Below, in pieces: positions 1-64,000 of a stretch of 64,000 nucleotides of DNA. This stretch comes from Methanoregula sp. PtaB.Bin085 (GTDB taxonomy: Archaea; Halobacteriota; Methanomicrobia; Methanomicrobiales; Methanospirillaceae), in assembly GCF_002067035.1 (NCBI RefSeq), contig NZ_MVQB01000014.1, positions 1 through 64,000 of the forward strand, in the 5' to 3' direction. The notes under the pieces are model-generated. The model had not been told where the DNA came from. It worked only from the letters and a program-made list of their open reading frames with translations, and did not search any database. A program made the translations under genes and the position numbers. The stretch's first letter is position 1. Every line of letters begins with the position of its first letter.

Positions 1-105
1 GGGGGCACCTCCTCTGGAAAAATTGGTAGAATCAGATCAGGAACAACTGCCCAGTATCGCCATCAGGCGCGGGATACCCGGCACAATCCGGAGTCCCGTA
101 CGCAC

Positions 106-447
106 TCACGCCGATGATGCCGGGTTCAGGGCAATCCCTTTCCGGAGAACGCCGGCAATCGGCGATGCCGGGTCAGCGAGCTCTTCGGTTGTCAGGGTAA
201 TAATATCGAGCGGCACCCGGAATTTCCGGATCGTATTGAGCTCCGCGTCCCGGGTCAGGAGAGCCCGGTCAAAAATATCCCTGCCGGTAAAATCATCAGA
301 AATGATCGCGATATCGATATCGCTGCCCGGCCGTGCGGTGCCGGTGCTCGAGGATCCGAACAGGATAAGGTTGTCGATACGGATCCCGCTCTCCCGTATC
401 CTGCTGCTGAAATAATTTACCGTCTCGAGGACCTTTGCATCAACCAT
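106..447 (-). CDS. MNT-type minimal nucleotidyltransferase (antitoxin of MNT/HEPN pair)
   Basis: A 113-residue protein with the pol-beta superfamily nucleotidyltransferase signature: GSSSTGTARPGSDIDIAI at about residues 31-48 is the GS-x(n)-DxD pattern that binds NTP and metal. The length fits the family of minimal nucleotidyltransferases. Its ATG overlaps the 3' end of the upstream HEPN gene by about 30 nt, so the two are translationally coupled. In characterised MNT/HEPN modules the MNT protein neutralises the HEPN RNase toxin, often by adding nucleotides to it; that role here is inferred from family and pairing. Confidence 0.85.
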   Translation of the reverse strand: MVDAKVLETVNYFSSRIRESGIRIDNLILFGSSSTGTARPGSDIDIAIISDDFTGRDIFDRALLTRDAELNTIRKFRVPLDIITLTTEELADPASPIAGVLRKGIALNPASSA

Positions 448-806
448 GTGAGGATCTCCCGCGTTTCCGCAAGCAGTTTCGTGGCCTTCTCCTTCGTATA
501 TTGTTCAAGAACCTTTTCAAGGTTGTGGGGGTAACGTCCCGTGACACCGATCCTGTTGATGATAAAAAGTGAATCCAGGAATGGTTGCGGCAGTTCAAGT
601 TCCAGGAGTTCGACAAGATAGACAAGATTGTGTGTCTTATCCGGCTCGCTGTCAAATTTCTCTGCACAAAGTGCCTTGAGGGCTTTTTCCAATGCAAGGT
701 GACAGAAAAAAACTGCCGGGGGATACCTGCCGGAGGCGACAAGCGATTCCGCAGTACCGAGATCGTACTGCGCCTGCCGGAACCATTCCCCGAAATCAAC
801 CGTCAT
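417..806 (-). CDS. HEPN-domain protein (toxin partner of MNT)
   Basis: A helical HEPN protein of about 129 residues. The N-terminus carries the AQYDLGTAE block, followed by a CHLALEKALKAL helix and a THNLVYL segment, all typical of HEPN proteins paired with nucleotidyltransferases. A later GRYPHN segment may correspond to the basic/His region of the RNase site, but a strict R-x(4-6)-H motif is not obvious. The ATG at 806 places the domain close to the start. Upstream alternatives (ATG 842, GTG 848) would add 12-14 residues, so the start is uncertain. It precedes and overlaps the MNT gene. Confidence 0.8.
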   Translation of the reverse strand: MTVDFGEWFRQAQYDLGTAESLVASGRYPPAVFFCHLALEKALKALCAEKFDSEPDKTHNLVYLVELLELELPQPFLDSLFIINRIGVTGRYPHNLEKVLEQYTKEKATKLLAETREILTWLMQRSSRR

Positions 807-885
807 GGGACAATCCACTTCTCCTTGTTTATCGTTTCCCATTGACACTGATGAAGATTGTTGTCGCTGGCGGAATCATTCTCAC

Positions 886-995
886 TCATTCCCGTCCCCC
901 ACCCCCCCTCCCGCACCCGGCCAGGGGGGTCACCCCCCTCCGGAAAAAATGCTGGTGGGGGGTCGGGGCGGTTTTGGAAAGACGAACGTGAAAGT
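886..995 (+). repeat. GC-rich dispersed repeat, family 3, copy a
   Basis: The 280-nt gap between the HEPN gene and the PIN remnant holds a G/C-homopolymer-rich segment. A block reading GGGGGGTCACCCCCCTCCGG followed by an A-run recurs near 34.78 kb, and the CCGGAAAAAATG core recurs inside the inverted repeat near 52.9 kb. No ORF in it looks coding. Confidence 0.5.
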
Positions 996-1127
996 TCGCA
1001 GGAGTTTCATGTGAGTCTGCTTAAAACCCTGAAAGGATTTTCTTGCCTTTTTCGGACGGGGGTTTGGTCGGAGACCCCCCATTCATCATCACCGATGCCG
1101 ATCACCGCAAAAGGAAAACCGGTTGTA

Positions 1128-1519
1128 TTACCCTTCATTCCGGAACGGGTTGAGAACTTTCAGCCCGGGAACCCGGTCGAAATCATTTTCATTCCGGGTC
1201 ACGAGCGTGGCATCAAGCGAAAGAGCCGATGCTGCGATCACCGCATCGGGAAGGGAGATATTCATCGATGCCCGGAGTTCAATGGCTTTTCCGCAAGAGG
1301 GATGGTAAGCGGGAGACACCGGGCACAGTCAAGGAGCCGGCGAGCCTGGATCAGACCCTCCGGGGTGTGGCCTTTCCAGCCGAGGAGTTCGATCCTCGTG
1401 ATGATGGAGATAGTAAACGAGCCTTCCAGAACCGGATCAATCACCTGTTTCTGCCGGGGATTGAACGCTCCTGCAAGATAATAGATCAGGATATTCGTAT
1501 CTACAAGATACTCATTCAT
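1128..1519 (-). pseudogene. PIN-domain (VapC-like) toxin, frameshifted
   Basis: Two overlapping reading frames together make one PIN protein of about 130 residues. The N-terminal part (from the ATG at 1519) has MNEYLVDTNILIYYL with the first catalytic Asp, and a conserved SIITRIELLG with the middle Glu. The C-terminal part, in another frame, has LPDAVIAASALSLDATLVTRN.NDF with the last acidic cluster. Joining them at LAEK/AIELRAS needs one extra base in the run of four T (A on the coding strand) at 1287-1290. ATG 1519 overlaps the stop of the upstream antitoxin (ATGA). As sequenced, the toxin would stop early and lose its C-terminal catalytic residues; a base-calling error in the homopolymer would give the same picture. 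Confidence 0.75.
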
Positions 1520-1722
1520 GCACGGTTCCACTCGTTCCGCAGGGACTCGGCAACACCTTTCGGATCCTTGATGAGATCCCGGTAAATCCCGAAATAGTCC
1601 TGCGGGTGGCAGGGGGCGGGATGCGTTTTTCCCGCCTGCAGCGTCTGCTCCCAGAGCTCGACCGGGATGATGACGCTCTTCTTGTTGCCGCTGGCGTCAT
1701 ACACATACTGGATCTCGTTCAT
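1516..1722 (-). CDS. Putative antitoxin partner of the PIN toxin
   Basis: A 68-residue protein whose ATG at 1722 gives MNEIQYVYDASGNKKSVIIP, a beta-strand-rich N-terminus like that of small antitoxins found before PIN toxins. The C-terminal half (YFGIYRDLIKDPKGVAESLR) would be the toxin-binding helix. Its stop codon overlaps the start of the PIN gene in an ATGA arrangement, the usual antitoxin-toxin order. A longer ORF reaches upstream to 1902, but its extension is low-complexity and not credible. The antitoxin role is inferred from size and coupling; the family was not identified firmly. Confidence 0.7.
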   Translation of the reverse strand: MNEIQYVYDASGNKKSVIIPVELWEQTLQAGKTHPAPCHPQDYFGIYRDLIKDPKGVAESLRNEWNRA

Positions 1723-1992
1723 TGGATATGCATTGATTTTAAGAATGAATATATTTTTTCGATGATTTGGATAAGGATCCGTACTGAAAAAAGTCCCGTA
1801 TTCCGTTAGTAAAATTTTCATCTGTAGATAATCCCCCCACCGTCCCCCTCTCCACCGCCCGCCCCATCGCCCCCGCTCAGACAAAACTCCGCTGGCCCGC
1901 ACTCACCGGCTCCTGCCCGGGCCGGCACCGGCGGATGCGAAGGGAAACGTGAGCGAGTCTGCCTCCATCGGCAATCTTTCCGCGTGCACCCG

Positions 1993-2622
1993 TCACGTTT
2001 CCGATCGCGGGTCCCTCACCATCGCAGTATGTATGATGGATGAGCCAGGAATCATCTGACGGTCGACAACGCGGAAACCGAAGTGCTCATACAAACCGAC
2101 ATTCTTTTCGTTCTGGGTGTTCAGGTAACAGGGAAACCCCCTTGCATCGAGCCGTTCCAGCATGGGCCGGATCAGCTTCCCTGCAAGCCCCTGTCCCTGG
2201 TTCACGGGGTCGACACCGATGAAGAAGAGATAGATGTGCGGTACAGACAGGTGTTGTGCATGGAGCGCGTCGACGCGGTCAGAGAACGACATCAGCCGGT
2301 TAAACCCCTCCGGCCCGAGCTGGTCCCGCAGTCGGAATCCGCCGGCCCGGAAGGCCCGCCACAACGTGATTGCGGACTTCTCTGATGGAAGCCAGACACA
2401 GACACCTTCGCACGCCGGGGACGTGGCATACACTTCCCCGTAAATGAGCCCGTACCGGATCTCGAACTCGAACAGGAACCGTGACCGGTCGGTTCGTGCG
2501 GCGATATCCGGTAACAGGTGTGTCATCTTCGGATCGGATTCGAATGCCCGGGCAAGCATCGCTGCCGCCAGCGGAATATCGTTCTTTTCCAGAAGAACGG
2601 GAGTTGCAGCAGGTATGGCCAT
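1993..2622 (-). CDS. GNAT-family N-acetyltransferase
   Basis: A 209-residue protein starting at ATG 2622 (MAIPAATPVLL). The acetyl-CoA binding region is seen as IGVDPVNQGQGLAGKLIRPML, matching the Q/RxxGxG/A motif A of GNAT enzymes. It is followed by a GFPCYLNTQNEKNVGLYEHFGF motif B region, where the N and Y residues place CoA. The layout with a long N-terminal half and a W-L-P-S segment resembles uncharacterised GNATs annotated only as acetyltransferases. Substrate unknown. The open frame extends to 2877, but that extension is unlike coding sequence. Confidence 0.85.
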   Translation of the reverse strand: MAIPAATPVLLEKNDIPLAAAMLARAFESDPKMTHLLPDIAARTDRSRFLFEFEIRYGLIYGEVYATSPACEGVCVWLPSEKSAITLWRAFRAGGFRLRDQLGPEGFNRLMSFSDRVDALHAQHLSVPHIYLFFIGVDPVNQGQGLAGKLIRPMLERLDARGFPCYLNTQNEKNVGLYEHFGFRVVDRQMIPGSSIIHTAMVRDPRSET

Positions 2623-2840
2623 GATCCTCACAGATTGAAATCGGACCCGGCTATGATAAAATAAACGGTTGTGAATATAATGTCCCTCATGGATTTTTTC
2701 CGGGTATGTGCTGCGCTGAAACAATAACCGGATTACCGCCGTGATTACTGGCCGGTGGTCGCTTGCCTTTCTTTCATGAAATCCGGCCTTGCTCCCTTCG
2801 CACCCGCCACCCCCGGCCACACCGGCCAGACACCGCCCGT

Positions 2841-3293
2841 TCAGAGATCCTTTCGCAGGTATATCATGTCCCTGCACAGGAAATCGCCGTCATAGATCGG
2901 TTCGGAATACGTTCTGGTGAAGAATCCCGGATCAGTCCTGAACCGGATAAAACCGGCCTGCTCGTAGAACGAGACCGCCGGTTCTGCCGTCCCCACGATG
3001 ATCGACAAGTATTTTCCCCGGAAGTGTTCAGACAGGAAGCGTATCATGGCCGATGCAATGCCCCGGTGCCGGAACTCTTCGGCAGTTGCGAGGGCTTTCA
3101 GCTCGCACTGGTCAGCGGAAACGGGAATCACGACCGCCACACATGCAGGTACTTTACCGCAGTACGCCGCGACAAGCGTTCCCTGATCAAGATATTGTTC
3201 GACAACAGCCTCTTCCGGATCTGCGCAGAGGATCAGGGGGAGGAACGGCCGCTTGTCGCCGGTGATTATCCGGAATGAAAGGATGCAGGTCAT
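2841..3293 (-). CDS. GNAT-family N-acetyltransferase
   Basis: A 150-residue GNAT protein starting at ATG 3293 (MTCILSFRIITGDKRPF). Motif A is ATAEEFRHRGIASAMIRFL (R-x-x-G-I-A) and the C-terminal part shows EPAVSFYEQAGF, the usual motif B with the Tyr of the active site. It lies about 220 nt upstream of, and on the same strand as, the other GNAT gene, but the two are dissimilar outside the core motifs. Substrate unknown. An in-frame upstream ATG at 3347 is less likely because the added residues do not resemble the family. Confidence 0.8.
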   Translation of the reverse strand: MTCILSFRIITGDKRPFLPLILCADPEEAVVEQYLDQGTLVAAYCGKVPACVAVVIPVSADQCELKALATAEEFRHRGIASAMIRFLSEHFRGKYLSIIVGTAEPAVSFYEQAGFIRFRTDPGFFTRTYSEPIYDGDFLCRDMIYLRKDL

Positions 3294-3467
3294 GGGTGCC
3301 TCACCGGTGTACTGCTTCCGGCACCCGGGGGACATCCCCCCGGTCAAGAACCGGAGTCAGGGCATCAGTTCCTGCAAATGTGTGCATGCCGGTCACATAA
3401 TATGCTGTGGTGAAAGGCTCCTGCCGGGCCAATACCGGCTGGCACCCGCGGGCTGCGGGAAAAAATA

Positions 3468-3700
3468 TCAGGGATGGATGGCAACAACCCGGGCCGGCGC
3501 ACCTGTCCCGCCCCGGATATCCATGGGGATGACGTTGAGCATTGCTCCCGACCGCGCGGGCTTGTCGGTGTCCGCGATGTTCTCCGGGACCGCCGGTCCG
3601 CACCGCAGATCACGCGGTGCATCGTCACGTCCTGCGGTGTCCCGGAATCCATGCCCGGCGTCTCGAGGACAATGCCGGTAACGTTCCGCTGCGTTGCCAG
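3468..3700 (-). pseudogene. Remnant of a cyclase-family hydrolase
   Basis: Two frames on the minus strand carry parts of the C-terminal region of cyclase/kynurenine-formamidase-like metal hydrolases. One frame reads VTGIVLETPGMDSGTPQD followed by VTMHRVICGAD. The adjacent frame then reads PENIADTDKPARSGAMLNVIP and RGGTGAPARVVAI, the characteristic lid/active-site end of the family. One missing base around 3584-3592 separates the two. The N-terminal metal-binding half (HxGTHxDxP) is not found upstream, where a stop is met at 3755. It is a decayed fragment; the family assignment rests on the C-terminal motifs only. Confidence 0.5.
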
Positions 3701-3754
3701 GAACCCGGCCGATTCGCGGGAAAAACCCGAAGAGCCGGATGGTCTTCTCGTGCT

Positions 3755-3936
3755 TCATTCCTGGCCGAAGACGTCTTCCATGACTCGACACCTGTCAGGG
3801 GCAATGTCCGTGACCAATGCAATCCCCCTCTTCCGGTCAATCAACCCCAGTACCCTGATGAGCGAACGGTTTGGTGCACACTGGCAGCCATTTTTCCGTC
3901 ACCACTGTGCATTGGATCCTCCGGTTTTCCTGCCAT
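3755..3936 (-). pseudogene. Small ORF interrupted by an apparent single-base deletion
   Basis: From ATG 3936 the frame reads MAGKPEDPMHSGDGKMAASV and ends early. A second frame continues as SLIRVLGLIDRKRGIALVTD and ends with VMEDVFGQE at the TGA at 3755. Joined near 3852 they would give one basic protein of about 60 residues. I do not recognise the family. It sits directly downstream of the CfbB/CbiA gene on the same strand, so it may once have been the last gene of that operon. Confidence 0.35.
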
Positions 3937-3999
3937 ATCTCTGTTCACGTTCCCTTGACGTTCGTCTTCGTATGACCATGAGATGACCGGGGCAGAAGA

Positions 4000-5331
4000 T
4001 TATCTCCTTGAGAATCGCACGGCAGAATCGGCAAATTTTCCGGCAAACTTTGGTGTGAAATATGCATGGGTATAACAGCCAACAGTATTGTGACAGACCA
4101 TACCGTCCCTGCCGGCAACGATTCCCTTTCCGCGGGAAAGGCAGACAGCATAGCGTGCATCGCGGTCCGGATCCAGCCTCGAATAATGGAATTCGTGGCC
4201 GGTTATTACCGATGACCGGGGAATGCAGGAGACATCTCCCGTCCCGGTTCCCCTGACATATCCCAGTGCCTGGATCGTCCGGGTCATTTCGGCAGTTGCG
4301 GGAAGAATGCCGCACATACGATATGTGGTATCAGCATTGATCTCATCGGTCAGATACATGAGTCCCCCGCATTCAGCGTAGATGGGCATGCCAGCATCTG
4401 CAGCTCGGCGCAGATCACCGGTGCATTCTGACGATTCAAGGGCAGCCAGATGAAGTTCCGGGTATCCTCCCCCGAGGTATACTGCATCAACGTCCGGTAA
4501 CCGGTCGCGGAGCGGACTGAAAAAAACCAGTTCTGCACCGTACCGGCTGAGAAGGTCAAGGTTATCCTGATAATAGAAACAGAACGCAGGGTCAAACGCG
4601 ATACCCACTGAATATCCGCATTTTCTCTCTACAGTATCATCAGGGGTCGGGTTATCGAGCGGGGGTGCCTGACATGCGGCGGCGACAAGCGCGTCCAGAT
4701 GAACGTATTCTTCGATCATCTTTCCGGCATTACCGAGATTTCCGGATTCGTGAGCCATCTTGAGACCGAGATGCCGGCTTCCGATGACAATATCCTCATT
4801 CCGCGGGACATACCCAAACGCCGGGACGGTAAGCCCGGATTCAATCATCGTCCGATGCCGGGGGCTGCCGGTCCTGTTGATAATTACTCCGGGGATAATG
4901 AGTGTCGGATCGTATCCGCAATATCCCTGGATCAGGGCGTGGACACTGCGTGACATCCCCCTGGCATCGATCACGAGTACGACCGGAGCCCTGAGAATAC
5001 GGGCGACATGGGCGGTACTTGCGATATCTGAGCCATCGATACCATCAAACAATCCCATAACGCCTTCAATAACCGCGATATCTGCATCTGCAGTTGCCCG
5101 GGAAAATGTGTCGATACACCCGTCCTCGCCCATCATGAACGGGTCGAGATTGCGCGAGATGCGACCGCATATTTTTGTGTGGTGCGAGGGATCGATAAAA
5201 TCCGGCCCGACCTTGAACGGCTGAACGTTCATTCCCCGTGCGGTCAGGGCTGCCATGATGCCGCTCGCTATCGTTGTCTTTCCGCAACCGCTGTGCGTGC
5301 CGGCAATAACGATGCGGGGAGCTGGATTCAT
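4000..5331 (-). CDS. Ni-sirohydrochlorin / cobyrinate a,c-diamide synthase (CfbB/CbiA family)
   Basis: A 443-residue ATP- and glutamine-dependent amidase of the CobB/CbiA type. The N-terminal P-loop GTHSGCGKTT is at residues 11-20 and GPDFIDPSHH at 42-51. The C-terminal class I glutamine amidotransferase domain has AECGGLMYL with nucleophile Cys321 and GHEFHYS (His379). Members amidate acetate side chains a and c of cobyrinate (cobamides) or of Ni-sirohydrochlorin (F430, CfbB). Methanogens often hold both paralogs, and sequence alone does not tell me which this is. Its ATG overlaps the stop of the CbiO-like gene by 4 nt, so it is the third gene of a metal-uptake operon; this fits supply of Ni or Co to the tetrapyrrole pathway. 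Confidence 0.9.
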   Translation of the reverse strand: MNPAPRIVIAGTHSGCGKTTIASGIMAALTARGMNVQPFKVGPDFIDPSHHTKICGRISRNLDPFMMGEDGCIDTFSRATADADIAVIEGVMGLFDGIDGSDIASTAHVARILRAPVVLVIDARGMSRSVHALIQGYCGYDPTLIIPGVIINRTGSPRHRTMIESGLTVPAFGYVPRNEDIVIGSRHLGLKMAHESGNLGNAGKMIEEYVHLDALVAAACQAPPLDNPTPDDTVERKCGYSVGIAFDPAFCFYYQDNLDLLSRYGAELVFFSPLRDRLPDVDAVYLGGGYPELHLAALESSECTGDLRRAADAGMPIYAECGGLMYLTDEINADTTYRMCGILPATAEMTRTIQALGYVRGTGTGDVSCIPRSSVITGHEFHYSRLDPDRDARYAVCLSRGKGIVAGRDGMVCHNTVGCYTHAYFTPKFAGKFADSAVRFSRR

Positions 5332-6530
5332 GAGGGGCCGTCCGTGTTTTCATCTGCATCGTTCTTTTCCGAAACAAAGGGAAGAACAGGGATGTGTACG
5401 CCGCTCTCGGTTCCATAATTATTGACCCGCTGGTATACCCGCGCAACCATGCTGCCGGTTGTCAGGATCATGGTGTCCTTGCCGAGAAGCGCTTTAAGGA
5501 TACATTTATCGATCACACCATACGTGAAATCAAGGCGAACCCCGGATTTTTCTGCATATTGTTTTGCACGGGTTCCCATCGCGCCGATCGCTGTTGATCC
5601 GCGGGATGATCGCCAGCCAGGCAATGTATCGAGATCATCCCCATCAACATTAACAACGGTTATTCTTCCCGGTCCCTTTCGGCCGGATGGCTTTTGTACT
5701 AACTGTTCGATGCAGTGCATCACGTCCAGGATTGTCCGTGGTTTTTTCTCCTGGACCGGGAACCCCCGCTCCTGCAGTTCCCTGTGCAGTTCCAGAAGTA
5801 TGGGAAGGGAGAGGTGAGCACTCCGGACGGATTCATAGTTGCCGAATGCAACTTCAGGAATATCTTCCTGAAGGATACGCCCGCTTTTCATCAGGATTGC
5901 ACGGTCGGCCCATGGATATGCCAGTTCAACATCATGGGTTGAGATGATAATGGTTTTTCCCTCGTGGTTCAGTTCATCAAGAAGCTCAATAATATCCTCA
6001 GAACCGGAAGGATCCAGGCCGCTTGTTGGTTCATCAAGAACGAGAACATCGGGATCCATGGCAAGAACACCGGCGATTGCCACCCGTTTTTTCTCCCCGC
6101 CGGAGAGCTGGTGAGGAGGACGGCGTTCAAAACCTTCGAGTCCCACATGACGGAGCGCACGTGTTACAGCCTCCCGGACTTCTGTCTCGTTATTGCCGAG
6201 GTTTGTCGGGCCGAAAGCAACGTCCTGATACACGGTTGGGGCAATGATCTGCCGGTCAGGATTCTGGAGAACAAAACCAACCCGTTTCCGCAGGATACGT
6301 AACGACGCCGGATCGTACAGTACCGGCTGGTTGTCGAAGAGCATCATACCGGTGTCCGGACGAACCATGCCATTCAGCATCATCAGGAGCGTGGATTTTC
6401 CTGCACCATTCGGACCGACGAGCGCTATCTTCTCTTTTTTCCTGATATGGAAACTGATACCACGGATCGCTTCCATTCCCCGCGGATAACGGTATCGTAT
6501 ATCCCTGGCTTCGAGAATAATACTGCTCAT
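5328..6530 (-). CDS. cbiO: CbiO/NikO-type ECF ATPase with an extra C-terminal domain
   Basis: A 400-residue ABC ATPase of a metal ECF transporter. Walker A GPNGAGKS is at residues 39-46, the Q-loop lies in FVLQNPDRQIIAPTV, signature LSGGEKKR at 142-149, Walker B VLVLDEPTSGLDP near 162-174, and the switch STHD at 197-200. About 280 residues suffice for such an ATPase. Here roughly 110 more follow, containing VVNVDGDDLDTLPGWR, GAMGTRAKQYAEKSGVRLDF and a conserved-looking MILTTGSMVARV. I do not recognise that C-terminal domain. The gene lies 7 nt after cbiQ and overlaps the amidase gene. M and N components are not in the window. Confidence 0.88.
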   Translation of the reverse strand: MSSIILEARDIRYRYPRGMEAIRGISFHIRKKEKIALVGPNGAGKSTLLMMLNGMVRPDTGMMLFDNQPVLYDPASLRILRKRVGFVLQNPDRQIIAPTVYQDVAFGPTNLGNNETEVREAVTRALRHVGLEGFERRPPHQLSGGEKKRVAIAGVLAMDPDVLVLDEPTSGLDPSGSEDIIELLDELNHEGKTIIISTHDVELAYPWADRAILMKSGRILQEDIPEVAFGNYESVRSAHLSLPILLELHRELQERGFPVQEKKPRTILDVMHCIEQLVQKPSGRKGPGRITVVNVDGDDLDTLPGWRSSRGSTAIGAMGTRAKQYAEKSGVRLDFTYGVIDKCILKALLGKDTMILTTGSMVARVYQRVNNYGTESGVHIPVLPFVSEKNDADENTDGPS

Positions 6531-6537
6531 ATATCTC

Positions 6538-7326
6538 CTAGATAAGGGTAACGGAACCGGATATGATCACAACTGCAGACGAGAGGGCAAGGAAAGAAAC
6601 CACAACGAATACCTGGACGGGTTCAGCCGGCCGACTCTCACCAAAGGCAGCGAATTTTCCCGAATAACACCGCGCATCCATGGCACGCACCAGATCATCT
6701 CCGGCATCCCAGCTGGCAATGAATGCCGCCCCGCAAAGCAGGGCAAAGGATCGTATGGATTCACGATATCTGGAATACCCAAGGCGCATGACCTGGGCAT
6801 GGTAGATCTGGATTACCTGGTCCATCAGAATAAAAATCGTACGGTATATTATCATCATCAGGTCGATTACCTCATCAGGTATCCTGAATTGTCGGAATGC
6901 ATTAAAAATGTCGGTCATCGGAGTGGTCAGGGATAGAAAACATAATGCAGAGATCCCCCCGAGAACCCGGCAGAAGACCAGAAAGCCCTCATTGATACTT
7001 TCCCTGGTGATTGATACTGCGAATCCTTCAATACCTTCCCATTGCCAGAAAATCTCGGTTCCTCCCCTGATCAGGATGATTCCGGCAATGCTCATGAACG
7101 CAAACATGAGTGGCAGAATAAAAAGTTCCGCATAGGTTTTCATATCCACCCGTGCCAGGTAAATGACAGCCCCTCCGAGCAGGATAGCAATAAAAAGCGG
7201 AGGAATAAAACTGCCGGAGATCAGGCAGAGAATAATGGCACCGATGCCCGCGATAAGTTTCAGGTTGGTATTCACTTCACGAAGTCCGTTCTTCTGGGCG
7301 ATGTCTTCCAGAAGTTCCTCAAGCAT
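6538..7326 (-). CDS. cbiQ: CbiQ/NikQ-type ECF transporter T component
   Basis: A 262-residue integral membrane protein with about five to six hydrophobic helices and, in its cytoplasmic part, the paired Ala-Arg-x/Arg-Gly-like coupling motifs of T components: YHAQVMRLGYSRYRES and DLVRAMDARCYSGKF. The latter is the typical second coupling helix that contacts the ATPase. Its length and the N-terminal MLEELLEDIAQKNGLREVN stretch fit CbiQ of cobalt/nickel importers. It is the first gene of the operon with the ATPase and the a,c-diamide synthase. The substrate-binding CbiM/NikM and N subunits are not nearby upstream, so they must be encoded elsewhere or be replaced. Confidence 0.88.
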   Translation of the reverse strand: MLEELLEDIAQKNGLREVNTNLKLIAGIGAIILCLISGSFIPPLFIAILLGGAVIYLARVDMKTYAELFILPLMFAFMSIAGIILIRGGTEIFWQWEGIEGFAVSITRESINEGFLVFCRVLGGISALCFLSLTTPMTDIFNAFRQFRIPDEVIDLMMIIYRTIFILMDQVIQIYHAQVMRLGYSRYRESIRSFALLCGAAFIASWDAGDDLVRAMDARCYSGKFAAFGESRPAEPVQVFVVVSFLALSSAVVIISGSVTLI

Positions 7327-7621
7327 AAGGGTTCACCATCCTTCATGTAGTAACCGGTTTTAATAAAATTTACTTTACTTAACTCAATTTTTTTGTACTT
7401 TAAAGGTTATTCGTTCCCCATTAATATAACGTGCATACGCATCATGTCATTTCCGGAAATCCTGATGCAGATGCAATTCTAATCCTGGCAAATCCGGTAA
7501 AACGATCAAACGTTGCGGAGGATTCAATGCGTTTTTCCGGCAAACGTGAGAGTCATATCGTGAAGAAAAACAGACCCCCGAATGAAATCCTTAATAATGA
7601 TTACACGCTTTATCTTCTTTA
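7327..7621. promoter_or_regulatory. AT-rich divergent intergenic region between cbiQ and a lipoprotein gene
   Basis: This 295-nt gap is much richer in A and T than its surroundings, especially 7352-7415, where TTTTAATAAAATTT and a run of seven T occur. Both flanking genes start here in opposite directions, so it should hold two promoters. On the minus strand TTTATTAAA is a plausible TATA box for cbiQ. No clear inverted repeat or known riboswitch fold was seen. Confidence 0.4.
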
Positions 7622-8473
7622 ATGAAAGAAAGATTCCTCTGCCGGGTATATTTCCTGATGGTCATTCTCTTGCTTGCAGGTTCAGGTTGTGTTGCACCTC
7701 CTACGGAAAATGCTTCAACTCCTATTGATCTGTACAATCCCAACCAGTTTGCAACAAATACAACCAATCCTTCATCCGCATCAGCATTCGTCACCGAAAT
7801 CCCTCTCGAATTTACTGCACAAACAACAAAGCCTTCCGGATATTCGACATTTCTCCCGACAACGCAAATCCCCTCGGATATCACCTGCCGCATTTACAGC
7901 CTGAATATGACCGGAGTCAACGGGTCGGCATTTCTGTTCAACCTGAAGAACGCGCCCATGTATATCAGTTACACGGTTGTCCCGACGAATGTGACCGTGA
8001 CAAAAGTATATACAGAGAACGTTCTCGATAAAAAAGAGACAAAGACCTATATATTTTCAGATTACAGCCCGCAATCGTGGTTTGAGATCACGGTCCGGAA
8101 CAATGCTACCAAAGAGGTCATCCTTCAGGACGGATTCGGTGAATTAAAAGGATACCCGACATACCTGACAAGAACCATAAAAGTCATGAAAAATGAAGAC
8201 CTGCAGGTTGAGTTCAGGAACAATAATATCAAATCTGAAATTTCTATCTGGGTAAAACCAATCGGGAATTTTGATGAATCACGGTTCTCTGAATTCACGG
8301 ACTGCGCATACCTGGATCCCAACCGGGCATCTCTTACGACTTTGAAACAGACAACACTGCCAGGTGTAATTTATACGTGGACGCCAGAGAATATCGCCAC
8401 ACCGGAACAGGCAAAAGTTCAGAATCAGGGAACTGAGGTTCCGCGGAATATCTCCGACATTGCGTGGAATTAA
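7622..8473 (+). CDS. Secreted lipoprotein of unknown function
   Basis: A 283-residue protein with a signal peptide and lipobox LLLAGSGC (Cys near residue 22), followed by a Thr/Pro/Ser-rich linker. The folded part (about residues 95-210) contains NLKNAPMYISYTVVP and SPQSWFEITVRN...LQDGFGE. The same pattern is found in the zinc-ribbon membrane protein at 27690-28466 (PPLYIKFNITP, SPNSWFKVSVYD...QQGFQKGFG), so the two share an extracytoplasmic domain. Function unknown; probably anchored outside the membrane. The start at 7622 directly precedes a basic n-region. Confidence 0.8.
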   Translation: MKERFLCRVYFLMVILLLAGSGCVAPPTENASTPIDLYNPNQFATNTTNPSSASAFVTEIPLEFTAQTTKPSGYSTFLPTTQIPSDITCRIYSLNMTGVNGSAFLFNLKNAPMYISYTVVPTNVTVTKVYTENVLDKKETKTYIFSDYSPQSWFEITVRNNATKEVILQDGFGELKGYPTYLTRTIKVMKNEDLQVEFRNNNIKSEISIWVKPIGNFDESRFSEFTDCAYLDPNRASLTTLKQTTLPGVIYTWTPENIATPEQAKVQNQGTEVPRNISDIAWN

Positions 8474-8476
8474 TAA

Positions 8477-8491
8477 TTTTTTTCTTTTTTT
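8477..8491 (+). terminator. T-rich transcription terminator
   Basis: Fourteen T interrupted once by C lie directly after the TAA of the lipoprotein gene. Such oligo-T tracts are sufficient for termination by archaeal RNA polymerase. Confidence 0.6.
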
Positions 8492-8513
8492 AACCACAAC
8501 AAATTAAAAAAAA

Positions 8514-8585
8514 CGCCCCGGCCGGGACTTGAACCCGGGTCAAAAGCTCCGCAGGCTTCTAGGATGTCCACTACCCCACCGGGAC
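8514..8585 (-). tRNA. tRNA-Arg (anticodon GCG)
   Basis: The minus strand folds into a full cloverleaf of 72 nt. The acceptor stem is GTCCCGG/CCGGGGC with one G-U pair. The D arm starts GGGTAGTGG. The anticodon stem is GAAGC/GCTTT around loop CTGCGGA (anticodon GCG, reading CGC Arg). The T arm is CCGGG-TTCAAGT-CCCGG. CCA is not encoded. No intron is visible. A run of eight T follows on the transcript strand (complement of 8506-8513) and should terminate it. Confidence 0.95.
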
Positions 8586-8837
8586 GCGTTTTACTGCCTG
8601 CCTTACTAAAATCACTGTTATCGCATAAATACCTCACTCTTCGCACGAGACTTCGGGAAGAATCAGATTCAGACACCCGGGTATTTTCCGGGTGCACAAT
8701 CGTAACACATGGTTTTCAACACAGTATCAGGTCCGGGAAATCGCCAGAGGGAAACCGAAAGGGCCGTGTCATGGTACTACAGCCGGATATTCGTACACGC
8801 TTTTCTCTATAATCCAAAAGGGAAAACGATTATTGTA

Positions 8838-9638
8838 TTAAACCAGGTGAGCCAAGAGAAGGATGATAAAACCACATCCGGCAACAGAGAGTATGCCCAT
8901 CACAACAAAATCCCGGCCTGCAAATTTCCGTTCACGGATGTGTGTCTTCCTGCCGATCCGGTATCCCCGCATATCGATGGTAAGCCCGAGAACATTGGCC
9001 CTCAGCAGCGCGTTGGAGACGAGAGGAACGACAATGGGGGCAACACTCCGTATCTTTCCGATAAATCCGCTTCCGGGGTTGAACCCGCGAGCAAGCTGGG
9101 CTTCGTGAATGCGCTGGCCTTCGATCTGGAGCGTGGGGATAAAACGGAGTGCGATGATGAACATCAGGATGTAATCGATCGGGAGCCCGACCTTTTCCAT
9201 TGCGTGGACGAGATCCCTCGGCTGTGTTGAGATCAGGAAGAGCTGGAACGCAAAGATCAGGATCATAAACCGGAGTGTAAGGACAAGCCCGATAAGCAGC
9301 CCGCCATCGGTAACAGGGATAAGTCCCCCGGCAAACGGAATTCCCTGGGGAATCAGGTACCCGAGGGTATCACCATTCGGCATGGTAATGATGGTGATGA
9401 GGATAAAAATCAAGCTCATGACCAGGATCAGCTTGAGCTGCTGGAGCGACTCGGTAAGAAGCCTCCCGTATGCAGCGAACGCAAGCATTGCAAGAACCAT
9501 GAACGTGAGAAATCCGATATCTGTTGCGATGATGCACATGATACTGACAACGATGATGAATGCGATTTTCGTATACGGGTGGAGCCGGTGGAGGAATCCG
9601 TCCTTATGCACATACTGGAGGATCTCAGCCATTGTCAT
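8838..9638 (-). CDS. ecfT: ECF transporter T component (EcfT)
   Basis: A 266-residue membrane protein with about six hydrophobic helices. The coupling motifs of EcfT are QRIHEAQLARGFNPG (Ala-Arg-Gly) and LGLTIDMRGYRIGRK (second Arg-Gly motif). The ATG at 9638 overlaps the stop of the fused ATPase gene as ATGA, and a second ATG follows two codons later. It is the last gene of a three-gene operon S-A1A2-T, making a complete ECF importer. The T family does not tell the substrate. Confidence 0.9.
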   Translation of the reverse strand: MTMAEILQYVHKDGFLHRLHPYTKIAFIIVVSIMCIIATDIGFLTFMVLAMLAFAAYGRLLTESLQQLKLILVMSLIFILITIITMPNGDTLGYLIPQGIPFAGGLIPVTDGGLLIGLVLTLRFMILIFAFQLFLISTQPRDLVHAMEKVGLPIDYILMFIIALRFIPTLQIEGQRIHEAQLARGFNPGSGFIGKIRSVAPIVVPLVSNALLRANVLGLTIDMRGYRIGRKTHIRERKFAGRDFVVMGILSVAGCGFIILLLAHLV

Positions 9639-11062
9639 GCACCCCCGGTATCTGATATAATCTTCCCGTTTTCCATCGTGATTATCCGGTCTGCACAATT
9701 TCCGGCAATATCGCGGTTGTGAGTGATGATAACAATGGTATGTCCCTTCTCCTGCAGTTTTTTCAGGATACTGATGACAAGGATCGCTTCGTAACCGTCC
9801 AGCCCTGTCGTTGGTTCGTCAAGGACGATTACCCCGGGCTGCATGGCAACAACACACGCAATCCCAAGGCGCTGCCGTTCTCCCCGCGAGAGCCAGCGGG
9901 GGTACAGGCTTGCGGATTCAGAAAGCCCGGCGTCAGTGAGTGCAGCATCGATCACCCTGTCAGCGTTTTCAATCCCGAGGTTCTTCACACCATACGCAAT
10001 CTCCTCCCTCACCGTATCGGCAAAGAACATATGATCCGGGTTCTGGAAAACAAGCCCGACGTCACGCGCAAGCGAGGCGATACTGCAGTCTTTTGTGTTC
10101 CTGCCATTGACAATAACATCTCCGCTGGTTGGGGAGAGGAGCCGGTTGAAATGCTTGACCAGGGTGGTTTTTCCCGACCCGTTTTCACCGACAATCGCAA
10201 CAAACTCTCCTTTGCCGAGCGTGAGGTTAATTCCTGACAGTGCCGGAACATTTCCATAGCAGTGGACAAGGTCACGAACCGTGATAACCGGTTCAGCGGG
10301 ACCTGCAGTACAGGGATTTTTCCCGACTTTGGAGAAGTCAGGCAATACCATGCCCCGGATATGATCATCGTTCAGGACTTCGGCTGGACTGCCCCGGGAG
10401 GTAATCCTCCCGTCTTCCATAACAACAAGGGTATCCACAATCTCCCGGAAATGATCGAACTTATGCTCGATAAGGAGGATCGTTTTCCCCTGGTCTTTCA
10501 GGTCTTTCAGGATGCCGGCAATCCGTCGTGTCGCATGCTCATCGAGCTCGGACGTCGGTTCATCGAGTATCAGGATATCGTTGCCGAGTGCAAGTGTTGC
10601 TGCAAGCGCTACCCGCTGCTTCTGGCCACCGGAGAGATTATGCGGCGAACGGTTCTTGAGTTCCTCAAGGTAGGTGGTTTTCATAATCCCGGAGAGGCGT
10701 TCCTCGATCACTTCCGGCGGAAGTCCCCGGTGCTCAAGTGCAGACAGGATCTCTTCCTCGACGGTCGTGAAGATCATCTGGGCCTCGGGATCATCAAAAA
10801 CGACACCGACATTCCGGGCAAGGTCCGAGAGAGTGCGGTAATCGGCAATATTCCTGCCGTCAACAATGATCGATCCCTCCTTTTTTCCGCCATAATCGTG
10901 GTGGAGGACACCGGAGGCGGCAAGGCAGAGCGAGGTCTTTCCGGCCCCCGAGGGCCCGGTAACCATGACGCACCGGCCCTTTTCAAGAGAGAGGGTGATC
11001 CGGTGCAGGGCCGGCTGCACCGTGTGGGGATATGTGTAACTGACGTCTTTGAGCTCAATCAT
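9635..11062 (-). CDS. ECF transporter ATPase, two ABC domains fused
   Basis: A 475-residue protein with two complete ABC cassettes. The first has GPSGAGKTS, LSGGQKQR and ILILDEPTSELDEH; the second has GENGSGKTT, SRGERQRL and VIVLDEPTTGLDG. Fusion of the two ATPases (EcfA1 and EcfA2 equivalents) is known in vitamin ECF transporters of the YkoD type. It overlaps the S-component gene upstream and the T gene downstream by 4 nt each, so all three are translated together. The second signature is SRGERQ instead of LSGGQ, a mild deviation that may mark an asymmetric ATP site. Confidence 0.92.
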   Translation of the reverse strand: MIELKDVSYTYPHTVQPALHRITLSLEKGRCVMVTGPSGAGKTSLCLAASGVLHHDYGGKKEGSIIVDGRNIADYRTLSDLARNVGVVFDDPEAQMIFTTVEEEILSALEHRGLPPEVIEERLSGIMKTTYLEELKNRSPHNLSGGQKQRVALAATLALGNDILILDEPTSELDEHATRRIAGILKDLKDQGKTILLIEHKFDHFREIVDTLVVMEDGRITSRGSPAEVLNDDHIRGMVLPDFSKVGKNPCTAGPAEPVITVRDLVHCYGNVPALSGINLTLGKGEFVAIVGENGSGKTTLVKHFNRLLSPTSGDVIVNGRNTKDCSIASLARDVGLVFQNPDHMFFADTVREEIAYGVKNLGIENADRVIDAALTDAGLSESASLYPRWLSRGERQRLGIACVVAMQPGVIVLDEPTTGLDGYEAILVISILKKLQEKGHTIVIITHNRDIAGNCADRIITMENGKIISDTGGA

Positions 11063-11586
11063 TCCTGTCCTCTAAGAAGCACCCTGTTGGAAGGGATGTA
11101 GAGGAGCTGAACAATGATTGCATTAAAAACTGCCGTTATGACCACGATTGGCACAAAGACTGCAACAAATGCCATCATGTCGCCATTATACTTCGCAAGA
11201 TACGTCGCACCGATTGCGATGATTGCAACTCCGGCAAAGGTAAATCCGCTTGCAAGGGTTGCAACAAATGTCGTAATCGTTGGTGCAAGTTTCGTCTTCT
11301 CGCGCAGCGCTGCAAAGAGCCCGAAGCAGACCAGCGCCCCAATCGGCTCGCTGATGAGGTTCGCAGGAGGAAACATCGAGCTGGAGATGAGCATCGAGAG
11401 GGCCCCGGCAACAAGCCCGATTCCGATTGCCTCGAAGATCTTCGGCCGGATCAGGATGATCGCAAGGCAGTAAAACGCGATGATCATGTTCGGCGTGAGC
11501 GGCGTGTGGAGCATGGCCAGGAAAAACCGCAGGATCGCACCGATCGCGAGCAGGATACCTACAATAGCAATATCTTTTGACTTCAT
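11059..11586 (-). CDS. ECF transporter S component, substrate unknown (TrpP-like)
   Basis: A 175-residue membrane protein with five to six predicted helices, the size of ECF S components. The N-terminus MKSKDIAIVGILLAIGAILR with a following LTPNMIIAFYCLAIIL resembles the TrpP/ThiW-like group, members of which bind tryptophan or thiamine precursors. I would not assign the ligand from sequence. It is the first gene of the operon, and its promoter region faces that of the malic enzyme gene with an inverted repeat between them. Confidence 0.75.
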   Translation of the reverse strand: MKSKDIAIVGILLAIGAILRFFLAMLHTPLTPNMIIAFYCLAIILIRPKIFEAIGIGLVAGALSMLISSSMFPPANLISEPIGALVCFGLFAALREKTKLAPTITTFVATLASGFTFAGVAIIAIGATYLAKYNGDMMAFVAVFVPIVVITAVFNAIIVQLLYIPSNRVLLRGQE

Positions 11587-11659
11587 GGTAACATCACATC
11601 ATCGGGAAAGCAGTACAGAGCAGGTCCTGTGAAACCATTGCCGGCCCACGAACTAACTT

Positions 11660-11693
11660 ATACGCTGATGTATAAATTTGTTCATCTGCGTAT
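11660..11693. promoter_or_regulatory. Inverted repeat spanning a TATA-like box between ecfS and malic enzyme
   Basis: Arms ATACGCTGATG (11660-11670) and CATCTGCGTAT (11683-11693) pair at 10 of 11 positions around an AT-rich centre TATAAATTTGTT. The centre contains TATA-like hexamers on both strands, which suits divergent promoters. The arrangement suggests a dimeric repressor site overlapping the TATA box of the ECF operon, of the malic enzyme gene, or both. Confidence 0.5.
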
Positions 11694-11806
11694 TAAAAGT
11701 TACTATTCTTACCCCACAACCCGGGATCTCTGTTCTCCGTTTCAGGATACCTGTGCAATAACATTCATTGCCTGACCCGGCACTCTGTCGTATGAGTGGG
11801 AGAATT

Positions 11807-13021
11807 ATGCTGTTCACACCGGGAAGCGACGAGATCTATCGGGATGCACTGGCTCTTCATGAAAAATTCCGGGGAAAACTCGAGATCCGATCCAAAGTAT
11901 CCCTGAAGAACAAGCACGACCTCTCGCTTGCGTATACTCCCGGCGTCGCGGAAGTCTGCCGGGAGATTGCAAAAGACCGGAACCTTGCCTACCGCTACAC
12001 CCTGAAAGCCAATACCATTGCCATCGTGACTGACGGAACTGCCGTGCTTGGCCTTGGCAATATCGGTGGTCCTGCAGCAATCCCCGTTATGGAAGGAAAA
12101 GCAATTCTCTTCAAGGAATTTGCCGGCATCGATGCCTTCCCGATCTGTTTTGAGAACTGTCAGACAAATCTTACCGACCAGATACGGAACATCGCGCCGG
12201 TGTTCGGGGGGATCAACCTTGAGGATATCGCAGCACCCCGTTGTTTTGAAGTGGAAGATGCGCTTCAGGACATCGGTATCCCGGTCATGCACGATGACCA
12301 GCACGGGACGGCCGTTGTCGTACTTGCTGCTCTTATCAATGCCTGCAGGGTCACCGGCAGAAAATTCGAGGATTTAAACATCGTTATCTGCGGAGCGGGG
12401 GCAGCCGGCTACGCGATTGCACGCCTGCTGAAATGCATCGGGTACAACCCGGATGTCTGCACAAAGGTCCGCGAGATCATTGTCTGCGATACGAAAGGCA
12501 CGATATTCCGCGGGCGCGAAGGCCTCTACCAGAACAAATACAAGTTCATCCTTGCCGAAGAGACAAACCGCCAGGCTCTTGAGGGATCCCTTGCCGATGC
12601 AATGCATGGCGCAGATGTGTTTATCGGAGTATCTGTCCCGGGCGTGGTAACAGAGGAGATGATCCGGTCGATGAACCCGGATCCCATTGTCTTTGCCATG
12701 GCAAACCCTGTCCCGGAGATCTGGCCGGATGCAGCAAAACGCGCAGGAGCAGCCGTTGTCGGCACCGGCCGGAGCGATTTCCCCAACCAGATCAACAACG
12801 TACTGGCGTTTCCGGGCATATTCCGCGGGGCTCTCGATGCCCGCGCAACACGAATTACCGACGAGATGAAGGTTGCCGCCGCACACGCGATTGCAGATTA
12901 TCTGCCCCGGCCCCAGCGTGATCGCATCCTTCCCAACATCCTTGACAAGGATGTAACGAAAGCCGTGGCAAAGGCCGTTGCTGACGCAGCAGAGAAGTGC
13001 GGGTGCAGCCGGCACATCTGA
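11807..13021 (+). CDS. NAD(P)-dependent malic enzyme (oxaloacetate-decarboxylating)
   Basis: A 404-residue enzyme converting malate to pyruvate, CO2 and NAD(P)H. Family motifs: [17 protein letters not shown] near the start, [29 protein letters not shown] (metal-binding Asp pair) and the dinucleotide motif [16 protein letters not shown]. The C-terminus [20 protein letters not shown] is also typical. The short form lacks the phosphotransacetylase-like domain of long MaeB. ATG 11807 is preferred because GGGAG lies just upstream; ATG 11792 is an alternative. It may supply NADPH together with the transhydrogenase genes near 24-27 kb. Confidence 0.93.
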
Positions 13022-13107
13022 CAGGAACGGCTCCCGGCACATGGATCCGGAACCAGCGCATATGGAACACCGGTGTTTACCGGATTCCTGCTGCGGGCAT
13101 GCCCTGC

Positions 13108-13560
13108 CTATCCATAACCGGTGATATCGTAATCGATGGTTGTGGAATTCCTGGCACAGTCCCTGCCATGGATCAGGACTTCGTCGATGATCTTTTTCAG
13201 GAGCAACGGGTACACGGCCCCTACGATCTCCTGTACCGGTTTCCCCTCGCAGAAAAACTTGAATGTAGGTGTGCTCCGGATACCGTATCTCTCAGGGATC
13301 CACGCGTTGGCCATGATATTGAACCGCCCGAACCGGACGGTATCCTTATAGTCCCTGGCATACCTGCGGAAATATGGTTCAATCTGGTGACAGAATGCAC
13401 AGGTCGGGGAATAAAACATCACAGCAACCGGCATGTCGCTTTTGTCCACGGTCTTCTCCCAGTTCAGGTCCGTCAGTTCAACAGGTGTTTCCGGAACAGC
13501 CTGAGGATCAGGATCCTTCCGGGCAGGAGGTTGTGACGGGCTGGCGTCCTTGTCTGCCAT
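13108..13560 (-). CDS. Thioredoxin-fold protein
   Basis: A 150-residue protein. After a Pro-rich, possibly disordered N-terminus (about 35 residues) comes a thioredoxin domain with AVMFYSPTCAFCHQIEPYF, where the CxxC is CAFC. It also has GRFNIMANAWIPERYGIRSTPTFKFF, containing the cis-Pro (STPT). No signal peptide, so probably cytoplasmic. CAFC with a following His is not the WCGPC of classical thioredoxin, so the partner and redox potential are open. ATG 13560 is chosen over 13623 because the extra residues are not family-like. Divergent from the gene pair at 13.8-16.4 kb. Confidence 0.88.
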   Translation of the reverse strand: MADKDASPSQPPARKDPDPQAVPETPVELTDLNWEKTVDKSDMPVAVMFYSPTCAFCHQIEPYFRRYARDYKDTVRFGRFNIMANAWIPERYGIRSTPTFKFFCEGKPVQEIVGAVYPLLLKKIIDEVLIHGRDCARNSTTIDYDITGYG

Positions 13561-13786
13561 TCTTTTGCACCCACTATGCAGTGATGTGGGGGTACGGATG
13601 ATATACCTGACGGTAACAGCCATGCCAGATCCGTTCCTTCAGGAGAGCATACCGATACACAGCAAAAAGGATACACAATATAAATGCCCCGTAACTTACG
13701 CTTCGAACAATCACTGTCGCGCAGCTCACTTTCACCCCACGCAATCCGGGCCTTTTTCCCCCCGGTTGCAGCAGGGATCTGGTGCC

Positions 13787-14311
13787 ATGCGGATCATGCT
13801 GCGCAAGGGGATCACGCTCCACCAGGGTACGTTTACGGCAGTCATTGCCCCTGAGCAGGTCATCCTCTCCGCACTCAATGACAATCCCGATATCGGGAGG
13901 TTCCTGACGCTCTTTGTCTGCGGCAATTACTCCCGCCTTCTCACCCGCTTCAGGCAGGCCTCCCCAAACATCGAGCTCCGCAGGCCGTTCACTGCCGACC
14001 AGCTGCTTACCGCCATAAAGGAAGCCGGTCACACTGTCATCATTATCGAGCACGATCCCACGCTTTTTGACGGCGCAGAGCGCCTGCTGGCCCCAATCGC
14101 CGCTGCACTCCGGGAGGCCGGACGCGAGGCGCTGGTGATCCTGTACGCGCCGGCCATGGACCGGCCGTTTGGCACCCTGGCCCGGCAGGCTGACCGGCTG
14201 ATCGAGATCATGCCCTCTGACGAGCCGGGATATCGTCAGCCGTACCAGGGCACCCGGCCGTACCGGCATGACGCAGCAGCTCCCGCACAGAAAACCCTGG
14301 AGGTGTTCTGA
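13787..14311 (+). CDS. Small unknown protein upstream of the PolB2-like polymerase
   Basis: A 174-residue protein with alternating strands and helices: FLTLFVCGNYSRLLTRF, then GHTVIIIEHDPTLFDGAERL with a Walker-B-like hydrophobic strand ending in E-H-D, and REALVILYAPAMDRPFGTLA. This recalls the core of RecA/RadA-type ATPases, but no P-loop GxxxxGK[TS] is present, so it would be a nucleotide-free relative at best. It ends 50 nt before the polymerase start on the same strand, which suggests a partnership. ATG 13787 is taken as start; the longer open frame from 13550 is antisense to the thioredoxin gene. Similarity to RecA is an inference from pattern only. Confidence 0.65.
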   Translation: MRIMLRKGITLHQGTFTAVIAPEQVILSALNDNPDIGRFLTLFVCGNYSRLLTRFRQASPNIELRRPFTADQLLTAIKEAGHTVIIIEHDPTLFDGAERLLAPIAAALREAGREALVILYAPAMDRPFGTLARQADRLIEIMPSDEPGYRQPYQGTRPYRHDAAAPAQKTLEVF

Positions 14312-14360
14312 CGGAAAGAGGGCGGAATTGCCGGCAATCGTATGGGGCGGGGTGAAGGGG

Positions 14361-16397
14361 ATGTGGATCCTTGACTCTGTCGGACGGGACGGGGTTGACC
14401 TCTGGTACCGCGAGGGCAGTGTGAAATGCCGGCATTATGATTATGACCCGCCATTCTACCTCTGGCTGCCCGACCCGTCGGCATACCACGAGATGATCGA
14501 TGCACTCGGGGAACAGTACCGTGCCGGAACCTGCACATTCAGGACCCTGTCAGGGGACCTCAGCGGGTTCAGCGTCCATGCCGGCCGTTCCGTTGCTGAA
14601 GCGATCGAACAGCAGACCTGCGGGGATGCGCAGCTCTTCAATGTGGACGTACGGCGTGACCAGCGGTTCATGGCAGAGCAGAGGATTTTTCCCTGCGGAG
14701 AAACGGGCGGGTCCCGTTTCAGCCCGGATTTCCCGCATGATCTCCGGCAGGTGGAGATCCGGATCCATGACAATCCCGTGCGCTCCGCGATATGCACCGA
14801 TGTCAGGCTTATCCACGAACGCACGGAAGTCCTGCAGGGAACCGGCCAGAGCGTCATTACGGATCTCTTCTCGCTCCTGGAAGCCATCGATCCCGACGTG
14901 ATCCTGATGTCGCAGGCCGACCTGTGGATGCCCAGGTTCCAGCGGTATGCCGGGAGCAGGGGACTTGCCATGCCGTTTTCGCGCACCGGGAAGTACCGCC
15001 GGATGGACTCCCGCTCGTACTGGAGTTACGGCAGGATGGAACACAAGGACGCGGCGCTCATACCGGATGGCAGGGTGCTCATCGACACCGACCAGTCGTT
15101 CATGTACCGCGAGGGGGGGCTTGACGGGGTGCTCATGGCAGCGCGGCTCTCCGGTCTTTCACCCAACCTTGCATCCCGGTTCACCCCGGGCACTCTCATC
15201 AGCAGCTATGAGGTCTATGAAGCCGTACGCCGCGGGATTGTCGTGCCATTCCGGAAAGCCGATGCGGAAAAGGTCAGGAGGTTTGCCGATCTTAAGGAAG
15301 CGGACCGCGGCGGGATGATGTTCCAGCCGGTTGCCGGTGTGTACGGGGATGTCGACGAGATAGATTTCACCTCCATGTACCCGTCCATCATCGTGAATTC
15401 CAATCTCTCTCCGGAATCGCTCGGCCAGACCGGCCGGGAAGGCTTCCTGGCATCCGTGCTCCGGCCTGTCGTGCTCCTGCGCAGGGAGACCAAAAAGAAA
15501 CGAAAGGAAGATGCCCGGTATGCAGGTATCGACTCCCTGCTGAAATGGATGCTCGTCACCTGTTTTGGATATACGGGATACAAGAACGCAAAGTTCGGGA
15601 GGATCGAAGTCCATGAGGCGATTACCCGGAAGTCACGCGAGATCCTGATGCAGACAAAAGATCTTGCGGAGTCACGGGGTTTTTGCGTGCTGCACGGGAT
15701 CGTCGACTGCCTGTGGGTCCGGGGTACCGGCATTGACGACCTGTGTGCAGAGGTGAACCGGATGACCGGCCTCTTTGTTGAGAGCGAGCATTTTGACTGG
15801 ATTGTCTTCCTCCCCCTCAACGACGGCGGAGGAGCATACAACCGTTACTACGGCAGGCTGTCCGATGGCAGCATAAAAGTGCGCGGGATTGCCGCACGGA
15901 GGCATGATACACCGGAGTATATCCGCGCAATGCAGCAGGAGATGCTCGCACTCATGGCAACCGCCAGGGCACCTGCGGAACTGGGGGAGGTGCGTGACGG
16001 GGTGTACCGGGTCTACTGCAACGCGGTCCGCAACCTTCCCTTTGCACCGTTACCGTCACTTGCAATCAGCCGCAGGATCAGCCGCAAAACCTATGCCCAC
16101 CGGTGTATCGAGGGTGCTGCTGTGCGGGCATACCGGGATGCAGGTGTTGACATCTCCCCGGGCATGAAGATACGGTACGTTGTCCGCGATGCACGCACGT
16201 ACCGGGTCGATCCTGAATGGACTGCCGAACGGTTTGATCCCTCTTACTACCGGGGGCTTCTTGACAAGGCATGGAAAGAGATATCCTATGCCTTCCGGTG
16301 GGATGGAAATGATGTCTGCGGGGAGTGGAAAGCGCAGAAGGTACTGGAATCGCTCCACTCCGCCGGGCGACAGGAAGGATATATGCCGGAACGATGA
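14361..16397 (+). CDS. Family-B DNA polymerase, atypical (PolB2-like)
   Basis: A 678-residue protein, shorter than replicative archaeal PolB. Motif A is intact: DFTSMYPSII at about residue 335. Motif B is recognisable as KWMLVTCFGYTGYKNAKFG at about 395, with CFGY replacing NSxYG. Motif C, normally YGDTD, reads HGIVDCLWV near 445, so only one of the two Asp remains. The exonuclease region (AIDPDVILMSQADLW) keeps the fold but lacks clear catalytic acids. This pattern matches the PolB2 group of archaea, long described as inactivated; work on the Sulfolobus member links it to damage tolerance. ATG 14361 follows GGGGTGAAGGGG; an upstream ATG at 14268 would overlap the previous gene. Confidence 0.85.
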   Translation: MWILDSVGRDGVDLWYREGSVKCRHYDYDPPFYLWLPDPSAYHEMIDALGEQYRAGTCTFRTLSGDLSGFSVHAGRSVAEAIEQQTCGDAQLFNVDVRRDQRFMAEQRIFPCGETGGSRFSPDFPHDLRQVEIRIHDNPVRSAICTDVRLIHERTEVLQGTGQSVITDLFSLLEAIDPDVILMSQADLWMPRFQRYAGSRGLAMPFSRTGKYRRMDSRSYWSYGRMEHKDAALIPDGRVLIDTDQSFMYREGGLDGVLMAARLSGLSPNLASRFTPGTLISSYEVYEAVRRGIVVPFRKADAEKVRRFADLKEADRGGMMFQPVAGVYGDVDEIDFTSMYPSIIVNSNLSPESLGQTGREGFLASVLRPVVLLRRETKKKRKEDARYAGIDSLLKWMLVTCFGYTGYKNAKFGRIEVHEAITRKSREILMQTKDLAESRGFCVLHGIVDCLWVRGTGIDDLCAEVNRMTGLFVESEHFDWIVFLPLNDGGGAYNRYYGRLSDGSIKVRGIAARRHDTPEYIRAMQQEMLALMATARAPAELGEVRDGVYRVYCNAVRNLPFAPLPSLAISRRISRKTYAHRCIEGAAVRAYRDAGVDISPGMKIRYVVRDARTYRVDPEWTAERFDPSYYRGLLDKAWKEISYAFRWDGNDVCGEWKAQKVLESLHSAGRQEGYMPER

Positions 16398-16516
16398 TTG
16401 CTCAAAGGGATGAACCGTCACTGCCATTGTCGCTGTGTCAGTGCCACCGCTATGACTATCTGGTATTTACCGGAATATCATGTACCGGAAAATTCCGGAA
16501 ACGGGGGGACCGTGCA

Positions 16517-17947
16517 ATGAAGATGCGAATAGGCGGAAAGGAAGTTGCACCTGCAGATGATGTGTGGATCGACGTGATAAACCCGGCAACCGGCGAACTC
16601 ATTGACCGGGTTCCTGCAGGATCGGCCGGTGATGTGGCAGATGCGGTCAGCAGCGCTGCAGAGGCGTTTGACGGGTGGAAGAAGAAAGGAATGCGCGAAC
16701 GGGGGATGATCCTCTTTCATGCGGCAGAAATAGTGCGGGAACGGCATAAGGACCTGGCACGGCTCCTGACTATGGAACAGGGAAAACCGCTCCGCGAGGC
16801 GATCGACGAGGTCCGGGGGTATGCGAATATCCTGGAATTTTATGCCGGGATCTCTGCACAACCGTCCGGGGATGCTGTACGGCTGGGCGCTTCCGGCGAT
16901 GCCCTTGTTGTACGTGAACCTGTCGGTGTCTGCGGTGCTATCATACCGTGGAATATGCCGGTCCTGATCATGGGTTGGAAGACCGGGCCCGCCCTCCTTG
17001 CCGGCAACACCCTTGTCATCAAACCGGCGTCTTCAACTCCCCTCACCAGTCTCACCCTTGCAGCGATCCTTGACGAAGCCGGCCTCCCGCCGGGCGTCCT
17101 GAACATGGTCACCGGCAGGGGAGGGGATGTCGGTGAGGCGCTTGTCAGAAATCCCGGGATAAAAAAGATCTCGTTTACCGGAAACTGCACTACGGGTGAG
17201 AGGATACGCGAACTCGCCTCATCACACCTCAGGGACCTCACGCTTGAACTGGGAGGTTCCGACCCGATGATCGTCATGGACGATGCCGATATCGACAAGG
17301 CGGTCGAAGGTGCGCTGCGGGGACGGTTTTACAATGCCGGGCAGACCTGCACGGCCGTAAAGCGCCTGTATGTCCATGACCGGATTGCAAAGGAGTTCAT
17401 TGCAAAACTCAAAACCCGGACTGATGCGCTGAATGTCGGGAACGGTCTTGGACCAAAAACAGATATCGGCCCCCTCAACAGCGCAGAGCAGCAGGAGCGA
17501 ATTGCCCGGGCGGTTGAAAGGACACGAGAGCGCGGGGAGGGGACCGTCCTGACAGGAGGGGGTATTGTGCGGGGGAAGGCCTACGAGACCGGTCATTTCT
17601 ATCACCCGACCCTGGTCACGGACGTTGCCCCTGACAGTTGTCTTGTCACGGAAGAAATCTTCGGCCCGGTCCTTCCGGTGATGAGCGTCCCGGACCTGAA
17701 TACCGCAATCGCCTGTGCAAATGCATCCCGATACGGTCTCGGGGCATCGGTCTGGACAAAAAATATCAGCACCGTAAAAAAGGTGTTCGATGAGGTACAG
17801 GCCGGTATCATCTGGGTTAACCGTCACCTGACGGTCCCTCCGGAGGTCCCGTTTGGAGGAACCCGGGAGAGCGGGATCGGCCGGGAGAACGGCTATCATG
17901 CACTCGACCAGTATTCCCGGACAAAGACTCTTTTCCTCGGCTGGTAA
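16517..17947 (+). CDS. NAD(P)-dependent aldehyde dehydrogenase (succinate-semialdehyde dehydrogenase-like)
   Basis: A 476-residue ALDH. Conserved parts: the PVGVCGAIIPWNMPV cofactor region, LAGNTLVIKPASSTPLT, SFTGNCTTGERI, the general base in LTLELGGSDP, and nucleophile Cys in FYNAGQTCTAVKRLYV. EEIFGPVLPVM and PFGGTRESGIGRENG also occur. The overall layout is closest to succinate-semialdehyde/lactaldehyde dehydrogenases. Methanogens use such enzymes for lactaldehyde (CofA, F420 synthesis) or other aldehydes; the substrate is not settled here. ATG 16517 follows a G-rich Shine-Dalgarno-like stretch; the open frame upstream overlaps the polymerase gene and is not used. Confidence 0.92.
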   Translation: MKMRIGGKEVAPADDVWIDVINPATGELIDRVPAGSAGDVADAVSSAAEAFDGWKKKGMRERGMILFHAAEIVRERHKDLARLLTMEQGKPLREAIDEVRGYANILEFYAGISAQPSGDAVRLGASGDALVVREPVGVCGAIIPWNMPVLIMGWKTGPALLAGNTLVIKPASSTPLTSLTLAAILDEAGLPPGVLNMVTGRGGDVGEALVRNPGIKKISFTGNCTTGERIRELASSHLRDLTLELGGSDPMIVMDDADIDKAVEGALRGRFYNAGQTCTAVKRLYVHDRIAKEFIAKLKTRTDALNVGNGLGPKTDIGPLNSAEQQERIARAVERTRERGEGTVLTGGGIVRGKAYETGHFYHPTLVTDVAPDSCLVTEEIFGPVLPVMSVPDLNTAIACANASRYGLGASVWTKNISTVKKVFDEVQAGIIWVNRHLTVPPEVPFGGTRESGIGRENGYHALDQYSRTKTLFLGW

Positions 17948-18087
17948 CCATACTCTGGAGAGATGGGCAGGGATGTGCATTCACTCCCTGAACATGAAAA
18001 TTGTGCTCTTGAGAAATTCTGCCAGCAATGCGCTCGGTGGAATTATGCAGGTCATCCCCACACTCACTCGAAGAATGCTGATGCATT

Positions 18088-18245
18088 CTTCCCGATTTCA
18101 CCGTCTGATGACTGCTCAATCAGCCCAAAGGGGCAGGCCCCCCTGACCCCGGATTCGATTTTTCAGAGATCCGTATTCGGCCATGCTCTTCGGGGCGAAG
18201 GTCGACAGATCCCGAGCACCCGCAGCCCCATCATTATCGAATACT
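18088..18245 (+). repeat. Dispersed repeat, family 2, copy 1
   Basis: The 483-nt gap between the aldehyde dehydrogenase and DUF3821 genes holds no credible gene. It contains TCTGATGACTGCTCAATCAGCCC followed by GGGGCAGGCCCCCCTGAC and, about 100 nt later, GAGCACCCGCAGCCCCATC. The same order of blocks recurs near 35.1 kb and 58.1 kb, all on the plus strand. Confidence 0.6.
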
Positions 18246-18430
18246 ACACGCTTGGGTTTTCTACTGAGCAGAAAATTGCATACACTCTTGATAATTAAAG
18301 GGATCCACACCACATACTAAGAACCAGATAGTTCGGTTCGTGATTCATTCCTGCCGGATGAAACACCTAACAGGGCACGACGGACCAATCTCTCAGTTCG
18401 GTTTTCCCTGACGTTGTCTCAAGAAAAAAA

Positions 18431-19456
18431 TTAAAACCGTTTTATTACAATCGCACATATCAGCAGGGCCAGAATCGCAATCGTGCCCGGTAGCGGGGAT
18501 TTCTGAGTGGTTGCAGGCGTTGTTGGGGGCGGGGTGGTGGTTGTCGGTACTGTTGTCGTGGCTGACGGTTCCGGCAATGTGGTGACGACCGGTGTTGCAG
18601 CCGGTTTCTCAATGATGTTGAAGTAGGTCGAGCCGGTCACATCAACGGTGATGCCGGTGACCCTGACGATATATTCATCCGGTATGAATGCCGTTGCATC
18701 CACATTGAATGACCAGTGGTTGTATCCCCCGTCTCCCTTCACAACCTTAACAATACCGGATGACCCGGAGAATTCACGGCTTTGTGATTTCTCCGTGGGC
18801 TTGAAGGAGGATGACGTGATGTCAATCATGAGTTCATCATCGGGTGCGAGATTGGTGGAACCCGAGATCGTGAATTTGTCCCCTACGTAATGATCTCCGA
18901 TGGGATTGATGAACGCATTGGGCGGGGAGATGTAAAACGAATACTTCGCAAAGATATCATCGATATTCTGGTTGTTGATGGCATTGACCAGCGCCAGCGC
19001 GCTGTCGGGGCCCTGCAGGCTTCCCGCGCCGGAGATCGTGAAGATCGCCATACCTTTTCCCCCGCCCAGCTGTTTGTTGATGATCCTGCCGGTCGACGGG
19101 TCATAGATGATATCGAACTGGCCGTTCATCATCGGGTGCTGGACAAGGAAGAAGTATTCACCGGACGCCAGGTTCTGCGTATCTGCGGGTCTGAGTTCAT
19201 ATTCATAGGTATCGTCATCGTTCACTGCAACAGTGGTGACCTTGAGATAATTATGGCTGATGATCCAGAGCTGGAGGCCGTTGCGCGGGTGACCGGTTGC
19301 GATGCCATGGATAAAGACGGAATCCCCATTGGCAATCGTAACAGGACCTGACGACGCATCATACCTGGCAGCGGTGACAGGCACCGCGGCCAGGGCAAGG
19401 GTAAGGAGTATCAGGAAGGCACTACAGATTGTCCGTGATCCCGGTTTTCTCGTCAT
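18431..19456 (-). CDS. DUF3821-like surface protein with C-terminal anchor
   Basis: A 341-residue exported protein. A Tat-less Sec signal peptide (ICSAFLILLTLALAAVPVTA) is followed by a domain beginning RYDASSGPVTIANGDSVFIHG. It also contains YEYELRPADTQNLASGEYFFLVQHP, as in the DUF3821 proteins common in Methanomicrobia. A second beta-rich part (FTISGSTNLAPDDELMIDI) leads into a Thr/Pro-rich, probably glycosylated stalk and a final hydrophobic helix with basic end (ALLICAIVIKRF). So the protein is displayed outside and anchored at the C-terminus. Role unknown, presumably in the cell envelope. Confidence 0.85.
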   Translation of the reverse strand: MTRKPGSRTICSAFLILLTLALAAVPVTAARYDASSGPVTIANGDSVFIHGIATGHPRNGLQLWIISHNYLKVTTVAVNDDDTYEYELRPADTQNLASGEYFFLVQHPMMNGQFDIIYDPSTGRIINKQLGGGKGMAIFTISGAGSLQGPDSALALVNAINNQNIDDIFAKYSFYISPPNAFINPIGDHYVGDKFTISGSTNLAPDDELMIDITSSSFKPTEKSQSREFSGSSGIVKVVKGDGGYNHWSFNVDATAFIPDEYIVRVTGITVDVTGSTYFNIIEKPAATPVVTTLPEPSATTTVPTTTTPPPTTPATTQKSPLPGTIAILALLICAIVIKRF

Positions 19457-20248
19457 GGTTCAACCCCATTGGTATATATTGCCGGGTTTTGCGAGAAATA
19501 CTTGTTGCGTTGATCTCCCTCAGAACACAATCGGGAAGCATTCGTTCATGGAATAATACCCGGAAATCCGGAAACGGGTTGCGGGTATCGGGGGTACCAA
19601 TATCTTCCAGGACCCGTACAAGGAGAGAATCTATGGAATCTCCATCGCATGGTATGTCAGCGGAGCTTCCATGGATATCCCCGATACCTGGATTTGACAG
19701 TTCATTGCGGGCCGGAAAATGAATGCACCGGAAAAACAGGATACGGCCAAGCGTATCGGTAACGGTTTTTAGGAAAATGGTGAGTGGGAGGAGTAAGCCT
19801 CCTTCTGTTCTTGCGGCATTCAGCTCTGCGCCAAACCCGGACGGAGACCGGGCGTCCTGTTGTCCTGTTCTGGCTTGCACCCGCAGGGATTCGCCGTTTC
19901 ATCGTATCCTGTTTGTTGACGCTCAGCGGGTTACTCGCACGAATACCCGTGCTTCTCGCCTTCCGGCTCGACCGCATCATGACTGAAAACAGGCCGTGTC
20001 GTTTCTGTTCCATTGCCGTGACTCTCGCCACCCGTACTTGCGTACGGCTGCGTGCCCGGTGGGTGGGGGGACTTTCCTCAGCGACTGTTACATCACCGTC
20101 GGCCGCTCTCTCCCTCTCGTACAGTAAATGGATATATGAACAGATAAGTGCAACGCCCGTTTACCGGTCGCAGGTACAGAACCTGAGGGTTCGATAGATT
20201 GTTAAGGCCGGGCACGCTAAGACAGTCACAAGCAAGGGGAATTATGCC
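19457..20248. other. Gene-poor gap
   Basis: About 790 nt without a gene I can support. Several open frames exist on both strands but have no recognisable motif and atypical composition. A TATA-like GGATATATGAAC at 20130-20141 probably serves the AMMECR1 gene about 105 nt downstream. Confidence 0.5.
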
Positions 20249-20824
20249 ATGCAGCTCACAGACGACGAGGGTGCCATGGCGGTTCGCTCTGCACGCGCCG
20301 CCATCGAACATGCAATAGCACGACGACCGGAATCACCTGCCAGCCTGACGCCGGTCTTCAATGAAAAACGCGGGGTCTTTGTGACGCTCACCAGGAACGG
20401 GAACCTTCGCGGGTGTATTGGTTTTCCCTATCCGGTTATGCCGCTTGGCGACGCAATTATTCACGCGGCAAAGGCTGCTGCGCTGGAAGATCCCCGGTTC
20501 CCGCCGGTTGTAAAAGACGAGCTTTCCGAGATATCACTCGAGGTGACGATCTTAACGGTTCCGGAACCGATTCCCGGCGACCCTGCCAGGCGTCCGGAAA
20601 AGGTCATCATCGGAAAACACGGGCTCATCGTGCGGGGTATGGGGACCAGCGGACTCCTGCTCCCGCAGGTAGCCACCGAGTATGGCTGGGATGCAAAGAC
20701 GTTCCTCGATCATACCTGCGTGAAGGCGGGACTGTCCGGGAAATGCTGGACCAGCAGGAATATCGAAGTACTCATCTTCGAAGGCCAGATCTTCGCCGAG
20801 CACAAAAAATCCGAAAAGGCATAA
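20249..20824 (+). CDS. AMMECR1-domain protein
   Basis: A 191-residue protein of the AMMECR1 (TIGR00296) family, conserved across archaea and eukaryotes. The hallmark LRGCIGFP is near residue 52. It is followed by AKAAALEDPRFPPVVKDEL, SLEVTILTVPEPI, GKHGLIVRGMGTSGLLLPQVA and the C-terminal EYGWDAKTFLDHTCVKAGL. The biochemical function is unknown in archaea; a role in RNA-related processes has been proposed because of its conservation. It precedes tgtA by about 50 nt on the same strand, so a shared transcript with the tRNA-modification genes is likely. Confidence 0.95.
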   Translation: MQLTDDEGAMAVRSARAAIEHAIARRPESPASLTPVFNEKRGVFVTLTRNGNLRGCIGFPYPVMPLGDAIIHAAKAAALEDPRFPPVVKDELSEISLEVTILTVPEPIPGDPARRPEKVIIGKHGLIVRGMGTSGLLLPQVATEYGWDAKTFLDHTCVKAGLSGKCWTSRNIEVLIFEGQIFAEHKKSEKA

Positions 20825-20872
20825 TGGTTTAACCTTATCGCAGCATATAGAAAGCGAACCGGGGATTGCGGT

Positions 20873-22327
20873 ATGGGAATAGCATTCGAAAGTCTTGCCA
20901 GCGATATCGCAGGACGGAGCGGGAAACTGACCGTTGGAAAAAAGTCTATAAAAACTCCGGCTCTTCTCCCGGTCATCAACCCCCACCTCCCTCTGGTGAC
21001 CCCCAATGAGATGCGGGCGATGGGGGTCGGGGCGCTCATCACCAATGCGTATATCTTTTCCCAGAGCAGGCAGTTCCGCGAACGCGCGCTGGATGAAGGC
21101 CTGCACAGGGTCCTTGATTATGACGGCATCATCATGACCGATTCCGGTTCGTTCCAGCTTTCGGTGTACGGGGAGGTTTCCATCACCAATACCGAGACCC
21201 TTGCATTCCAGAGAGACATCGGCAGCGATATCTGGGTGCCGCTCGATATCCCGACATCACCGGGATCCGACCGGACGACAACGGAACGGGAGCTTGCCAT
21301 AACCATGCAGCGCCTCAGGGAGGCAAAAGAGGTATTCGGCAGCGATGCCCCTCTTGCCGGCCCGATCCAGGGCGGAATCTTCGACGACCTCCGCGAACGG
21401 GCCGGCCGCGATGTGACCGCCCTGGGTTTCTCATTCTGCCCGATCGGTGCAGTCGTACCGCTCATGGAGGCGTACCGGTACCGCGATCTCGTCAGCGTGG
21501 TGATGGCTGCGAAGAAGACACTCTCTCCTTCGGCATGCGTCCACCTCTTCGGCGCCGGCCACCCGTCCATGTTCGCCCTTGCCACCGCCATGGGCTGCGA
21601 TCTGTTTGATTCAGCAGCATACGCGTTGTACGCAAAGGATGGCCGGTACCTTACGGCACACGGCAGCTACCGGATCAACGAGCTCACCGATCTCCCATGT
21701 GCCTGTGCGGTCTGCCGTTCACACACGGCAGAAGAACTCCGGTCGGACCCGGACCGCGAGCGTCTCCTCGCGCTCCATAACCTCCATGTCACTCTTGCCG
21801 AGATTTCCCGGATCCGGCAGGCCATTGCAGACGGGACGCTGTGGGAGCTCGTCGACGAACGGTGCCGGAGCCACCCGCAGCTCCTGTCTGGGTACCGGTC
21901 CCTGCTCGATCGTGCCCCGGAACTTGCACCATACGATGCAGTCTCCAAACGACGGTTCTTTTACCGGGGCGATGAGAGTTGCCGGCGGACGGAAGTCCTC
22001 CGGTATCAGGAGAACCTGTCCCGCATCCCCGTTGGGAAGAACGTCCTCGTGGCATTCGATGGCGGCGAGCGGGACGCGTTTGATACCACCCTGTTCTTCA
22101 AACCGCCTTTCGGGCCGTATCCCAGGGAACTGAAAGAGACATTCCCGATCGGGCCGTCGGAGATCCCCGAATGGGACGATGCCATGGTCCGCCAGGGATG
22201 CCGGGGAGTCCGGGTCCTCATGGGGAGTCATCCCGGGAGCAGGTTCACCGTTGTCTGCGGCCAGCGCTGGGTGCCGGTTGTCCGCGAAATACTGGGAGAT
22301 ATCCGGGTGATCCATGATGCGGATTAA
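20873..22327 (+). CDS. tgtA: tRNA-guanine(15) transglycosylase
   Basis: A 484-residue archaeal TGT that exchanges guanine-15 in the tRNA D-loop for preQ0, the first step of archaeosine synthesis on tRNA. Motifs: [17 protein letters not shown] at the start, catalytic Asp in [29 protein letters not shown], and [20 protein letters not shown]. The zinc site is CACAVCRSH with downstream His. The C-terminal domains C1/C2 follow, but there is no clear PUA domain, in line with split TgtA forms. It overlaps the next gene (arcS) by 14 nt. Confidence 0.95.
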
Positions 22328-23948
22328 TTTCCGGAAACGTGACGGCCTTGCCCGGACGGGGATTCTCGAACCCGGTTCTGCCGGCCCGGTTGCCCTTCCC
22401 GCTGTCGTCGATCCTCAGGGATTATTTCCTGATCTTTCCATACGTTCCAATTCCAGCCTCCCGCTCTGTGCCCCGGCGGCACTCGTAGAAAAATTTCCAC
22501 CACAGGAAGAAGACCAGCCGCTCACCATCCACCCGCAGATCGCAAGCCATGCGAAGAGCGGGGACTGCGTGATGGTTGCCAACTGGCATACCGCGTTCCT
22601 GAACCCGCGTAATTATACTGACTGGCTCATCGGCATGAAAGAGAAGAACCCGGGTGACACCCTGTGGTATGCCCCCGCATCCGCGTTACCGGCAAATGCC
22701 GCAATTCTCTGTTATTCCGGTTTTGATCTCTTCGATTATACCGCCGTTGACCTGAAGTCTGTGCAGGGCAGGTTCTGCACGCCGGAGGGGGACCTTCCAT
22801 ACGAGGCTCTGTCTCAGGGGATGTGCTCCTGCCCGGGCTGTAAAGCCGGGGATCTCCGGGAGCATAACCGCCATGCACTTCGGCAGGAGATTGCTCTTGT
22901 CAGCCATTTTATTGCAACGGGACAGCTCCGCGATCTCGTGGAAGCCCGCTGCCGCTTCGATGCCGCACATGTTGCCATCATGCGTCACCTTGACCGGAAC
23001 TATGTGTGTATGGAACGGGCACAACCCATTGCACGGGCCGGTGTCATGCGGGCGAACTCCGCAGAGTCGATGCAGCGTGCGGAGGTCCGGCGGTTCGCGG
23101 AGCGGGTTGTTGAACGGTACATCCCGCCGAAGACCGATGTTGCTGTGCTCCTCCCCTGCTCTGCAAAAAAGCCCTACTCGCTCTCGCAGAGCCACCGGAA
23201 GTTCCAGCAGGCTGTCGGCGGCCGCGCCCATGAGCTTATCGTGACCTCCCCGCTGGGACTGGTTCCCCGTGAACTTGAAACGGTGTATCCGGCCGGGCAT
23301 TACGACGTTCCGGTCACCGGGTACTGGGATGCCGAAGAATGCACCGTCATAGCCGGCATCCTCTCCCGGTATTTCCGGAAGCACCGGTACCGGCGCATCA
23401 TTGCCCATCTCGAAGGCGGCGCGTTGCATGTGGCGCAGATGGCGGCTGACGACTGCGGGATCTCCCTTGAATATTCCTGTACCGGACATCCCACCGGCAG
23501 CACAGCGCTGAATGCACTCGATTCCGCACTGGCCGGTGAACGCCGGATAAAGGACGACAGGCTTCACGGCATGATCTCGTACCAGTTCAACTGCAGTGTC
23601 GATACAAAGGGAATAACCCTCCGGGGACATTTCCCCGAGGTCTTCTACAGCCGGAACAATGTCCAGCTCTTCTCCATTGATACCGGAACGGGGATGCTCC
23701 GGCCCACGCTGGACGGGTGGAACCTCATACCGGATGGCTACCGTGTCCATATTGACGACTTCATCCCGGAAGGCGATATCCTCGCACCCGGGGTAGTGTC
23801 TGCCGATCCTGCAATCCGTGACGGCGACGAGGTGCAGATCGTGGGTGCGCGTGTCCTCGGGACCGGACGGGCCGCCCTGCCGGCGGACGAGATGAAGCGC
23901 TGCCATCGCGGTGTTGCGGTCCGGGTGCGTAAGATAAAGAAGATCTAG
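22314..23948 (+). CDS. arcS: Archaeosine synthase
   Basis: A 544-residue TgtA-like paralog that lacks the transglycosylase active site and converts preQ0-15 in tRNA towards archaeosine (ArcS). Seen: a degenerate TGT-like half with [15 protein letters not shown], then the ArcS-specific [20 protein letters not shown] and [20 protein letters not shown]. The C-terminal PUA domain is [18 protein letters not shown] with [17 protein letters not shown]. The gene overlaps tgtA, so both enzymes of the pathway are made together. ATG 22314 or the adjacent ATG 22317 are both possible starts. Confidence 0.94.
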
Positions 23949-24026
23949 GTCCAACCGATAGGGTACATTGCAAATTACCCATGGAGTGAAAAGGTTGTTC
24001 CGCGGCAGAGAAGCAGAACCGGCGGG

Positions 24027-25220
24027 GTGGACATAGTGAGTTCCCCCGGCACAGTACAGGAAACACAGAAGACTGCGCAGCCCGTGGTTATTGCTGTCCC
24101 GAGAGAATCCGCACCCGGAGAACAGCGCGTGGCTATCGTCCCTGACATCGTCCAGAAGATAGTGAAGGCCGGCCACGAGGTCAGGATCGAACACGATGCA
24201 GGAGCGGCTGCATACTATCCCGATGATCTCTATGCTGCTGCCGGTGCGAAGATCGTTGCCGGCAGGGCAGAACTGCTGAACGGAGCCCGGATCGTCCTGC
24301 GCGTCCAGCCCCCCACGGTTGCCGATATCGATCAGCTTGCCGAACAGACTGTCGTGATCGGTTTCATGAACCCGACCGGAAACCTTGCGGCGATTGCACG
24401 GATGCGCGACCGGAAAATTACGGCGTTCTCCCTTGAACTTGTCCCCCGGATCACCCGTGCCCAGAGCATGGACGCGCTCAGTTCCCAGGCAACCGCTGGC
24501 GGATATGTTGCTGCCATCCTCGGTGCCGAAAACTGCCCGAAGTTCCTGCCAATGCTGACAACCGCCGCAGGAACGATACGCCCGGCAACAGCCCTTATCC
24601 TTGGTGCCGGAGTAGCCGGGCTGATGGCAATCGCAACGGCCAGGCGGCTCGGGGCCATTGTCGAGGCCTACGATGTCCGGCGCGCTGCGGGCGAGCAGGT
24701 CCGGAGCCTCGGGGCAAAATTTCTCGAGCTCGAGATCAATGCCGAAGGCCAGGGCGGATATGCCCGCGAACTCACTGCCGAAGAGAAGGTAAAGGAACAG
24801 GAGATGGTCTCGGCTGCGGTTGCGCGGGCGGACATCATCATCACGACTGCGGCAATCCCCGGCCGGAAAGCACCCGTCCTCATTACGAAGGAGACCGTTG
24901 CACGGATGCGGCCGGGTGCCGTCATCATCGACATGGCTGCAGAAACGGGCGGAAACTGCGAACTGACGCAGGCAGGAAAGACCATCCGCGAGCACGGCGT
25001 CATGATCATCGGGCCGCAGAACCTGCCGGCCAGGATTCCGTTTCATTCCAGCCAGATGTACGCCAGGAACCTCCACGCGTTCCTTTCACTCCTCATCAGC
25101 AAGGACGGATCGCTTATCGGTGAATTCGGTGATGAGATCCTTGCAGCAAGCCTGCTGGTCCACAACGGAGAGGTCCGGTACGGGCCGGCACGCGATCTCC
25201 TGAAAGGAGGAAACCCATGA
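24027..25220 (+). CDS. pntAA: NAD(P) transhydrogenase subunit alpha 1 (domain I, NAD(H)-binding)
   Basis: A 397-residue soluble subunit related to alanine dehydrogenase. Motifs: VPRESAPGEQRVAIVPD, QSMDALSSQATAGGYVAAI, and the Rossmann stretch LGAGVAGLMAIATARRLGAIV with acidic residue in VEAYDVR. The mobile-loop region is followed by GAVIIDMAAETGGNCE. It binds NADH and transfers hydride to domain III. GTG 24027 is taken as start; a second GTG lies three codons downstream. Three-gene operon: it overlaps the next gene by 4 nt. Split alpha1/alpha2/beta organisation as in Rhodospirillum and haloarchaea. Confidence 0.93.
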   Translation: MDIVSSPGTVQETQKTAQPVVIAVPRESAPGEQRVAIVPDIVQKIVKAGHEVRIEHDAGAAAYYPDDLYAAAGAKIVAGRAELLNGARIVLRVQPPTVADIDQLAEQTVVIGFMNPTGNLAAIARMRDRKITAFSLELVPRITRAQSMDALSSQATAGGYVAAILGAENCPKFLPMLTTAAGTIRPATALILGAGVAGLMAIATARRLGAIVEAYDVRRAAGEQVRSLGAKFLELEINAEGQGGYARELTAEEKVKEQEMVSAAVARADIIITTAAIPGRKAPVLITKETVARMRPGAVIIDMAAETGGNCELTQAGKTIREHGVMIIGPQNLPARIPFHSSQMYARNLHAFLSLLISKDGSLIGEFGDEILAASLLVHNGEVRYGPARDLLKGGNP

Positions 25221-25528
25221 CAGAACTTCCCATGATCTGGATCTCGATCTATATTGTCATGCTTGCGGCATTCACCGGCTACGTCCTTATCAGCAGGGTA
25301 CCTTCCATCCTCCACACGCCCCTGATGAGCGGTTCGAACTTCATCCACGGTATCGTGCTGGTCGGCGCAATGGTGGCCCTCGGTCTTGCAGCAACCCCGC
25401 TCGAACAGGCAATCGGGTTTGTTGCAGTTGTCCTCGGTGCAGCGAACGTAACCGGCGGTTACGTTGTCACGGAGCGAATCCTCCAGATGTTTGACAAGAG
25501 CGGGAAGAAACCCAAAAAGGAGGCATAA
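25217..25528 (+). CDS. pntAB: NAD(P) transhydrogenase subunit alpha 2 (membrane)
   Basis: A 103-residue membrane subunit with three hydrophobic helices. SRVPSILHTPLMSGSNFIHGIVL is the conserved loop and helix of alpha-2, with the His believed to lie near the proton path, and AANVTGGYVVTERILQMF is the C-terminal signature. It forms part of the proton channel (domain II). Its ATG overlaps the stop of pntAA, and a GGAGG-like site precedes the beta gene that follows 1 nt later. Confidence 0.93.
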   Translation: MTELPMIWISIYIVMLAAFTGYVLISRVPSILHTPLMSGSNFIHGIVLVGAMVALGLAATPLEQAIGFVAVVLGAANVTGGYVVTERILQMFDKSGKKPKKEA

Positions 25529-25529
25529 G

Positions 25530-26915
25530 ATGGCCGAATTCTCATGGCTTATCGACCCGGTCTATATTGTGACGATCTTCTTCTTCATTGTCGGGATGCA
25601 GCGGATGAGCCATCCCCTCACGGCCCGGAGCGGGATTGTCTGGGCAGGCGCGGCAATGCTGATCGCGACCCTTGTGACGTTCATCACTCCTGACCTCACG
25701 AATCTTGCCCTGATCGCCATCGCTATTGTCATCGGAGGAGGTTTCGGCTATATTGCAGCAAAACGCGTTGCAATGACCGATATGCCCCAGATGATCGCCC
25801 TCTATAACGGCATGGGCGGCGGCGCTGCCGCAGGGATCTCGGCAGCGGCGCTTCTGGGTACGCCGTCACCGGCTACGGCTGCTGTTGCCGTTGTAGGGGG
25901 ACTCATCGGTGCGGTCTCGTTCTCGGGCAGCATCATCGCGTTCATGAAACTCCAGGGCTGGATGCGGCCCCGGCCCATCACGTTCCCAGGCCAGCAGGTC
26001 GTGAACATGGCGGTTCTCGCTCTTGCGCTTGTCTCCGGAATACTTATCATCCTGCAGCCGGCCTGGGTCCCGCTCTCCGTCTCGCTGTATCTCCCGTTGT
26101 TCTTCGTACTCTCGCTGGGATTCGGTATCCTCATGACCCTCCCCATCGGTGGTGCCGATATGCCGGTCGTCATATCGATGTACAACGCGTTCACCGGGCT
26201 TGCGGTTGCCCTTGATGGTTTCTCCTTTGCTACACCGAACTATGCTATGGTCATAGCGGGTATCATTGTCGGCGCAGCAGGTTCGCTCCTGACCCTCCAG
26301 ATGGCAAAGGCAATGAACCGTTCGATCCCGAATGTCCTGTTTGGCGCGTTCGGCGCAACCGAAGAGGACAATGCCCGGATCAAGGGCAGCATGAAACCTG
26401 TCGAGCCCGACGACGTTGCTGTCATGCTGGCATATGCGGACTCGGTTATCATCGCCCCGGGGTACGGGATGGCGGTTGCCCAGGCCCAGCAGAAGGTCAA
26501 GGAACTCACCGATCTTCTCGAAAGCAAAAATATCCAGGTAAAATTCGCTATCCATCCTGTTGCAGGACGGATGCCCGGGCACATGAACGTCCTCCTTGCC
26601 GAGGCCGGCGTCTCGTACGACAAACTTTTCGACCGCGACGAGATAAACCCGGAATTTTCGGGAACGGATGTCGTTCTTGTCATCGGGGCCAACGATACGG
26701 TCAACCCGGCTGCCCACCGGCAGGGAAGCCCGCTCTTCGGAATGCCAATCCTTGATGTGGAACAGGCAAAGAACGTTATCGTCCTCAAGCGGGGCCAGGG
26801 CAGGGGATTTGCCGGAATCGAGAACGACCTGTTCTACCGTGACAATACGCGGATGCTCTATGGCGATGCGCAGGAAACCGTCGCAAAGCTTGTCCAGGCT
26901 GTCAAGAAGTTCTGA
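25530..26915 (+). CDS. pntB: NAD(P) transhydrogenase subunit beta
   Basis: A 461-residue subunit. The first 270 residues form about eight or nine membrane helices with MGGGAAAGISAAALL and NAFTGLAVALDGF. The remainder is domain III, binding NADP(H), with VIIAPGYGMAVAQAQQKVKEL (GxGxAxAQ) and HPVAGRMPGHMNVLLAEA. VVLVIGANDTVNPAA and GIENDLFYRDNTRMLYGDA complete it. Together with the alpha subunits it should couple hydride transfer from NADH to NADP+ to proton flow across the cell membrane. The start at ATG 25530 is supported by AAAAGGAGGC upstream. Confidence 0.95.
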   Translation: MAEFSWLIDPVYIVTIFFFIVGMQRMSHPLTARSGIVWAGAAMLIATLVTFITPDLTNLALIAIAIVIGGGFGYIAAKRVAMTDMPQMIALYNGMGGGAAAGISAAALLGTPSPATAAVAVVGGLIGAVSFSGSIIAFMKLQGWMRPRPITFPGQQVVNMAVLALALVSGILIILQPAWVPLSVSLYLPLFFVLSLGFGILMTLPIGGADMPVVISMYNAFTGLAVALDGFSFATPNYAMVIAGIIVGAAGSLLTLQMAKAMNRSIPNVLFGAFGATEEDNARIKGSMKPVEPDDVAVMLAYADSVIIAPGYGMAVAQAQQKVKELTDLLESKNIQVKFAIHPVAGRMPGHMNVLLAEAGVSYDKLFDRDEINPEFSGTDVVLVIGANDTVNPAAHRQGSPLFGMPILDVEQAKNVIVLKRGQGRGFAGIENDLFYRDNTRMLYGDAQETVAKLVQAVKKF

Positions 26916-26975
26916 AAAGACCTCTGCCAGACAACAAATCAAAAATCTTTTTTACAGATATACCGATTTGTTCTC

Positions 26976-27455
26976 ATGAGAAAAATAATTCCTGTGTGCA
27001 TATTAGGACTCATGGTACTATCGGCTGGATGTACCTCCTATTTCTCCAACCTTACCGCAGCCAAAAAAAATCTCCAGCTGAACGAGTATGCTGTTTTTGA
27101 AAAAGAGGGGAATAAATTCACGGCCGAAATAACTGATATCAAAGGTGTTTCTTCAGGAACCCGCCTGAATCAGGTTGATATCACGATTCGGGTCAGGGGT
27201 GCCGGAAATAAACCGGTCTCTCTTGTAGCCTACCCGAGCCTTTCAGATCCTTCCGGAGAAGTATACTGGGGAAAGAACATCTTCATCGGCATGGTAAGTC
27301 CCGGCGGAGAATTTTCGGGAAAAAGTACCATCCCCATACCGACTGATGAGGCATTCAGTTCACTGAAGAAGGGCGCGAGACTGAATCTCCGGTTCCAGGA
27401 TACGAAACTCATTCCCTATGAAGGGACGTGGGAAATCGATATCACGAAGATCTGA
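26976..27455 (+). CDS. Small secreted lipoprotein, unknown function
   Basis: A 159-residue lipoprotein with signal peptide MRKIIPVCILGLMVLSAGC (lipobox LSAGC) and a beta-rich body (FTAEITDIKGVSSGTRL, VDITIRVRGAGNKPVSLVAY, FSGKSTIPIPTDEAF). The arrangement looks like an immunoglobulin-like/DUF4352-type fold, but I could not assign a family. AT-rich promoter upstream (CAAAAATCTTTTTTAC). It is followed directly by a ten-T terminator. Confidence 0.75.
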   Translation: MRKIIPVCILGLMVLSAGCTSYFSNLTAAKKNLQLNEYAVFEKEGNKFTAEITDIKGVSSGTRLNQVDITIRVRGAGNKPVSLVAYPSLSDPSGEVYWGKNIFIGMVSPGGEFSGKSTIPIPTDEAFSSLKKGARLNLRFQDTKLIPYEGTWEIDITKI

Positions 27456-27465
27456 TTTTTTTTTT
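27456..27465 (+). terminator. Ten-T terminator
   Basis: An uninterrupted run of ten T begins right after the TGA of the small lipoprotein gene; this is a typical archaeal intrinsic terminator. Confidence 0.65.
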
Positions 27466-27689
27466 CCATCAGATCCTGAAAAAAACCCGGATTTCCTTTT
27501 CCTGCAGTATCCACCAGGTCCCTCCGGATTTGGAGGACGTTAAAGAACCTGCGGATTCATCTTGTGTTTCGGGCTGATGACTCTCAAATATCGAAGAGCC
27601 TGCGGCTCATTCCTGTTTCGGGTGTCTGAAGACACCCTTACCATACCAAAACGATAAAGAACCTCATTATCGTAATCAATGGTGATCGT

Positions 27690-28466
27690 ATGCCGTTCTG
27701 CACATCCTGTGGAAAAGAGGTTGAACCCGGGAAAAAGTTCTGTGAATACTGCGGAGCACCTGTTGAACAAACCCCTGCTGTTCCCCCGACGTATGCCGGA
27801 CCGGTCCCTCCTGCTGCATCCCCCCCGTTCCAGGCGGCACCACCGCCACCCGCAGGAAAATCCGGGCATGGTATGCTCATTGCGGGCATCATCGTTCTCC
27901 TTGTTATTATCGCGGTGGTCTATTTTGTCGGACTTCCGCTGATAAGCGGGACACAGGGTACCGGCCAAGTGCAAAAACAACAATCCTTGGTCCAGACACC
28001 GTTTCAGACACAACCGCCGGCACAATACAATCCGGTGTATACTTCTCTTCCTGTTCCTGCAGACACTCCTTCCGCCAGTCACACGTACGAAGAAAAATAC
28101 ACGGAAACCTATAAGCAGGTCTATGCAATCAACCAGGAGTTCAATGGCCAGAAAGCTATCTTTTCCCAGGACCTGACATCCCCACCCCTGTATATCAAAT
28201 TCAATATCACTCCACAGACCGAGATACGGGAGAAGGTCAACGATGTGGGGAACATGATCACAACGTCGTACATCAGCCCGAATTCATGGTTCAAAGTCAG
28301 CGTGTACGATGCCGGTAATGGAGGACTTGTCGAGCAGCAGGGATTCCAGAAAGGATTTGGTTCGGAAACCCGCCAGGAATTCATGGTGAGGGCCCCGGGT
28401 TCGTATCGTGTTGAGATGTCGGGCAATGCGGTTGTTGCAGATGTCCGGATTCTTACCGGAAAATAA
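27690..28466 (+). CDS. Zinc-ribbon membrane protein with extracytoplasmic domain
   Basis: A 258-residue protein. The N-terminal zinc ribbon MPFCTSCGKEVEPGKKFCEYCG is followed by a Pro/Ala-rich linker, one membrane helix (MLIAGIIVLLVIIAVVYFVG), a Gln/Pro/Thr-rich stalk, and a C-terminal domain. In that domain PPLYIKFNITP, SPNSWFKVSVYD and QQGFQKGFG match the lipoprotein at 7622-8473. So the ribbon lies inside and the domain outside. Function unknown; the plan resembles a small sensor or anchor. Similar ribbon-plus-helix starts occur in the two genes at 47-49 kb. Confidence 0.82.
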   Translation: MPFCTSCGKEVEPGKKFCEYCGAPVEQTPAVPPTYAGPVPPAASPPFQAAPPPPAGKSGHGMLIAGIIVLLVIIAVVYFVGLPLISGTQGTGQVQKQQSLVQTPFQTQPPAQYNPVYTSLPVPADTPSASHTYEEKYTETYKQVYAINQEFNGQKAIFSQDLTSPPLYIKFNITPQTEIREKVNDVGNMITTSYISPNSWFKVSVYDAGNGGLVEQQGFQKGFGSETRQEFMVRAPGSYRVEMSGNAVVADVRILTGK

Positions 28467-28545
28467 CCTGCCTGCTTCATTCCCCCGGATATACTGCTTT
28501 TTTTCAGACCGTGAATGGGACACCGGAGACAGGCAGTTCCGTCGT

Positions 28546-30123
28546 TCACTCTGCCCGGACCCGCTCGATCACGAGCTGCCGGCCGAAGGTCTTTAAAAAC
28601 TCCTTCTTCTCTGCTTCGACACCCCAGATCTCGAGCTGGCAGTCCCCCCGTGCAATCACGTCGAGATGGACTGTCTCTTTGTCCGCATGACTGAATCTGA
28701 CATGCTGGATCAGCGCGGTATGGCTCCTGTCAAGGCTTTCGCCAAGCCGGACAAACGTGCTCAGGATCCTCAGGACCTCCCGCTCGCGGGGTTCGAGATC
28801 CATGATCTCCGGGTCCTTCTTCCTTGGAGCACGTTTGCGGTGGAAACGGGCAATGTTGGCCATGAAGGTTATCTCCCGCTCATCAAAGCCCAGGAGTTCG
28901 GAATTTTTTATGATATAATAGGAATGGGCATGATGGTTCGTGTACGAGATGAATGACCCGATATCATGGAGGAATGTCGCGTACTCGACCAGTTCACGTT
29001 CATTGTCGCCGATATCGTGAAGACCCAGATCTTTTGCCGAATCGAAGAGCTCAAGCACAAGGGTGGTGACGGTCCGGGCATGGGCTTCGTTGATACCGCA
29101 GGATCTCCCCAGCTGAAGGACACTGCGCTCGCGTGGCGAGAGCTCCCCCAGCAGGGGAAAATCATCGATTCTCGAGAGATAATCGATCAAAAGCCCGTCC
29201 TGGAGGCTGCGGCCGGTGACCGTGATCGTATCGAGCCCGGTCTCTTTCATGAACGCTTCCAGTATCGCCGCACCGGCTATAATAATATCCGCCCTCTCCG
29301 GATTCATGCCGGGGACTTTCTTCCGCTGGTCAAGGGGAAGACTGCACAGCATCGCGATGACTTTCTGCAGGTCCTTCAGTGAAAGAATTTCCTCATCGCT
29401 CCCGCCATCGGCATTCCGGGTCTTTGCTGCTATCTCCGCAAGGTTCGTAATCGTGCCGGAACTGCCGATTCCCATAGCCGGTTGAAGCATTCGGACTTTT
29501 TTTACGCCATGGATAATTGCATCCCTGATATGGTGCTGGAGCCGCCGGTACTGGTCGGGACTGACCGGCCCTGTGTCATCCCGGGGGAGGTACAGGTTCG
29601 AGAGCCTGATAGCGCCGAGCCTGAAGCTGTTGAGGTACTGGTACGTCCGATCATTCCCGACCGCGATCTCGGTACTGCCGCCCCCGATATCGATAAAGAA
29701 TGCCTGCCGTTCCTCCAGATGGAACCCGCTCGCGACACCAAGATAGATGAGCCGGGCCTCCTCCTGGCCGGAGATGACGCGGACATCGATCTGCGCCTCC
29801 TGCCGCAGCAGGTGAAGGATCGTTGTCTGGTTTGAGGCCTCCCTCATGGCAGAAGTCGCGACTGCGACAAACTCCTCGGTCGAGAATGTGCGCGAGAGCC
29901 CGGCAAATGTCCTGCACACCGTGACGAGCCGCTGGATGGCTTCCTCCCTGATCTCGTCGTCCTCAAACTCCCCTTCGCCAAGCCGCACCTGCTGTTTCTG
30001 CCGGGTCAGGATCGAGTACGAATGATTCGGGTTGAGCCGCACGACAAGGAGGCGGACGGAGTTTGTACCGATATCGATGAACGAGACGACCCTCCCGCTC
30101 TGGCCGATCTTCCGCCGTTTCAT
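28546..30123 (-). CDS. ppx: Exopolyphosphatase (Ppx/GppA) with C-terminal HD domain
   Basis: A 525-residue ASKHA phosphatase. The N-terminal phosphate-1 loop FIDIGTNSVRLLVVR, catalytic Glu in ISGQEEARLIYLGV, phosphate-2 FIDIGGGSTEIAVG and GIGSSGTITNLAEI are all present. The C-terminal third is an HD-type domain (TFLHDIGSFISYTNHHAHSYYII). It hydrolyses terminal phosphates of polyphosphate (or pppGpp in bacteria). Its ATG overlaps the stop of the CHAD gene (ATGA), and the operon also encodes polyphosphate kinase, so the substrate is almost surely polyP. Confidence 0.95.
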   Translation of the reverse strand: MKRRKIGQSGRVVSFIDIGTNSVRLLVVRLNPNHSYSILTRQKQQVRLGEGEFEDDEIREEAIQRLVTVCRTFAGLSRTFSTEEFVAVATSAMREASNQTTILHLLRQEAQIDVRVISGQEEARLIYLGVASGFHLEERQAFFIDIGGGSTEIAVGNDRTYQYLNSFRLGAIRLSNLYLPRDDTGPVSPDQYRRLQHHIRDAIIHGVKKVRMLQPAMGIGSSGTITNLAEIAAKTRNADGGSDEEILSLKDLQKVIAMLCSLPLDQRKKVPGMNPERADIIIAGAAILEAFMKETGLDTITVTGRSLQDGLLIDYLSRIDDFPLLGELSPRERSVLQLGRSCGINEAHARTVTTLVLELFDSAKDLGLHDIGDNERELVEYATFLHDIGSFISYTNHHAHSYYIIKNSELLGFDEREITFMANIARFHRKRAPRKKDPEIMDLEPREREVLRILSTFVRLGESLDRSHTALIQHVRFSHADKETVHLDVIARGDCQLEIWGVEAEKKEFLKTFGRQLVIERVRAE

Positions 30124-31736
30124 CGCACCACCGGCCGACTGTGGAACACCCGTGCAAAGAGATCTCCCTTGAGGCGGGCACGCTCCTTTTCTGCGGCAAG
30201 GTCACCAGCCCCTTCAACATCGATGAATACCTTGTCAGACACCAGCGTACAACGGATCGAACGGACTGCTCCGGAATGCATAAAATCGAGGCCGTCGGCA
30301 ACCCGGAGCAATGCCGCAAGCGCGAGAGCCCGTTCCCGGTTCTCCGTTGTCAGCAGAGAGAAGAACGGAAGCGAGTCAGGGTCTGCCTGGCCGCGGTGGC
30401 AGGCGATAGCCAGACTGATGATAGCCCGTTCCTGGAGATCATACGGCAGGGTTTCATCGGTGAATACAATGAGCGCCCCGCGCCCGCTGTGGCCGTCTTT
30501 TCCGCCGGACCAGCCGGTATCATGGAGAAGCCCGGCAACCTCCAGCAGTGAACGGTCCCGGGATCCAAGACCATGCAATGACACGAGAGAATCAAAGAGT
30601 ACGTGGGCAAGACGGGTCACGTGCCGGCTGTGTTCGGCAACATCGGGTACCTGGCCGGCAAGGGCTTTGACAGCATCCGGTATCCCGTCACTCTCCGGAC
30701 GCGGAGGCGGGAGGAAAAGAGTACGGCGCCCGGTGTCAAGCGTCCGCAGGAGATCTGCCCAGAGGCCTGCACGGGAAAGCGATTCCCAGAACCGGACAAA
30801 CCTCCGGTACATCTGCATCCGCGCTCCCTCGCGCTGCCGCAGGAATGTCCGGAGGCTGGCAAGCGTGGCCGGATCGGGTCGTTCGGAGCTGCGCGAACTT
30901 CGCAGGAGGGTGCGTTCGCGGAGAAGGATCTGGGAAACGTGGTCGATCCAGACATCGCAGTCATGGATATCTCCGAGCATTTCCTGGATCTTCTTGACCC
31001 GCACAAGCGGTTTTCTCAGACCGTTCCTGTACAGGGTACCATAGATCTCCATGGTATACCGGAGTTTTTTTGCCGCGATCCGGGTGGCATGGTGCTCGGC
31101 AACCGCTTCGGGGTGATGTATCCAGGGTTCATAATGCAGGAGGCGGGACAGCCTCCTGCTGATGCGGTATGCGGCAATGGCAGGAAGACCGTGCAGGGGA
31201 GGACGTCTCCGTGCAGCGCGGAGATCCAGGACCTGCCGGGAGAACTCCGTCTGCATTGCACCGGTTATACCGCTCTTCTCAAGCCCCCCGAGAGATACCA
31301 GCACCCGGTCCTGGATGCGCGAGCGTTTTTTCTGCAATTCTGCCAGGAGGTACCGGATCGCAGGAGATTCCGGCGGTTCAACTGCAGCATTCCGCAACCC
31401 CTGCCGCAGTTTTCCGGATCTGTCCTTCTTCTGGTGTTTCTGGAGGAACGCAATCTGGACATCGGTATCGCGTGCTTCCCCCAGCGCACGGGTGATTTTT
31501 GAGAGTTGCCGCATCCAGGCACGGTACTCTTTCTCCGGAAAACAGGGCTCGAAGAGCGGCAGCGCGGCCCGGAGCCTGCGGGAGGCCACACGCATGCGGT
31601 GGATATATTCAATGTCCTTTCCATCCTTCACGCCCGGGATCTCTCTGGTGAATGCTTCGAGAAGGGATGGAAGTTTCTGCATCCCGTACCAGCACCTGCC
31701 GGAACGGGAGACGGAATAATTACCGGGTGGGATCAT
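30120..31736 (-). CDS. CHAD domain fused to a Ppx-type HD domain
   Basis: A 538-residue protein. Residues 1-310 form a CHAD domain, an alpha-helical polyphosphate-binding fold: DIEYIHRMRVASRRLRAALP, ARDTDVQIAFL, then a second half with HHATRIAAKKLRYTMEIYG and MLGDIHDCDVWIDH. The C-terminal 200 residues are HD-like (EHSRHVTRLAHVLFDSLV, AGLLHDTGW, DGHSGRGALIV, LRVADGLDFMHSG) and resemble the C-terminal domain of the neighbouring Ppx. ATG 31736 overlaps the ppk stop by 17 nt and keeps the conserved RCWYGMQKLPSLLEAF start; ATG 31682 is an alternative. Probably tethers and processes or regulates polyP. Confidence 0.88.
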   Translation of the reverse strand: MIPPGNYSVSRSGRCWYGMQKLPSLLEAFTREIPGVKDGKDIEYIHRMRVASRRLRAALPLFEPCFPEKEYRAWMRQLSKITRALGEARDTDVQIAFLQKHQKKDRSGKLRQGLRNAAVEPPESPAIRYLLAELQKKRSRIQDRVLVSLGGLEKSGITGAMQTEFSRQVLDLRAARRRPPLHGLPAIAAYRISRRLSRLLHYEPWIHHPEAVAEHHATRIAAKKLRYTMEIYGTLYRNGLRKPLVRVKKIQEMLGDIHDCDVWIDHVSQILLRERTLLRSSRSSERPDPATLASLRTFLRQREGARMQMYRRFVRFWESLSRAGLWADLLRTLDTGRRTLFLPPPRPESDGIPDAVKALAGQVPDVAEHSRHVTRLAHVLFDSLVSLHGLGSRDRSLLEVAGLLHDTGWSGGKDGHSGRGALIVFTDETLPYDLQERAIISLAIACHRGQADPDSLPFFSLLTTENRERALALAALLRVADGLDFMHSGAVRSIRCTLVSDKVFIDVEGAGDLAAEKERARLKGDLFARVFHSRPVVR

Positions 31737-33822
31737 ACAGGGTGCCCCGGTGTTCGACAAACCATGTCTGGGCATTGAGGGGTTTTTCGTCAGATCCCGG
31801 CTGCCGGCGGGTATAAGTCCCGTCCGGCTGCATGGTCCGGACCTTGACGTTATCCCCGAGCTGGACGGGGAGAATCCGGGATTTGATGGCATCCCGGATA
31901 ACCGGGGTCTCGACCGGGTACAGAACCTCGACCCTCCGGTCGAGGTTCCGGGGCATCAGGTCCGCGCTGCCGAGGAAGACTTCCTCGTTTCCGCCGTTCC
32001 GGAAATAATAGATCCGTGCATGCTCGAGAAACCTGCCGACAATGGCAGTAACCCTGATGGTATCGCTGATGCCGGGAATCCCCGGCCGCAGGCAGCAGAT
32101 CCCCCTGACCTGCAGGTCGATCCTGACGCCGGCCTGTGAAGCGCGGTACAGCGCCTCGATGCAGATCGGGTCGACAAGGGCGTTCATCTTGAAGACGAGG
32201 TGCCCGTCGCCATGTTCCCGATGATGGCTGATCTCCCGGTCGATCCGGTCGATGATGCCCTTCCGGAGCGTGACAGGTGCAACGAGCAGTTTCCGGTACT
32301 GCTCGATCCGGGCATACCCGGTCAGGAAGTTGAACAGGTTTGCGACATCGTCGCCGATCGCCCGATCCGCGGTGAGCATCCCGAAGTCGGTATAGATGCG
32401 GCTTGTTGTTGCATTGTAATTTCCGGTGCCGAGGTGGACGTACCGCCGGATCCCGTCCTTTTCCCTCCGGACCACCATGCAGAGCTTGGCATGGACCTTA
32501 AGCCCGACCACGCCGTAGACAACATGGACACCGAGATGTTCGAGTGCCCGTGCCCAGCCGATATTGTTCTCCTCATCGAACCGGGCTTTCAGTTCGATCA
32601 GTGCGGCAACCGCTTTCCCGTTCTCGCGGGCTTCCATAAGGGCATTAACAACCGGAGAATTGGAGCCGACACGGTAGAGCGTGATCTTGATCCCCAGCAC
32701 ATCCGGATCGCGGGCAGCCTGCTGGAGGAAATTCACAACAGGTGTGAAACTGTCGTACGGGTGGTAAAGGAGAATGTCGTGGTCGCGGATTGCGGCAAAG
32801 ATATCCTTTCCTTCCCCGAGCTCGGCTGCAACCGACGGGGCAAAGGGTATGTCCTTGAGATCCGGGCGGTCCAGCGACATGAGCTGCATGAGATCCGCCA
32901 TGCCTACCGGGTGACCGATCCGGTAGATCATATCGGACGGCACTCCCAGTTTCTTCTCGAGCATGTGGCAGATGTTGTCGTGCATGCCGCATTCCATCTC
33001 GATACGGACCGGTTTTCCCCGGGCGCGCTGCTCCATGATCTCCTCGACCGTTGTCAGCAGATCAGAAGCTTCATCCACTTCGATCTCAAGGTCGGCATCG
33101 CGGGTAATCCGGAACGGGAACGATGCGATCACTTCCATGCCCGGGAAGAGCATGTCGAGATGGGCGGCGATGATCTCCTCAAGATAGATCAGGTGGACGT
33201 CCGCGTCCTTTCCTGTCCCGGCCGTGCCAGGGCCGGGTATGCGTACCAGCCGGGAGAAGAGGTTTGTCGGCACTTTTACGCGGGCGAAGTATTCCTTTTT
33301 TGCCGGATCGCGGATGACGATTGCGAGGTTGAGGGAGAGGTTTGAGATGAACGGAAACGGGTGCGAACTGTCGAAGGCGAGCGGGGTCAGGACAGGAAAC
33401 ACTTCGTTGACAAAGAAGGTGTGCATTGCGTCCTTCTGGGCATTCGTGAGGCCGCTGTACATGTGGATATGGATCCCCGCTTCATCAAGCCGGGGCAGGA
33501 TTTCGTCGTGCCAGACCCTGTACTGCGTCTCAAGCTCGGGGATGAGCATTTTCCGGATGCCATCCAGCTGCTGCGACGGGGTCATGCCGTCAGGCGGCGA
33601 TTTCAGGACGCCTTTTGCGAGCTGTCGCTGGAGGCCCGAGACCCGGATCATGAAGAACTCGTCGAGATTGTTGGCAAAGATCGCAAGGAACTTCACGCGT
33701 TCCAGCAGCGGGTGGGTCTCGTCGCGAGCCTCATCGAGGACGTGGCGGTTGAACCGGATCCAGCTCAGTTCGCGGTTTATGAAAAGGGAGGACTTGTCCA
33801 TGATCGCCTGCTGTGAATCCAT
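31720..33822 (-). CDS. ppk1: Polyphosphate kinase 1
   Basis: A 700-residue PPK1 that polymerises the gamma-phosphate of ATP into polyphosphate. The N domain starts FINRELSWIRFNRHVLDEA. The catalytic part has SFTPVVNFLQQAARDPDVLGI, ARFDEENNIGWARALE and LKVHAKLCMVVRRE with the phospho-His. RYVHLGTGNYNATTSRIYTD and a second HKD-type half DLMPRNLDRRVEVLYPV complete it. Length is normal. First gene of the operon ppk1, CHAD/HD, ppx. GGAG lies about 8 nt before ATG 33822. Confidence 0.96.
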   Translation of the reverse strand: MDSQQAIMDKSSLFINRELSWIRFNRHVLDEARDETHPLLERVKFLAIFANNLDEFFMIRVSGLQRQLAKGVLKSPPDGMTPSQQLDGIRKMLIPELETQYRVWHDEILPRLDEAGIHIHMYSGLTNAQKDAMHTFFVNEVFPVLTPLAFDSSHPFPFISNLSLNLAIVIRDPAKKEYFARVKVPTNLFSRLVRIPGPGTAGTGKDADVHLIYLEEIIAAHLDMLFPGMEVIASFPFRITRDADLEIEVDEASDLLTTVEEIMEQRARGKPVRIEMECGMHDNICHMLEKKLGVPSDMIYRIGHPVGMADLMQLMSLDRPDLKDIPFAPSVAAELGEGKDIFAAIRDHDILLYHPYDSFTPVVNFLQQAARDPDVLGIKITLYRVGSNSPVVNALMEARENGKAVAALIELKARFDEENNIGWARALEHLGVHVVYGVVGLKVHAKLCMVVRREKDGIRRYVHLGTGNYNATTSRIYTDFGMLTADRAIGDDVANLFNFLTGYARIEQYRKLLVAPVTLRKGIIDRIDREISHHREHGDGHLVFKMNALVDPICIEALYRASQAGVRIDLQVRGICCLRPGIPGISDTIRVTAIVGRFLEHARIYYFRNGGNEEVFLGSADLMPRNLDRRVEVLYPVETPVIRDAIKSRILPVQLGDNVKVRTMQPDGTYTRRQPGSDEKPLNAQTWFVEHRGTLYDPTR

Positions 33823-33977
33823 GCCGTTTCTCCATGCCTGTCATGCCATGACGCCCATCCGCGTCGGGGACACTTACAGAGATTGCCGTATGGTAAAATA
33901 TATTCTTCTTTCTGTACAAGGGAGAGATACGGCGATCCGGTGGCTGCCGTGTCCGGACTATTGAGACTCTAGAGTCA

Positions 33978-34664
33978 TCACCCATTGAAATTATGGTACC
34001 GGTAGCAGTTGTCGATGAGTTCCTGTTTGTTCCGCTCGGTCGGCCGGGTTGCCGGGCGGAGATATCCGATCTGCGGAGTCTGCCGGGCCGGGCACCAGGG
34101 GCAGAGGGCCGCGTCGACATCGCCCTCCCTGTCCCGCACCGGGCAGTAATATATGCCGTTCGTGAACTCGACCTCGTCCCCGCCGGGAAAGGGTGTGCCC
34201 GGCGGGTGCCCGGGCTCGTCCAGCACCAGCATGCAGTACCCGGCAAGGAGGTACTTCAGGAACCTGAGTGCGGGGGCATCCGCTTCGCCTTCACCGGAAC
34301 ACTGCCGCCCGACCATATCCCAGTAATTCTTCTGGTCCTCCGACAGGGGCTGGTGAAGCGTTTTCAATATTCCCTGCTGATCATCGAGCCGTATCCTTTG
34401 GAAAGTACCAAGAAGGTGCTCGGTGATCCTTGCTGACAACCTGTCCCGGTATTCCGCCGGAAGGTCCAGGACTTTTGTATCGAAGTTGCGCTTCATCTGC
34501 TGGATCTCTTTGGGGGAATGTGCAAGAACAATCCGTGCAATACCCATGCCGAGTTCGCCCCGTGTTTTCGCTGCTTTCAGCTCGCTGCACTGCCGGCTGA
34601 TGGGGTCTGCAGTGTCAAGAGAACGGGCGGGTTCGGATTTTCTGAAGAGTGGCATGGGGTTCAC
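33978..34664 (-). CDS. DUF2115 family protein (UPF0305)
   Basis: A 228-residue protein typical of methanogens. The C-terminal GHPPGTPFPGGDEVEFTNG followed by YYCPVRDREGDVDAALCPWC and PARQ is the DUF2115 signature, with three Cys that could bind metal or an Fe-S cluster. The N-terminal half is helical (SPKEIQQMKRNFDTKVLDLP). No function is known. It ends about 155 nt upstream of the ppk1 start on the same strand. Confidence 0.85.
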   Translation of the reverse strand: MNPMPLFRKSEPARSLDTADPISRQCSELKAAKTRGELGMGIARIVLAHSPKEIQQMKRNFDTKVLDLPAEYRDRLSARITEHLLGTFQRIRLDDQQGILKTLHQPLSEDQKNYWDMVGRQCSGEGEADAPALRFLKYLLAGYCMLVLDEPGHPPGTPFPGGDEVEFTNGIYYCPVRDREGDVDAALCPWCPARQTPQIGYLRPATRPTERNKQELIDNCYRYHNFNG

Positions 34665-34740
34665 AGGTACGTTGCCGGTTAGTGGGAATTGCCGGGATAT
34701 AGGGTCTGTGGTGGGGGCAGGGGGATTGCCAGCTGGATAC

Positions 34741-34835
34741 TGTGGAGATACCCCCCCCTACCCGCCGCACACGTGATAGGGGGGGTCACCCCCTTCCGGA
34801 AAAAAAGTTGGCAGGGGGGTCTGGCGGAGAGCCCC
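34741..34835 (+). repeat. GC-rich dispersed repeat, family 3, copy b
   Basis: Part of an 828-nt gap (34665-35492) without a supportable gene. It contains GGGGGGGTCACCCCCTTCCGG followed by seven A and GGCAGGGGGGTC, close to copy a near 0.9 kb. Confidence 0.5.
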
Positions 34836-35083
34836 CTACCCATAACCGCGTAGATAGGGCCGGAGGACAGGTGTCGGTACGGGTTTTCGTGTGGGATTAC
34901 TGGCGTGAGTCGTGAAAAAGGCATGCTACCCAGGATTGAGTAGGGGCGTCGGAATGGGCTGAAGATGTGGGGGGGTCTCCCAAAGTTTAACAAAATCGTC
35001 AGGGGGGCCGGATCGATTTTCGTTTTTGGCTCTATAGAATTCCATTTCTACAACGCTCTCATTGGAATTGCGATAGTGACCCC

Positions 35084-35225
35084 CTTTCTCCTCCGGATGG
35101 GGAAGCAGCCCGAGGGGGCAAGCCCCTTTGACACCATTTTCGACAATTTTTTGTGGGCCTGGATAAAACTATACTTCACGGCGCGAATGTCGACAGCCCC
35201 CGAGCGCCCGTGGCTCTATCGTAAT
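35084..35225 (+). repeat. Dispersed repeat, family 2, copy 2
   Basis: Contains GCAGCCCGAGGGGGCAAGCCCC, then TTTGACACC, and about 90 nt later CCCCCGAGCGCCCGTGGCTC. This block order equals the copies at 18.1 and 58.1 kb. It lies upstream of the leucine/isoleucine operon. Confidence 0.55.
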
Positions 35226-35445
35226 CAGATGCTATCAGGGAAGTTTTCTACAGAGCCTTGTTTGTAAGTGAGGGGATTGAGGCATCCAGTCAGGGATATA
35301 CGGGCCGGCACGAAATTGCGTTTTTTCACCTAGTATCGGGAAAAACCTGATCGCATCCGTTGGTGCTGCGTTCGTGTCAAAATTCTTGTATCGATCTTGG
35401 AACTGACAGTTAATTACTCTTCTTTTTCAGCGTGGTGCACGATTC

Positions 35446-35456
35446 TTTTTTATATT
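35446..35456 (+). promoter_or_regulatory. TATA box of the LeuA/CimA-ilvBN operon
   Basis: TTTTTTATATT lies 37 nt before the GTG start; transcription would begin about 25 nt downstream, giving a very short leader. GGTGA at 35479-35483 can serve as ribosome binding site. Confidence 0.5.
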
Positions 35457-35492
35457 CTCCTCTCCCACGGTTATCCATGGTGAATACCATGA

Positions 35493-36983
35493 GTGAGTGT
35501 TTTATTCGCCGATAACCTGCGCTTTTTGGACACGACATTACGGGACGGGGAACAGACTCCCGGCGTCTCGCTGAAACCTGAACAGAAATTTGAAATCGCT
35601 TCGCGCCTCTCGGACATTGGTGTCGATGTTATCGAGGCCGGTTCTGCAGCTGCATCGGACGGCGAGCGTGAAGCAATCCGCCGGATTGCCGATGCCGGAC
35701 TCTCCGCAGAGATCTGCACGTTCGTCCGGGCGCTCCGCACAGACATCGATTATGCAGCGGACTGCAACGCGGACTCGATCCACCTCGTCATTCCTGTCAG
35801 TGATCTTCACATAGCAAAGAAGATGCGCAAGACCCGCGACGAGGTCGTCGCGATGGCCATGGATGCCGTGGAGTATGCAAAGGAGAGGGGGCTCATCGTC
35901 GAGTTGTCCGGCGAGGATGCATCGCGGGCCGACCAGAAGTTCCTTCACACGATCTTCTCGCAGGGCGTTGAGCACGGTGCAGACCGGCTCTGCTTCTGCG
36001 ATACGGTCGGGCTCCTGACCCCGGAGAAAGCTGCGGAGTATATCCCCCCGCTTGCGAAGATTGCACCGCTCTCCATCCACTGCCACGACGACCTCGGTTT
36101 TGCGGTGACCAACACCATGGCTGCCTTAAAAGCCGGCGCCTCCTGTGCCCATGTGACCGTCAACGGTCTTGGGGAACGGGCCGGTAACACGCCATTCGAG
36201 GAAGTGGTGATGGGGCTCGAAGTCCTGTACGGGTACCATACGCGGATTCGCAAGGAACTTCTCTACCCCCTCTCGAGTCTTGTCTCCCGGCACACGGGCG
36301 TCCCGCTTGCCGTGAACAAAGCGATCGTTGGCGAGATGGCGTTCACGCACGAGAGCGGCATCCATGCACACGGCGTGATCCGCGAGCCGTCAACGTACGA
36401 GTCGGTCAAGCCGGAGATGGTTGGACGCAAGCGGCGTATCGTCCTCGGGAAGCACTCCGGCTCAGCATCGGTCGAAGCGGCCCTCCATGAAATGAATTAC
36501 AAGGCCGACGACCGGCAGCTGAAGGAGATCGTCAAGAGAGTCAAGCAGCTTGGCGACGAGGGTAAGCGGGTAACCGACGCCGACCTGATGGCCGTTGCCG
36601 ACGCCGTACTCGCCATCGAGTGCAAGCCGATCATCAGGATGCGGCAGTTCACCGCAGTCTCCGGCAGCAACATGATTCCGACCGCATCGGTCACCCTGCT
36701 CGTAAACGACGTCGAAATGACCGGTGCAGCAACCGGTGACGGGCCGGTGGATGCTGCCATGGAGGTGCTCCGCAAGTGCGTTGGGGACGTTGCAGATATC
36801 CGGCTCGAAGAGTACCATGTCGATGCAATCTCCGGCGGTACCGACGCGCTTGTCGAGGTTACAGTAAGATTAAGTAAAGACGGGAAGATAATTACTTCAC
36901 GCGGCGCGCGCACCGACATCATCATGGCAAGTGTCGAGGCGATGATCGCCGGCATGAACAGACTACTGAGGGACAGAACATGA
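35493..36983 (+). CDS. 2-isopropylmalate / (R)-citramalate synthase family enzyme
   Basis: A 496-residue acetyl-CoA condensing enzyme of the LeuA/CimA/AksA group. TIM-barrel motifs: RFLDTTLRDGEQTPGVSL (catalytic Arg and Asp), HLVIPVSDLHIAKKM, SIHCHDDLGFAVTNTMAAL (metal His pair) and VTVNGLGERAGNTPFEEVV. FTHESGIHAHGVIREPSTYE precedes the C-terminal allosteric LeuA-dimer domain (from about residue 375) with MIPTASVTLLVND. Its place before ilvBN suits either leucine synthesis or the pyruvate route to isoleucine; motifs alone do not decide. GTG start; its 3' end overlaps ilvB by 4 nt. Confidence 0.92.
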   Translation: MSVLFADNLRFLDTTLRDGEQTPGVSLKPEQKFEIASRLSDIGVDVIEAGSAAASDGEREAIRRIADAGLSAEICTFVRALRTDIDYAADCNADSIHLVIPVSDLHIAKKMRKTRDEVVAMAMDAVEYAKERGLIVELSGEDASRADQKFLHTIFSQGVEHGADRLCFCDTVGLLTPEKAAEYIPPLAKIAPLSIHCHDDLGFAVTNTMAALKAGASCAHVTVNGLGERAGNTPFEEVVMGLEVLYGYHTRIRKELLYPLSSLVSRHTGVPLAVNKAIVGEMAFTHESGIHAHGVIREPSTYESVKPEMVGRKRRIVLGKHSGSASVEAALHEMNYKADDRQLKEIVKRVKQLGDEGKRVTDADLMAVADAVLAIECKPIIRMRQFTAVSGSNMIPTASVTLLVNDVEMTGAATGDGPVDAAMEVLRKCVGDVADIRLEEYHVDAISGGTDALVEVTVRLSKDGKIITSRGARTDIIMASVEAMIAGMNRLLRDRT

Positions 36984-38656
36984 AAACCGGGGCAAAAATC
37001 CTCGTCGAATCGCTCCAGCGCGAAGGTACCGACATTATCTTCGGATACCCGGGCGGAGTGGTGCTGCCGATCTACGATGAACTCTACGACTCGTCACTTC
37101 GGCACATCCTTGTACGGCACGAACAGGCTGCAGCGCATGCCGCGGACGGGTATGCGAGGGCAAGCGGTCGTGTAGGCGTATGCCTCGCCACGTCGGGCCC
37201 CGGTGCATGTAACCTTGTTACCGGCATCGCAACGGCCTACATGGACTCGATTCCCATCGTCGCCCTTACCGGGCAGGTGCCGACAAACCTGCTGGGGAAC
37301 GATGCCTTCCAGGAATCGGACATCACCGGCATCACGATGCCGGTCACCAAGCACAACTACCTGGTAAAGAATACCGCGGATCTCAGCCGTGTTGTCCAGG
37401 AGGCGTTCTACATCGCAGGTACCGGCAGGCCGGGCCCGGTGCTGATCGACATTCCCAAGGACGTCAGTACCACGAGCGTGAAGGATGCGCCCCTTCCCGA
37501 GAAAGTCGTGCTCCGGGGGTACAACCCGACCTACCACGGCCACAAGAAACAGATCGAGAAGGCACTCCATCTTATAGCGGCAGCGGAACGGCCGGTCATC
37601 TATGCCGGCGGGGGCGTTATCGCCTCGAATGCTTCTGCGGAACTGATGAGTGTTGCGACCCAGCTTGGGATTCCCATCACCACGACCCTGATGGGGATCG
37701 GGGCAGTCCCGGGCGACCACCCGCTCAATCTCGGCATGCTCGGCATGCACGGTACGGAATACGCCAACTTCGCCATCACCGAATGCGATCTGCTCTTTGC
37801 AATCGGTGTCCGGTTCGATGACCGGGTCACCGGTAAAACGGAGACGTTCGCTGCCAACGCGAAGATCATCCACATCGATGTCGACCCGGCCGAGATCGGC
37901 AAGAACAAGCGGGTCGATGTCCCGATTGTCGGGGACGTGAAAGCAGTGCTCACTGACATGCTCGGGCTTCTCAAGAAGAGCAGCGGCCACGATGCATGGA
38001 TAAAGAAGATAAAGCACTGGAAACAGCACCACCCGCTCAAGTGCCCGTCAAACGGTGCCCTGCACCCCCAGTATATCATCCGCCAGCTGAGCGAGCTTGT
38101 GCAGGGCAACGCTGTCATCGTCTCTGAGGTTGGCCAGAACCAGATGTGGACGGCCCAGCATTTCTGCTTCCGGCATCCCCGCACCTGGATAACGAGCGGG
38201 GGTCTTGGTACGATGGGCTACGGCCTGCCGGCCGCGATGGGGGCGCATTTCGCCCGCCCGGACGTACCGGTCTTCGATATCGCAGGCGACGGGAGTATCC
38301 AGATGAACATCCAGGAGTTCGGCACCATCGCAGCGAACAACATCCCGGTCAAGGTCGCGATCCTCAACAACCGCTACCTTGGCATGGTGCGCCAGTGGCA
38401 GGAGCTCTTCTACGACCGCCGGTACTCGTTCACCGAGCTTCCGCCGGTTGATTTCGTGAAGATCGCAAACGCCTACGGCATCGAAGGGGTGCGGGTTGAA
38501 TCGCCGGACGAGGTTGTTCCCGCACTGAAAACATCGCTGGAATGCAACGGGCCGTTCGTCATGGACTTCCGGATCGAGCGGGAAGAGAACGTTTTCCCGA
38601 TGGTCCCGGCCGGTGCTGCAATCAACGAGATGATAGGGGGGCATCCGCGCACATGA
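36980..38656 (+). CDS. ilvB: Acetolactate synthase large subunit
   Basis: A 558-residue ThDP enzyme making acetolactate or acetohydroxybutyrate. The catalytic Glu lies in ILVRHEQAAAHAADGYARASG and GRPGPVLIDIPKDV follows. The FAD-binding middle domain has LLFAIGVRFDDRVTGK. The C-terminal ThDP motif GDGSIQMNIQEFGTIAANNIP ends in NN and is followed by NRYLGMVRQWQELFYDRRYS. It overlaps both neighbours (ATGA at each junction), so the three genes are one operon for branched-chain amino acid synthesis. Confidence 0.97.
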   Translation: MKTGAKILVESLQREGTDIIFGYPGGVVLPIYDELYDSSLRHILVRHEQAAAHAADGYARASGRVGVCLATSGPGACNLVTGIATAYMDSIPIVALTGQVPTNLLGNDAFQESDITGITMPVTKHNYLVKNTADLSRVVQEAFYIAGTGRPGPVLIDIPKDVSTTSVKDAPLPEKVVLRGYNPTYHGHKKQIEKALHLIAAAERPVIYAGGGVIASNASAELMSVATQLGIPITTTLMGIGAVPGDHPLNLGMLGMHGTEYANFAITECDLLFAIGVRFDDRVTGKTETFAANAKIIHIDVDPAEIGKNKRVDVPIVGDVKAVLTDMLGLLKKSSGHDAWIKKIKHWKQHHPLKCPSNGALHPQYIIRQLSELVQGNAVIVSEVGQNQMWTAQHFCFRHPRTWITSGGLGTMGYGLPAAMGAHFARPDVPVFDIAGDGSIQMNIQEFGTIAANNIPVKVAILNNRYLGMVRQWQELFYDRRYSFTELPPVDFVKIANAYGIEGVRVESPDEVVPALKTSLECNGPFVMDFRIEREENVFPMVPAGAAINEMIGGHPRT

Positions 38657-39156
38657 AGCCACACACGCTCTCCATCCTCGTTGAGAACAAGGCCGGCGTA
38701 CTCTCGCGGGTCACCGGCCTCTTCTCCCGCCGCGGGTTCAATATCGAGAGCCTCGCGGTCGGCCCATGTGAAGAGCCGGGAATGAGCCGGATAACGATTG
38801 TCGCCATCGGCGATGACAACAAGGTCGAGCAGATCATGAAACAGCTGAACAAGCTGATCGACGTCATCAAGGTCTCCGACCTGACCGATAACCCGCGGGT
38901 CGAGCGCGAGCTTGCGCTGATCAAGGTAACAGCAGAACTCGGGACATCCCGGGCCGAGATCATGCAGATCGCCGAGATCTTCCGGGCGCAGATCGTTGAT
39001 GTCAGCCCCAAGTCGCTCATCCTGCAGGTCATCGGCGACACCGACAAGATCGAGGCCATGGTGACGCTCCTCCGGCAGTACGGCGTCAAGGAGTTCGTCC
39101 GCACTGGCACGATCGGCATCCTGCGCGGCATGAAGCCGGGTACTGGCGGGAAATAA
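38653..39156 (+). CDS. ilvN: Acetolactate synthase small (regulatory) subunit
   Basis: A 167-residue subunit. The N-terminal ACT domain reads LSILVENKAGVLSRVTGLFS then RRGFNIESLAVGPCE, the valine-binding pattern. The C-terminal ALS_ss_C part has ALIKVTAELGTSRAEIMQIA and FVRTGTIGILRG. It activates IlvB and confers feedback inhibition. ATG 38653 overlaps the ilvB stop. A T-rich stretch (CCATTTTTTCCTTTTTC) after the stop probably ends the operon. Confidence 0.96.
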   Translation: MKPHTLSILVENKAGVLSRVTGLFSRRGFNIESLAVGPCEEPGMSRITIVAIGDDNKVEQIMKQLNKLIDVIKVSDLTDNPRVERELALIKVTAELGTSRAEIMQIAEIFRAQIVDVSPKSLILQVIGDTDKIEAMVTLLRQYGVKEFVRTGTIGILRGMKPGTGGK

Positions 39157-39291
39157 TTCCATTTTTTCCTTTTTCAAATTATTCCGGCTGATTGCTGCCA
39201 TTGATATGAGGGGCTTTTCCAGTTTTTTAAACGGATGCCCTGGAGAAGCGGATATGAACGATTGTTTACACCAGACTGTAATTGAATACTG

Positions 39292-39441
39292 ATGGGAGCT
39301 GATGCCCCCATACCCCCGTTGCGATATCTGCCGCCGCCCCCGCGGGGGCGCTCCAGCGGCGGCCTTCAGTTCCTGTTTCCCGGACCTGCTCTCGCTCCGC
39401 CGTGCCGCGGAGCGGCCCTGATGAGGGGAGCCCTCTCGAAT
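39292..39441 (-). repeat. Dispersed repeat, family 1, copy A
   Basis: Lies in the 436-nt gap between ilvN and a convergent small gene. Contains CTGATGCCCCCATACCCCCG, the GC-rich hairpin CCGCCCCCGCGGGGGCG, and GCCGCGGAGCGGCCCTGATG. Five other copies share these blocks in the same order or inverted. The orientation is minus relative to copies B-E. Confidence 0.8.
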
Positions 39442-39592
39442 ATTCTTCATGAATCCTTATAAGGAAGCTATCGCCACCAGCTAATGCACGGGAAGAAGTT
39501 GATTCTTCTTGATCAAAAAAAGTAAATAAAAACCGAGAATTATCCGGAAAAAATCTCCGGAAAATTTATCAGATGCGATAGTATTTCCCGTC

Positions 39593-39898
39593 TTACATCT
39601 TCGACTGGTCCCGGGGCTTTGCCGTGCCGTGTGCTGAAAGCCCTTTCATGCCAAGGCCGAGCATCGGGTCGCGTTTTTTCTGCTTTGGCGAATCGGCGGG
39701 GGCCGTTTCCGGGGCTTTTGCAAGGAAACAATCGACCGGGTCCCGGCTGCCGGGGCAGGTCCGCTCCCTGAACTCGCTGCACTCTTCGCAGGTGGGTACA
39801 TGGGATGGCAGGATGGAGGGGAAATGGTTCTTCCAGAGCCTTGCATCAATCTTTCCCGTTTCAAGAAAACGCCGGATATGCCGCGCCGTATATTTCAT
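39593..39898 (-). CDS. Small Cys-containing hypothetical protein
   Basis: A 101-residue basic protein beginning MKYTARHIRRFLETGKIDAR, with four Cys in TCEECSEFRERTCPGSRDPVDC, enough for a zinc or Fe-S site, and a disordered Pro/Lys-rich C-terminal tail. No membrane helix. I do not recognise the family. Convergent with ilvN; the start is not strongly supported but the Cys block looks conserved-type coding. Confidence 0.55.
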   Translation of the reverse strand: MKYTARHIRRFLETGKIDARLWKNHFPSILPSHVPTCEECSEFRERTCPGSRDPVDCFLAKAPETAPADSPKQKKRDPMLGLGMKGLSAHGTAKPRDQSKM

Positions 39899-40033
39899 GC
39901 CGGCAGATATGGGGAGTAACGGAATAAAGGGTTTATGCCGTATGTGGATCGTTCGTTTCCTGCCGATTCCCTGATAATTATACCTGCACCAGTATTATTC
40001 AGCAGGGCACCACCGGGGCAACAGAATCGATAT

Positions 40034-40043
40034 TTTTTATAAG
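40034..40043 (+). promoter_or_regulatory. TATA box of the livKHM operon
   Basis: TTTTTTATAA at about 60 nt before ATG 40097 matches an archaeal TATA box; initiation would fall near 40065, next to the palindrome described separately. Confidence 0.5.
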
Positions 40044-40067
40044 CCCAGCCCCGTATCATAATATGTC

Positions 40068-40084
40068 ATGCTATATCATAGCAT
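40068..40084. promoter_or_regulatory. Perfect palindrome at the livK transcription start
   Basis: ATGCTAT-ATC-ATAGCAT has two perfect 7-nt arms and a 3-nt centre. The heptamer TATCATA also occurs at 40054-40060 and again inside the palindrome. Position between the TATA box and the GAGGAG ribosome binding site suits a repressor operator. Confidence 0.5.
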
Positions 40085-40096
40085 AGAGGAGATCCC

Positions 40097-41452
40097 ATGA
40101 ACTATCGTGTTCTCATAATCGCGGCCCTCATTATCGCGGCCGCTCTCATTGCCGGATGTTCCCAGTCGCAACCGGCACAACAGCAGCCTTCAGGCACCGC
40201 AGCACCGGGTGCGGCATCTTCCGGTGTTATCAAGATCGGTGTGATTGCATCACTGACCGGCCCCGCGAGCAATGTCGGCACCAACATGTGGAATTCTGCA
40301 CAGGTTGCAGCTGAAAAGATCAATGGAGACGGTGGCGTGACCATGAAAGACGGGTCGAAGGCCCGGATTCAGCTCATTGTCGGTGACGATGAATCGACTG
40401 CAACGGGCGGCAACAAGGCCGCAACCAAGCTGATCACCGATGATAAGGTCGACATCCTTGTCGGGGGCTACTCGAGCGCTGTCACATCTGCATACGAGCA
40501 GGTTATTGCCGACAACAAAATCCCGTTTGTCGTGACCGGCGCATCGAGCCCGATCATCACCCACCGGACGGACGGTATCGACACGAGTTATGTCTTCCAC
40601 CACTGTCCGACGACCGATACCTATGGTGAGTATACAACAAAATTCATCGACCAGGTCATCCGTCCCGCGGTGAACAAGAAACTCGGCGCTGCCGAGAGCC
40701 GGCCGTTCCGGCTTGCCCTGCTCTACCAGGATACGGCGTTCGGCAAGGGTGTGCAGACCGCGGTCAATAACACGATCACGAAGAACAAACTGAATATCCA
40801 GCTTGTCTCCCAGCAGAGTTACAAGATGGGCGACACCGACTTCCGCACCCAGCTGACGGCCATCAAGGCAGCAAACCCCGACGCGGTTTACCTCGGGGCC
40901 TTCCCGAACGAGGGCGCCCCGGCCATCACACAGGCACGCAGGGATATCGGTCTCAACACAATCTTCCTCAATGTCGAGAACAATGACAATGCCCAGTTCT
41001 ACAAGGACCTCGGGCAATATGGCGAGGGTGCTGTCATCGAGAGCCGGTACTCCCCGTATATTGCCCCTGCCGGAGCAGTCTCCGATGCACAGAACGGGTT
41101 CAAACAGGCATACTTTGCAAAATTCAAAACCTACCCGGACATGATGGGAGCCTCGACCTACGATGGCATCTTTATCGCTTCACGGGCAATCAGCAATGCC
41201 GGGACAACCGATAAGGCAGCAGTCCGTCAGGCGCTCGTTGACCTGAAGATGCCCCAGGTGGTCCACGCGATGAAGGATCAGACCATCTCGTTCTCCCCGG
41301 ATTTCCGCGAATCGACGTTCGATCTCTGGATGGAGCAGCTTTCGATGGATGCTACTGCAGGGGAGACACGGCCGAAAATCGTCTGGCCTGACAACCTGAA
41401 GACAACAGAATTTGTCCTGCCATCCTGGTATGTACCGGGCCCTGCCTCCTGA
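40097..41452 (+). CDS. livK: ABC transporter substrate-binding lipoprotein, branched-chain amino acid type
   Basis: A 451-residue periplasmic-binding-type protein. Lipobox LIAGCSQ near residue 21 anchors it outside the membrane. It is followed by a short Gln/Pro-rich linker, then the type I binding fold: IKIGVIASLTGPASNVGTNM, AARIQ-like strands, DKVDILVGGYSSAVTSAY and KIPFVVTGASSP. GAFPNEGAPAITQARRDIG comes later. Family members bind Leu/Ile/Val but also amides and urea, so the ligand is inferred from the adjacent BCAA operon. First gene of livKHM; GAGGAG lies before the ATG. Confidence 0.9.
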   Translation: MNYRVLIIAALIIAAALIAGCSQSQPAQQQPSGTAAPGAASSGVIKIGVIASLTGPASNVGTNMWNSAQVAAEKINGDGGVTMKDGSKARIQLIVGDDESTATGGNKAATKLITDDKVDILVGGYSSAVTSAYEQVIADNKIPFVVTGASSPIITHRTDGIDTSYVFHHCPTTDTYGEYTTKFIDQVIRPAVNKKLGAAESRPFRLALLYQDTAFGKGVQTAVNNTITKNKLNIQLVSQQSYKMGDTDFRTQLTAIKAANPDAVYLGAFPNEGAPAITQARRDIGLNTIFLNVENNDNAQFYKDLGQYGEGAVIESRYSPYIAPAGAVSDAQNGFKQAYFAKFKTYPDMMGASTYDGIFIASRAISNAGTTDKAAVRQALVDLKMPQVVHAMKDQTISFSPDFRESTFDLWMEQLSMDATAGETRPKIVWPDNLKTTEFVLPSWYVPGPAS

Positions 41453-41524
41453 GAACAGACCTCCCTTTTTTATTTACCACGCACAGATAGACTATCAGAA
41501 CATATCAGGATACAGAGCAGGATC

Positions 41525-42403
41525 ATGGACGACATCAGCACGTTTCTGCAGATCATTTTCTGGGGGCTTTATGCCGGCTGTATCTATATCCTGCTCGCCA
41601 CCGGCCTGAACCTTATCTTCGGCGTTATGAAAGTCGTGAACTTCGCGCACGGCGAATTCCTGATGATCGGCGCCTATATCACGGCGACAATCTTTCTCTT
41701 AACCGGCATTAACCCGTACGTGATCATGCTGGTTTCCATGCTTGCCCTTATCGTCATGGGCGCTGCTGTTGAGCGGCTCTGCTTCCGCCCTATCCTTGGT
41801 ACCGGCAAGCTCAACGAGATCTTCCTCTCCATCGGCCTCATTTACATCATCCAGAACGGGGCTGCAATCATCTGGACCGATGAATGGCAGAGCATCCGGA
41901 GCCCGTACAACGGTATCACTGTGCCAATCGGGACTCTCGACGTACCACTGGACTATATTCTCATCATGATCATCACCGCAGCTATCCTCTGCGGGCTGTA
42001 CCTGTTCATACGGAAGACGACGATCGGTATGCAGATGCAGGCGGCAAGCCAGAACCGGAAGGGGGCGATGCTTGTCGGGATCGATGTCGAACGGATCGAT
42101 GTCGTCAGTTTCGGCCTCGGGTGCGCCCTTGCCGCAGCAGCGGGAACGCTCTGGGTCGTGAGCGGGCAGGTCTTCAACCCGTACATCGGATCGATACCAG
42201 CGGTCAAGGCATTTGCGATCATCATCCTCGGGGGCCTTGGCAGCATTCCCGGGGCAGTCATCGGCGGCCTGCTGATGGGGCTTGCCGAGAACGGTGCGGC
42301 ATATCTCCTTGGCGGAATCTGGAAGGACGCGATCTCGTTTGTCATCCTCATTGTCGTTCTGATCGTGCGGCCGACCGGCTTGTTCGGCGAGAAGGAGGAC
42401 TGA
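41525..42403 (+). CDS. livH: Branched-chain amino acid ABC transporter permease LivH
   Basis: A 292-residue permease with about eight membrane helices. It opens with FWGLYAGCIYILLATGLNLI, continues MKVVNFAHGEFLMIGAYI (the conserved NxAHG motif), and carries the coupling loop ASQNRKGAMLVGIDVERI. AFAIIILGGLGSIPGAVIGG is also typical. Forms the channel with LivM. It lies 7 nt before livM. Confidence 0.94.
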   Translation: MDDISTFLQIIFWGLYAGCIYILLATGLNLIFGVMKVVNFAHGEFLMIGAYITATIFLLTGINPYVIMLVSMLALIVMGAAVERLCFRPILGTGKLNEIFLSIGLIYIIQNGAAIIWTDEWQSIRSPYNGITVPIGTLDVPLDYILIMIITAAILCGLYLFIRKTTIGMQMQAASQNRKGAMLVGIDVERIDVVSFGLGCALAAAAGTLWVVSGQVFNPYIGSIPAVKAFAIIILGGLGSIPGAVIGGLLMGLAENGAAYLLGGIWKDAISFVILIVVLIVRPTGLFGEKED

Positions 42404-42409
42404 GGACCG

Positions 42410-43402
42410 ATGCTGACAGACCGCGATCGCCTGGTGAAGTACGGGAGTATCATCACGGTTGTCGTTGCTGCGGTTCTCCCGTTCCTGACCGACAATATGT
42501 TCATCATCAACCTCCTCGTTCTCATGCTTATTGCCGTCATCTTCGCATCGGCCTGGAACCTCCTTGCCTACTCGGGACAGGGATCGCTTGGCCATGCCGC
42601 GTTCCTCGGGATTGGGGCGTATGCCTCCACCCTCATTGCCGCAAAGGCCGGCATTCCCCCGCTGGTAACTGTTTTCCTTGGCGGAGCTGTTGCGGCATTC
42701 ATCGGCATCCTTATCGGGCTCACATGCGTGCGGCTCAAGGAATGGTTCCTTGCCATGGTCACCTTCGGGTTCGCCATCATAGTCCAGACCCTGACCGTCA
42801 GCGTGCTCGCACCGGTCAGCGGGGGCTGGGACGGTATCGCGTCTCCCCGCATCATCAGCGCGTCCGTGGCGGGATACCAGACCATCGAATACTACATCGT
42901 CCTTGCCATCACCCTGCTCTCTCTTTTCGCCATCTGGTACATTATGAAGTCGAAGGTGGGCCTTGCCTTCCTCGCGATTCGCGAGAACGAGCTCGAGGCG
43001 CGGGCGGCTGGTATCGATCCGGTCCGGTACCGCCTCCTCGCATTCGCGATGTCTGCTTATCTTGCGGGAGTCGCCGGAGCGCTCCAGATCCATCATATCG
43101 GCTACCTCACACCGGAACTGTACGGCGCCGAGAACTCGTTCTGGCCGATTACATATGTCATTCTCGGAGGTCTCGGCACCCTCATCGGGCCGGTCATCGG
43201 CACGGTCGTGCTCACCATCATCTGGGAAGGGCTCAAAGAGACCGGGATGACCTTCGGCCGGTACGTTATCATCGGTGTCATCCTTATCCTCACGATCATC
43301 TTCCTGCCCCGCGGGCTTGTCAGCCTGCCGGAAGAGATCAAAGCGTGGAGAGAGAAGCGGGGGAGAAGAGCGGGGACAGAGACGCAGATACCAGCGAAGT
43401 AA
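42410..43402 (+). CDS. livM: Branched-chain amino acid ABC transporter permease LivM
   Basis: A 330-residue permease. NLLAYSGQGSLGHAAFLGIG (the LivM counterpart of the LivH N-A-H-G region) and FLAIRENELEARAAGIDPVR (EAA-like coupling loop) are present. ITYVILGGLGTLIGPVIG also occurs, with about nine to ten helices. The C-terminus is basic (KAWREKRGRRAGTE) and cytoplasmic. The gene is followed by seven T (43404-43410), a likely terminator. Confidence 0.94.
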   Translation: MLTDRDRLVKYGSIITVVVAAVLPFLTDNMFIINLLVLMLIAVIFASAWNLLAYSGQGSLGHAAFLGIGAYASTLIAAKAGIPPLVTVFLGGAVAAFIGILIGLTCVRLKEWFLAMVTFGFAIIVQTLTVSVLAPVSGGWDGIASPRIISASVAGYQTIEYYIVLAITLLSLFAIWYIMKSKVGLAFLAIRENELEARAAGIDPVRYRLLAFAMSAYLAGVAGALQIHHIGYLTPELYGAENSFWPITYVILGGLGTLIGPVIGTVVLTIIWEGLKETGMTFGRYVIIGVILILTIIFLPRGLVSLPEEIKAWREKRGRRAGTETQIPAK

Positions 43403-43403
43403 A

Positions 43404-43410
43404 TTTTTTT
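43404..43410 (+). terminator. Oligo-T terminator after livM
   Basis: Seven T directly after the TAA of livM, before the convergent livFG unit. Confidence 0.45.
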
Positions 43411-43470
43411 ATCGCTCAGTATTACTTTGAAAAAATATTGAGATGTAACAATTCCAGTAATTCTTCGAAA

Positions 43471-43681
43471 ATTATGAGTGTTCCCACCCCCATCGGGGGT
43501 CGCTCTGGCGCCTCGTCGGGCCCTCGCTGGGCAGATTACCGGGTCCGGGAAAACAGTGAGCAACCTCCCCGTATGTACCTGAGTGAAAATTCCCTTTTTG
43601 CAGAAACGGTAATTGAAAGCCGCCACGGGGCGCCCTTCGGGGCGGTGGCACCCATCATAATAGGGGTATGAGGGCATCAGC
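43471..43681 (+). repeat. Dispersed repeat, family 1, copy B (diverged, longer)
   Basis: The 351-nt convergent gap between livM and livF. It begins TTATGAGTGTTCCCACCCC and ends with a GAAAGCCGCCACGGGGCGCC hairpin and GGGGTATGAGGGCATCAGCC. The left half is rearranged relative to the other copies. No gene is seen. Confidence 0.6.
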
Positions 43682-43753
43682 CTCTATCAAACATCAAAGA
43701 ACAGATACCAGATTATCGAAGGAAAAAAATCCGTAATCGTTTAAAAGACCATT

Positions 43754-44449
43754 TCAGAACCCCAGGTACGCCTTCTGGATCCGCGGGTCGTGCAGGAGCT
43801 CCTTCGACTTACCTTCCTGCACGATCCGGCCGTTCTCCAGAACGTAGCCCCGGTTGCACATGGCAAGGGCGTTCCTCACATTCTGTTCCAGCAGCAGGAT
43901 TGTCATGCCTTCCCGGCCCAGCTGCTCGAGCGCACGGAAGACCTGCCCCGTGAGGAGGGGGGAGAGGCCGGTGGATGGCTCGTCGAGGATGAGCAGCCGG
44001 GGTTCGGACATGAGGGCCCGCCCGATGGCAAGCATCTGCTGCTCGCCACCGGAGAGCGTGCCGGCGTGCTGCTGTTCGCGTTCCTTCAGCACCGGGAACA
44101 GCCGGAAGATACGGTCCAGGGATTTCTTCTGGTCCGGGTTTGCGGTCCCGCCAAGAAGGAGATTCTCGATAACGGGCATTGCCGGGAATATCTCCCGCTT
44201 CTCGGGAACGAGCGCGAGCCCTTTCCGGAAGAGGGTGAACGGAGAATTGCCAAGGATACTCTCGCCATCGAAGAGGATAGATCCCGTTGCATTGCGGTTG
44301 AGCCCCACGATCGTTTCGACCGTCGTGGTCTTGCCGGCGCCGTTCGGCCCGATCATGGTGACCAGCTCGCCCTTGTTGACGTGGAACGAGAGATCCCACA
44401 CAACCTGCAGGTTCGCATGGAAAACATTAAGCCCGTCGATTTTCAGCAT
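43754..44449 (-). CDS. livF: Branched-chain amino acid ABC transporter ATPase LivF
   Basis: A 231-residue ABC ATPase. Walker A GPNGAGKTT, the LivF-type FRKGLALVPEKREIFPAMPV, signature TLSGGEQQMLAIGRAL, Walker B LLILDEPSTGLSPLL and switch LLEQNVRNAL. The ATG at 44449 has GGAG upstream and lies 19 nt after livG; an upstream in-frame codon at 44488 would overlap livG. It partners LivG under LivH/LivM. Confidence 0.94.
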   Translation of the reverse strand: MLKIDGLNVFHANLQVVWDLSFHVNKGELVTMIGPNGAGKTTTVETIVGLNRNATGSILFDGESILGNSPFTLFRKGLALVPEKREIFPAMPVIENLLLGGTANPDQKKSLDRIFRLFPVLKEREQQHAGTLSGGEQQMLAIGRALMSEPRLLILDEPSTGLSPLLTGQVFRALEQLGREGMTILLLEQNVRNALAMCNRGYVLENGRIVQEGKSKELLHDPRIQKAYLGF

Positions 44450-44468
44450 GGCACTCCTCTCCCCCGTT

Positions 44469-45197
44469 CTAGAATGCGTCAATGTCACCGAGATAGGTAT
44501 CGATGACCCGCTGGTTGTTCACGACCTCGTAGGGCCGGCCGTCCGCGATCTTCTCGCCATGGTCAAGGACAATGATCCGATCCGAGACACCCATGATGAC
44601 ACTCATCACGTGCTCGATGATGAGGATCGATGTGCCCCGGTCTCGGATCTGCTTAATGAGCCCGACTGCCTCCTTGCTCTCTTTCGGGTTCAGCCCGGTC
44701 GTGAGCTCATCGAGAAGAAGGAGCTTCGGATGGCAGGCAAGCGCCCGTGCCAGCTGCAGGCGCTTGAGTTCCACGACATTGAGGTTGCGGATCAGGGTCC
44801 CCGCCTTTTCCATCGGAAAATTGACTTCGTCAAGGATTATCGCAGATTCCTTTTTTGCTTCGTGCATTCCCGGGGCATGCTTGTTGCCAAAGAGCAGCCC
44901 GATCATGACGCACTGTTCTGCGCTCAGGTCCGGGAAGGATTTTGCAATCTGGAATGTCTTGGCAATCCCCCGGTGGCAGATCCTGTCTGCTTTCAGTCCG
45001 GTGATGTCTTCCCCCAGGAACGTGACGCGGCCGGCCGTGGGGGGGAGGATCCCGGAAATGATGTTGAGGAGCGTTGTCTTGCCGGCACCGTTCGGCCCAA
45101 CGAGGCCCACAATCTCGTCCGTCTTGATCGCCAGGTCAACGTTGCTGACAGCAGTCAGGCCGCCAATCTGTTTGGTAACACCCTGAAGGACGAGCAT
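44469..45197 (-). CDS. livG: Branched-chain amino acid ABC transporter ATPase LivG
   Basis: A 242-residue ABC ATPase. Walker A GPNGAGKTT, LivG-type DITGLKADRICHRGIAKTFQ, LKRLQLARALACHPKLLLLDE (the signature region is NVVELKRLQLA rather than a clean LSGGQ) and LTTGLNPKESKEAV. IEHVMSVIMGVSDRIIVLDHG ends it. ATG 45197 is chosen since the upstream extension to 45344 is not family-like. The gene is oriented against livKHM, so the importer is encoded by two convergent units. Confidence 0.93.
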   Translation of the reverse strand: MLVLQGVTKQIGGLTAVSNVDLAIKTDEIVGLVGPNGAGKTTLLNIISGILPPTAGRVTFLGEDITGLKADRICHRGIAKTFQIAKSFPDLSAEQCVMIGLLFGNKHAPGMHEAKKESAIILDEVNFPMEKAGTLIRNLNVVELKRLQLARALACHPKLLLLDELTTGLNPKESKEAVGLIKQIRDRGTSILIIEHVMSVIMGVSDRIIVLDHGEKIADGRPYEVVNNQRVIDTYLGDIDAF

Positions 45198-45403
45198 CTC
45201 TCTTTCACACAGGAAGATTCCCGTGACCTGTGCTATAGGTTGACACGGGATGCTATTAAACATATTTTTACCTTTTTTAGGACATGCCGAAAGAGAGGTG
45301 GTGTTGAACGATGGCGATATTTCTGGATTTTTATACCGGTGCACGTATGCCGGTGCATTTCGATTGTGTTATATGTTAGCATGGTGCAAATCTAGACGAT
45401 AGA

Positions 45404-45514
45404 ATGTTCGGATTGCCGTTTATCACCATTGCTCTCGTCGGGGGAGCGTTTCTTGCCATTGTTGTCGCATTGCTGTACTGGGCTCTGACCTTTACGGAGG
45501 ATATCCATGGCTGA
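45404..45514 (+). CDS. Symporter small accessory protein (36 residues)
   Basis: ATG 45404 opens a 36-codon frame. It starts MFGLPFITIALVGGAFL, continues with a hydrophobic helix to LLYWALTF, and ends TEDIHG. A single membrane helix with a short acidic tail, followed by overlap of its TGA (45512-45514) with the start of the symporter gene (ATG 45507), fits the small accessory proteins encoded just before SSS-family symporters in prokaryotes. TTATATGTTA at 45368-45377 is a possible TATA box. It may stabilise or regulate the symporter. Confidence 0.75.
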   Translation: MFGLPFITIALVGGAFLAIVVALLYWALTFTEDIHG

Positions 45515-47018
45515 AATTATCGAGATCATCCTTGTCGGCCTGTATTTCCTTGCCATGATTGGAATCGGAGTCTATGCATCGAAGAAGATCCAGAACATGG
45601 AGGATTATGTCGTTGCAGGCCGATCCCTTGGATTCTGGGTCTTCACACTCCTCATGATCGGCTCAGTCTGCTCAGGCATGTCCCTCCTTGGCGTGTCCGG
45701 CCTCGGGTTCAAGTTTGCCTGGCCGACCATCTGGGAGCAGCTTGCCGTCCCGCTCTCCATCGCGTTCTGTATCATCTTCTTTGGCTACAAGATGCACATG
45801 ATCGCAAAAAAGGCCGGGTATATTACCGTGCAGGATTACCTTGCCCACCGGTACGAGAGCAACACGACCCTGAGGGGCCTGAGTGCGCTCTCGGGGATTG
45901 TCGTCTCCATGATCTATCTTGCCGGCCAGTACACCGCAGTCAGCATCATCCTGATGTGGCTCTTTGACCTGCCGCATCTCTGGGCGCTCCTGCTCGGAGC
46001 TGCTATTGTCACCATCTATACGGTTATCGGAGGGCTCTACGCGGTCTCGTGGACAACGCTCGTCCAGGGCATCATGCTGATCGCGGGTGTTGTCATCATG
46101 GCCCCCATCGTCATCATGGCAGCCGGGGGATTCACCCATGTCAACGAAGTAATGGCTGCGGCCAATCCTGTCAACGTTGACCCATGGATGACTGCCCCGG
46201 GAAGCGTCTTTATCCCGGAGTATATCGTCTCGTTCATCCTTCTCCTCACCATCGGCCTCGCCTGCGCACCGCACGTTATCAACAACGTTCTGGCCGCAAA
46301 AGACGTCAGGTACTTTAAATGGGCACCCCTTATCGCCTTTGTTATCTACGGGGTTGTGATGTTCCTGCTGAAATTTGCAGGATTTGCAGGCATGTCGATG
46401 GTCAAGGAGGGTCTCATTGTCATGCCTGACGTGAAGAACGCTTCGGATTACATATTTGTCGTTGCGATTGAATACGCGATGCCGAATATCTTCATATGGG
46501 GTATCCTTGGCGTGATTGTCCTTGCGGCTGTCATGTCAACAACCGACCGGCTGATGCTCACCATCGGGACCTATTTTTCATGGGATATTTACAAGAAAAT
46601 CCTCAGGCCTGATGCACCGGAAGACAGGGTCCTGATGGTCAGCCGGATCTCTGTCTTCGCTGCAGCTGCAATAACACTCCTCATGGCAATCAATCCCCCC
46701 GACATGCTCGTCTGGCTTATCTGGGCGGGCATCGGGATCATGTTCTCGACCTTTGCCGTTCCGCTCCTCGCCGGGCTCTACTGGAGGGGTGCTACCCGCG
46801 AGGGAGCTATCGCATCCATGGCACTTGGTCTTGTATCGGCGCTGTTCTTCGGCGGCCTCAGTTACTTCAAGATCAAAATCTTTGCCATGCCCATGCACTT
46901 CTCGTTCTATGCGTTTGTCCTCTCGGTGCTTGCCATGATTATCGTGAGCATGATGACAAAGAAGACACCGGATAAAATTCTTGATGAGACAATGACCGGC
47001 TGGTATATCCGGAAATAA
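45507..47018 (+). CDS. Sodium:solute symporter (SSS family)
   Basis: A 503-residue membrane protein with about 13 helices. Family features: IGVYASKKIQNMEDYVVAGR (the N-terminal SSS signature), a GSVCSGMSLLGVSGLGF stretch, and the central ISGVIGGLYAV-like segment TIYTVIGGLYAVSWTTLVQG. LGVIVLAAVMSTTDRLMLTI holds the Na2-site Ser/Thr residues. The family carries proline, pantothenate, acetate and many other solutes; no substrate can be named. Translationally coupled to the 36-residue accessory gene. It faces away from livG. Confidence 0.93.
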   Translation: MAEIIEIILVGLYFLAMIGIGVYASKKIQNMEDYVVAGRSLGFWVFTLLMIGSVCSGMSLLGVSGLGFKFAWPTIWEQLAVPLSIAFCIIFFGYKMHMIAKKAGYITVQDYLAHRYESNTTLRGLSALSGIVVSMIYLAGQYTAVSIILMWLFDLPHLWALLLGAAIVTIYTVIGGLYAVSWTTLVQGIMLIAGVVIMAPIVIMAAGGFTHVNEVMAAANPVNVDPWMTAPGSVFIPEYIVSFILLLTIGLACAPHVINNVLAAKDVRYFKWAPLIAFVIYGVVMFLLKFAGFAGMSMVKEGLIVMPDVKNASDYIFVVAIEYAMPNIFIWGILGVIVLAAVMSTTDRLMLTIGTYFSWDIYKKILRPDAPEDRVLMVSRISVFAAAAITLLMAINPPDMLVWLIWAGIGIMFSTFAVPLLAGLYWRGATREGAIASMALGLVSALFFGGLSYFKIKIFAMPMHFSFYAFVLSVLAMIIVSMMTKKTPDKILDETMTGWYIRK

Positions 47019-47073
47019 CTTTTTTCCTGTCTCCATCACCAGCCGTGCATCTTCGCGTATTACCCGACCGGGT

Positions 47074-47085
47074 TTTTTATATAAG
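47074..47085 (+). promoter_or_regulatory. TATA box upstream of the zinc-ribbon/Cys-rich genes
   Basis: TTTTTATATAAG lies about 30-40 nt upstream of the first ATG of the gene at 47114, the usual archaeal distance plus a short leader. Confidence 0.5.
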
Positions 47086-47113
47086 ATCGAGGAAAAATGG
47101 AGATTAACGGAAA

Positions 47114-47824
47114 ATGACCATGGCGCAGCAATGTCCCCGTTGTTCCAGTATCAATGATGATTCGGTTAAATTCTGCACGGCCTGCGGTGCGCCCCTTGTG
47201 CCGGCAACCGGGCAAACCCCGATCGCACCGCTGCCGGCACCATCAGCAATGTCTCCAAAAAAACCCGGGGGAATAAAAATCCTTGCGGCAGCGATCCTTG
47301 TCATCATCACAATCATTGCCGCCCTTGCCCTTCTCCACGCAACTGGTACCGTGAAGATCCTGCCTTCGCCTGCTCCGGAAGCCACTCCTTCAGCAACGCC
47401 GGTACCGGCACTGACGATGCACCTTCCTCCTGAAACGACAATAACGGTTCCACCTCCTGATGATACCCCGGTTCCTGTTTCATTCGAACCCTCTTTACCG
47501 GCCACAAGCCCGCCCCCGACAAAAACTATCACCTGCCCGTCCGACCGCCGGGTATGCGGTGCCAACTGCACGGACATCATGAACGATCGCGAGAACTGCG
47601 GCGATTGCGGCGTCACCTGCTTCCCGGGGCAGATGTGCCTGACGGGACACTGCCGCAATGAATGCAATTCCGGAGAGATAAGCTGTTTTGACGGGTGCCA
47701 TAACCTGTCAACCGATACTGAGAACTGCGGCACCTGCGGGAACATCTGTTCCTTCGGGCTTGAATGCAACCGGAGCGTATGCAGCGCACCGGTAACAACG
47801 GTTATCCCGACGTATGCCGGGTAA
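47114..47824 (+). CDS. Zinc-ribbon membrane protein with extracellular Cys-rich repeats
   Basis: A 236-residue protein. The N-terminal zinc ribbon CPRCSSINDDSVKFCTACG is followed by a Pro-rich linker, one membrane helix (ILAAAILVIITIIAALALL), and a Pro/Thr-rich stalk. Two Cys repeats follow, of the pattern C..G.C.D...D..NCG.CG..C..G..C..G.C, for example NCGDCGVTCFPGQMC and NCGTCGNICSFGLEC. These resemble the Cys-rich domains known from myxobacterial (MXAN_6577-like) proteins. The repeats should lie outside and be disulfide-bonded. It precedes a paralog by 8 nt. ATG 47120 is an alternative start. Confidence 0.8.
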   Translation: MTMAQQCPRCSSINDDSVKFCTACGAPLVPATGQTPIAPLPAPSAMSPKKPGGIKILAAAILVIITIIAALALLHATGTVKILPSPAPEATPSATPVPALTMHLPPETTITVPPPDDTPVPVSFEPSLPATSPPPTKTITCPSDRRVCGANCTDIMNDRENCGDCGVTCFPGQMCLTGHCRNECNSGEISCFDGCHNLSTDTENCGTCGNICSFGLECNRSVCSAPVTTVIPTYAG

Positions 47825-47832
47825 CAGGGAGC

Positions 47833-49059
47833 GTGAAGATTTTGCCAGTATGTCCTGAATGCGGAAATGGGTATGCCAGCGGAGATGAATTCTGCAGATC
47901 CTGCGGCACAGCGCTGCCGTCTTTTCAGCTCGGTCCGCCAGGACCGGTGGATTCCTCCCCGGCACGTGGCGCACCCCACCATTCATTGCGGGAACACGAG
48001 GCCCGGAAGGCACCGGCTCATGCCCCGCATAAACCCCCGCTGAAGCTGCCGACGATACCCCTGCCGCTTCTTGCCGGGGGGATTGTACTTATCCTGCTCG
48101 TGATCGGGGCCATATGGTTCTTCGGTTCTTCGGGTTTCACCATCCCGGGCGGCGCAAAGAACACCTCGACAGACTCTTCCGATACCGGTTCACAGCAGAA
48201 GAGCACCGGGATCCCGCCGGTCGATGGCAGATGCTCCGAAGGCCTGTCCCATTGCAGTGGCTCGTGCGTTGATCTCAGGACAGACCTGAACAACTGCGGG
48301 GGCTGCGGTTTTTCCGTCCCCTTCGGCGAAACCTGCATCAACGGGAAGTTCAGCGGGACCGTGCTCCCGAAGACAACGGTGACATCGCTGAAATCCGGCA
48401 ACGCATCCACGACCGCTGCCGGCACACAGGGGTCCTGTCCGTCCGGCCAGACTTCCTGCAGCGGCAGCTGCAGGAACCTCCTGATCGATGCGGCAAACTG
48501 CGGATCCTGCGAACATTCCTGCATCTACGGCCAGACCTGCCAGAACGGGCAGTGCGTTCCTGTCCCGACCGCGACAGCCGCTGCGACAACCAGTCCCCCG
48601 GCAACGCTGGTGGTGGACCTGGTCTGCTCGGGCCGGGAAACCGCCTGCGGCAATGCCTGCGTTGATGTCTTTACGGATAAGAAGAACTGCGGGGTCTGTG
48701 GCAGGGTATGCAAGGCCGGGGAAATCTGCATGGATGGCCGCTGCGGGCCGGCATGTGCCGGTAACGGGACAACGCTGTGCAATGATCTCTGCGTTGACCT
48801 TGACACCGATATCGACAACTGCGGGGCCTGTGGTGCTGAATGCAAGACCCTGCTTCCCAATGCGAAAGGATCCCTATGCTCCGGCGGGGAGTGTACGCTC
48901 TCGGGCTGCAAGACGGATTATGCCGATTGCGACAAGTCCTTTTCCAACGGCTGCGAGATTTATCTCAAGAACGACGCGAACAACTGCGGATCATGCGGAA
49001 AGAAATGTCCGTCCGGCCAGGTCTGCTACAACAAGAAATGTACAAAACCGGCAACATAA
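47833..49059 (+). CDS. Paralogous zinc-ribbon membrane protein with several Cys-rich repeats
   Basis: A 408-residue protein starting at GTG 47833, 8 nt after the preceding gene. It has zinc ribbon CPECGNGYASGDEFCRSCG, membrane helix (IPLPLLAGGIVLILLVIGAIW), a Ser/Thr-rich stalk, then five Cys repeats (NNCGGCGFSVPFGETC, ANCGSCEHSCIYGQTC, KNCGVCGRVCKAGEIC, DNCGACGAECKTLLP and NNCGSCGKKCPSGQVC). The first has lost one Cys (FSVPFG). Probable surface adhesin or structural protein. The start is weakly supported, but no other in-frame initiator precedes the ribbon. Confidence 0.78.
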   Translation: MKILPVCPECGNGYASGDEFCRSCGTALPSFQLGPPGPVDSSPARGAPHHSLREHEARKAPAHAPHKPPLKLPTIPLPLLAGGIVLILLVIGAIWFFGSSGFTIPGGAKNTSTDSSDTGSQQKSTGIPPVDGRCSEGLSHCSGSCVDLRTDLNNCGGCGFSVPFGETCINGKFSGTVLPKTTVTSLKSGNASTTAAGTQGSCPSGQTSCSGSCRNLLIDAANCGSCEHSCIYGQTCQNGQCVPVPTATAAATTSPPATLVVDLVCSGRETACGNACVDVFTDKKNCGVCGRVCKAGEICMDGRCGPACAGNGTTLCNDLCVDLDTDIDNCGACGAECKTLLPNAKGSLCSGGECTLSGCKTDYADCDKSFSNGCEIYLKNDANNCGSCGKKCPSGQVCYNKKCTKPAT

Positions 49060-49103
49060 ACCCGTATCTTTTTTATTCACGTTACCGGGAAACATTTGGA
49101 AAC

Positions 49104-49113
49104 GCATATATCT
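49104..49113 (+). promoter_or_regulatory. TATA box of the TPR gene
   Basis: GCATATATCT ends 21 nt before the GTG start at 49135, so the transcript would be leaderless or nearly so. Confidence 0.4.
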
Positions 49114-49134
49114 TAAAATAGATTTTAGTTTATC

Positions 49135-49898
49135 GTGGAAGGATCGGCGGACTGGTTCTCACAGGGCCTCGTCCATGTTGAAAACAAGGAATATGACAAC
49201 GCCCTTGCTGCATTCGACCGGGCAATCATGTACAACCAGTCTTGTGGTGAGGCATGGTACAATCGCGGCCTGGTCTGTATGCAGACCGGGAATTATGATC
49301 AGGCTCTCCATTCGTTCGACCAGGCCTTGCTGTACCACACTGATGACGACATGATAAAAAAGGCAAGGGAAGCTGTCCTTGAACTGATGAAAAACAGGAA
49401 AAACCCCGCGGTGTATCCAACGCGCTCTCATCGTACCAGCCAATCCGGATCACGGAGGTCCCTCCTCATGAACCCCCGGCCTTCCCGGGTATCCGGGATA
49501 CATTCTCCAATCCGCATCTTATCGTTCTCCTGTTCATTATTTTCGTCCTGCTCGGGAGCATGGGAGCCCTGGCATTCGGTGCAGGATTCGGGGTATCAAA
49601 GGGCAGCCATCATACCAGACTTGTATCGGCAACTGCGATGCAGCCGGCCTCTGGAATAATCCGTGTGACATACCAGGGGGGCGATGATGCGGCAAAGGTA
49701 AACCAGCTGATTGTCGTGGTTACGGATTCCGAGGGGACTTCCTACATACATTCCCTGGGAAAACGCGGCAATACCACACCACTCCAGACCGGAAGCACTG
49801 TTTCCATTACCGGTCGGTTTATTGGGAAGGACCATGTCGTTGCCACCGCCCTGTACATGGACGGGTCCGGAAAGGAAATACTCAATGTATATATCTGA
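49135..49898 (+). pseudogene. TPR plus membrane-anchored protein, frameshifted
   Basis: From GTG 49135 the frame encodes TPR repeats (FSQGLVHVENKEYDNALAAF; AWYNRGLVCMQTGNYDQALHSF) and then runs off into meaningless sequence. A second frame, one nt earlier, reads on from SNALSSYQPIRITEVPPHEPP through a membrane helix (LIVLLFIIFVLLGSMGALAF). Its beta-rich domain (GIIRVTYQGGDDAAKVNQL, GSTVSITGRFIGKDHVVATA) ends at 49898. One missing base in A-runs 49390-49394 or 49399-49403 would join them into a protein of about 250 residues. The C-terminal domain resembles archaellin/pilin-like DUF1628 pieces, but I am unsure. Confidence 0.7.
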
Positions 49899-50074
49899 TC
49901 CCCGTCTGGGAACCGATACTGTGACAGCACGGGATTCCTGCAGGTTATATCACTATTCGTACAAGGCCTCCGGAACAAAGGAGAACGCCTTTCCAGGTCG
50001 TGCCCTGTTCTCCGGTATAACCTCCCGGCCGCGGATAATCAGGCATTTATCCACAAAGTTCCCATAGTTCCTGC

Positions 50075-51391
50075 GTGACAACAGCGATCCTTGGCGGAGG
50101 TCTCACAGGAGTGACCCTTGCCCGCCTCCTTCACGAGCGTGGCGAGAAGGTCGTCGTTCTCGAAGCGGAACCGGTGATAGGCGGGCTCTGCCGTTCCCGG
50201 CAGGAGAACGGGTTCACCTTTGATACCGGCGGCTCCCACATCATTTTTTCGAAGGATACCGAGGTTCTCGGGTTCATGCGCCGGATGATTGCGGGGAACG
50301 AACAGCGCAATGACCGCAACACCAAGATCTTCTACATGGGAAAGCACGTGAAGTACCCGTTCGAGAATGGGCTGTACGAACTCCCTCCCGACGACCGGTT
50401 CGCCTGCATCAACGGGTTCATCAACACTCTCATCGCTGTTGAGACGGGTAAGATCCGGCCGCCAAAGAATTTCCGCGAATGGATCTATTACACGTTCGGC
50501 CCCGGGATCGCCGAGTGCTACATGGTGCCGTACAACGAGAAGATCTGGAAATACCCCACGGAGAAAATGTCCCTGCACTGGGTCAACGGCCGCATTCCCC
50601 GGCCGCCGGTGGAGGATATCATAAAGTCGGCCATCGGCATCGAGACCGAAGGGTACACGCACCAGGCTGTCTTTTCGTACCCGCTGGACGGCGGGATCGA
50701 GGCGCTCGTTGCCGCGATCGCCCGGCCGGTCCTCCCGTTCATCCGGACCGGCTTCCGGGTAACCTCGCTGAAAAAAATCGGGTCCCTGTGGGAGATCAGC
50801 AACGGGACGGAGACAGTGACCACTGACCGGGTCATCTGTACGATACCGATCCAGCACCTGCTTCCCTGCCTTGAAAAGGTTCCGGCAAAGGTGACAAAGG
50901 CCTGCAATTCTTTAGTCTACAACTCTCTCATCTGCGTCAACATCGGCATCCGGGGCACGATCCCACCGGTTTCGTGGATGTACATTCCCGACCGGAACCT
51001 CGGGAAGACCAATCGCCTCTCGTTCCCGTCCAGCTTCAGCCGGCACACGGCGCCGGACGGCTGCAGCGCGATCCTCGCGGAGATCACCCACCAGCCAGGC
51101 GACGAGATCAGCACGATGACGGATGCCGAGGCAACGGAAGAGGTCATCGGGATGCTGGAGAAGATGCAGATCTGCACCCGGAACCAGGTCGTCTTCACGT
51201 CCGTGCAGCGCCAGCCGTTCGCGTACGTTGTCTACGACCTCGCGTACCAGAAGAACATTGCAACGGTCCGGGAGTTCTGCGCATCGAAGGAGATCCCGCT
51301 CGTGGGCCGGTTCGCGCAGTTCGAGTACCTGAACATGGACGCCTGCATCCGCAGCGTCATTGACTTCGTCGCACGATACCCGCGTGAATAA
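50075..51391 (+). CDS. FAD-dependent amine-oxidase/protoporphyrinogen-oxidase-like protein
   Basis: A 438-residue flavoprotein. The dinucleotide motif TAILGGGLTGVTLARLLHER is at the start, with the acid in VVVLEAEPVIGGLCRS and GFTFDTGGSHIIF, as in UDP-galactopyranose mutase and HemG/HemY-like proteins. YTFGPGIAECYMVPYNEKIW resembles the glycan-related members. It is followed by a GT2 glycosyltransferase gene 60 nt downstream, so a role in surface glycan or lipid synthesis is plausible. GTG start at 50075. Substrate unknown. Confidence 0.8.
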   Translation: MTTAILGGGLTGVTLARLLHERGEKVVVLEAEPVIGGLCRSRQENGFTFDTGGSHIIFSKDTEVLGFMRRMIAGNEQRNDRNTKIFYMGKHVKYPFENGLYELPPDDRFACINGFINTLIAVETGKIRPPKNFREWIYYTFGPGIAECYMVPYNEKIWKYPTEKMSLHWVNGRIPRPPVEDIIKSAIGIETEGYTHQAVFSYPLDGGIEALVAAIARPVLPFIRTGFRVTSLKKIGSLWEISNGTETVTTDRVICTIPIQHLLPCLEKVPAKVTKACNSLVYNSLICVNIGIRGTIPPVSWMYIPDRNLGKTNRLSFPSSFSRHTAPDGCSAILAEITHQPGDEISTMTDAEATEEVIGMLEKMQICTRNQVVFTSVQRQPFAYVVYDLAYQKNIATVREFCASKEIPLVGRFAQFEYLNMDACIRSVIDFVARYPRE

Positions 51392-51451
51392 TCCCCGGCA
51401 TCATGTTTATGGGCAATCCTGCCCAACGTTTCTGTACGGAGACCCTTCTGA

Positions 51452-52150
51452 ATGATTTCGGTTGTCATCCCCACCTTCAATGAAGAAGAGAACATCGCCC
51501 AGTGCCTGGTCTCGCTTACGCATCAGACCGTGCCGCGCAGCGAGTACGAGATCATCGTTGTGGACGGCGGCTCGAAGGACGCCACGTGCGAGATCGCGAA
51601 GAAATATGCCGACCAGGTCTTCACCCAGACCAGCCGGAAGGTCGGCGGGGCACGCAACGACGGCGTGATGGCGGCAAAGGGGGATATCATTGCAACAACC
51701 GATGCCGACTGCATCCTCCCGCCGCACTGGATCAAGCGGATCGCGGAGGATTTCAAAGACCCCGGCATTGCGCAGGTGTACGGCCCGGTGTATCCCATCG
51801 AGGAAGGCATCGGCAACCAGATCTCGCTTGTCATGGCAAACACCTTCTCCCGGCTCGGGTATTACAGCCGGACGTTCTACTACACGCTCGGGTGCAACAC
51901 CGCGTTCCGGAAGGACGCGTTTGTCAAAGCCGGCATGTACCGCTGCATCGATGCGGGCGACGACCTCGAAGTCTCCATGCGGCTCAAGGATTACGGCCGC
52001 ATCTACTTCGATAACCGTCTCAAGGTCGGGTTCTCGATGCGGCGCTACCAGAAGTTCGGCACTGTCCAGTCGATCTACGAGTGGATGCACATCGTGTCCG
52101 AAGGCGGCGAGAGCGCGAAATACTCCTACACGCAGAAGAAATACAAGTAG
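51452..52150 (+). CDS. Family 2 glycosyltransferase
   Basis: A 232-residue GT-A enzyme. MISVVIPTFNEEENIAQCLV at the N-terminus, IIVVDGGSKDATCEIAKKY (nucleotide site), and ATTDADCILPPHW (the D-x-D-like metal motif). CNTAFRKDAFVKAGMY and DAGDDLEVSMRLKDYG correspond to the acceptor/ED region. No membrane helices are seen, so it acts at the cytoplasmic face. Probably transfers a sugar to a lipid or surface glycan, together with the preceding flavoprotein. Confidence 0.93.
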   Translation: MISVVIPTFNEEENIAQCLVSLTHQTVPRSEYEIIVVDGGSKDATCEIAKKYADQVFTQTSRKVGGARNDGVMAAKGDIIATTDADCILPPHWIKRIAEDFKDPGIAQVYGPVYPIEEGIGNQISLVMANTFSRLGYYSRTFYYTLGCNTAFRKDAFVKAGMYRCIDAGDDLEVSMRLKDYGRIYFDNRLKVGFSMRRYQKFGTVQSIYEWMHIVSEGGESAKYSYTQKKYK

Positions 52151-52179
52151 CCGGGCATGAATCCATCGTCAGTTACCGT

Positions 52180-52587
52180 ATGACCAGCAGCCACACAAAA
52201 CCAGATTCGGACGCAGTCAGGGAACAGGTGCGGCTCTTCAACGAGAGCGAGTTCGCCCGGCTCCTGAAGATGGAGATCCTCGAAGCATCGGACGGCTACT
52301 CGAAGGTCGTCATGGACTGCGCCGGCAAGATGAACCCCGGCGGCGTTGCCCATGGCGGCGCCATCTTCTCGCTTGCCGACCAGGCGTTCGGCATTGCCGC
52401 AAACTGCTGCGGCACGCACCGCGTCGCGGTCTCGGTGACCATCCATTACATCGCGCCGGCAAAAGGAAAACTCGTTGCGGAAGCCCGGCGCGTTTCAGAC
52501 AACGGCTCCTGCGACACGTACCGCGTGATGGTGCACGAAGGCGACCGGCCGGTTGCCGAGTTCACGGGCGTGGCGTTCCGGGTGTGA
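52180..52587 (+). CDS. Hotdog-fold thioesterase (PaaI-like)
   Basis: A 135-residue hotdog protein. The PaaI signature NPGGVAHGGAIFSLADQAFG (catalytic Asp and the HGG turn) is followed by AVSVTIHYIAPAKGKLVAEA and DTYRVMVHEGDRPVAEFTG. It should hydrolyse an acyl- or aryl-CoA thioester. ATG 52180 is used; upstream in-frame starts are not family-like. It follows the glycosyltransferase by 29 nt, but a functional link is unclear. Confidence 0.9.
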   Translation: MTSSHTKPDSDAVREQVRLFNESEFARLLKMEILEASDGYSKVVMDCAGKMNPGGVAHGGAIFSLADQAFGIAANCCGTHRVAVSVTIHYIAPAKGKLVAEARRVSDNGSCDTYRVMVHEGDRPVAEFTGVAFRV

Positions 52588-52680
52588 CCGCGGATCTTCC
52601 GGGCCGGGTTTTTTTTAAATTTTTTAATAAACTGACTTTGTTCACCCCAAACGATGAAAATTTCAGGATGGGGGATTTTT

Positions 52681-52819
52681 TTATGATGGCTCCCCGCCTC
52701 AGGGCCTCTTCGAAGCACGGCGGGGCTAGAGCAGGTCAGGGAAAACCGGTAATTGAAGGCTGCCGCGGGAGCGCCCCCGCGGGGGCGGCGGCATGTATCA
52801 CAATGGGGGTATGGGGGCA
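52681..52819 (+). repeat. Dispersed repeat, family 1, copy C
   Basis: Starts TTATGATGGCTCCCCGCC, contains CTTCGAAGCACGGCGGGG, the hairpin GCGCCCCCGCGGGGGCGG, and ends GGGGGTATGGGGGCAAT. Lies in the 682-nt gap after the thioesterase gene. Confidence 0.8.
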
Positions 52820-52864
52820 ATTGTCATAAAAAAACTATCCGGATGTTACATCCAGTGCACTCCC

Positions 52865-53010
52865 GGCCAAATCTGCCCCTGCCCGACCCCCCTTTCGTAT
52901 CATCCGGAAAAAATGTGCGTGACACCGCCGTAATTTTCCGGAAAAACCCGACAATCTCCATGCGCAATCGTGGGGGGTCGGGCAGGGGCAGAATGGTTTT
53001 GGGCCGGGCC
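52865..53010. repeat. Family 3 element with long perfect inverted repeat
   Basis: Twenty-nt arms CTGCCCCTGCCCGACCCCCC (52875-52894) and their exact complement (52972-52991) enclose a 77-nt spacer containing CCGGAAAAAATG. Flanking CCCGGCCAAA and TTTTGGGCCGGG extend the arms imperfectly. The structure looks like a MITE or a transcribed hairpin. No gene is seen in it, and the remainder of the gap to 53269 holds nothing recognisable. Confidence 0.65.
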
Positions 53011-53269
53011 TGATGCATGCGATGAGCGTGCGAAATGGACAGTTGATACAGGCTAATCAGGCATTGGATTGACGATCTGCGGCTGTTTTTTTTTCTAAGA
53101 AAAACGCTTGCAGGTGGGATCTTGCCAGGGCAGGATGTACCGGCCCGACCCCCTCTTTATATGATCAGAAGGTATTCCGGGCAATCATTACACATTCAGT
53201 CCCAGGATGCTCTTGCGTGAACAAACCGCCCTCATCACCTTTATCCTCCCCCTCCCCCAACACTCCCTC

Positions 53270-53830
53270 ATGACACCGGAAGAGAAAGGAGTTGCAGCGG
53301 TTGCGGACCTCATGGCGCTCGCGGCCCGGACCGCGCCTAAGGGTAAGGGCGTGGACACACTCGAGATTGTTGTGCTTGCGAAGAAAGACGTGAAGAAACT
53401 TGCAGCGCGGCTCGACAAACTGGGCGACGAGCTGGACCTCGGATTTTTCCACAGGGACGCAAAGAACATCGCGGCCTCGGACGGCTGCGTGATCATCGGC
53501 TGCCGTGGCCGCGAGGTCGCGGGCATAAGCTGCGGCGGCTGCGGGTATGCGACCTGCGCAGACTACACGAAAGCAGCAAAGAAAAAGCCGGGCGCGAAGA
53601 CGCCGTTCGCCGGCCCCAACTGCGTATTGCGCATGGCCGACCTCGGGATCGCGGTCGGTTCGGCAGTCAAGACCGCACAGATCCACAACGTGGACAACCG
53701 GATCATGTACTCCGGCGGCGTTGCCGCGCTCAGCCTCGGGCTTTTTGGCAAATCGTGCACGGTAGCCTACGCCATCCCGCTCTCAGCAACAGGGAAGAAC
53801 ATCTTCTTCGACCGGCCGAGTTCGCATTAA
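53270..53830 (+). CDS. DUF2148 Fe-S protein
   Basis: A 186-residue protein of the DUF2148 family, ferredoxin-like proteins common in methanogens and clostridia. The cluster region is ISCGGCGYATCADYTKAAKK (three Cys) and GPNCVLRMADLGIAVGSAVK supplies the fourth. The C-terminus has NRIMYSGGVAALSLGLFG. Thought to bind a [4Fe-4S] cluster; function unknown. ATG 53270 is preferred over 53207, whose extra residues are not family-like. Confidence 0.88.
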   Translation: MTPEEKGVAAVADLMALAARTAPKGKGVDTLEIVVLAKKDVKKLAARLDKLGDELDLGFFHRDAKNIAASDGCVIIGCRGREVAGISCGGCGYATCADYTKAAKKKPGAKTPFAGPNCVLRMADLGIAVGSAVKTAQIHNVDNRIMYSGGVAALSLGLFGKSCTVAYAIPLSATGKNIFFDRPSSH

Positions 53831-54020
53831 CCTTTTTTCTCTTAAGAAAAACAGAAAAAATGTCTGATTACGGTATGATAAGGTCACAGACGCTTGCCAT
53901 CTCATCGGGCTTGTGCCATGAAGCAAAATAGTTCACAGGAAGCAATAGGTTTTTTTGGATTTATTCAAAATAGTGGTTTCTGTTCTAATGTCAATCGGTT
54001 TTCCAGTTGTTAATGCTCGA

Positions 54021-54174
54021 ATTATGAGCCCTCCCCGCTTCAGGGCCGCTCCGCGGCACGGCGGGGCAAAAGCAGGTCCGGGAAAACAATATTTGGAGGC
54101 CGCCGCGGGAGCGCCCCCGCGGGGGCGGCGGCACGTATCAAAATGGGGGTATGGGGGCATCAGCCCCCATCATC
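54021..54174 (+). repeat. Dispersed repeat, family 1, copy D
   Basis: Begins TTATGAGCCCTCCCCGCTTC, contains GCCGCTCCGCGGCACGGCGG and the hairpin GCGCCCCCGCGGGGGCGGCG, and ends GGGGGTATGGGGGCATCAGC with CCCCCATCATCAT. Located in the 443-nt gap between the DUF2148 and GHMP genes; nothing else is seen there. Confidence 0.8.
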
Positions 54175-54273
54175 ATTTTGTTTTATTGAAAGATTTACTA
54201 ATGACGTTCCCTGCCGCATCACGCGTGAATAATAAACCTTAACATATGGACGCTCCCAACAGGACTGTTACCT

Positions 54274-55353
54274 ATGGCGAAGATGATGATACGCGGGGGC
54301 GATCTCGACCTCGTTGAGTACGAGTTCCTGACCTTCCCCCCGGGAAAGAACCTCAAGACGCTGGGTCTTGAGAAGAAGAAGTATGCCCTGAAACCGGTAA
54401 AAGGCACTATCCGGGTCAGGGCGCCTGCACGGATCCACCTTACCGTGCTCGACATGAACCGCTTTGCCCCGGACCATGCCGGTGGCGGTGGTGTCGGATT
54501 TGCTATTCAGATCTACTGCACGGCCGAAGTCAGCTGCACGAAAAAAGAGACCACGATCGATTACGAACGGGCAAAGATCGTTGAGAACTTCGTTGCGGTC
54601 TTCAAAAAAGCGGTCGGGTACACGGGCGGGTTTACAATAAAGGTAACCGACCACAAGCACCGTCATGTAGGTCTTGGCTCCACGAGCACGGTCATGATCG
54701 CGGTGGCAACCGCGCTGAACCAGGCGGTCGGCTCACCGCTTACCAACACCCAGCTCCGGCATCTCATCGGCCGCAACTATGTTGAGGAGTCCGCGGACGG
54801 CAACATCGCGTTCGGGTTCGAGACGGGTGTCGGCCCGGCAGTCAGCACCTACGGCGGCATGGCGGTCATGGGCGACGAGCTTTCACTCGCGTACCACCAT
54901 GCCTTTGCCGAGGGAAAGAAGGTCTATATCGTCATCCCCTCGTCCGATATCTCTTCCGCGGGGACGCAGGAGTTCGACCTGCTGATGAACAAGGCCAGGA
55001 ACCTGGATTACATGGACCGTGAACTGAAGGCATACATGTTCCTCATGGACCTTATCCCGGCACTCGAGCGCGGCGACCTGAAGAAAATCGGCGACATCAT
55101 CTGGGAGATCGAGTTCCGGGGATCGAAGCGTGCGGAAGTCGAGCACCACAGCTTCAGGATCTACCACTATATGAGCAGCCTCCGCGAGGCAAAACTCGAG
55201 TTTGTCGGCATGAGCTCGGTCGGCCCGTCAATTGCCGTCATCACCGACAAGGATCAGAAAACCATCGAAAAAATCCTGAAACCGGTTGGCCTGAAGATAG
55301 CCATTGTCACGAAAGTGGACAACAAGGGCCTGCAGGTCACCCGGACCGGGTAA
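54274..55353 (+). CDS. GHMP-superfamily protein, beta-RFAP synthase-like
   Basis: A 359-residue GHMP-fold protein. After an N-terminal segment of about 45 residues comes VRAPARIHLTVLDMNRFAPD with AGGGGVGFAIQI. Then the GHMP glycine-rich motif HRHVGLGSTSTVMIAVATAL follows, and ADGNIAFGFETGVGPAVSTYG. The C-terminus SSVGPSIAVI is the third GHMP motif. This is close to beta-ribofuranosylaminobenzene 5'-phosphate synthase, the committed step of methanopterin synthesis, but the N-terminal extension and motif details leave room for a related GHMP enzyme. Followed by eight T at 55354-55361. Confidence 0.7.
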   Translation: MAKMMIRGGDLDLVEYEFLTFPPGKNLKTLGLEKKKYALKPVKGTIRVRAPARIHLTVLDMNRFAPDHAGGGGVGFAIQIYCTAEVSCTKKETTIDYERAKIVENFVAVFKKAVGYTGGFTIKVTDHKHRHVGLGSTSTVMIAVATALNQAVGSPLTNTQLRHLIGRNYVEESADGNIAFGFETGVGPAVSTYGGMAVMGDELSLAYHHAFAEGKKVYIVIPSSDISSAGTQEFDLLMNKARNLDYMDRELKAYMFLMDLIPALERGDLKKIGDIIWEIEFRGSKRAEVEHHSFRIYHYMSSLREAKLEFVGMSSVGPSIAVITDKDQKTIEKILKPVGLKIAIVTKVDNKGLQVTRTG

Positions 55354-55361
55354 TTTTTTTT
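55354..55361 (+). terminator. Oligo-T terminator
   Basis: Eight T immediately after the stop of the GHMP gene. Confidence 0.55.
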
Positions 55362-55427
55362 CTTTGCAGAAACGGGTATGAATGATTGTTTCCGCCCAAA
55401 CGATGGTAATTTCCAGAATGTCGGGTA

Positions 55428-55586
55428 ATTATGATGGCACCCCGCATCAGGGCCGCTCCGCGGCACGGCGGGGCCAGAGCGGGTTCCGGAAAAATGGTAA
55501 TTGAAAGCCGCCGCGAGAGCGCCCCCGCGGGGGCGGCGGCCGTTCATCTTAATTGGGGGTATGGCGGTCTCAACCCTCATGATCAT
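55428..55586 (+). repeat. Dispersed repeat, family 1, copy E
   Basis: Starts TTATGATGGCACCCCGCATC, contains GCCGCTCCGCGGCACGGCGG and GCGCCCCCGCGGGGGCGGCG, and ends TTGGGGGTATGGCGGTCTC. Lies between the GHMP gene and the convergent dedA gene; the 332-nt gap has nothing else. Confidence 0.8.
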
Positions 55587-55685
55587 GTCAGAAGTGTCCG
55601 GTTTTTTCAGAAATCCTGTTTTTAAAAAAAAACAGAGCCCCAAGAGCGTTAATCCAAAAATTTCTCCAGTTTTTTCCCCAAGCCG

Positions 55686-56348
55686 TCACTCGGCCGGTTT
55701 ATGCGTGCGACGGCCCCACCACGCCTTCACAATGTTGTAGAATATCCACAGAAGCGTGCCGCCCGTGAGCAGGATGACTCCCACGATCAGCCAGCTCATA
55801 TTCTCCTGTACGACCGTAAGTGTGCCGAAATAGTACCCTCCGATCACGAGCGCGAGCGTCCAGCAGATGCCACCGAGGGCATTGTAAAAGAGGAAACGCC
55901 GGTAATGCATGGTGCCGACGCCCGCGAGGAAGGGGGCAAAGGTGCGGACGAGCGGGACAAACCGCGCAACAAAGATCGTTGCACCGCCATACTTCTCGTA
56001 GAACGCGTAGGTGCGGTCGATATACTCCTTCTTCACGATGGTCGGGAACCGTTCCATGAAGAGGTGGAGCCCCACGTAATTGCCGATCCAGTAGTTGACC
56101 GTGTCGCCAATGACAGCCCCGAGGATGATCGCGATAAGGAGCCACCGGATGTCGAGCAGGCCGCCCGCTGCTGCAGCACCCCCGACAAAGAGCAGTGAAT
56201 CGCCCGGCAGGAACGGGAAGATGACAAAACCCGTCTCGAAGAAGATGATGAAGAACAGGATGAAGTACGTCCAGACGCCGTACTCCTGGACGACTGCCGC
56301 CATGTTCTGGTCAAGATGCAGGAAAATGGGTACAAGCGAATCGATCAT
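55686..56348 (-). CDS. DedA-family membrane protein
   Basis: A 220-residue membrane protein with five to six helices. Family motifs: FFETGFVIFPFLPGDSLLFV (E and the FLPGD loop), ILGAVIGDTVNYWIGNYVG, and KYGGATIFVARFVPLVRTFA with the conserved Arg pair. FLAGVGTMHYRRFLFYNALG also occurs. DedA proteins are linked to lipid carrier flipping and membrane potential homeostasis. Full length. Confidence 0.95.
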   Translation of the reverse strand: MIDSLVPIFLHLDQNMAAVVQEYGVWTYFILFFIIFFETGFVIFPFLPGDSLLFVGGAAAAGGLLDIRWLLIAIILGAVIGDTVNYWIGNYVGLHLFMERFPTIVKKEYIDRTYAFYEKYGGATIFVARFVPLVRTFAPFLAGVGTMHYRRFLFYNALGGICWTLALVIGGYYFGTLTVVQENMSWLIVGVILLTGGTLLWIFYNIVKAWWGRRTHKPAE

Positions 56349-56506
56349 GACTGCCAGAAAATATTTCGCTTGGTATGTATATCAACCTAGATACCCGTAC
56401 GGGATATGTGAGGGACTGCCAAGTGGTCATGGGAAGGGATACCGTACCCTGAAAGATTATCCTTGATGAGTGCTGAGTACTAGGATACCAGATAACTGAT
56501 CCGGGA

Positions 56507-57883
56507 ATGATATTTCTTATGTCGTACACGAAATCAGTCATCCTCTGCTGCCTGTTTCTTGCATGCCTGAGTTTTTTCATGGTTATGCCTGTACCGGCGT
56601 TCACCGCTGATTCACTCGAAATCACGGTCCAGGAAAATGGCGACGGGCTTGCCACGTTCCGCTTTACGCTCGAGGGCCTCATCGAGAATGCCATACCCCA
56701 GTCCATCCTTGAAGAGGAACTGACCAGGGGACTCTCTACAGGCCCGGAACCCCCGGAACTGAAATCCATGGACCGGTCGACTGCGGTTCTGCTGCTGAAG
56801 CATTTTGCCGATACCTCCGATGTCCCGACAGGAAAGGAATACCGGACCGCAACAATGGATTTCAAGAAGGCCCAGGCTGCTCTGAAGAACTCCGCCCTCA
56901 GCGGTGCGGTGACCGCGGACTTTTCCCCGTCAACAATCTCCCTTACCTTTCCCGATAATTTCCGGAAGCAGTATACCAATGTTGATGTCCTGCCGGCTGT
57001 CTTCCACACGGTTGAAGACCCGGTAAAGGTCGCAAGGCTCCAGGCAGAAGCCGAGGCCCGGGCAGAGGCAGAAGCACAGGTACTGGCACAGGCACTCCAG
57101 TCACAGGGTGTCACCGGGAACCCGGCCGCCACCGTGACAACCGGGGAAACAGGTGCAATCAACGTCAGTTCATCGCCGCAGAACGTGAAGGTCTCGCTTG
57201 ACCGTCACTATATCGGGGAATCGCCGGCGCTCTTCCGCGGTATTACTGCCGGTACCCACCTTATGGAATTTTCCAAAGACGGGTATGCAACGGTGACCAA
57301 GAGCGTGCTGGTCAATCCCGGAAAGACCACCAACATCATGGTTGTCCTCACCCATGTCTCCTCCCCGGCCGCAGCACCCGTTGAAGATTCTTCCACCTCC
57401 TCCCTGCTCCCCTTCGCCATCATCCTGATTGGCATCCTTGTCCTGTGCATCGGAGGATATTTCTTCTGGATCGAGAAGGAGAAGGGCACACGGAAGAGCA
57501 GGACTGCACGGAACAACGGCACCACTGCTGCGGATGCACGGAAACCTATCCCGATCACCATCCTTGACGATGCCGCTGTGGCTGCAAAAACAAAGACTGC
57601 GGAGACTCCGCCAATGGGAGTAAACGGGAACATCGCTGCTGCCGGTGCAGGAACACCGGGGGTCGTTGCAGCGGCCGGTGAACCCGCTCCCACAGAAAGT
57701 GCAACGGAGACACCAAAACCGGCAACGGCCGGTGCTGCACTGGCAGCAAATACCGGTGCGGATAATACTACAATGCAGCCAGGAACTCCGGACACCTCCC
57801 CGCGTGACACGAAGGGAGATGACACAGCCCCCGCACCTCATCCCGCCCCCGAAGATGAAGATACCGGCGACGAGTGCCGGTAA
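56507..57883 (+). CDS. PEGA-domain membrane protein with low-complexity tail
   Basis: A 458-residue protein: signal peptide (VILCCLFLACLSFFMVMPV), a unique domain of about 170 residues, an Ala/Glu-rich helix (EAEARAEAEAQVLAQALQ), and one PEGA domain (GAINVSSSPQNVKVSLD...). A membrane helix (LLPFAIILIGILVLCIGGYF) and a 120-residue Ala/Thr/Pro/Gly-rich tail follow. The topology puts the PEGA domain outside and the tail inside. PEGA domains are surface repeats of S-layer-like proteins. ATG 56519 is a possible alternative start. Same gene cluster as two other PEGA proteins. Confidence 0.85.
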   Translation: MIFLMSYTKSVILCCLFLACLSFFMVMPVPAFTADSLEITVQENGDGLATFRFTLEGLIENAIPQSILEEELTRGLSTGPEPPELKSMDRSTAVLLLKHFADTSDVPTGKEYRTATMDFKKAQAALKNSALSGAVTADFSPSTISLTFPDNFRKQYTNVDVLPAVFHTVEDPVKVARLQAEAEARAEAEAQVLAQALQSQGVTGNPAATVTTGETGAINVSSSPQNVKVSLDRHYIGESPALFRGITAGTHLMEFSKDGYATVTKSVLVNPGKTTNIMVVLTHVSSPAAAPVEDSSTSSLLPFAIILIGILVLCIGGYFFWIEKEKGTRKSRTARNNGTTAADARKPIPITILDDAAVAAKTKTAETPPMGVNGNIAAAGAGTPGVVAAAGEPAPTESATETPKPATAGAALAANTGADNTTMQPGTPDTSPRDTKGDDTAPAPHPAPEDEDTGDECR

Positions 57884-58081
57884 GGGCCCTCTCTTTTTCC
57901 AGCCCTGATGACGGGAATGCGGATCACGCAGGTACATCGAAATAATGGCTCATCAGAAATCATCGTGTACCGTTGTCAACGGTTTTTGTGAGGGTGCCCC
58001 CTCTCTCGTCGAAGAAAGCGGACTGGTTCTTCTGCGGCCACCCTGTGGCCGGACCCCGGAGGAGTGGCAGCGAAGATGCTT

Positions 58082-58250
58082 CGCATCTTTCGATTTCACA
58101 GTCTGATGACTGCCCAATAAACCCAAGGGAGCAGGCCCTCTTGACACCCCGCGCCTGAAAAAATACTTCACATACTTTTCTTTCCAAAGCCATGTTCCAC
58201 GGGGCAAGCACGGATGTGGCGGCGAGCGCCCGTGGCCCCATCGCAATACA
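58082..58250 (+). repeat. Dispersed repeat, family 2, copy 3
   Basis: In the 552-nt convergent gap between two PEGA genes. Contains TCTGATGACTGCCCAATAAACC, GGGAGCAGGCCCTCTTGAC and GGCGAGCGCCCGTGGCCCC, the same block order as at 18.1 and 35.1 kb. A perfect hairpin GAAGATGCTTCGCATCTTTC precedes it. No gene is seen. Confidence 0.6.
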
Positions 58251-58435
58251 ATTGAATATTGTTGTTAGATTTACAACAGAGGGAAACAATGATCCCGGGA
58301 GGATATCCGGGACATAATCACGGAAATTTTCTTTTTTCCTGGAGGCGGATAAAAATCTTCAAAGTCTGTCATACCGGTCAGAGATCAAAAAGAAGATGCA
58401 GATCGTGGATAACCGGCAGTGGCCGGCAAAAAAGG

Positions 58436-59755
58436 TTATTCCGGTTTTCCCGAGACAATAAACCCGAGTATCCCGAGAGCAAGGAGCACGGTCAGCACGA
58501 ACGCCGGGGATTTCGGCGCAGGAGTGACCGGGAGCAGGGCCGCGGAGACCGTGCTGGTGGTTCCCGCATTGACAAGGGCACTGGTGGAATAATCCTGGTA
58601 CCCGTCCATCCGGAACGTTACGAGATGCTCGCCCACAGCGATATCGTGGGCGGTGAGCGGCGAGATTCCGATGAAGTTGTTGTCGACAAGGATATTTGCA
58701 CCGGACGGGCTGGATGAGACGGACAGGGATCCGGTCCCGGAGGGGGCGCTCTCCGGAACCATGACCGCGCTCACTTCGGAGACCGTGTTGGGGGATACGC
58801 TGGTCCTTACAGTGTACCGTTTATACCCGGCGCGGTCAAGTACAACCGTATGGTCCCCGGCAGCAACGCTATTCAGTTTCAGGGAACCGCTGGACGGGGT
58901 CTGGCCGACCGCGTTGCCGTCAAGCGTTACTGATGCGCCGCCCGGACTCGACGATACGTAGATCCAGCCGGTCGAACTCGAAGGCATCGGGTTGAGGGTT
59001 GCCGATACCGTCCGCGTACCGCCTTCGGGGACCTCGACTGTGGATTTCCAGTCATAATAGTTGGGGGAATCCAGCTGCAGGAGATGGGTGCCTGCCGCAA
59101 CATTGCTGATGGTAAGCGGGGTCCTGCCTTTGTACATACCGTCCAGCATCACCGTCGCATCGGATGGGGTTGAAAGGATGTAGAGCGCGCCGCTCGAGCT
59201 GATGGGCGACAGCGGGCAATAGACCGACGAGTGGGTATCCGGGGATATGGAGGTTGTTGTTGTGAATGTCCGGTACCCGCTCATCTCCGCCGAGACTGTA
59301 TAGTCGCCCGGCCACAGACCGGATATCGTGAGCGGTGCCCGCCCGCGGTAGCTCCCGTCAAGGTAGATATCGGCACCGGCCGGCGAGGATTCTACCGATA
59401 TGGATCCGGTGCGGACGGGTGGTGAGGTAGTCGGGGAATAGATCGGGTTCAGCGTGGCATAGACCGTGACCGTCTGCCCTTCAGTAGGCATCGTGAGCCC
59501 CCCGCTGTAGGTCGTGTATCCGGATTTTGAGACCGTGATGGCAGAATACGGTGTTGCGGTGGTATATACCGGGACCGTCAGCGATCCCCCGCTTGTGACG
59601 CCCTTGTACTCCCCGTTGAAACTGACCGCGGCACCGTCGACGTTGCAGTCAACCCGGATCCATCCCTCGCCCCCGCCAATCATTTCGCCGGTTACCGGTA
59701 GCATGACAAGGAAGAGGACACTTATCAGGATGCATGGCAGCATAACGTTCTTCAT
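58436..59755 (-). CDS. Surface protein with five PEGA repeats
   Basis: A 439-residue protein: signal peptide (MLPCILISVLFLVMLPVTG), five PEGA repeats of about 68-72 residues, each with S-P-G-A...V-x-L-D-G...G-x-T/S-P-L and a GYxxY/W end. A C-terminal membrane helix (FVLTVLLALGILGFIVSG) anchors it. Likely part of the cell envelope or an adhesin. It is a paralog of the gene 165 nt upstream on the same strand; the repeat order and number are the same. Confidence 0.9.
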   Translation of the reverse strand: MKNVMLPCILISVLFLVMLPVTGEMIGGGEGWIRVDCNVDGAAVSFNGEYKGVTSGGSLTVPVYTTATPYSAITVSKSGYTTYSGGLTMPTEGQTVTVYATLNPIYSPTTSPPVRTGSISVESSPAGADIYLDGSYRGRAPLTISGLWPGDYTVSAEMSGYRTFTTTTSISPDTHSSVYCPLSPISSSGALYILSTPSDATVMLDGMYKGRTPLTISNVAAGTHLLQLDSPNYYDWKSTVEVPEGGTRTVSATLNPMPSSSTGWIYVSSSPGGASVTLDGNAVGQTPSSGSLKLNSVAAGDHTVVLDRAGYKRYTVRTSVSPNTVSEVSAVMVPESAPSGTGSLSVSSSPSGANILVDNNFIGISPLTAHDIAVGEHLVTFRMDGYQDYSTSALVNAGTTSTVSAALLPVTPAPKSPAFVLTVLLALGILGFIVSGKPE

Positions 59756-59919
59756 GGATATCTTCTCCGGATGATCGTTACACGTATTGTCTTAAAAAGG
59801 GGCCGGGGGAAAAATAAAGACTGCCTGGAACAACGGATGATCAAAAAGGTATCCCTGAAGGCCTTGCCGATAACATAGCTGCAGGCCGTTTCCCGCTGAA
59901 AAGGAGGCTGGACCGGAGT

Positions 59920-61248
59920 TCAGCGGCGGAGCCGGCGGAAGCAGATGCCAAGGATGCACAGGGCCATGATAACGATTGCCGGGGGAAGCGAGGTATGCAG
60001 GCTGCGGGTGACCGGCAGGAGCGTAGCAGTCACGTTCCGTTGCGTGCCCGCCCCCACAAGAACACTGAGGGAAAAATCCTCGTACCCATCCAGCCGGAGC
60101 GTAATCTCATGGTTCCCGGTAGCGATGATATCGGCGGTGAAAGGCGTTGTCCCCACGGACTGGTTATCGACAAAGACCATTGCACCGGGAGGTTCGGACA
60201 TTACATAAAGGGATCCCGTGGCAGAGGGGCCGGAGACGGGTTCAAGCGTCGCGTTCAGCGCGGAGACCTGGTTGGGCACCACCGTGGTTCTGATAACATG
60301 GGACCGGTAGCCGGAGAGGACGACAACAACCGTATGCTCGCCGGGAGAGATCTCGTCCAGGTTCAGAGTGCTGTTGACCGGTGTCTTGCCGGCATATTCG
60401 CCATCAAGGGTGACCGACGCGTTGCCCGGGATCGAAGAGATCGTGATCCACCCGGGCGCATGCGATGGTTCGGGCGTCAGGTTGACGGAGACTTCTTTCA
60501 GACCGGTTGCCGGGACATTTACCGTTGATTTCCAGGGTTTGTAGCCCGGGTATTCCAGCTCGACGATATGGATACCTTCAGCAATATTTTTCAGCGTGAG
60601 GGGCGTTACGCCTTTCTCGGCGCTGTCGAGCCGAACCTTTGCACCCGGGGGTTTTGTCGTGATATTGATCCCGCGGGTGATCTTGTCGTCGTTCTCATCG
60701 AGGACAGCTGCAACAACTCTGGTCCCTGTTGCAGGGACCACGACTGTTGTCTCCCAATCATCGTAACCGGAAAGGTTTACTACGACATGGTGCGAACCCG
60801 GCGAAGCATTCCCCAGCATAAGCGGCGTTTCGCCCCGGAGGACTTCATCAACGTACACGTTTGCCCGCGGCGGGGTGGACATGACGTAGAGCCCGTTGCC
60901 GGACTTGTCCGGGATCAGCGGGCAGTACACAGATGACCGGGTAGGCCCTGAAATTGTGGTCTGGGTGAAATAGTCTTCAAATCCGGGCATCTTGACCGTT
61001 ATGGCATAGTTACCCTTGAACAGGCCGGTGATGGTGGCCGGTGAACGGCCATAGTTCATACCGTTCACATACACAATCGCGCCGGGAGGGGAGGTTTCCA
61101 CAAATATCGAGCCGTACGGGCCGTCAGGATACGATGTAGTCGGGACAGGGACGGATCCGTTCTGGTACGGGCAGGTAAAGGCCGCACCTGGGGAAGACAG
61201 GACGAGAAGAACCAGAAACAGAATGATATCGGCGGAGAATTTTTTCAT
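59920..61248 (-). CDS. Surface protein with five PEGA repeats (paralog)
   Basis: A 442-residue protein with signal peptide (IILFLVLLVLSSPGAAF) and five PEGA repeats, for example GSIFVETSPPGAIVYVNGMN and GLYVMSTPPRANVYVDEVLR. A C-terminal membrane helix plus basic end (AIVIMALCILGICFRRLRR) follows. Repeat by repeat it matches the neighbour at 58436-59755 (both keep SSVYCPL after the first well-matched repeat), so the pair arose by tandem duplication. Confidence 0.9.
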   Translation of the reverse strand: MKKFSADIILFLVLLVLSSPGAAFTCPYQNGSVPVPTTSYPDGPYGSIFVETSPPGAIVYVNGMNYGRSPATITGLFKGNYAITVKMPGFEDYFTQTTISGPTRSSVYCPLIPDKSGNGLYVMSTPPRANVYVDEVLRGETPLMLGNASPGSHHVVVNLSGYDDWETTVVVPATGTRVVAAVLDENDDKITRGINITTKPPGAKVRLDSAEKGVTPLTLKNIAEGIHIVELEYPGYKPWKSTVNVPATGLKEVSVNLTPEPSHAPGWITISSIPGNASVTLDGEYAGKTPVNSTLNLDEISPGEHTVVVVLSGYRSHVIRTTVVPNQVSALNATLEPVSGPSATGSLYVMSEPPGAMVFVDNQSVGTTPFTADIIATGNHEITLRLDGYEDFSLSVLVGAGTQRNVTATLLPVTRSLHTSLPPAIVIMALCILGICFRRLRR

Positions 61249-61316
61249 ACATTACACTGCTGGTGGTAGGTTACTTGCACCACCTAGAAAGGGTTTGTGG
61301 CGCTGACAGTGAGTTT

Positions 61317-61943
61317 TTATTCCGGTTTCCGGAACACCGCAGCGATTTCGGCGCGGGGGTGCACGATTCCCCGGATCCGCATCTCCCACCGGTGCTCCTC
61401 CAGAGAGAGGAGATCCAGCCCGCAGAAGAGGTTCCGTACTTCGCCGGCCGTGAAGTAATGGGTGGCAATCCCCGTCTTCCTCAAAAATGTGCCTGGCCCG
61501 ATCTCTGTGCCCCGGCCGTACCGGAAATCGCTGACTGAGAAATCGCGGAAGTACAGTCTGCCATGGGGGGCGAGGAGCCGGAATACTTCGTCAGCAAGGT
61601 ATGCCCGATCAGGAACCGGCAGATGGCCTGCGATGTGGGATGCCATGATCACGTCAAAGGATCCGGGACGGAACGGTGCTGCCAGCGTACTGGCCACCAG
61701 AATCTCGGCTTGCCCCAGCCCCGTACAGGCACTGCGGCACAGCGCAGCTGCCCGGGAGGAGATATCAATGGCAGTGACCGGGCAGCCGGCCTGCGCCAGC
61801 GCCGCTGTCGTCCTGCCATCCCCGCACCCGAGCTCGAGAACCCGGCTGCATTGCGACAACCGGGGGAGTGGCGGGGGGCTGCCACCCCAGAGCCGGCCGC
61901 GTTGCCGGTATTCCATATCCCACGGGTCAGTTCCGCTTTCCAT
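61317..61943 (-). CDS. Class I SAM-dependent methyltransferase
   Basis: A 208-residue Rossmann methyltransferase. Motif I VLELGCGDGRTTAALAQAG binds SAM, with the acid in VTAIDISSRAAAL, and SFDVIMASHIAGHLPVPDRA is the post-II region. The C-terminus has RLYFRDFSVSDFRYGRGTEI and an HYFTAGEVRNLFCGLDLLSL end as in UbiE-like small-molecule methyltransferases. Substrate unknown. Confidence 0.92.
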   Translation of the reverse strand: MESGTDPWDMEYRQRGRLWGGSPPPLPRLSQCSRVLELGCGDGRTTAALAQAGCPVTAIDISSRAAALCRSACTGLGQAEILVASTLAAPFRPGSFDVIMASHIAGHLPVPDRAYLADEVFRLLAPHGRLYFRDFSVSDFRYGRGTEIGPGTFLRKTGIATHYFTAGEVRNLFCGLDLLSLEEHRWEMRIRGIVHPRAEIAAVFRKPE

Positions 61944-62210
61944 TCCTGATCAGGGTGGTGCAGGTAAACCGATAATCGTTTGCTGGCGTGAGAAATGCAG
62001 GCACCATGCAACGGGCAGTGCGGTTCACGGATACGTTGCGGCTGCCAGACACAAGGGGATAATCCGTTTTATTATACGGCCACATGCCAACCAAAGCACT
62101 CATATAAATGTGAATAAAAAGATAATTCAGGGAAAGGAGAACCATACGCACCTGACAATCATCCTTTCACGGCGGGATATCGTGCCGTTCCATCTCTCCC
62201 GGGGACACGA

Positions 62211-63005
62211 ATGACCGAGATCATCTACCATCAGTACCAGAAGGTGGACAAGAACCATACCAGACATTCCTACCTGATCGATGTAGACGAAGAGATCGAA
62301 GTCCAGCAGATCATGGAATACAAGTGGAAAGTCTTTGACAGTGTCATCCTGAAACCCCCCCATCCCAGGACCCGTTTTTTCGAGCTTGTCATCACGGAAT
62401 TCCGCGATGGCAGCTCGACCATCATCGATGACCTCCATATCTTCCCGGTCATCGCCCGTCAGAACCCCGACATACGGATACTCGGTTTTACTCTGAAAAA
62501 GGGGAACTGGGAGATTGACGAACGGATCTACAAGAAAGCCAACACCACCGAGATCCAGTGGATTTACACGGACGATTTCCACCTCTTTGCAATCACACAC
62601 GCCACCGAACCTCTCGATACTGTCGTCGACCAGATTGTGACGAAGATTGACGAGATTGCCGTGGCCCTGCGGAGCGGTTACCGCCTCCCCTCGCACATGG
62701 AAAACCAGCGGATGCGGCGGGAAACCTTCGATTCCGTTGTCGACAGCCATAACGGCATCACCATCAACAAGACCGCAGTCCTCAAGCACCCCGAGTTCCA
62801 GCTGGTCGCGGAGCTTGGCGACGGCGACCGTAAGAAGATGCAGGACGAGATCCTCCGCGATCTCGTGGCGCTCGGGGCAACGCTCGACACCTTCGGCGGG
62901 TCGAACAAGATCATCGCCAAGATCGAGATCCCCGAAAAGACCGATATCAACAAGCAGCTGGCCCATATCGAGGAACTGCAGGATCTCGGCTGGCTGTTTG
63001 AGTAA
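62211..63005 (+). CDS. Conserved hypothetical protein
   Basis: A 264-residue soluble protein. The first half is beta-rich (EIEVQQIMEYKWKVFDSVIL, FFELVITEFRDGSSTIIDDL). The second half is charged and helical (DGDRKKMQDEILRDLVALGA) and ends IEIPEKTDINKQLAHIEELQ. I do not recognise the family; there is no P-loop, Cys motif or membrane segment. Composition and codon use are like neighbours, so it is real. A short plus-strand gap upstream with TAAAAAGATAATT may hold its promoter. Confidence 0.75.
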   Translation: MTEIIYHQYQKVDKNHTRHSYLIDVDEEIEVQQIMEYKWKVFDSVILKPPHPRTRFFELVITEFRDGSSTIIDDLHIFPVIARQNPDIRILGFTLKKGNWEIDERIYKKANTTEIQWIYTDDFHLFAITHATEPLDTVVDQIVTKIDEIAVALRSGYRLPSHMENQRMRRETFDSVVDSHNGITINKTAVLKHPEFQLVAELGDGDRKKMQDEILRDLVALGATLDTFGGSNKIIAKIEIPEKTDINKQLAHIEELQDLGWLFE

Positions 63006-63127
63006 TTGTATTCCGTTCTCCGGATTTCCTGTTTTTCGTGATGATTATCTCGCGTGTGTCGGCACCGCTCTTTTCGTATCGTCGTGAGAAAAATGATTTC
63101 ACATGAAAATTTCGCTTAAATACACTA

Positions 63128-63286
63128 TGGATGGGGGCTGATCCCCCCATACCCCCGCCCCTTTGCAATATCTGCTGCCGCCCCCGCGAGGGCGCTCCCG
63201 CGGCGGCCTTCAACGCGCGTTTCCCGGAACCTGCTCTGGCCCTGCCGTGCCGCGGAGCGGCCCTGATGCGGGGAACACTCATATCA
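63128..63286 (-). repeat. Dispersed repeat, family 1, copy F
   Basis: Starts ATGGGGGCTGATCCCCCCAT, contains CCGCCCCCGCGAGGGCGCTC and TGCCGCGGAGCGGCCCTGAT, inverted relative to copies B-E. It lies in the 366-nt convergent gap before the RamA-like gene; nothing else is seen there. Confidence 0.8.
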
Positions 63287-63371
63287 ATTCAGAATGTTTT
63301 ACCATTTTTCATCGTTCCGGTTGTTCATCTCCGTATCACGATAGTTTTTTTCTATAGTCGAAAAAGAGGGT

Positions 63372-64000
63372 TCATGAAAAATATTCTTTCTTCCCCGGTA
63401 TGTGGAGCGCGGCCGTGTACTCCTCGATGAAATCCGTGTCGATCAGGAGGTCGATGTATACCATCTGCCGGCTGATCGCCTGCGCCTGTGTGCGCATGTC
63501 CTGCGACAGGAGACAGGCCATGGCACCGGACAGCGAACCATTGCCCACCGAGTGGTATTCCGCATTTTTGAAATCCGGGACAATACCGAATGCAATGATG
63601 TTCTTCATATCGGAGAATGCCCCGAATGCTCCGGCAAGGAAGAGATGGCGGATATCACGTGTACGGACACGGTATTTTTTCATGAGCACGCCGATGGCTC
63701 CGCAGACCGCGGCTTTTGAGTCCATGAGGTAGAGCATGTCCTGTGCCGTGATACAGATATCACGCCCGGTCCCGGTCTTTTCATGGGAGACCAGGAGAAA
63801 CTCGGGACCGTCCGCGCCGGTACGGACACCGGGTTTTGACCCGACCAGTTTCCCGGTAAAATCCAGGATACCCGCCGATACCATTGCTGCGGCTGCATCG
63901 ATAATGCCGGAACCGCAGATCCCGAGGGGGGGTGTATTGCCGATGGTGGTGAAGGAGACCGTGCAGCCGGACGGATCGATCGTCACGTGATCGATCGCTC
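63372..64000 (-). CDS. RamA-like corrinoid protein reductive activator, C-terminal part
   Basis: The last about 208 residues of a DUF4445/ASKHA protein that continues past the window edge. In frame up to the edge it reads AIDHVTIDPSG, then FTTIGNTPPLGICGSGIIDA (the phosphate/ATP loop) and DIRHLFLAGAFGAFSDMKNI, typical of RamA and related ATP-dependent reductive activators of corrinoid methyltransferase proteins. The [4Fe-4S] ferredoxin-like N- or C-terminus of RamA is not visible in this part. A methanogen needs such activators for methylamine/methanol enzymes or MtrA-like corrinoid proteins. Confidence 0.85.
   Translation of the reverse strand, partial: AIDHVTIDPSGCTVSFTTIGNTPPLGICGSGIIDAAAAMVSAGILDFTGKLVGSKPGVRTGADGPEFLLVSHEKTGTGRDICITAQDMLYLMDSKAAVCGAIGVLMKKYRVRTRDIRHLFLAGAFGAFSDMKNIIAFGIVPDFKNAEYHSVGNGSLSGAMACLLSQDMRTQAQAISRQMVYIDLLIDTDFIEEYTAALHIPGKKEYFS

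Follow-up and report, generated by a model that had tools for sequence, protein, structure and literature searches.

Tandem proteins of a Methanoregula genome that combine a zinc ribbon, a predicted membrane helix and cysteine-rich repeats shared with myxobacteria

Described relatives and layout of the two proteins

In plants, STIG1 is a secreted peptide of small size, and the cut-off of its Pfam model (PF04885, Stig1) is exceeded by two neighbouring proteins, here called protein 1 and protein 2, that are encoded in a stretch of 64,000 nucleotides of Methanoregula sp. PtaB.Bin085 (contig NZ_MVQB01000014.1, positions 1 to 64,000; hereafter the window). Unlike the complete plant model, the units in the window cover the profile in part, the best stretches spanning positions 42-83 and 42-82 of 85 and other units of protein 2 positions 20-57 and 16-54. 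Tandem units of eight cysteines are shared with the MXAN_6577-like family (NF041328) and other Stig1 proteins of myxobacteria and their relatives, and at 29 bacterial loci we found 40-46% identity to the unit pair of protein 1 over 83 residues. These bacterial proteins differ in two ways: a zinc ribbon before the helix was not seen in the reading frames examined, and the majority exceed the window proteins in length, the number of units reaching 52. A zinc ribbon membrane protein topology is found in TcaA/YvbJ of Firmicutes and resembles the layout of the window proteins, among whose profile matches neither of these families occurs. TcaA is described as a zinc ribbon protein (PMC10611510). The Myxococcus receptor TraA also carries cysteine-rich tandem repeats, together with a PA14 domain and a MYXO-CTERM that add to its architecture; these repeats are reported to lie outside the cell and are suggested to form a stalk (PMC3325183). 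The TraA-type repeat (TIGR04201) was rejected as an assignment, because the matches listed for the window proteins at E values up to 1 did not include it. Within the same order, TIR-(zinc ribbon)-helix proteins have a similar stem and one of them has the same ectodomain, whereas both window proteins are free of a TIR domain according to Pfam. A literature search by titles and abstract openings, with most subscription journals and bioRxiv outside its coverage, returned no description of these proteins.

The source genome comprises 2.9 Mb in 63 contigs, and a TgtA (archaeosine) gene at 20873-22324 (580.5 bits, cut-off 350) marks the window as archaeal. The features of the two proteins are as follows.

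47114-47824, plus strand: protein 1, 236 aa, with the zinc ribbon at residues 7-28, the helix at 56-74, a Pro/Thr-rich stretch and two Stig1 units
47132-47197, plus strand: zinc ribbon of protein 1, CxxC-x10-CxxC (PF13240)
47279-47335, plus strand: predicted membrane helix of protein 1, residues 56-74 (hydropathy; helix 57-74 in the structure model)
47534-47653, plus strand: unit 1 of protein 1, eight Cys (Stig1 stretch, Cys count)
47663-47782, plus strand: unit 2 of protein 1, eight Cys (Stig1 stretch, Cys count)
47833-49059, plus strand: protein 2, 408 aa, likely GTG start, with a zinc ribbon, the helix at residues 79-97 and five Stig1 units
47851-47916, plus strand: zinc ribbon of protein 2, four Cys
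48067-48123, plus strand: predicted membrane helix of protein 2, residues 79-97 (hydropathy)
48232-48351, plus strand: unit 1 of protein 2, six Cys, without Cys 6 and Cys 8 (CGFSVPxG)
48436-48555, plus strand: unit 2 of protein 2, eight Cys
48625-48744, plus strand: unit 3 of protein 2, eight Cys
48754-48894, plus strand: unit 4 of protein 2, eight Cys, late loop longer
48907-49041, plus strand: unit 5 of protein 2, eight Cys, early loop longer

Both chains run in the order zinc ribbon, Pro-rich stretch, hydrophobic helix, Pro/Thr/Ser-rich stretch and Stig1 units. Against the zinc ribbon model PF13240 (cut-off 25), protein 1 scored 27.3 bits and protein 2, with all four cysteines present, 23.9 bits, slightly below the cut-off; in a whole-genome scan that scored single places, both ribbons exceeded it. 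The Stig1 model (cut-off 24.1) gave 36.3 bits in two stretches for protein 1 and 92.3 bits in five stretches for protein 2, and the MXAN_6577-like model (cut-off 100) was passed by protein 2 with 124.5 bits and missed by protein 1 with 65.7 bits. The ATG at 47764 of the listed open reading frame (ORF) of protein 2 falls within protein 1, and the GTG at 47833 is the likelier start because an ATG sits just ahead of the zinc ribbon in three orthologues (G041, G038 and G066; G and L numbers are our labels for genomes and loci).

Both proteins have the features of single-pass membrane proteins, namely one hydrophobic helix and a positive charge that is heavier on the inner side. The helices were called by hydropathy, not by a trained predictor, with values of 3.17 for protein 1 (equalled by none of 2000 shuffles) and 2.76 for protein 2 (equalled by two of 2000), and they do look like membrane helices, one of the two points, next to the occurrence of the repeats elsewhere in the order, by which the initial annotation of this locus could have been refuted. 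The full-length model of protein 1, used for the helix only given its low confidence (mean pLDDT 52.5), places it at residues 57-74. Of 16 proteins compared (both window proteins and 14 orthologues of protein 1), 13 have more Lys and Arg in the 20 residues ahead of the helix than in the 25 that follow, two have equal numbers and one, which is 5′-cut, has fewer. Elsewhere in archaea, Stig1 repeats also sit on proteins that by eye are lipoprotein-like or signal-peptide-like. Among the bacterial ORFs with repeats that are complete at the 5′ end, a lipobox-like site ends a hydrophobic stretch in 28 of 76, and 37 of the 76 have no hydrophobic stretch of that kind. The inside-outside layout of the two proteins is well supported at the level of sequence by the charge bias, by the same repeats on lipoprotein-like and signal-peptide-like proteins and by a TIR-zinc ribbon-helix-Stig1 relative described below, and very probably the zinc ribbon lies inside and a cysteine-rich stalk outside the cell. 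That each chain unites a zinc ribbon, one helix and two or five repeats, as initially annotated, is borne out by the PF13240 and Stig1 profiles and by hydropathy.

The eight-cysteine unit and its distribution

A full unit holds eight cysteines within about 40 residues (consensus CPAGQTNCSGVCVDLQTDRANCGACGNACAAGQVCSAGAC). Of 1533 units that span the full length, 1530 have all eight, under a filter that favours intact units. Pfam places the unit in Stig1 and NCBIfam in the MXAN_6577-like family. The NCGxCGxxC motif by which the repeat was initially described is present but makes up only part of the unit. The first unit of protein 2 is without Cys 6 and Cys 8, likewise in the three readable orthologues (G041, G038 and G066), so that this unit is a kept variant and counts as one event; the paired absence argues for a 6-8 disulfide. 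A further 39 units, all from outside the archaea, lack both Cys 1 and Cys 2; eight of these were read, and the front end of such units may have been cut short. A disulfide map drawn from cysteine losses was given up except for the pair 6-8 and, in non-archaeal units, the pair 1-2, for which a case can be made; where Cys 1 alone is lost, the loss looks like an alignment slip across an insertion, and such units were set aside.

Given the predicted layout, 16 extracellular cysteines in protein 1 and 38 in protein 2 would have to be oxidised in a presumed strict anaerobe with no VKOR found, which raises the question of how this is done. VKOR was detected in none of the 39 genomes of the genus at E 1e-4, and no Thioredoxin_4 (DsbA-like) protein was found in the own genome. 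Both results would suit cysteines that bind metal or remain thiols instead of forming disulfides. We regard this as quite improbable, as some of the paired losses fit disulfides: Cys 6 is lost with Cys 8 in four protein 2 orthologues, a single event, and Cys 1 with Cys 2 in the non-archaeal units, for which front truncation would also serve. As a separate observation, secreted-looking proteins with many cysteines occur in the genus despite the count of zero for VKOR.

The AF2 model of the unit pair of protein 1, built on an alignment with 29 bacterial pairs, reached a mean pLDDT of 92.0 and a pTM of 0.58. No solved fold matched the pair by sequence at E 0.1, Foldseek returned no match at E 0.001 or better, and VIA-align gave no Z of at least 2 among 150 chains.

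Stig1 units are carried by seven proteins of the own genome (L003-L008 and L038) in addition to the two described here, nine in all, and some of the seven are lipoprotein-like by eye. Stig1 was found in 28 of the 108 genomes of the family, belonging to 3 of 17 genera (E 0.001), and a scan of the phylum at the stricter threshold of 1e-6 was positive in 4 of 392 genomes, every one in this genus. Order-wide, the profile of the protein 1 family also produced matches to the Stig1 part in three genomes of another family (G109, G478 and G479), so the repeats do occur elsewhere in the order, though patchily. Two further loci (L013 in G061 and L015 in G035) hold tandem arrays of lipoprotein-like proteins of ~210 residues that have a single Stig1 unit plus another stretch at the C-terminus.

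In the scan of named genomes, 419 of 558 listed stretches were confirmed, and the best retained were 79 loci in 25 record sets, the sets being counted by accession prefixes and records near the own genome possibly missing. Of these best 79 loci, 76 are labelled with names beginning in Myxococc, as Archangium or as 'delta' proteobacteria, and three (L075, L081 and L115) carry other labels. Pfam Stig1 at 1e-9 in six named genomes gave matches in three (1, 4 and 46) and none in the other three. The proposed myxobacterial likeness holds on these labels and on the MXAN_6577-like score, which is over the cut-off for protein 2 and under it for protein 1.

From the kept loci we read 91 unit-bearing bacterial ORFs, 76 of them complete at the 5′ end. 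A CxxC...CxxC pattern stands ahead of the units in seven of the 76, six times after the helix and once without a detected helix (L090), as well as in the 5′-cut L135. No zinc ribbon pattern before a helix was seen among the 91 ORFs, L135 (5′-cut) and L090 (helixless) not being judgeable in this respect. The repeat is common to archaea and bacteria, and the zinc ribbon fusion was seen in archaea only. The patchy occurrence in archaea is naturally read as a sharing of the domain between bacteria and methanogens, as initially suggested.

Orthologues and gene neighbourhood within the genus

Orthologues of protein 1 occur in 16 of the 39 genomes of the genus, two of them interrupted where a contig ends (that of G040 is spread over two contigs, that of G066 is cut at the 5′ end), and a seventeenth genome (G038) holds a remnant frame of 56 residues. 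Intact protein 1 is missing from 23 of the 39 genomes, some of which are incomplete, and the gene therefore looks dispensable. The four zinc cysteines and all 16 repeat cysteines are kept in 12 of 12 aligned orthologues (of the 16), all 12 of which are matched by PF13240; the G051 orthologue has an extra stretch without a Pfam match between the helix and the repeats. For two whole pairs of protein 1 the dN/dS was about 0.20-0.30 (NG86: 0.225 and 0.201), and for the first pair the Stig1 part taken by itself gave 0.082 (NG86 alone). A protein 2 pair, compared in two pieces, had values of 0.157 and 0.145 (NG86). Purifying selection acts on the orthologous pairs compared, and chance or artefact is rejected on the grounds of this selection and of the profile scores.

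The neighbours of the two genes in the window are given below.

45507-47018, plus strand: Sodium:solute symporter (PF00474), the usual upstream neighbour
50075-51391, plus strand: FAD amine-oxidase-type oxidoreductase (PF01593), the conserved downstream neighbour
51452-52150, plus strand: family 2 glycosyltransferase (PF00535), the next downstream neighbour

In 15 of the 16 genomes the oxidoreductase directly follows protein 1 on the same strand, the exception being the window, where they are separated by protein 2 and a TPR frame. A change of frame seems to have split one gene into this TPR frame (49135-49659) and an overlapping frame (49560-49898). Upstream, the symporter adjoins protein 1 in 13 of 16 genomes; it is displaced in G051, and a contig end takes its place in G066 and G040. 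Downstream, the glycosyltransferase comes next after the oxidoreductase in 15 of 16, G066 being left out of this check. Protein 1 is an old gene, and its tree shows the same main groups as the oxidoreductase tree. Mapped on the oxidoreductase tree, its presence required 4 changes against a shuffle mean of 12.3 and fell into two separate groups, a pattern that may reflect one gain followed by losses or a transfer into the same place.

Such a conserved order might be taken to mean that protein 1 is an accessory of envelope glycan synthesis, serving as an acceptor or scaffold for the adjoining oxidoreductase and glycosyltransferase. We consider this role unlikely: the oxidoreductase was found in 38 of the 39 genomes (no match in G050), including 22 of the 23 without intact protein 1, and is thus independent of protein 1. 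Furthermore, the 20 stretches without protein 1 that were compared (G043 left out) include eight in which the symporter has closed up on the oxidoreductase, with a gap of 56-283 bases and nothing between, next to two with a gap of 2.3 kb and ten that show no symporter, some of them contig-cut.

The location of protein 2 also speaks against a glycan accessory. Its orthologues were found in only four other genomes of the 39 (G041, G038, G046 and G066), in each on a different contig from protein 1 or its remnant; ABC transporter genes near protein 2 are common to G041 and G066, and one other frame is common to G046 and G038. Since protein 2 lies elsewhere in every other genome, the tandem arrangement from which the initial annotation had started is real in this genome but private to it within the 39. 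The same part of the window (search covering 36000-64000) contains a G+C-rich dispersed repeat of ~110-130 bases in both orientations, at 39285-39435, 43604, 52681-52819, 54022-54177, 55429-55540 and 63158-63283.

The zinc ribbon-helix stem and its possible role

Many other proteins of the order, among the matches listed for the protein 1 profile, align with it over the stem and not beyond. The zinc ribbon ORFs read in the own genome, 20 distinct ones from 30 loci, include two in addition to the proteins described here (L223, at 27690-28463 of the window, and L238) that have an N-terminal zinc ribbon and one helix followed by different outer parts. A protein of a sister genus (L282 of G011) consists of TIR_2 (77 bits), a zinc ribbon (26 bits, cut-off 25), a helix and Stig1 units, four by eye and three stretches by Pfam. 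This order puts the zinc ribbon on the side of the TIR domain, which is the cytosolic side. When the order was searched with the TIR and stem of L282, 33 of its 232 genomes gave 43 matches in total, and the window genome gave none at 1e-12. The 30 loci read (L295-L324) comprise 13 proteins of the type TIR-(zinc ribbon)-helix-outer part, 16 with a C-terminal TIR and one other. Seven of the 13, L282 included, have the zinc ribbon; nine have in common an ectodomain of about 110 residues that differs from Stig1, three have other outer parts (that of L320 resembles TPR repeats and perhaps does not lie outside), and the Stig1 ectodomain occurs in the G011 protein only. This pattern reads as an exchange of ectodomains on a common stem in these archaeal proteins.

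Starting from the parts and their order, the orthology and synteny of protein 1, the purifying selection, the ectodomain exchange and the single TIR fusion, all read from the sequences, we propose that the two proteins are single-pass members of a modular surface-receptor chassis, in which binding by an outer rod is passed inward to a partner of the zinc ribbon; we put the chances of this proposal at about even. The N-terminus would lie in the cytosol with the zinc ribbon as a protein-interaction knob, one helix would hold the protein in the membrane, a flexible Pro/Thr-rich stretch would cross the envelope, and the Stig1/MXAN_6577 units would build a cysteine-braced rod outside. In the chassis, the stem of zinc ribbon and helix, at times with a TIR domain ahead, would be kept and the ectodomain swapped. 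The rod might bind a glycan, a neighbouring cell or the envelope, and the helix might relay this binding to a partner that the zinc ribbon has in the cytosol. For the TIR relative, rods that crowd together or bind outside could gather TIR domains inside; the same stem in the window proteins could only recruit a separate partner.

A role as surface sensor or anchor is likely, and plain anchoring is nearly as likely as a signal step. Pfam revealed no effector domain in protein 1 or protein 2, and PADLOC defence families gave no match at E 0.01. The inside-outside layout on which the initial annotation had based signal transduction or anchoring is supported, and the window proteins, having no effector domain of their own, may be either receptors or anchors. 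If they are plain surface anchors, a cysteine-rich rod would be tethered as an adhesin, matrix component or S-layer spacer, and the zinc ribbon would aid folding or insertion and carry no signal. We give this a lesser but substantial probability. The missing effector domain would fit it, and so would the Stig1 units on lipoprotein-like proteins, which could not signal via a helix. It also agrees with the rigid stalk proposed for the cysteine-rich repeats of Myxococcus TraA, a different repeat (TIGR04201; PMC3325183). The zinc cysteines are, however, kept in the 12 aligned orthologues of 16 though lipoprotein-type anchors seem available in the genome, and a TIR domain is fused to the same stem in G011. 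This TIR-zinc ribbon-helix-Stig1 fusion is the best hint of signalling; that it was seen once, and in another genus, counts against a receptor role for the window proteins.

The findings link a repeat that is abundant in myxobacteria and their relatives to archaeal membrane proteins with an inside-outside axis, and the natural TIR-zinc ribbon-helix-Stig1 fusion makes the receptor idea testable. Tentatively, and with less assurance than for the chassis itself, these proteins may represent a modular archaeal surface receptor family in which a zinc ribbon-helix stem bears exchangeable ectodomains, some members having a cytosolic TIR domain in a Toll-like layout, in which the cysteine-rich repeat shared with myxobacteria would be one of the outer sensors.
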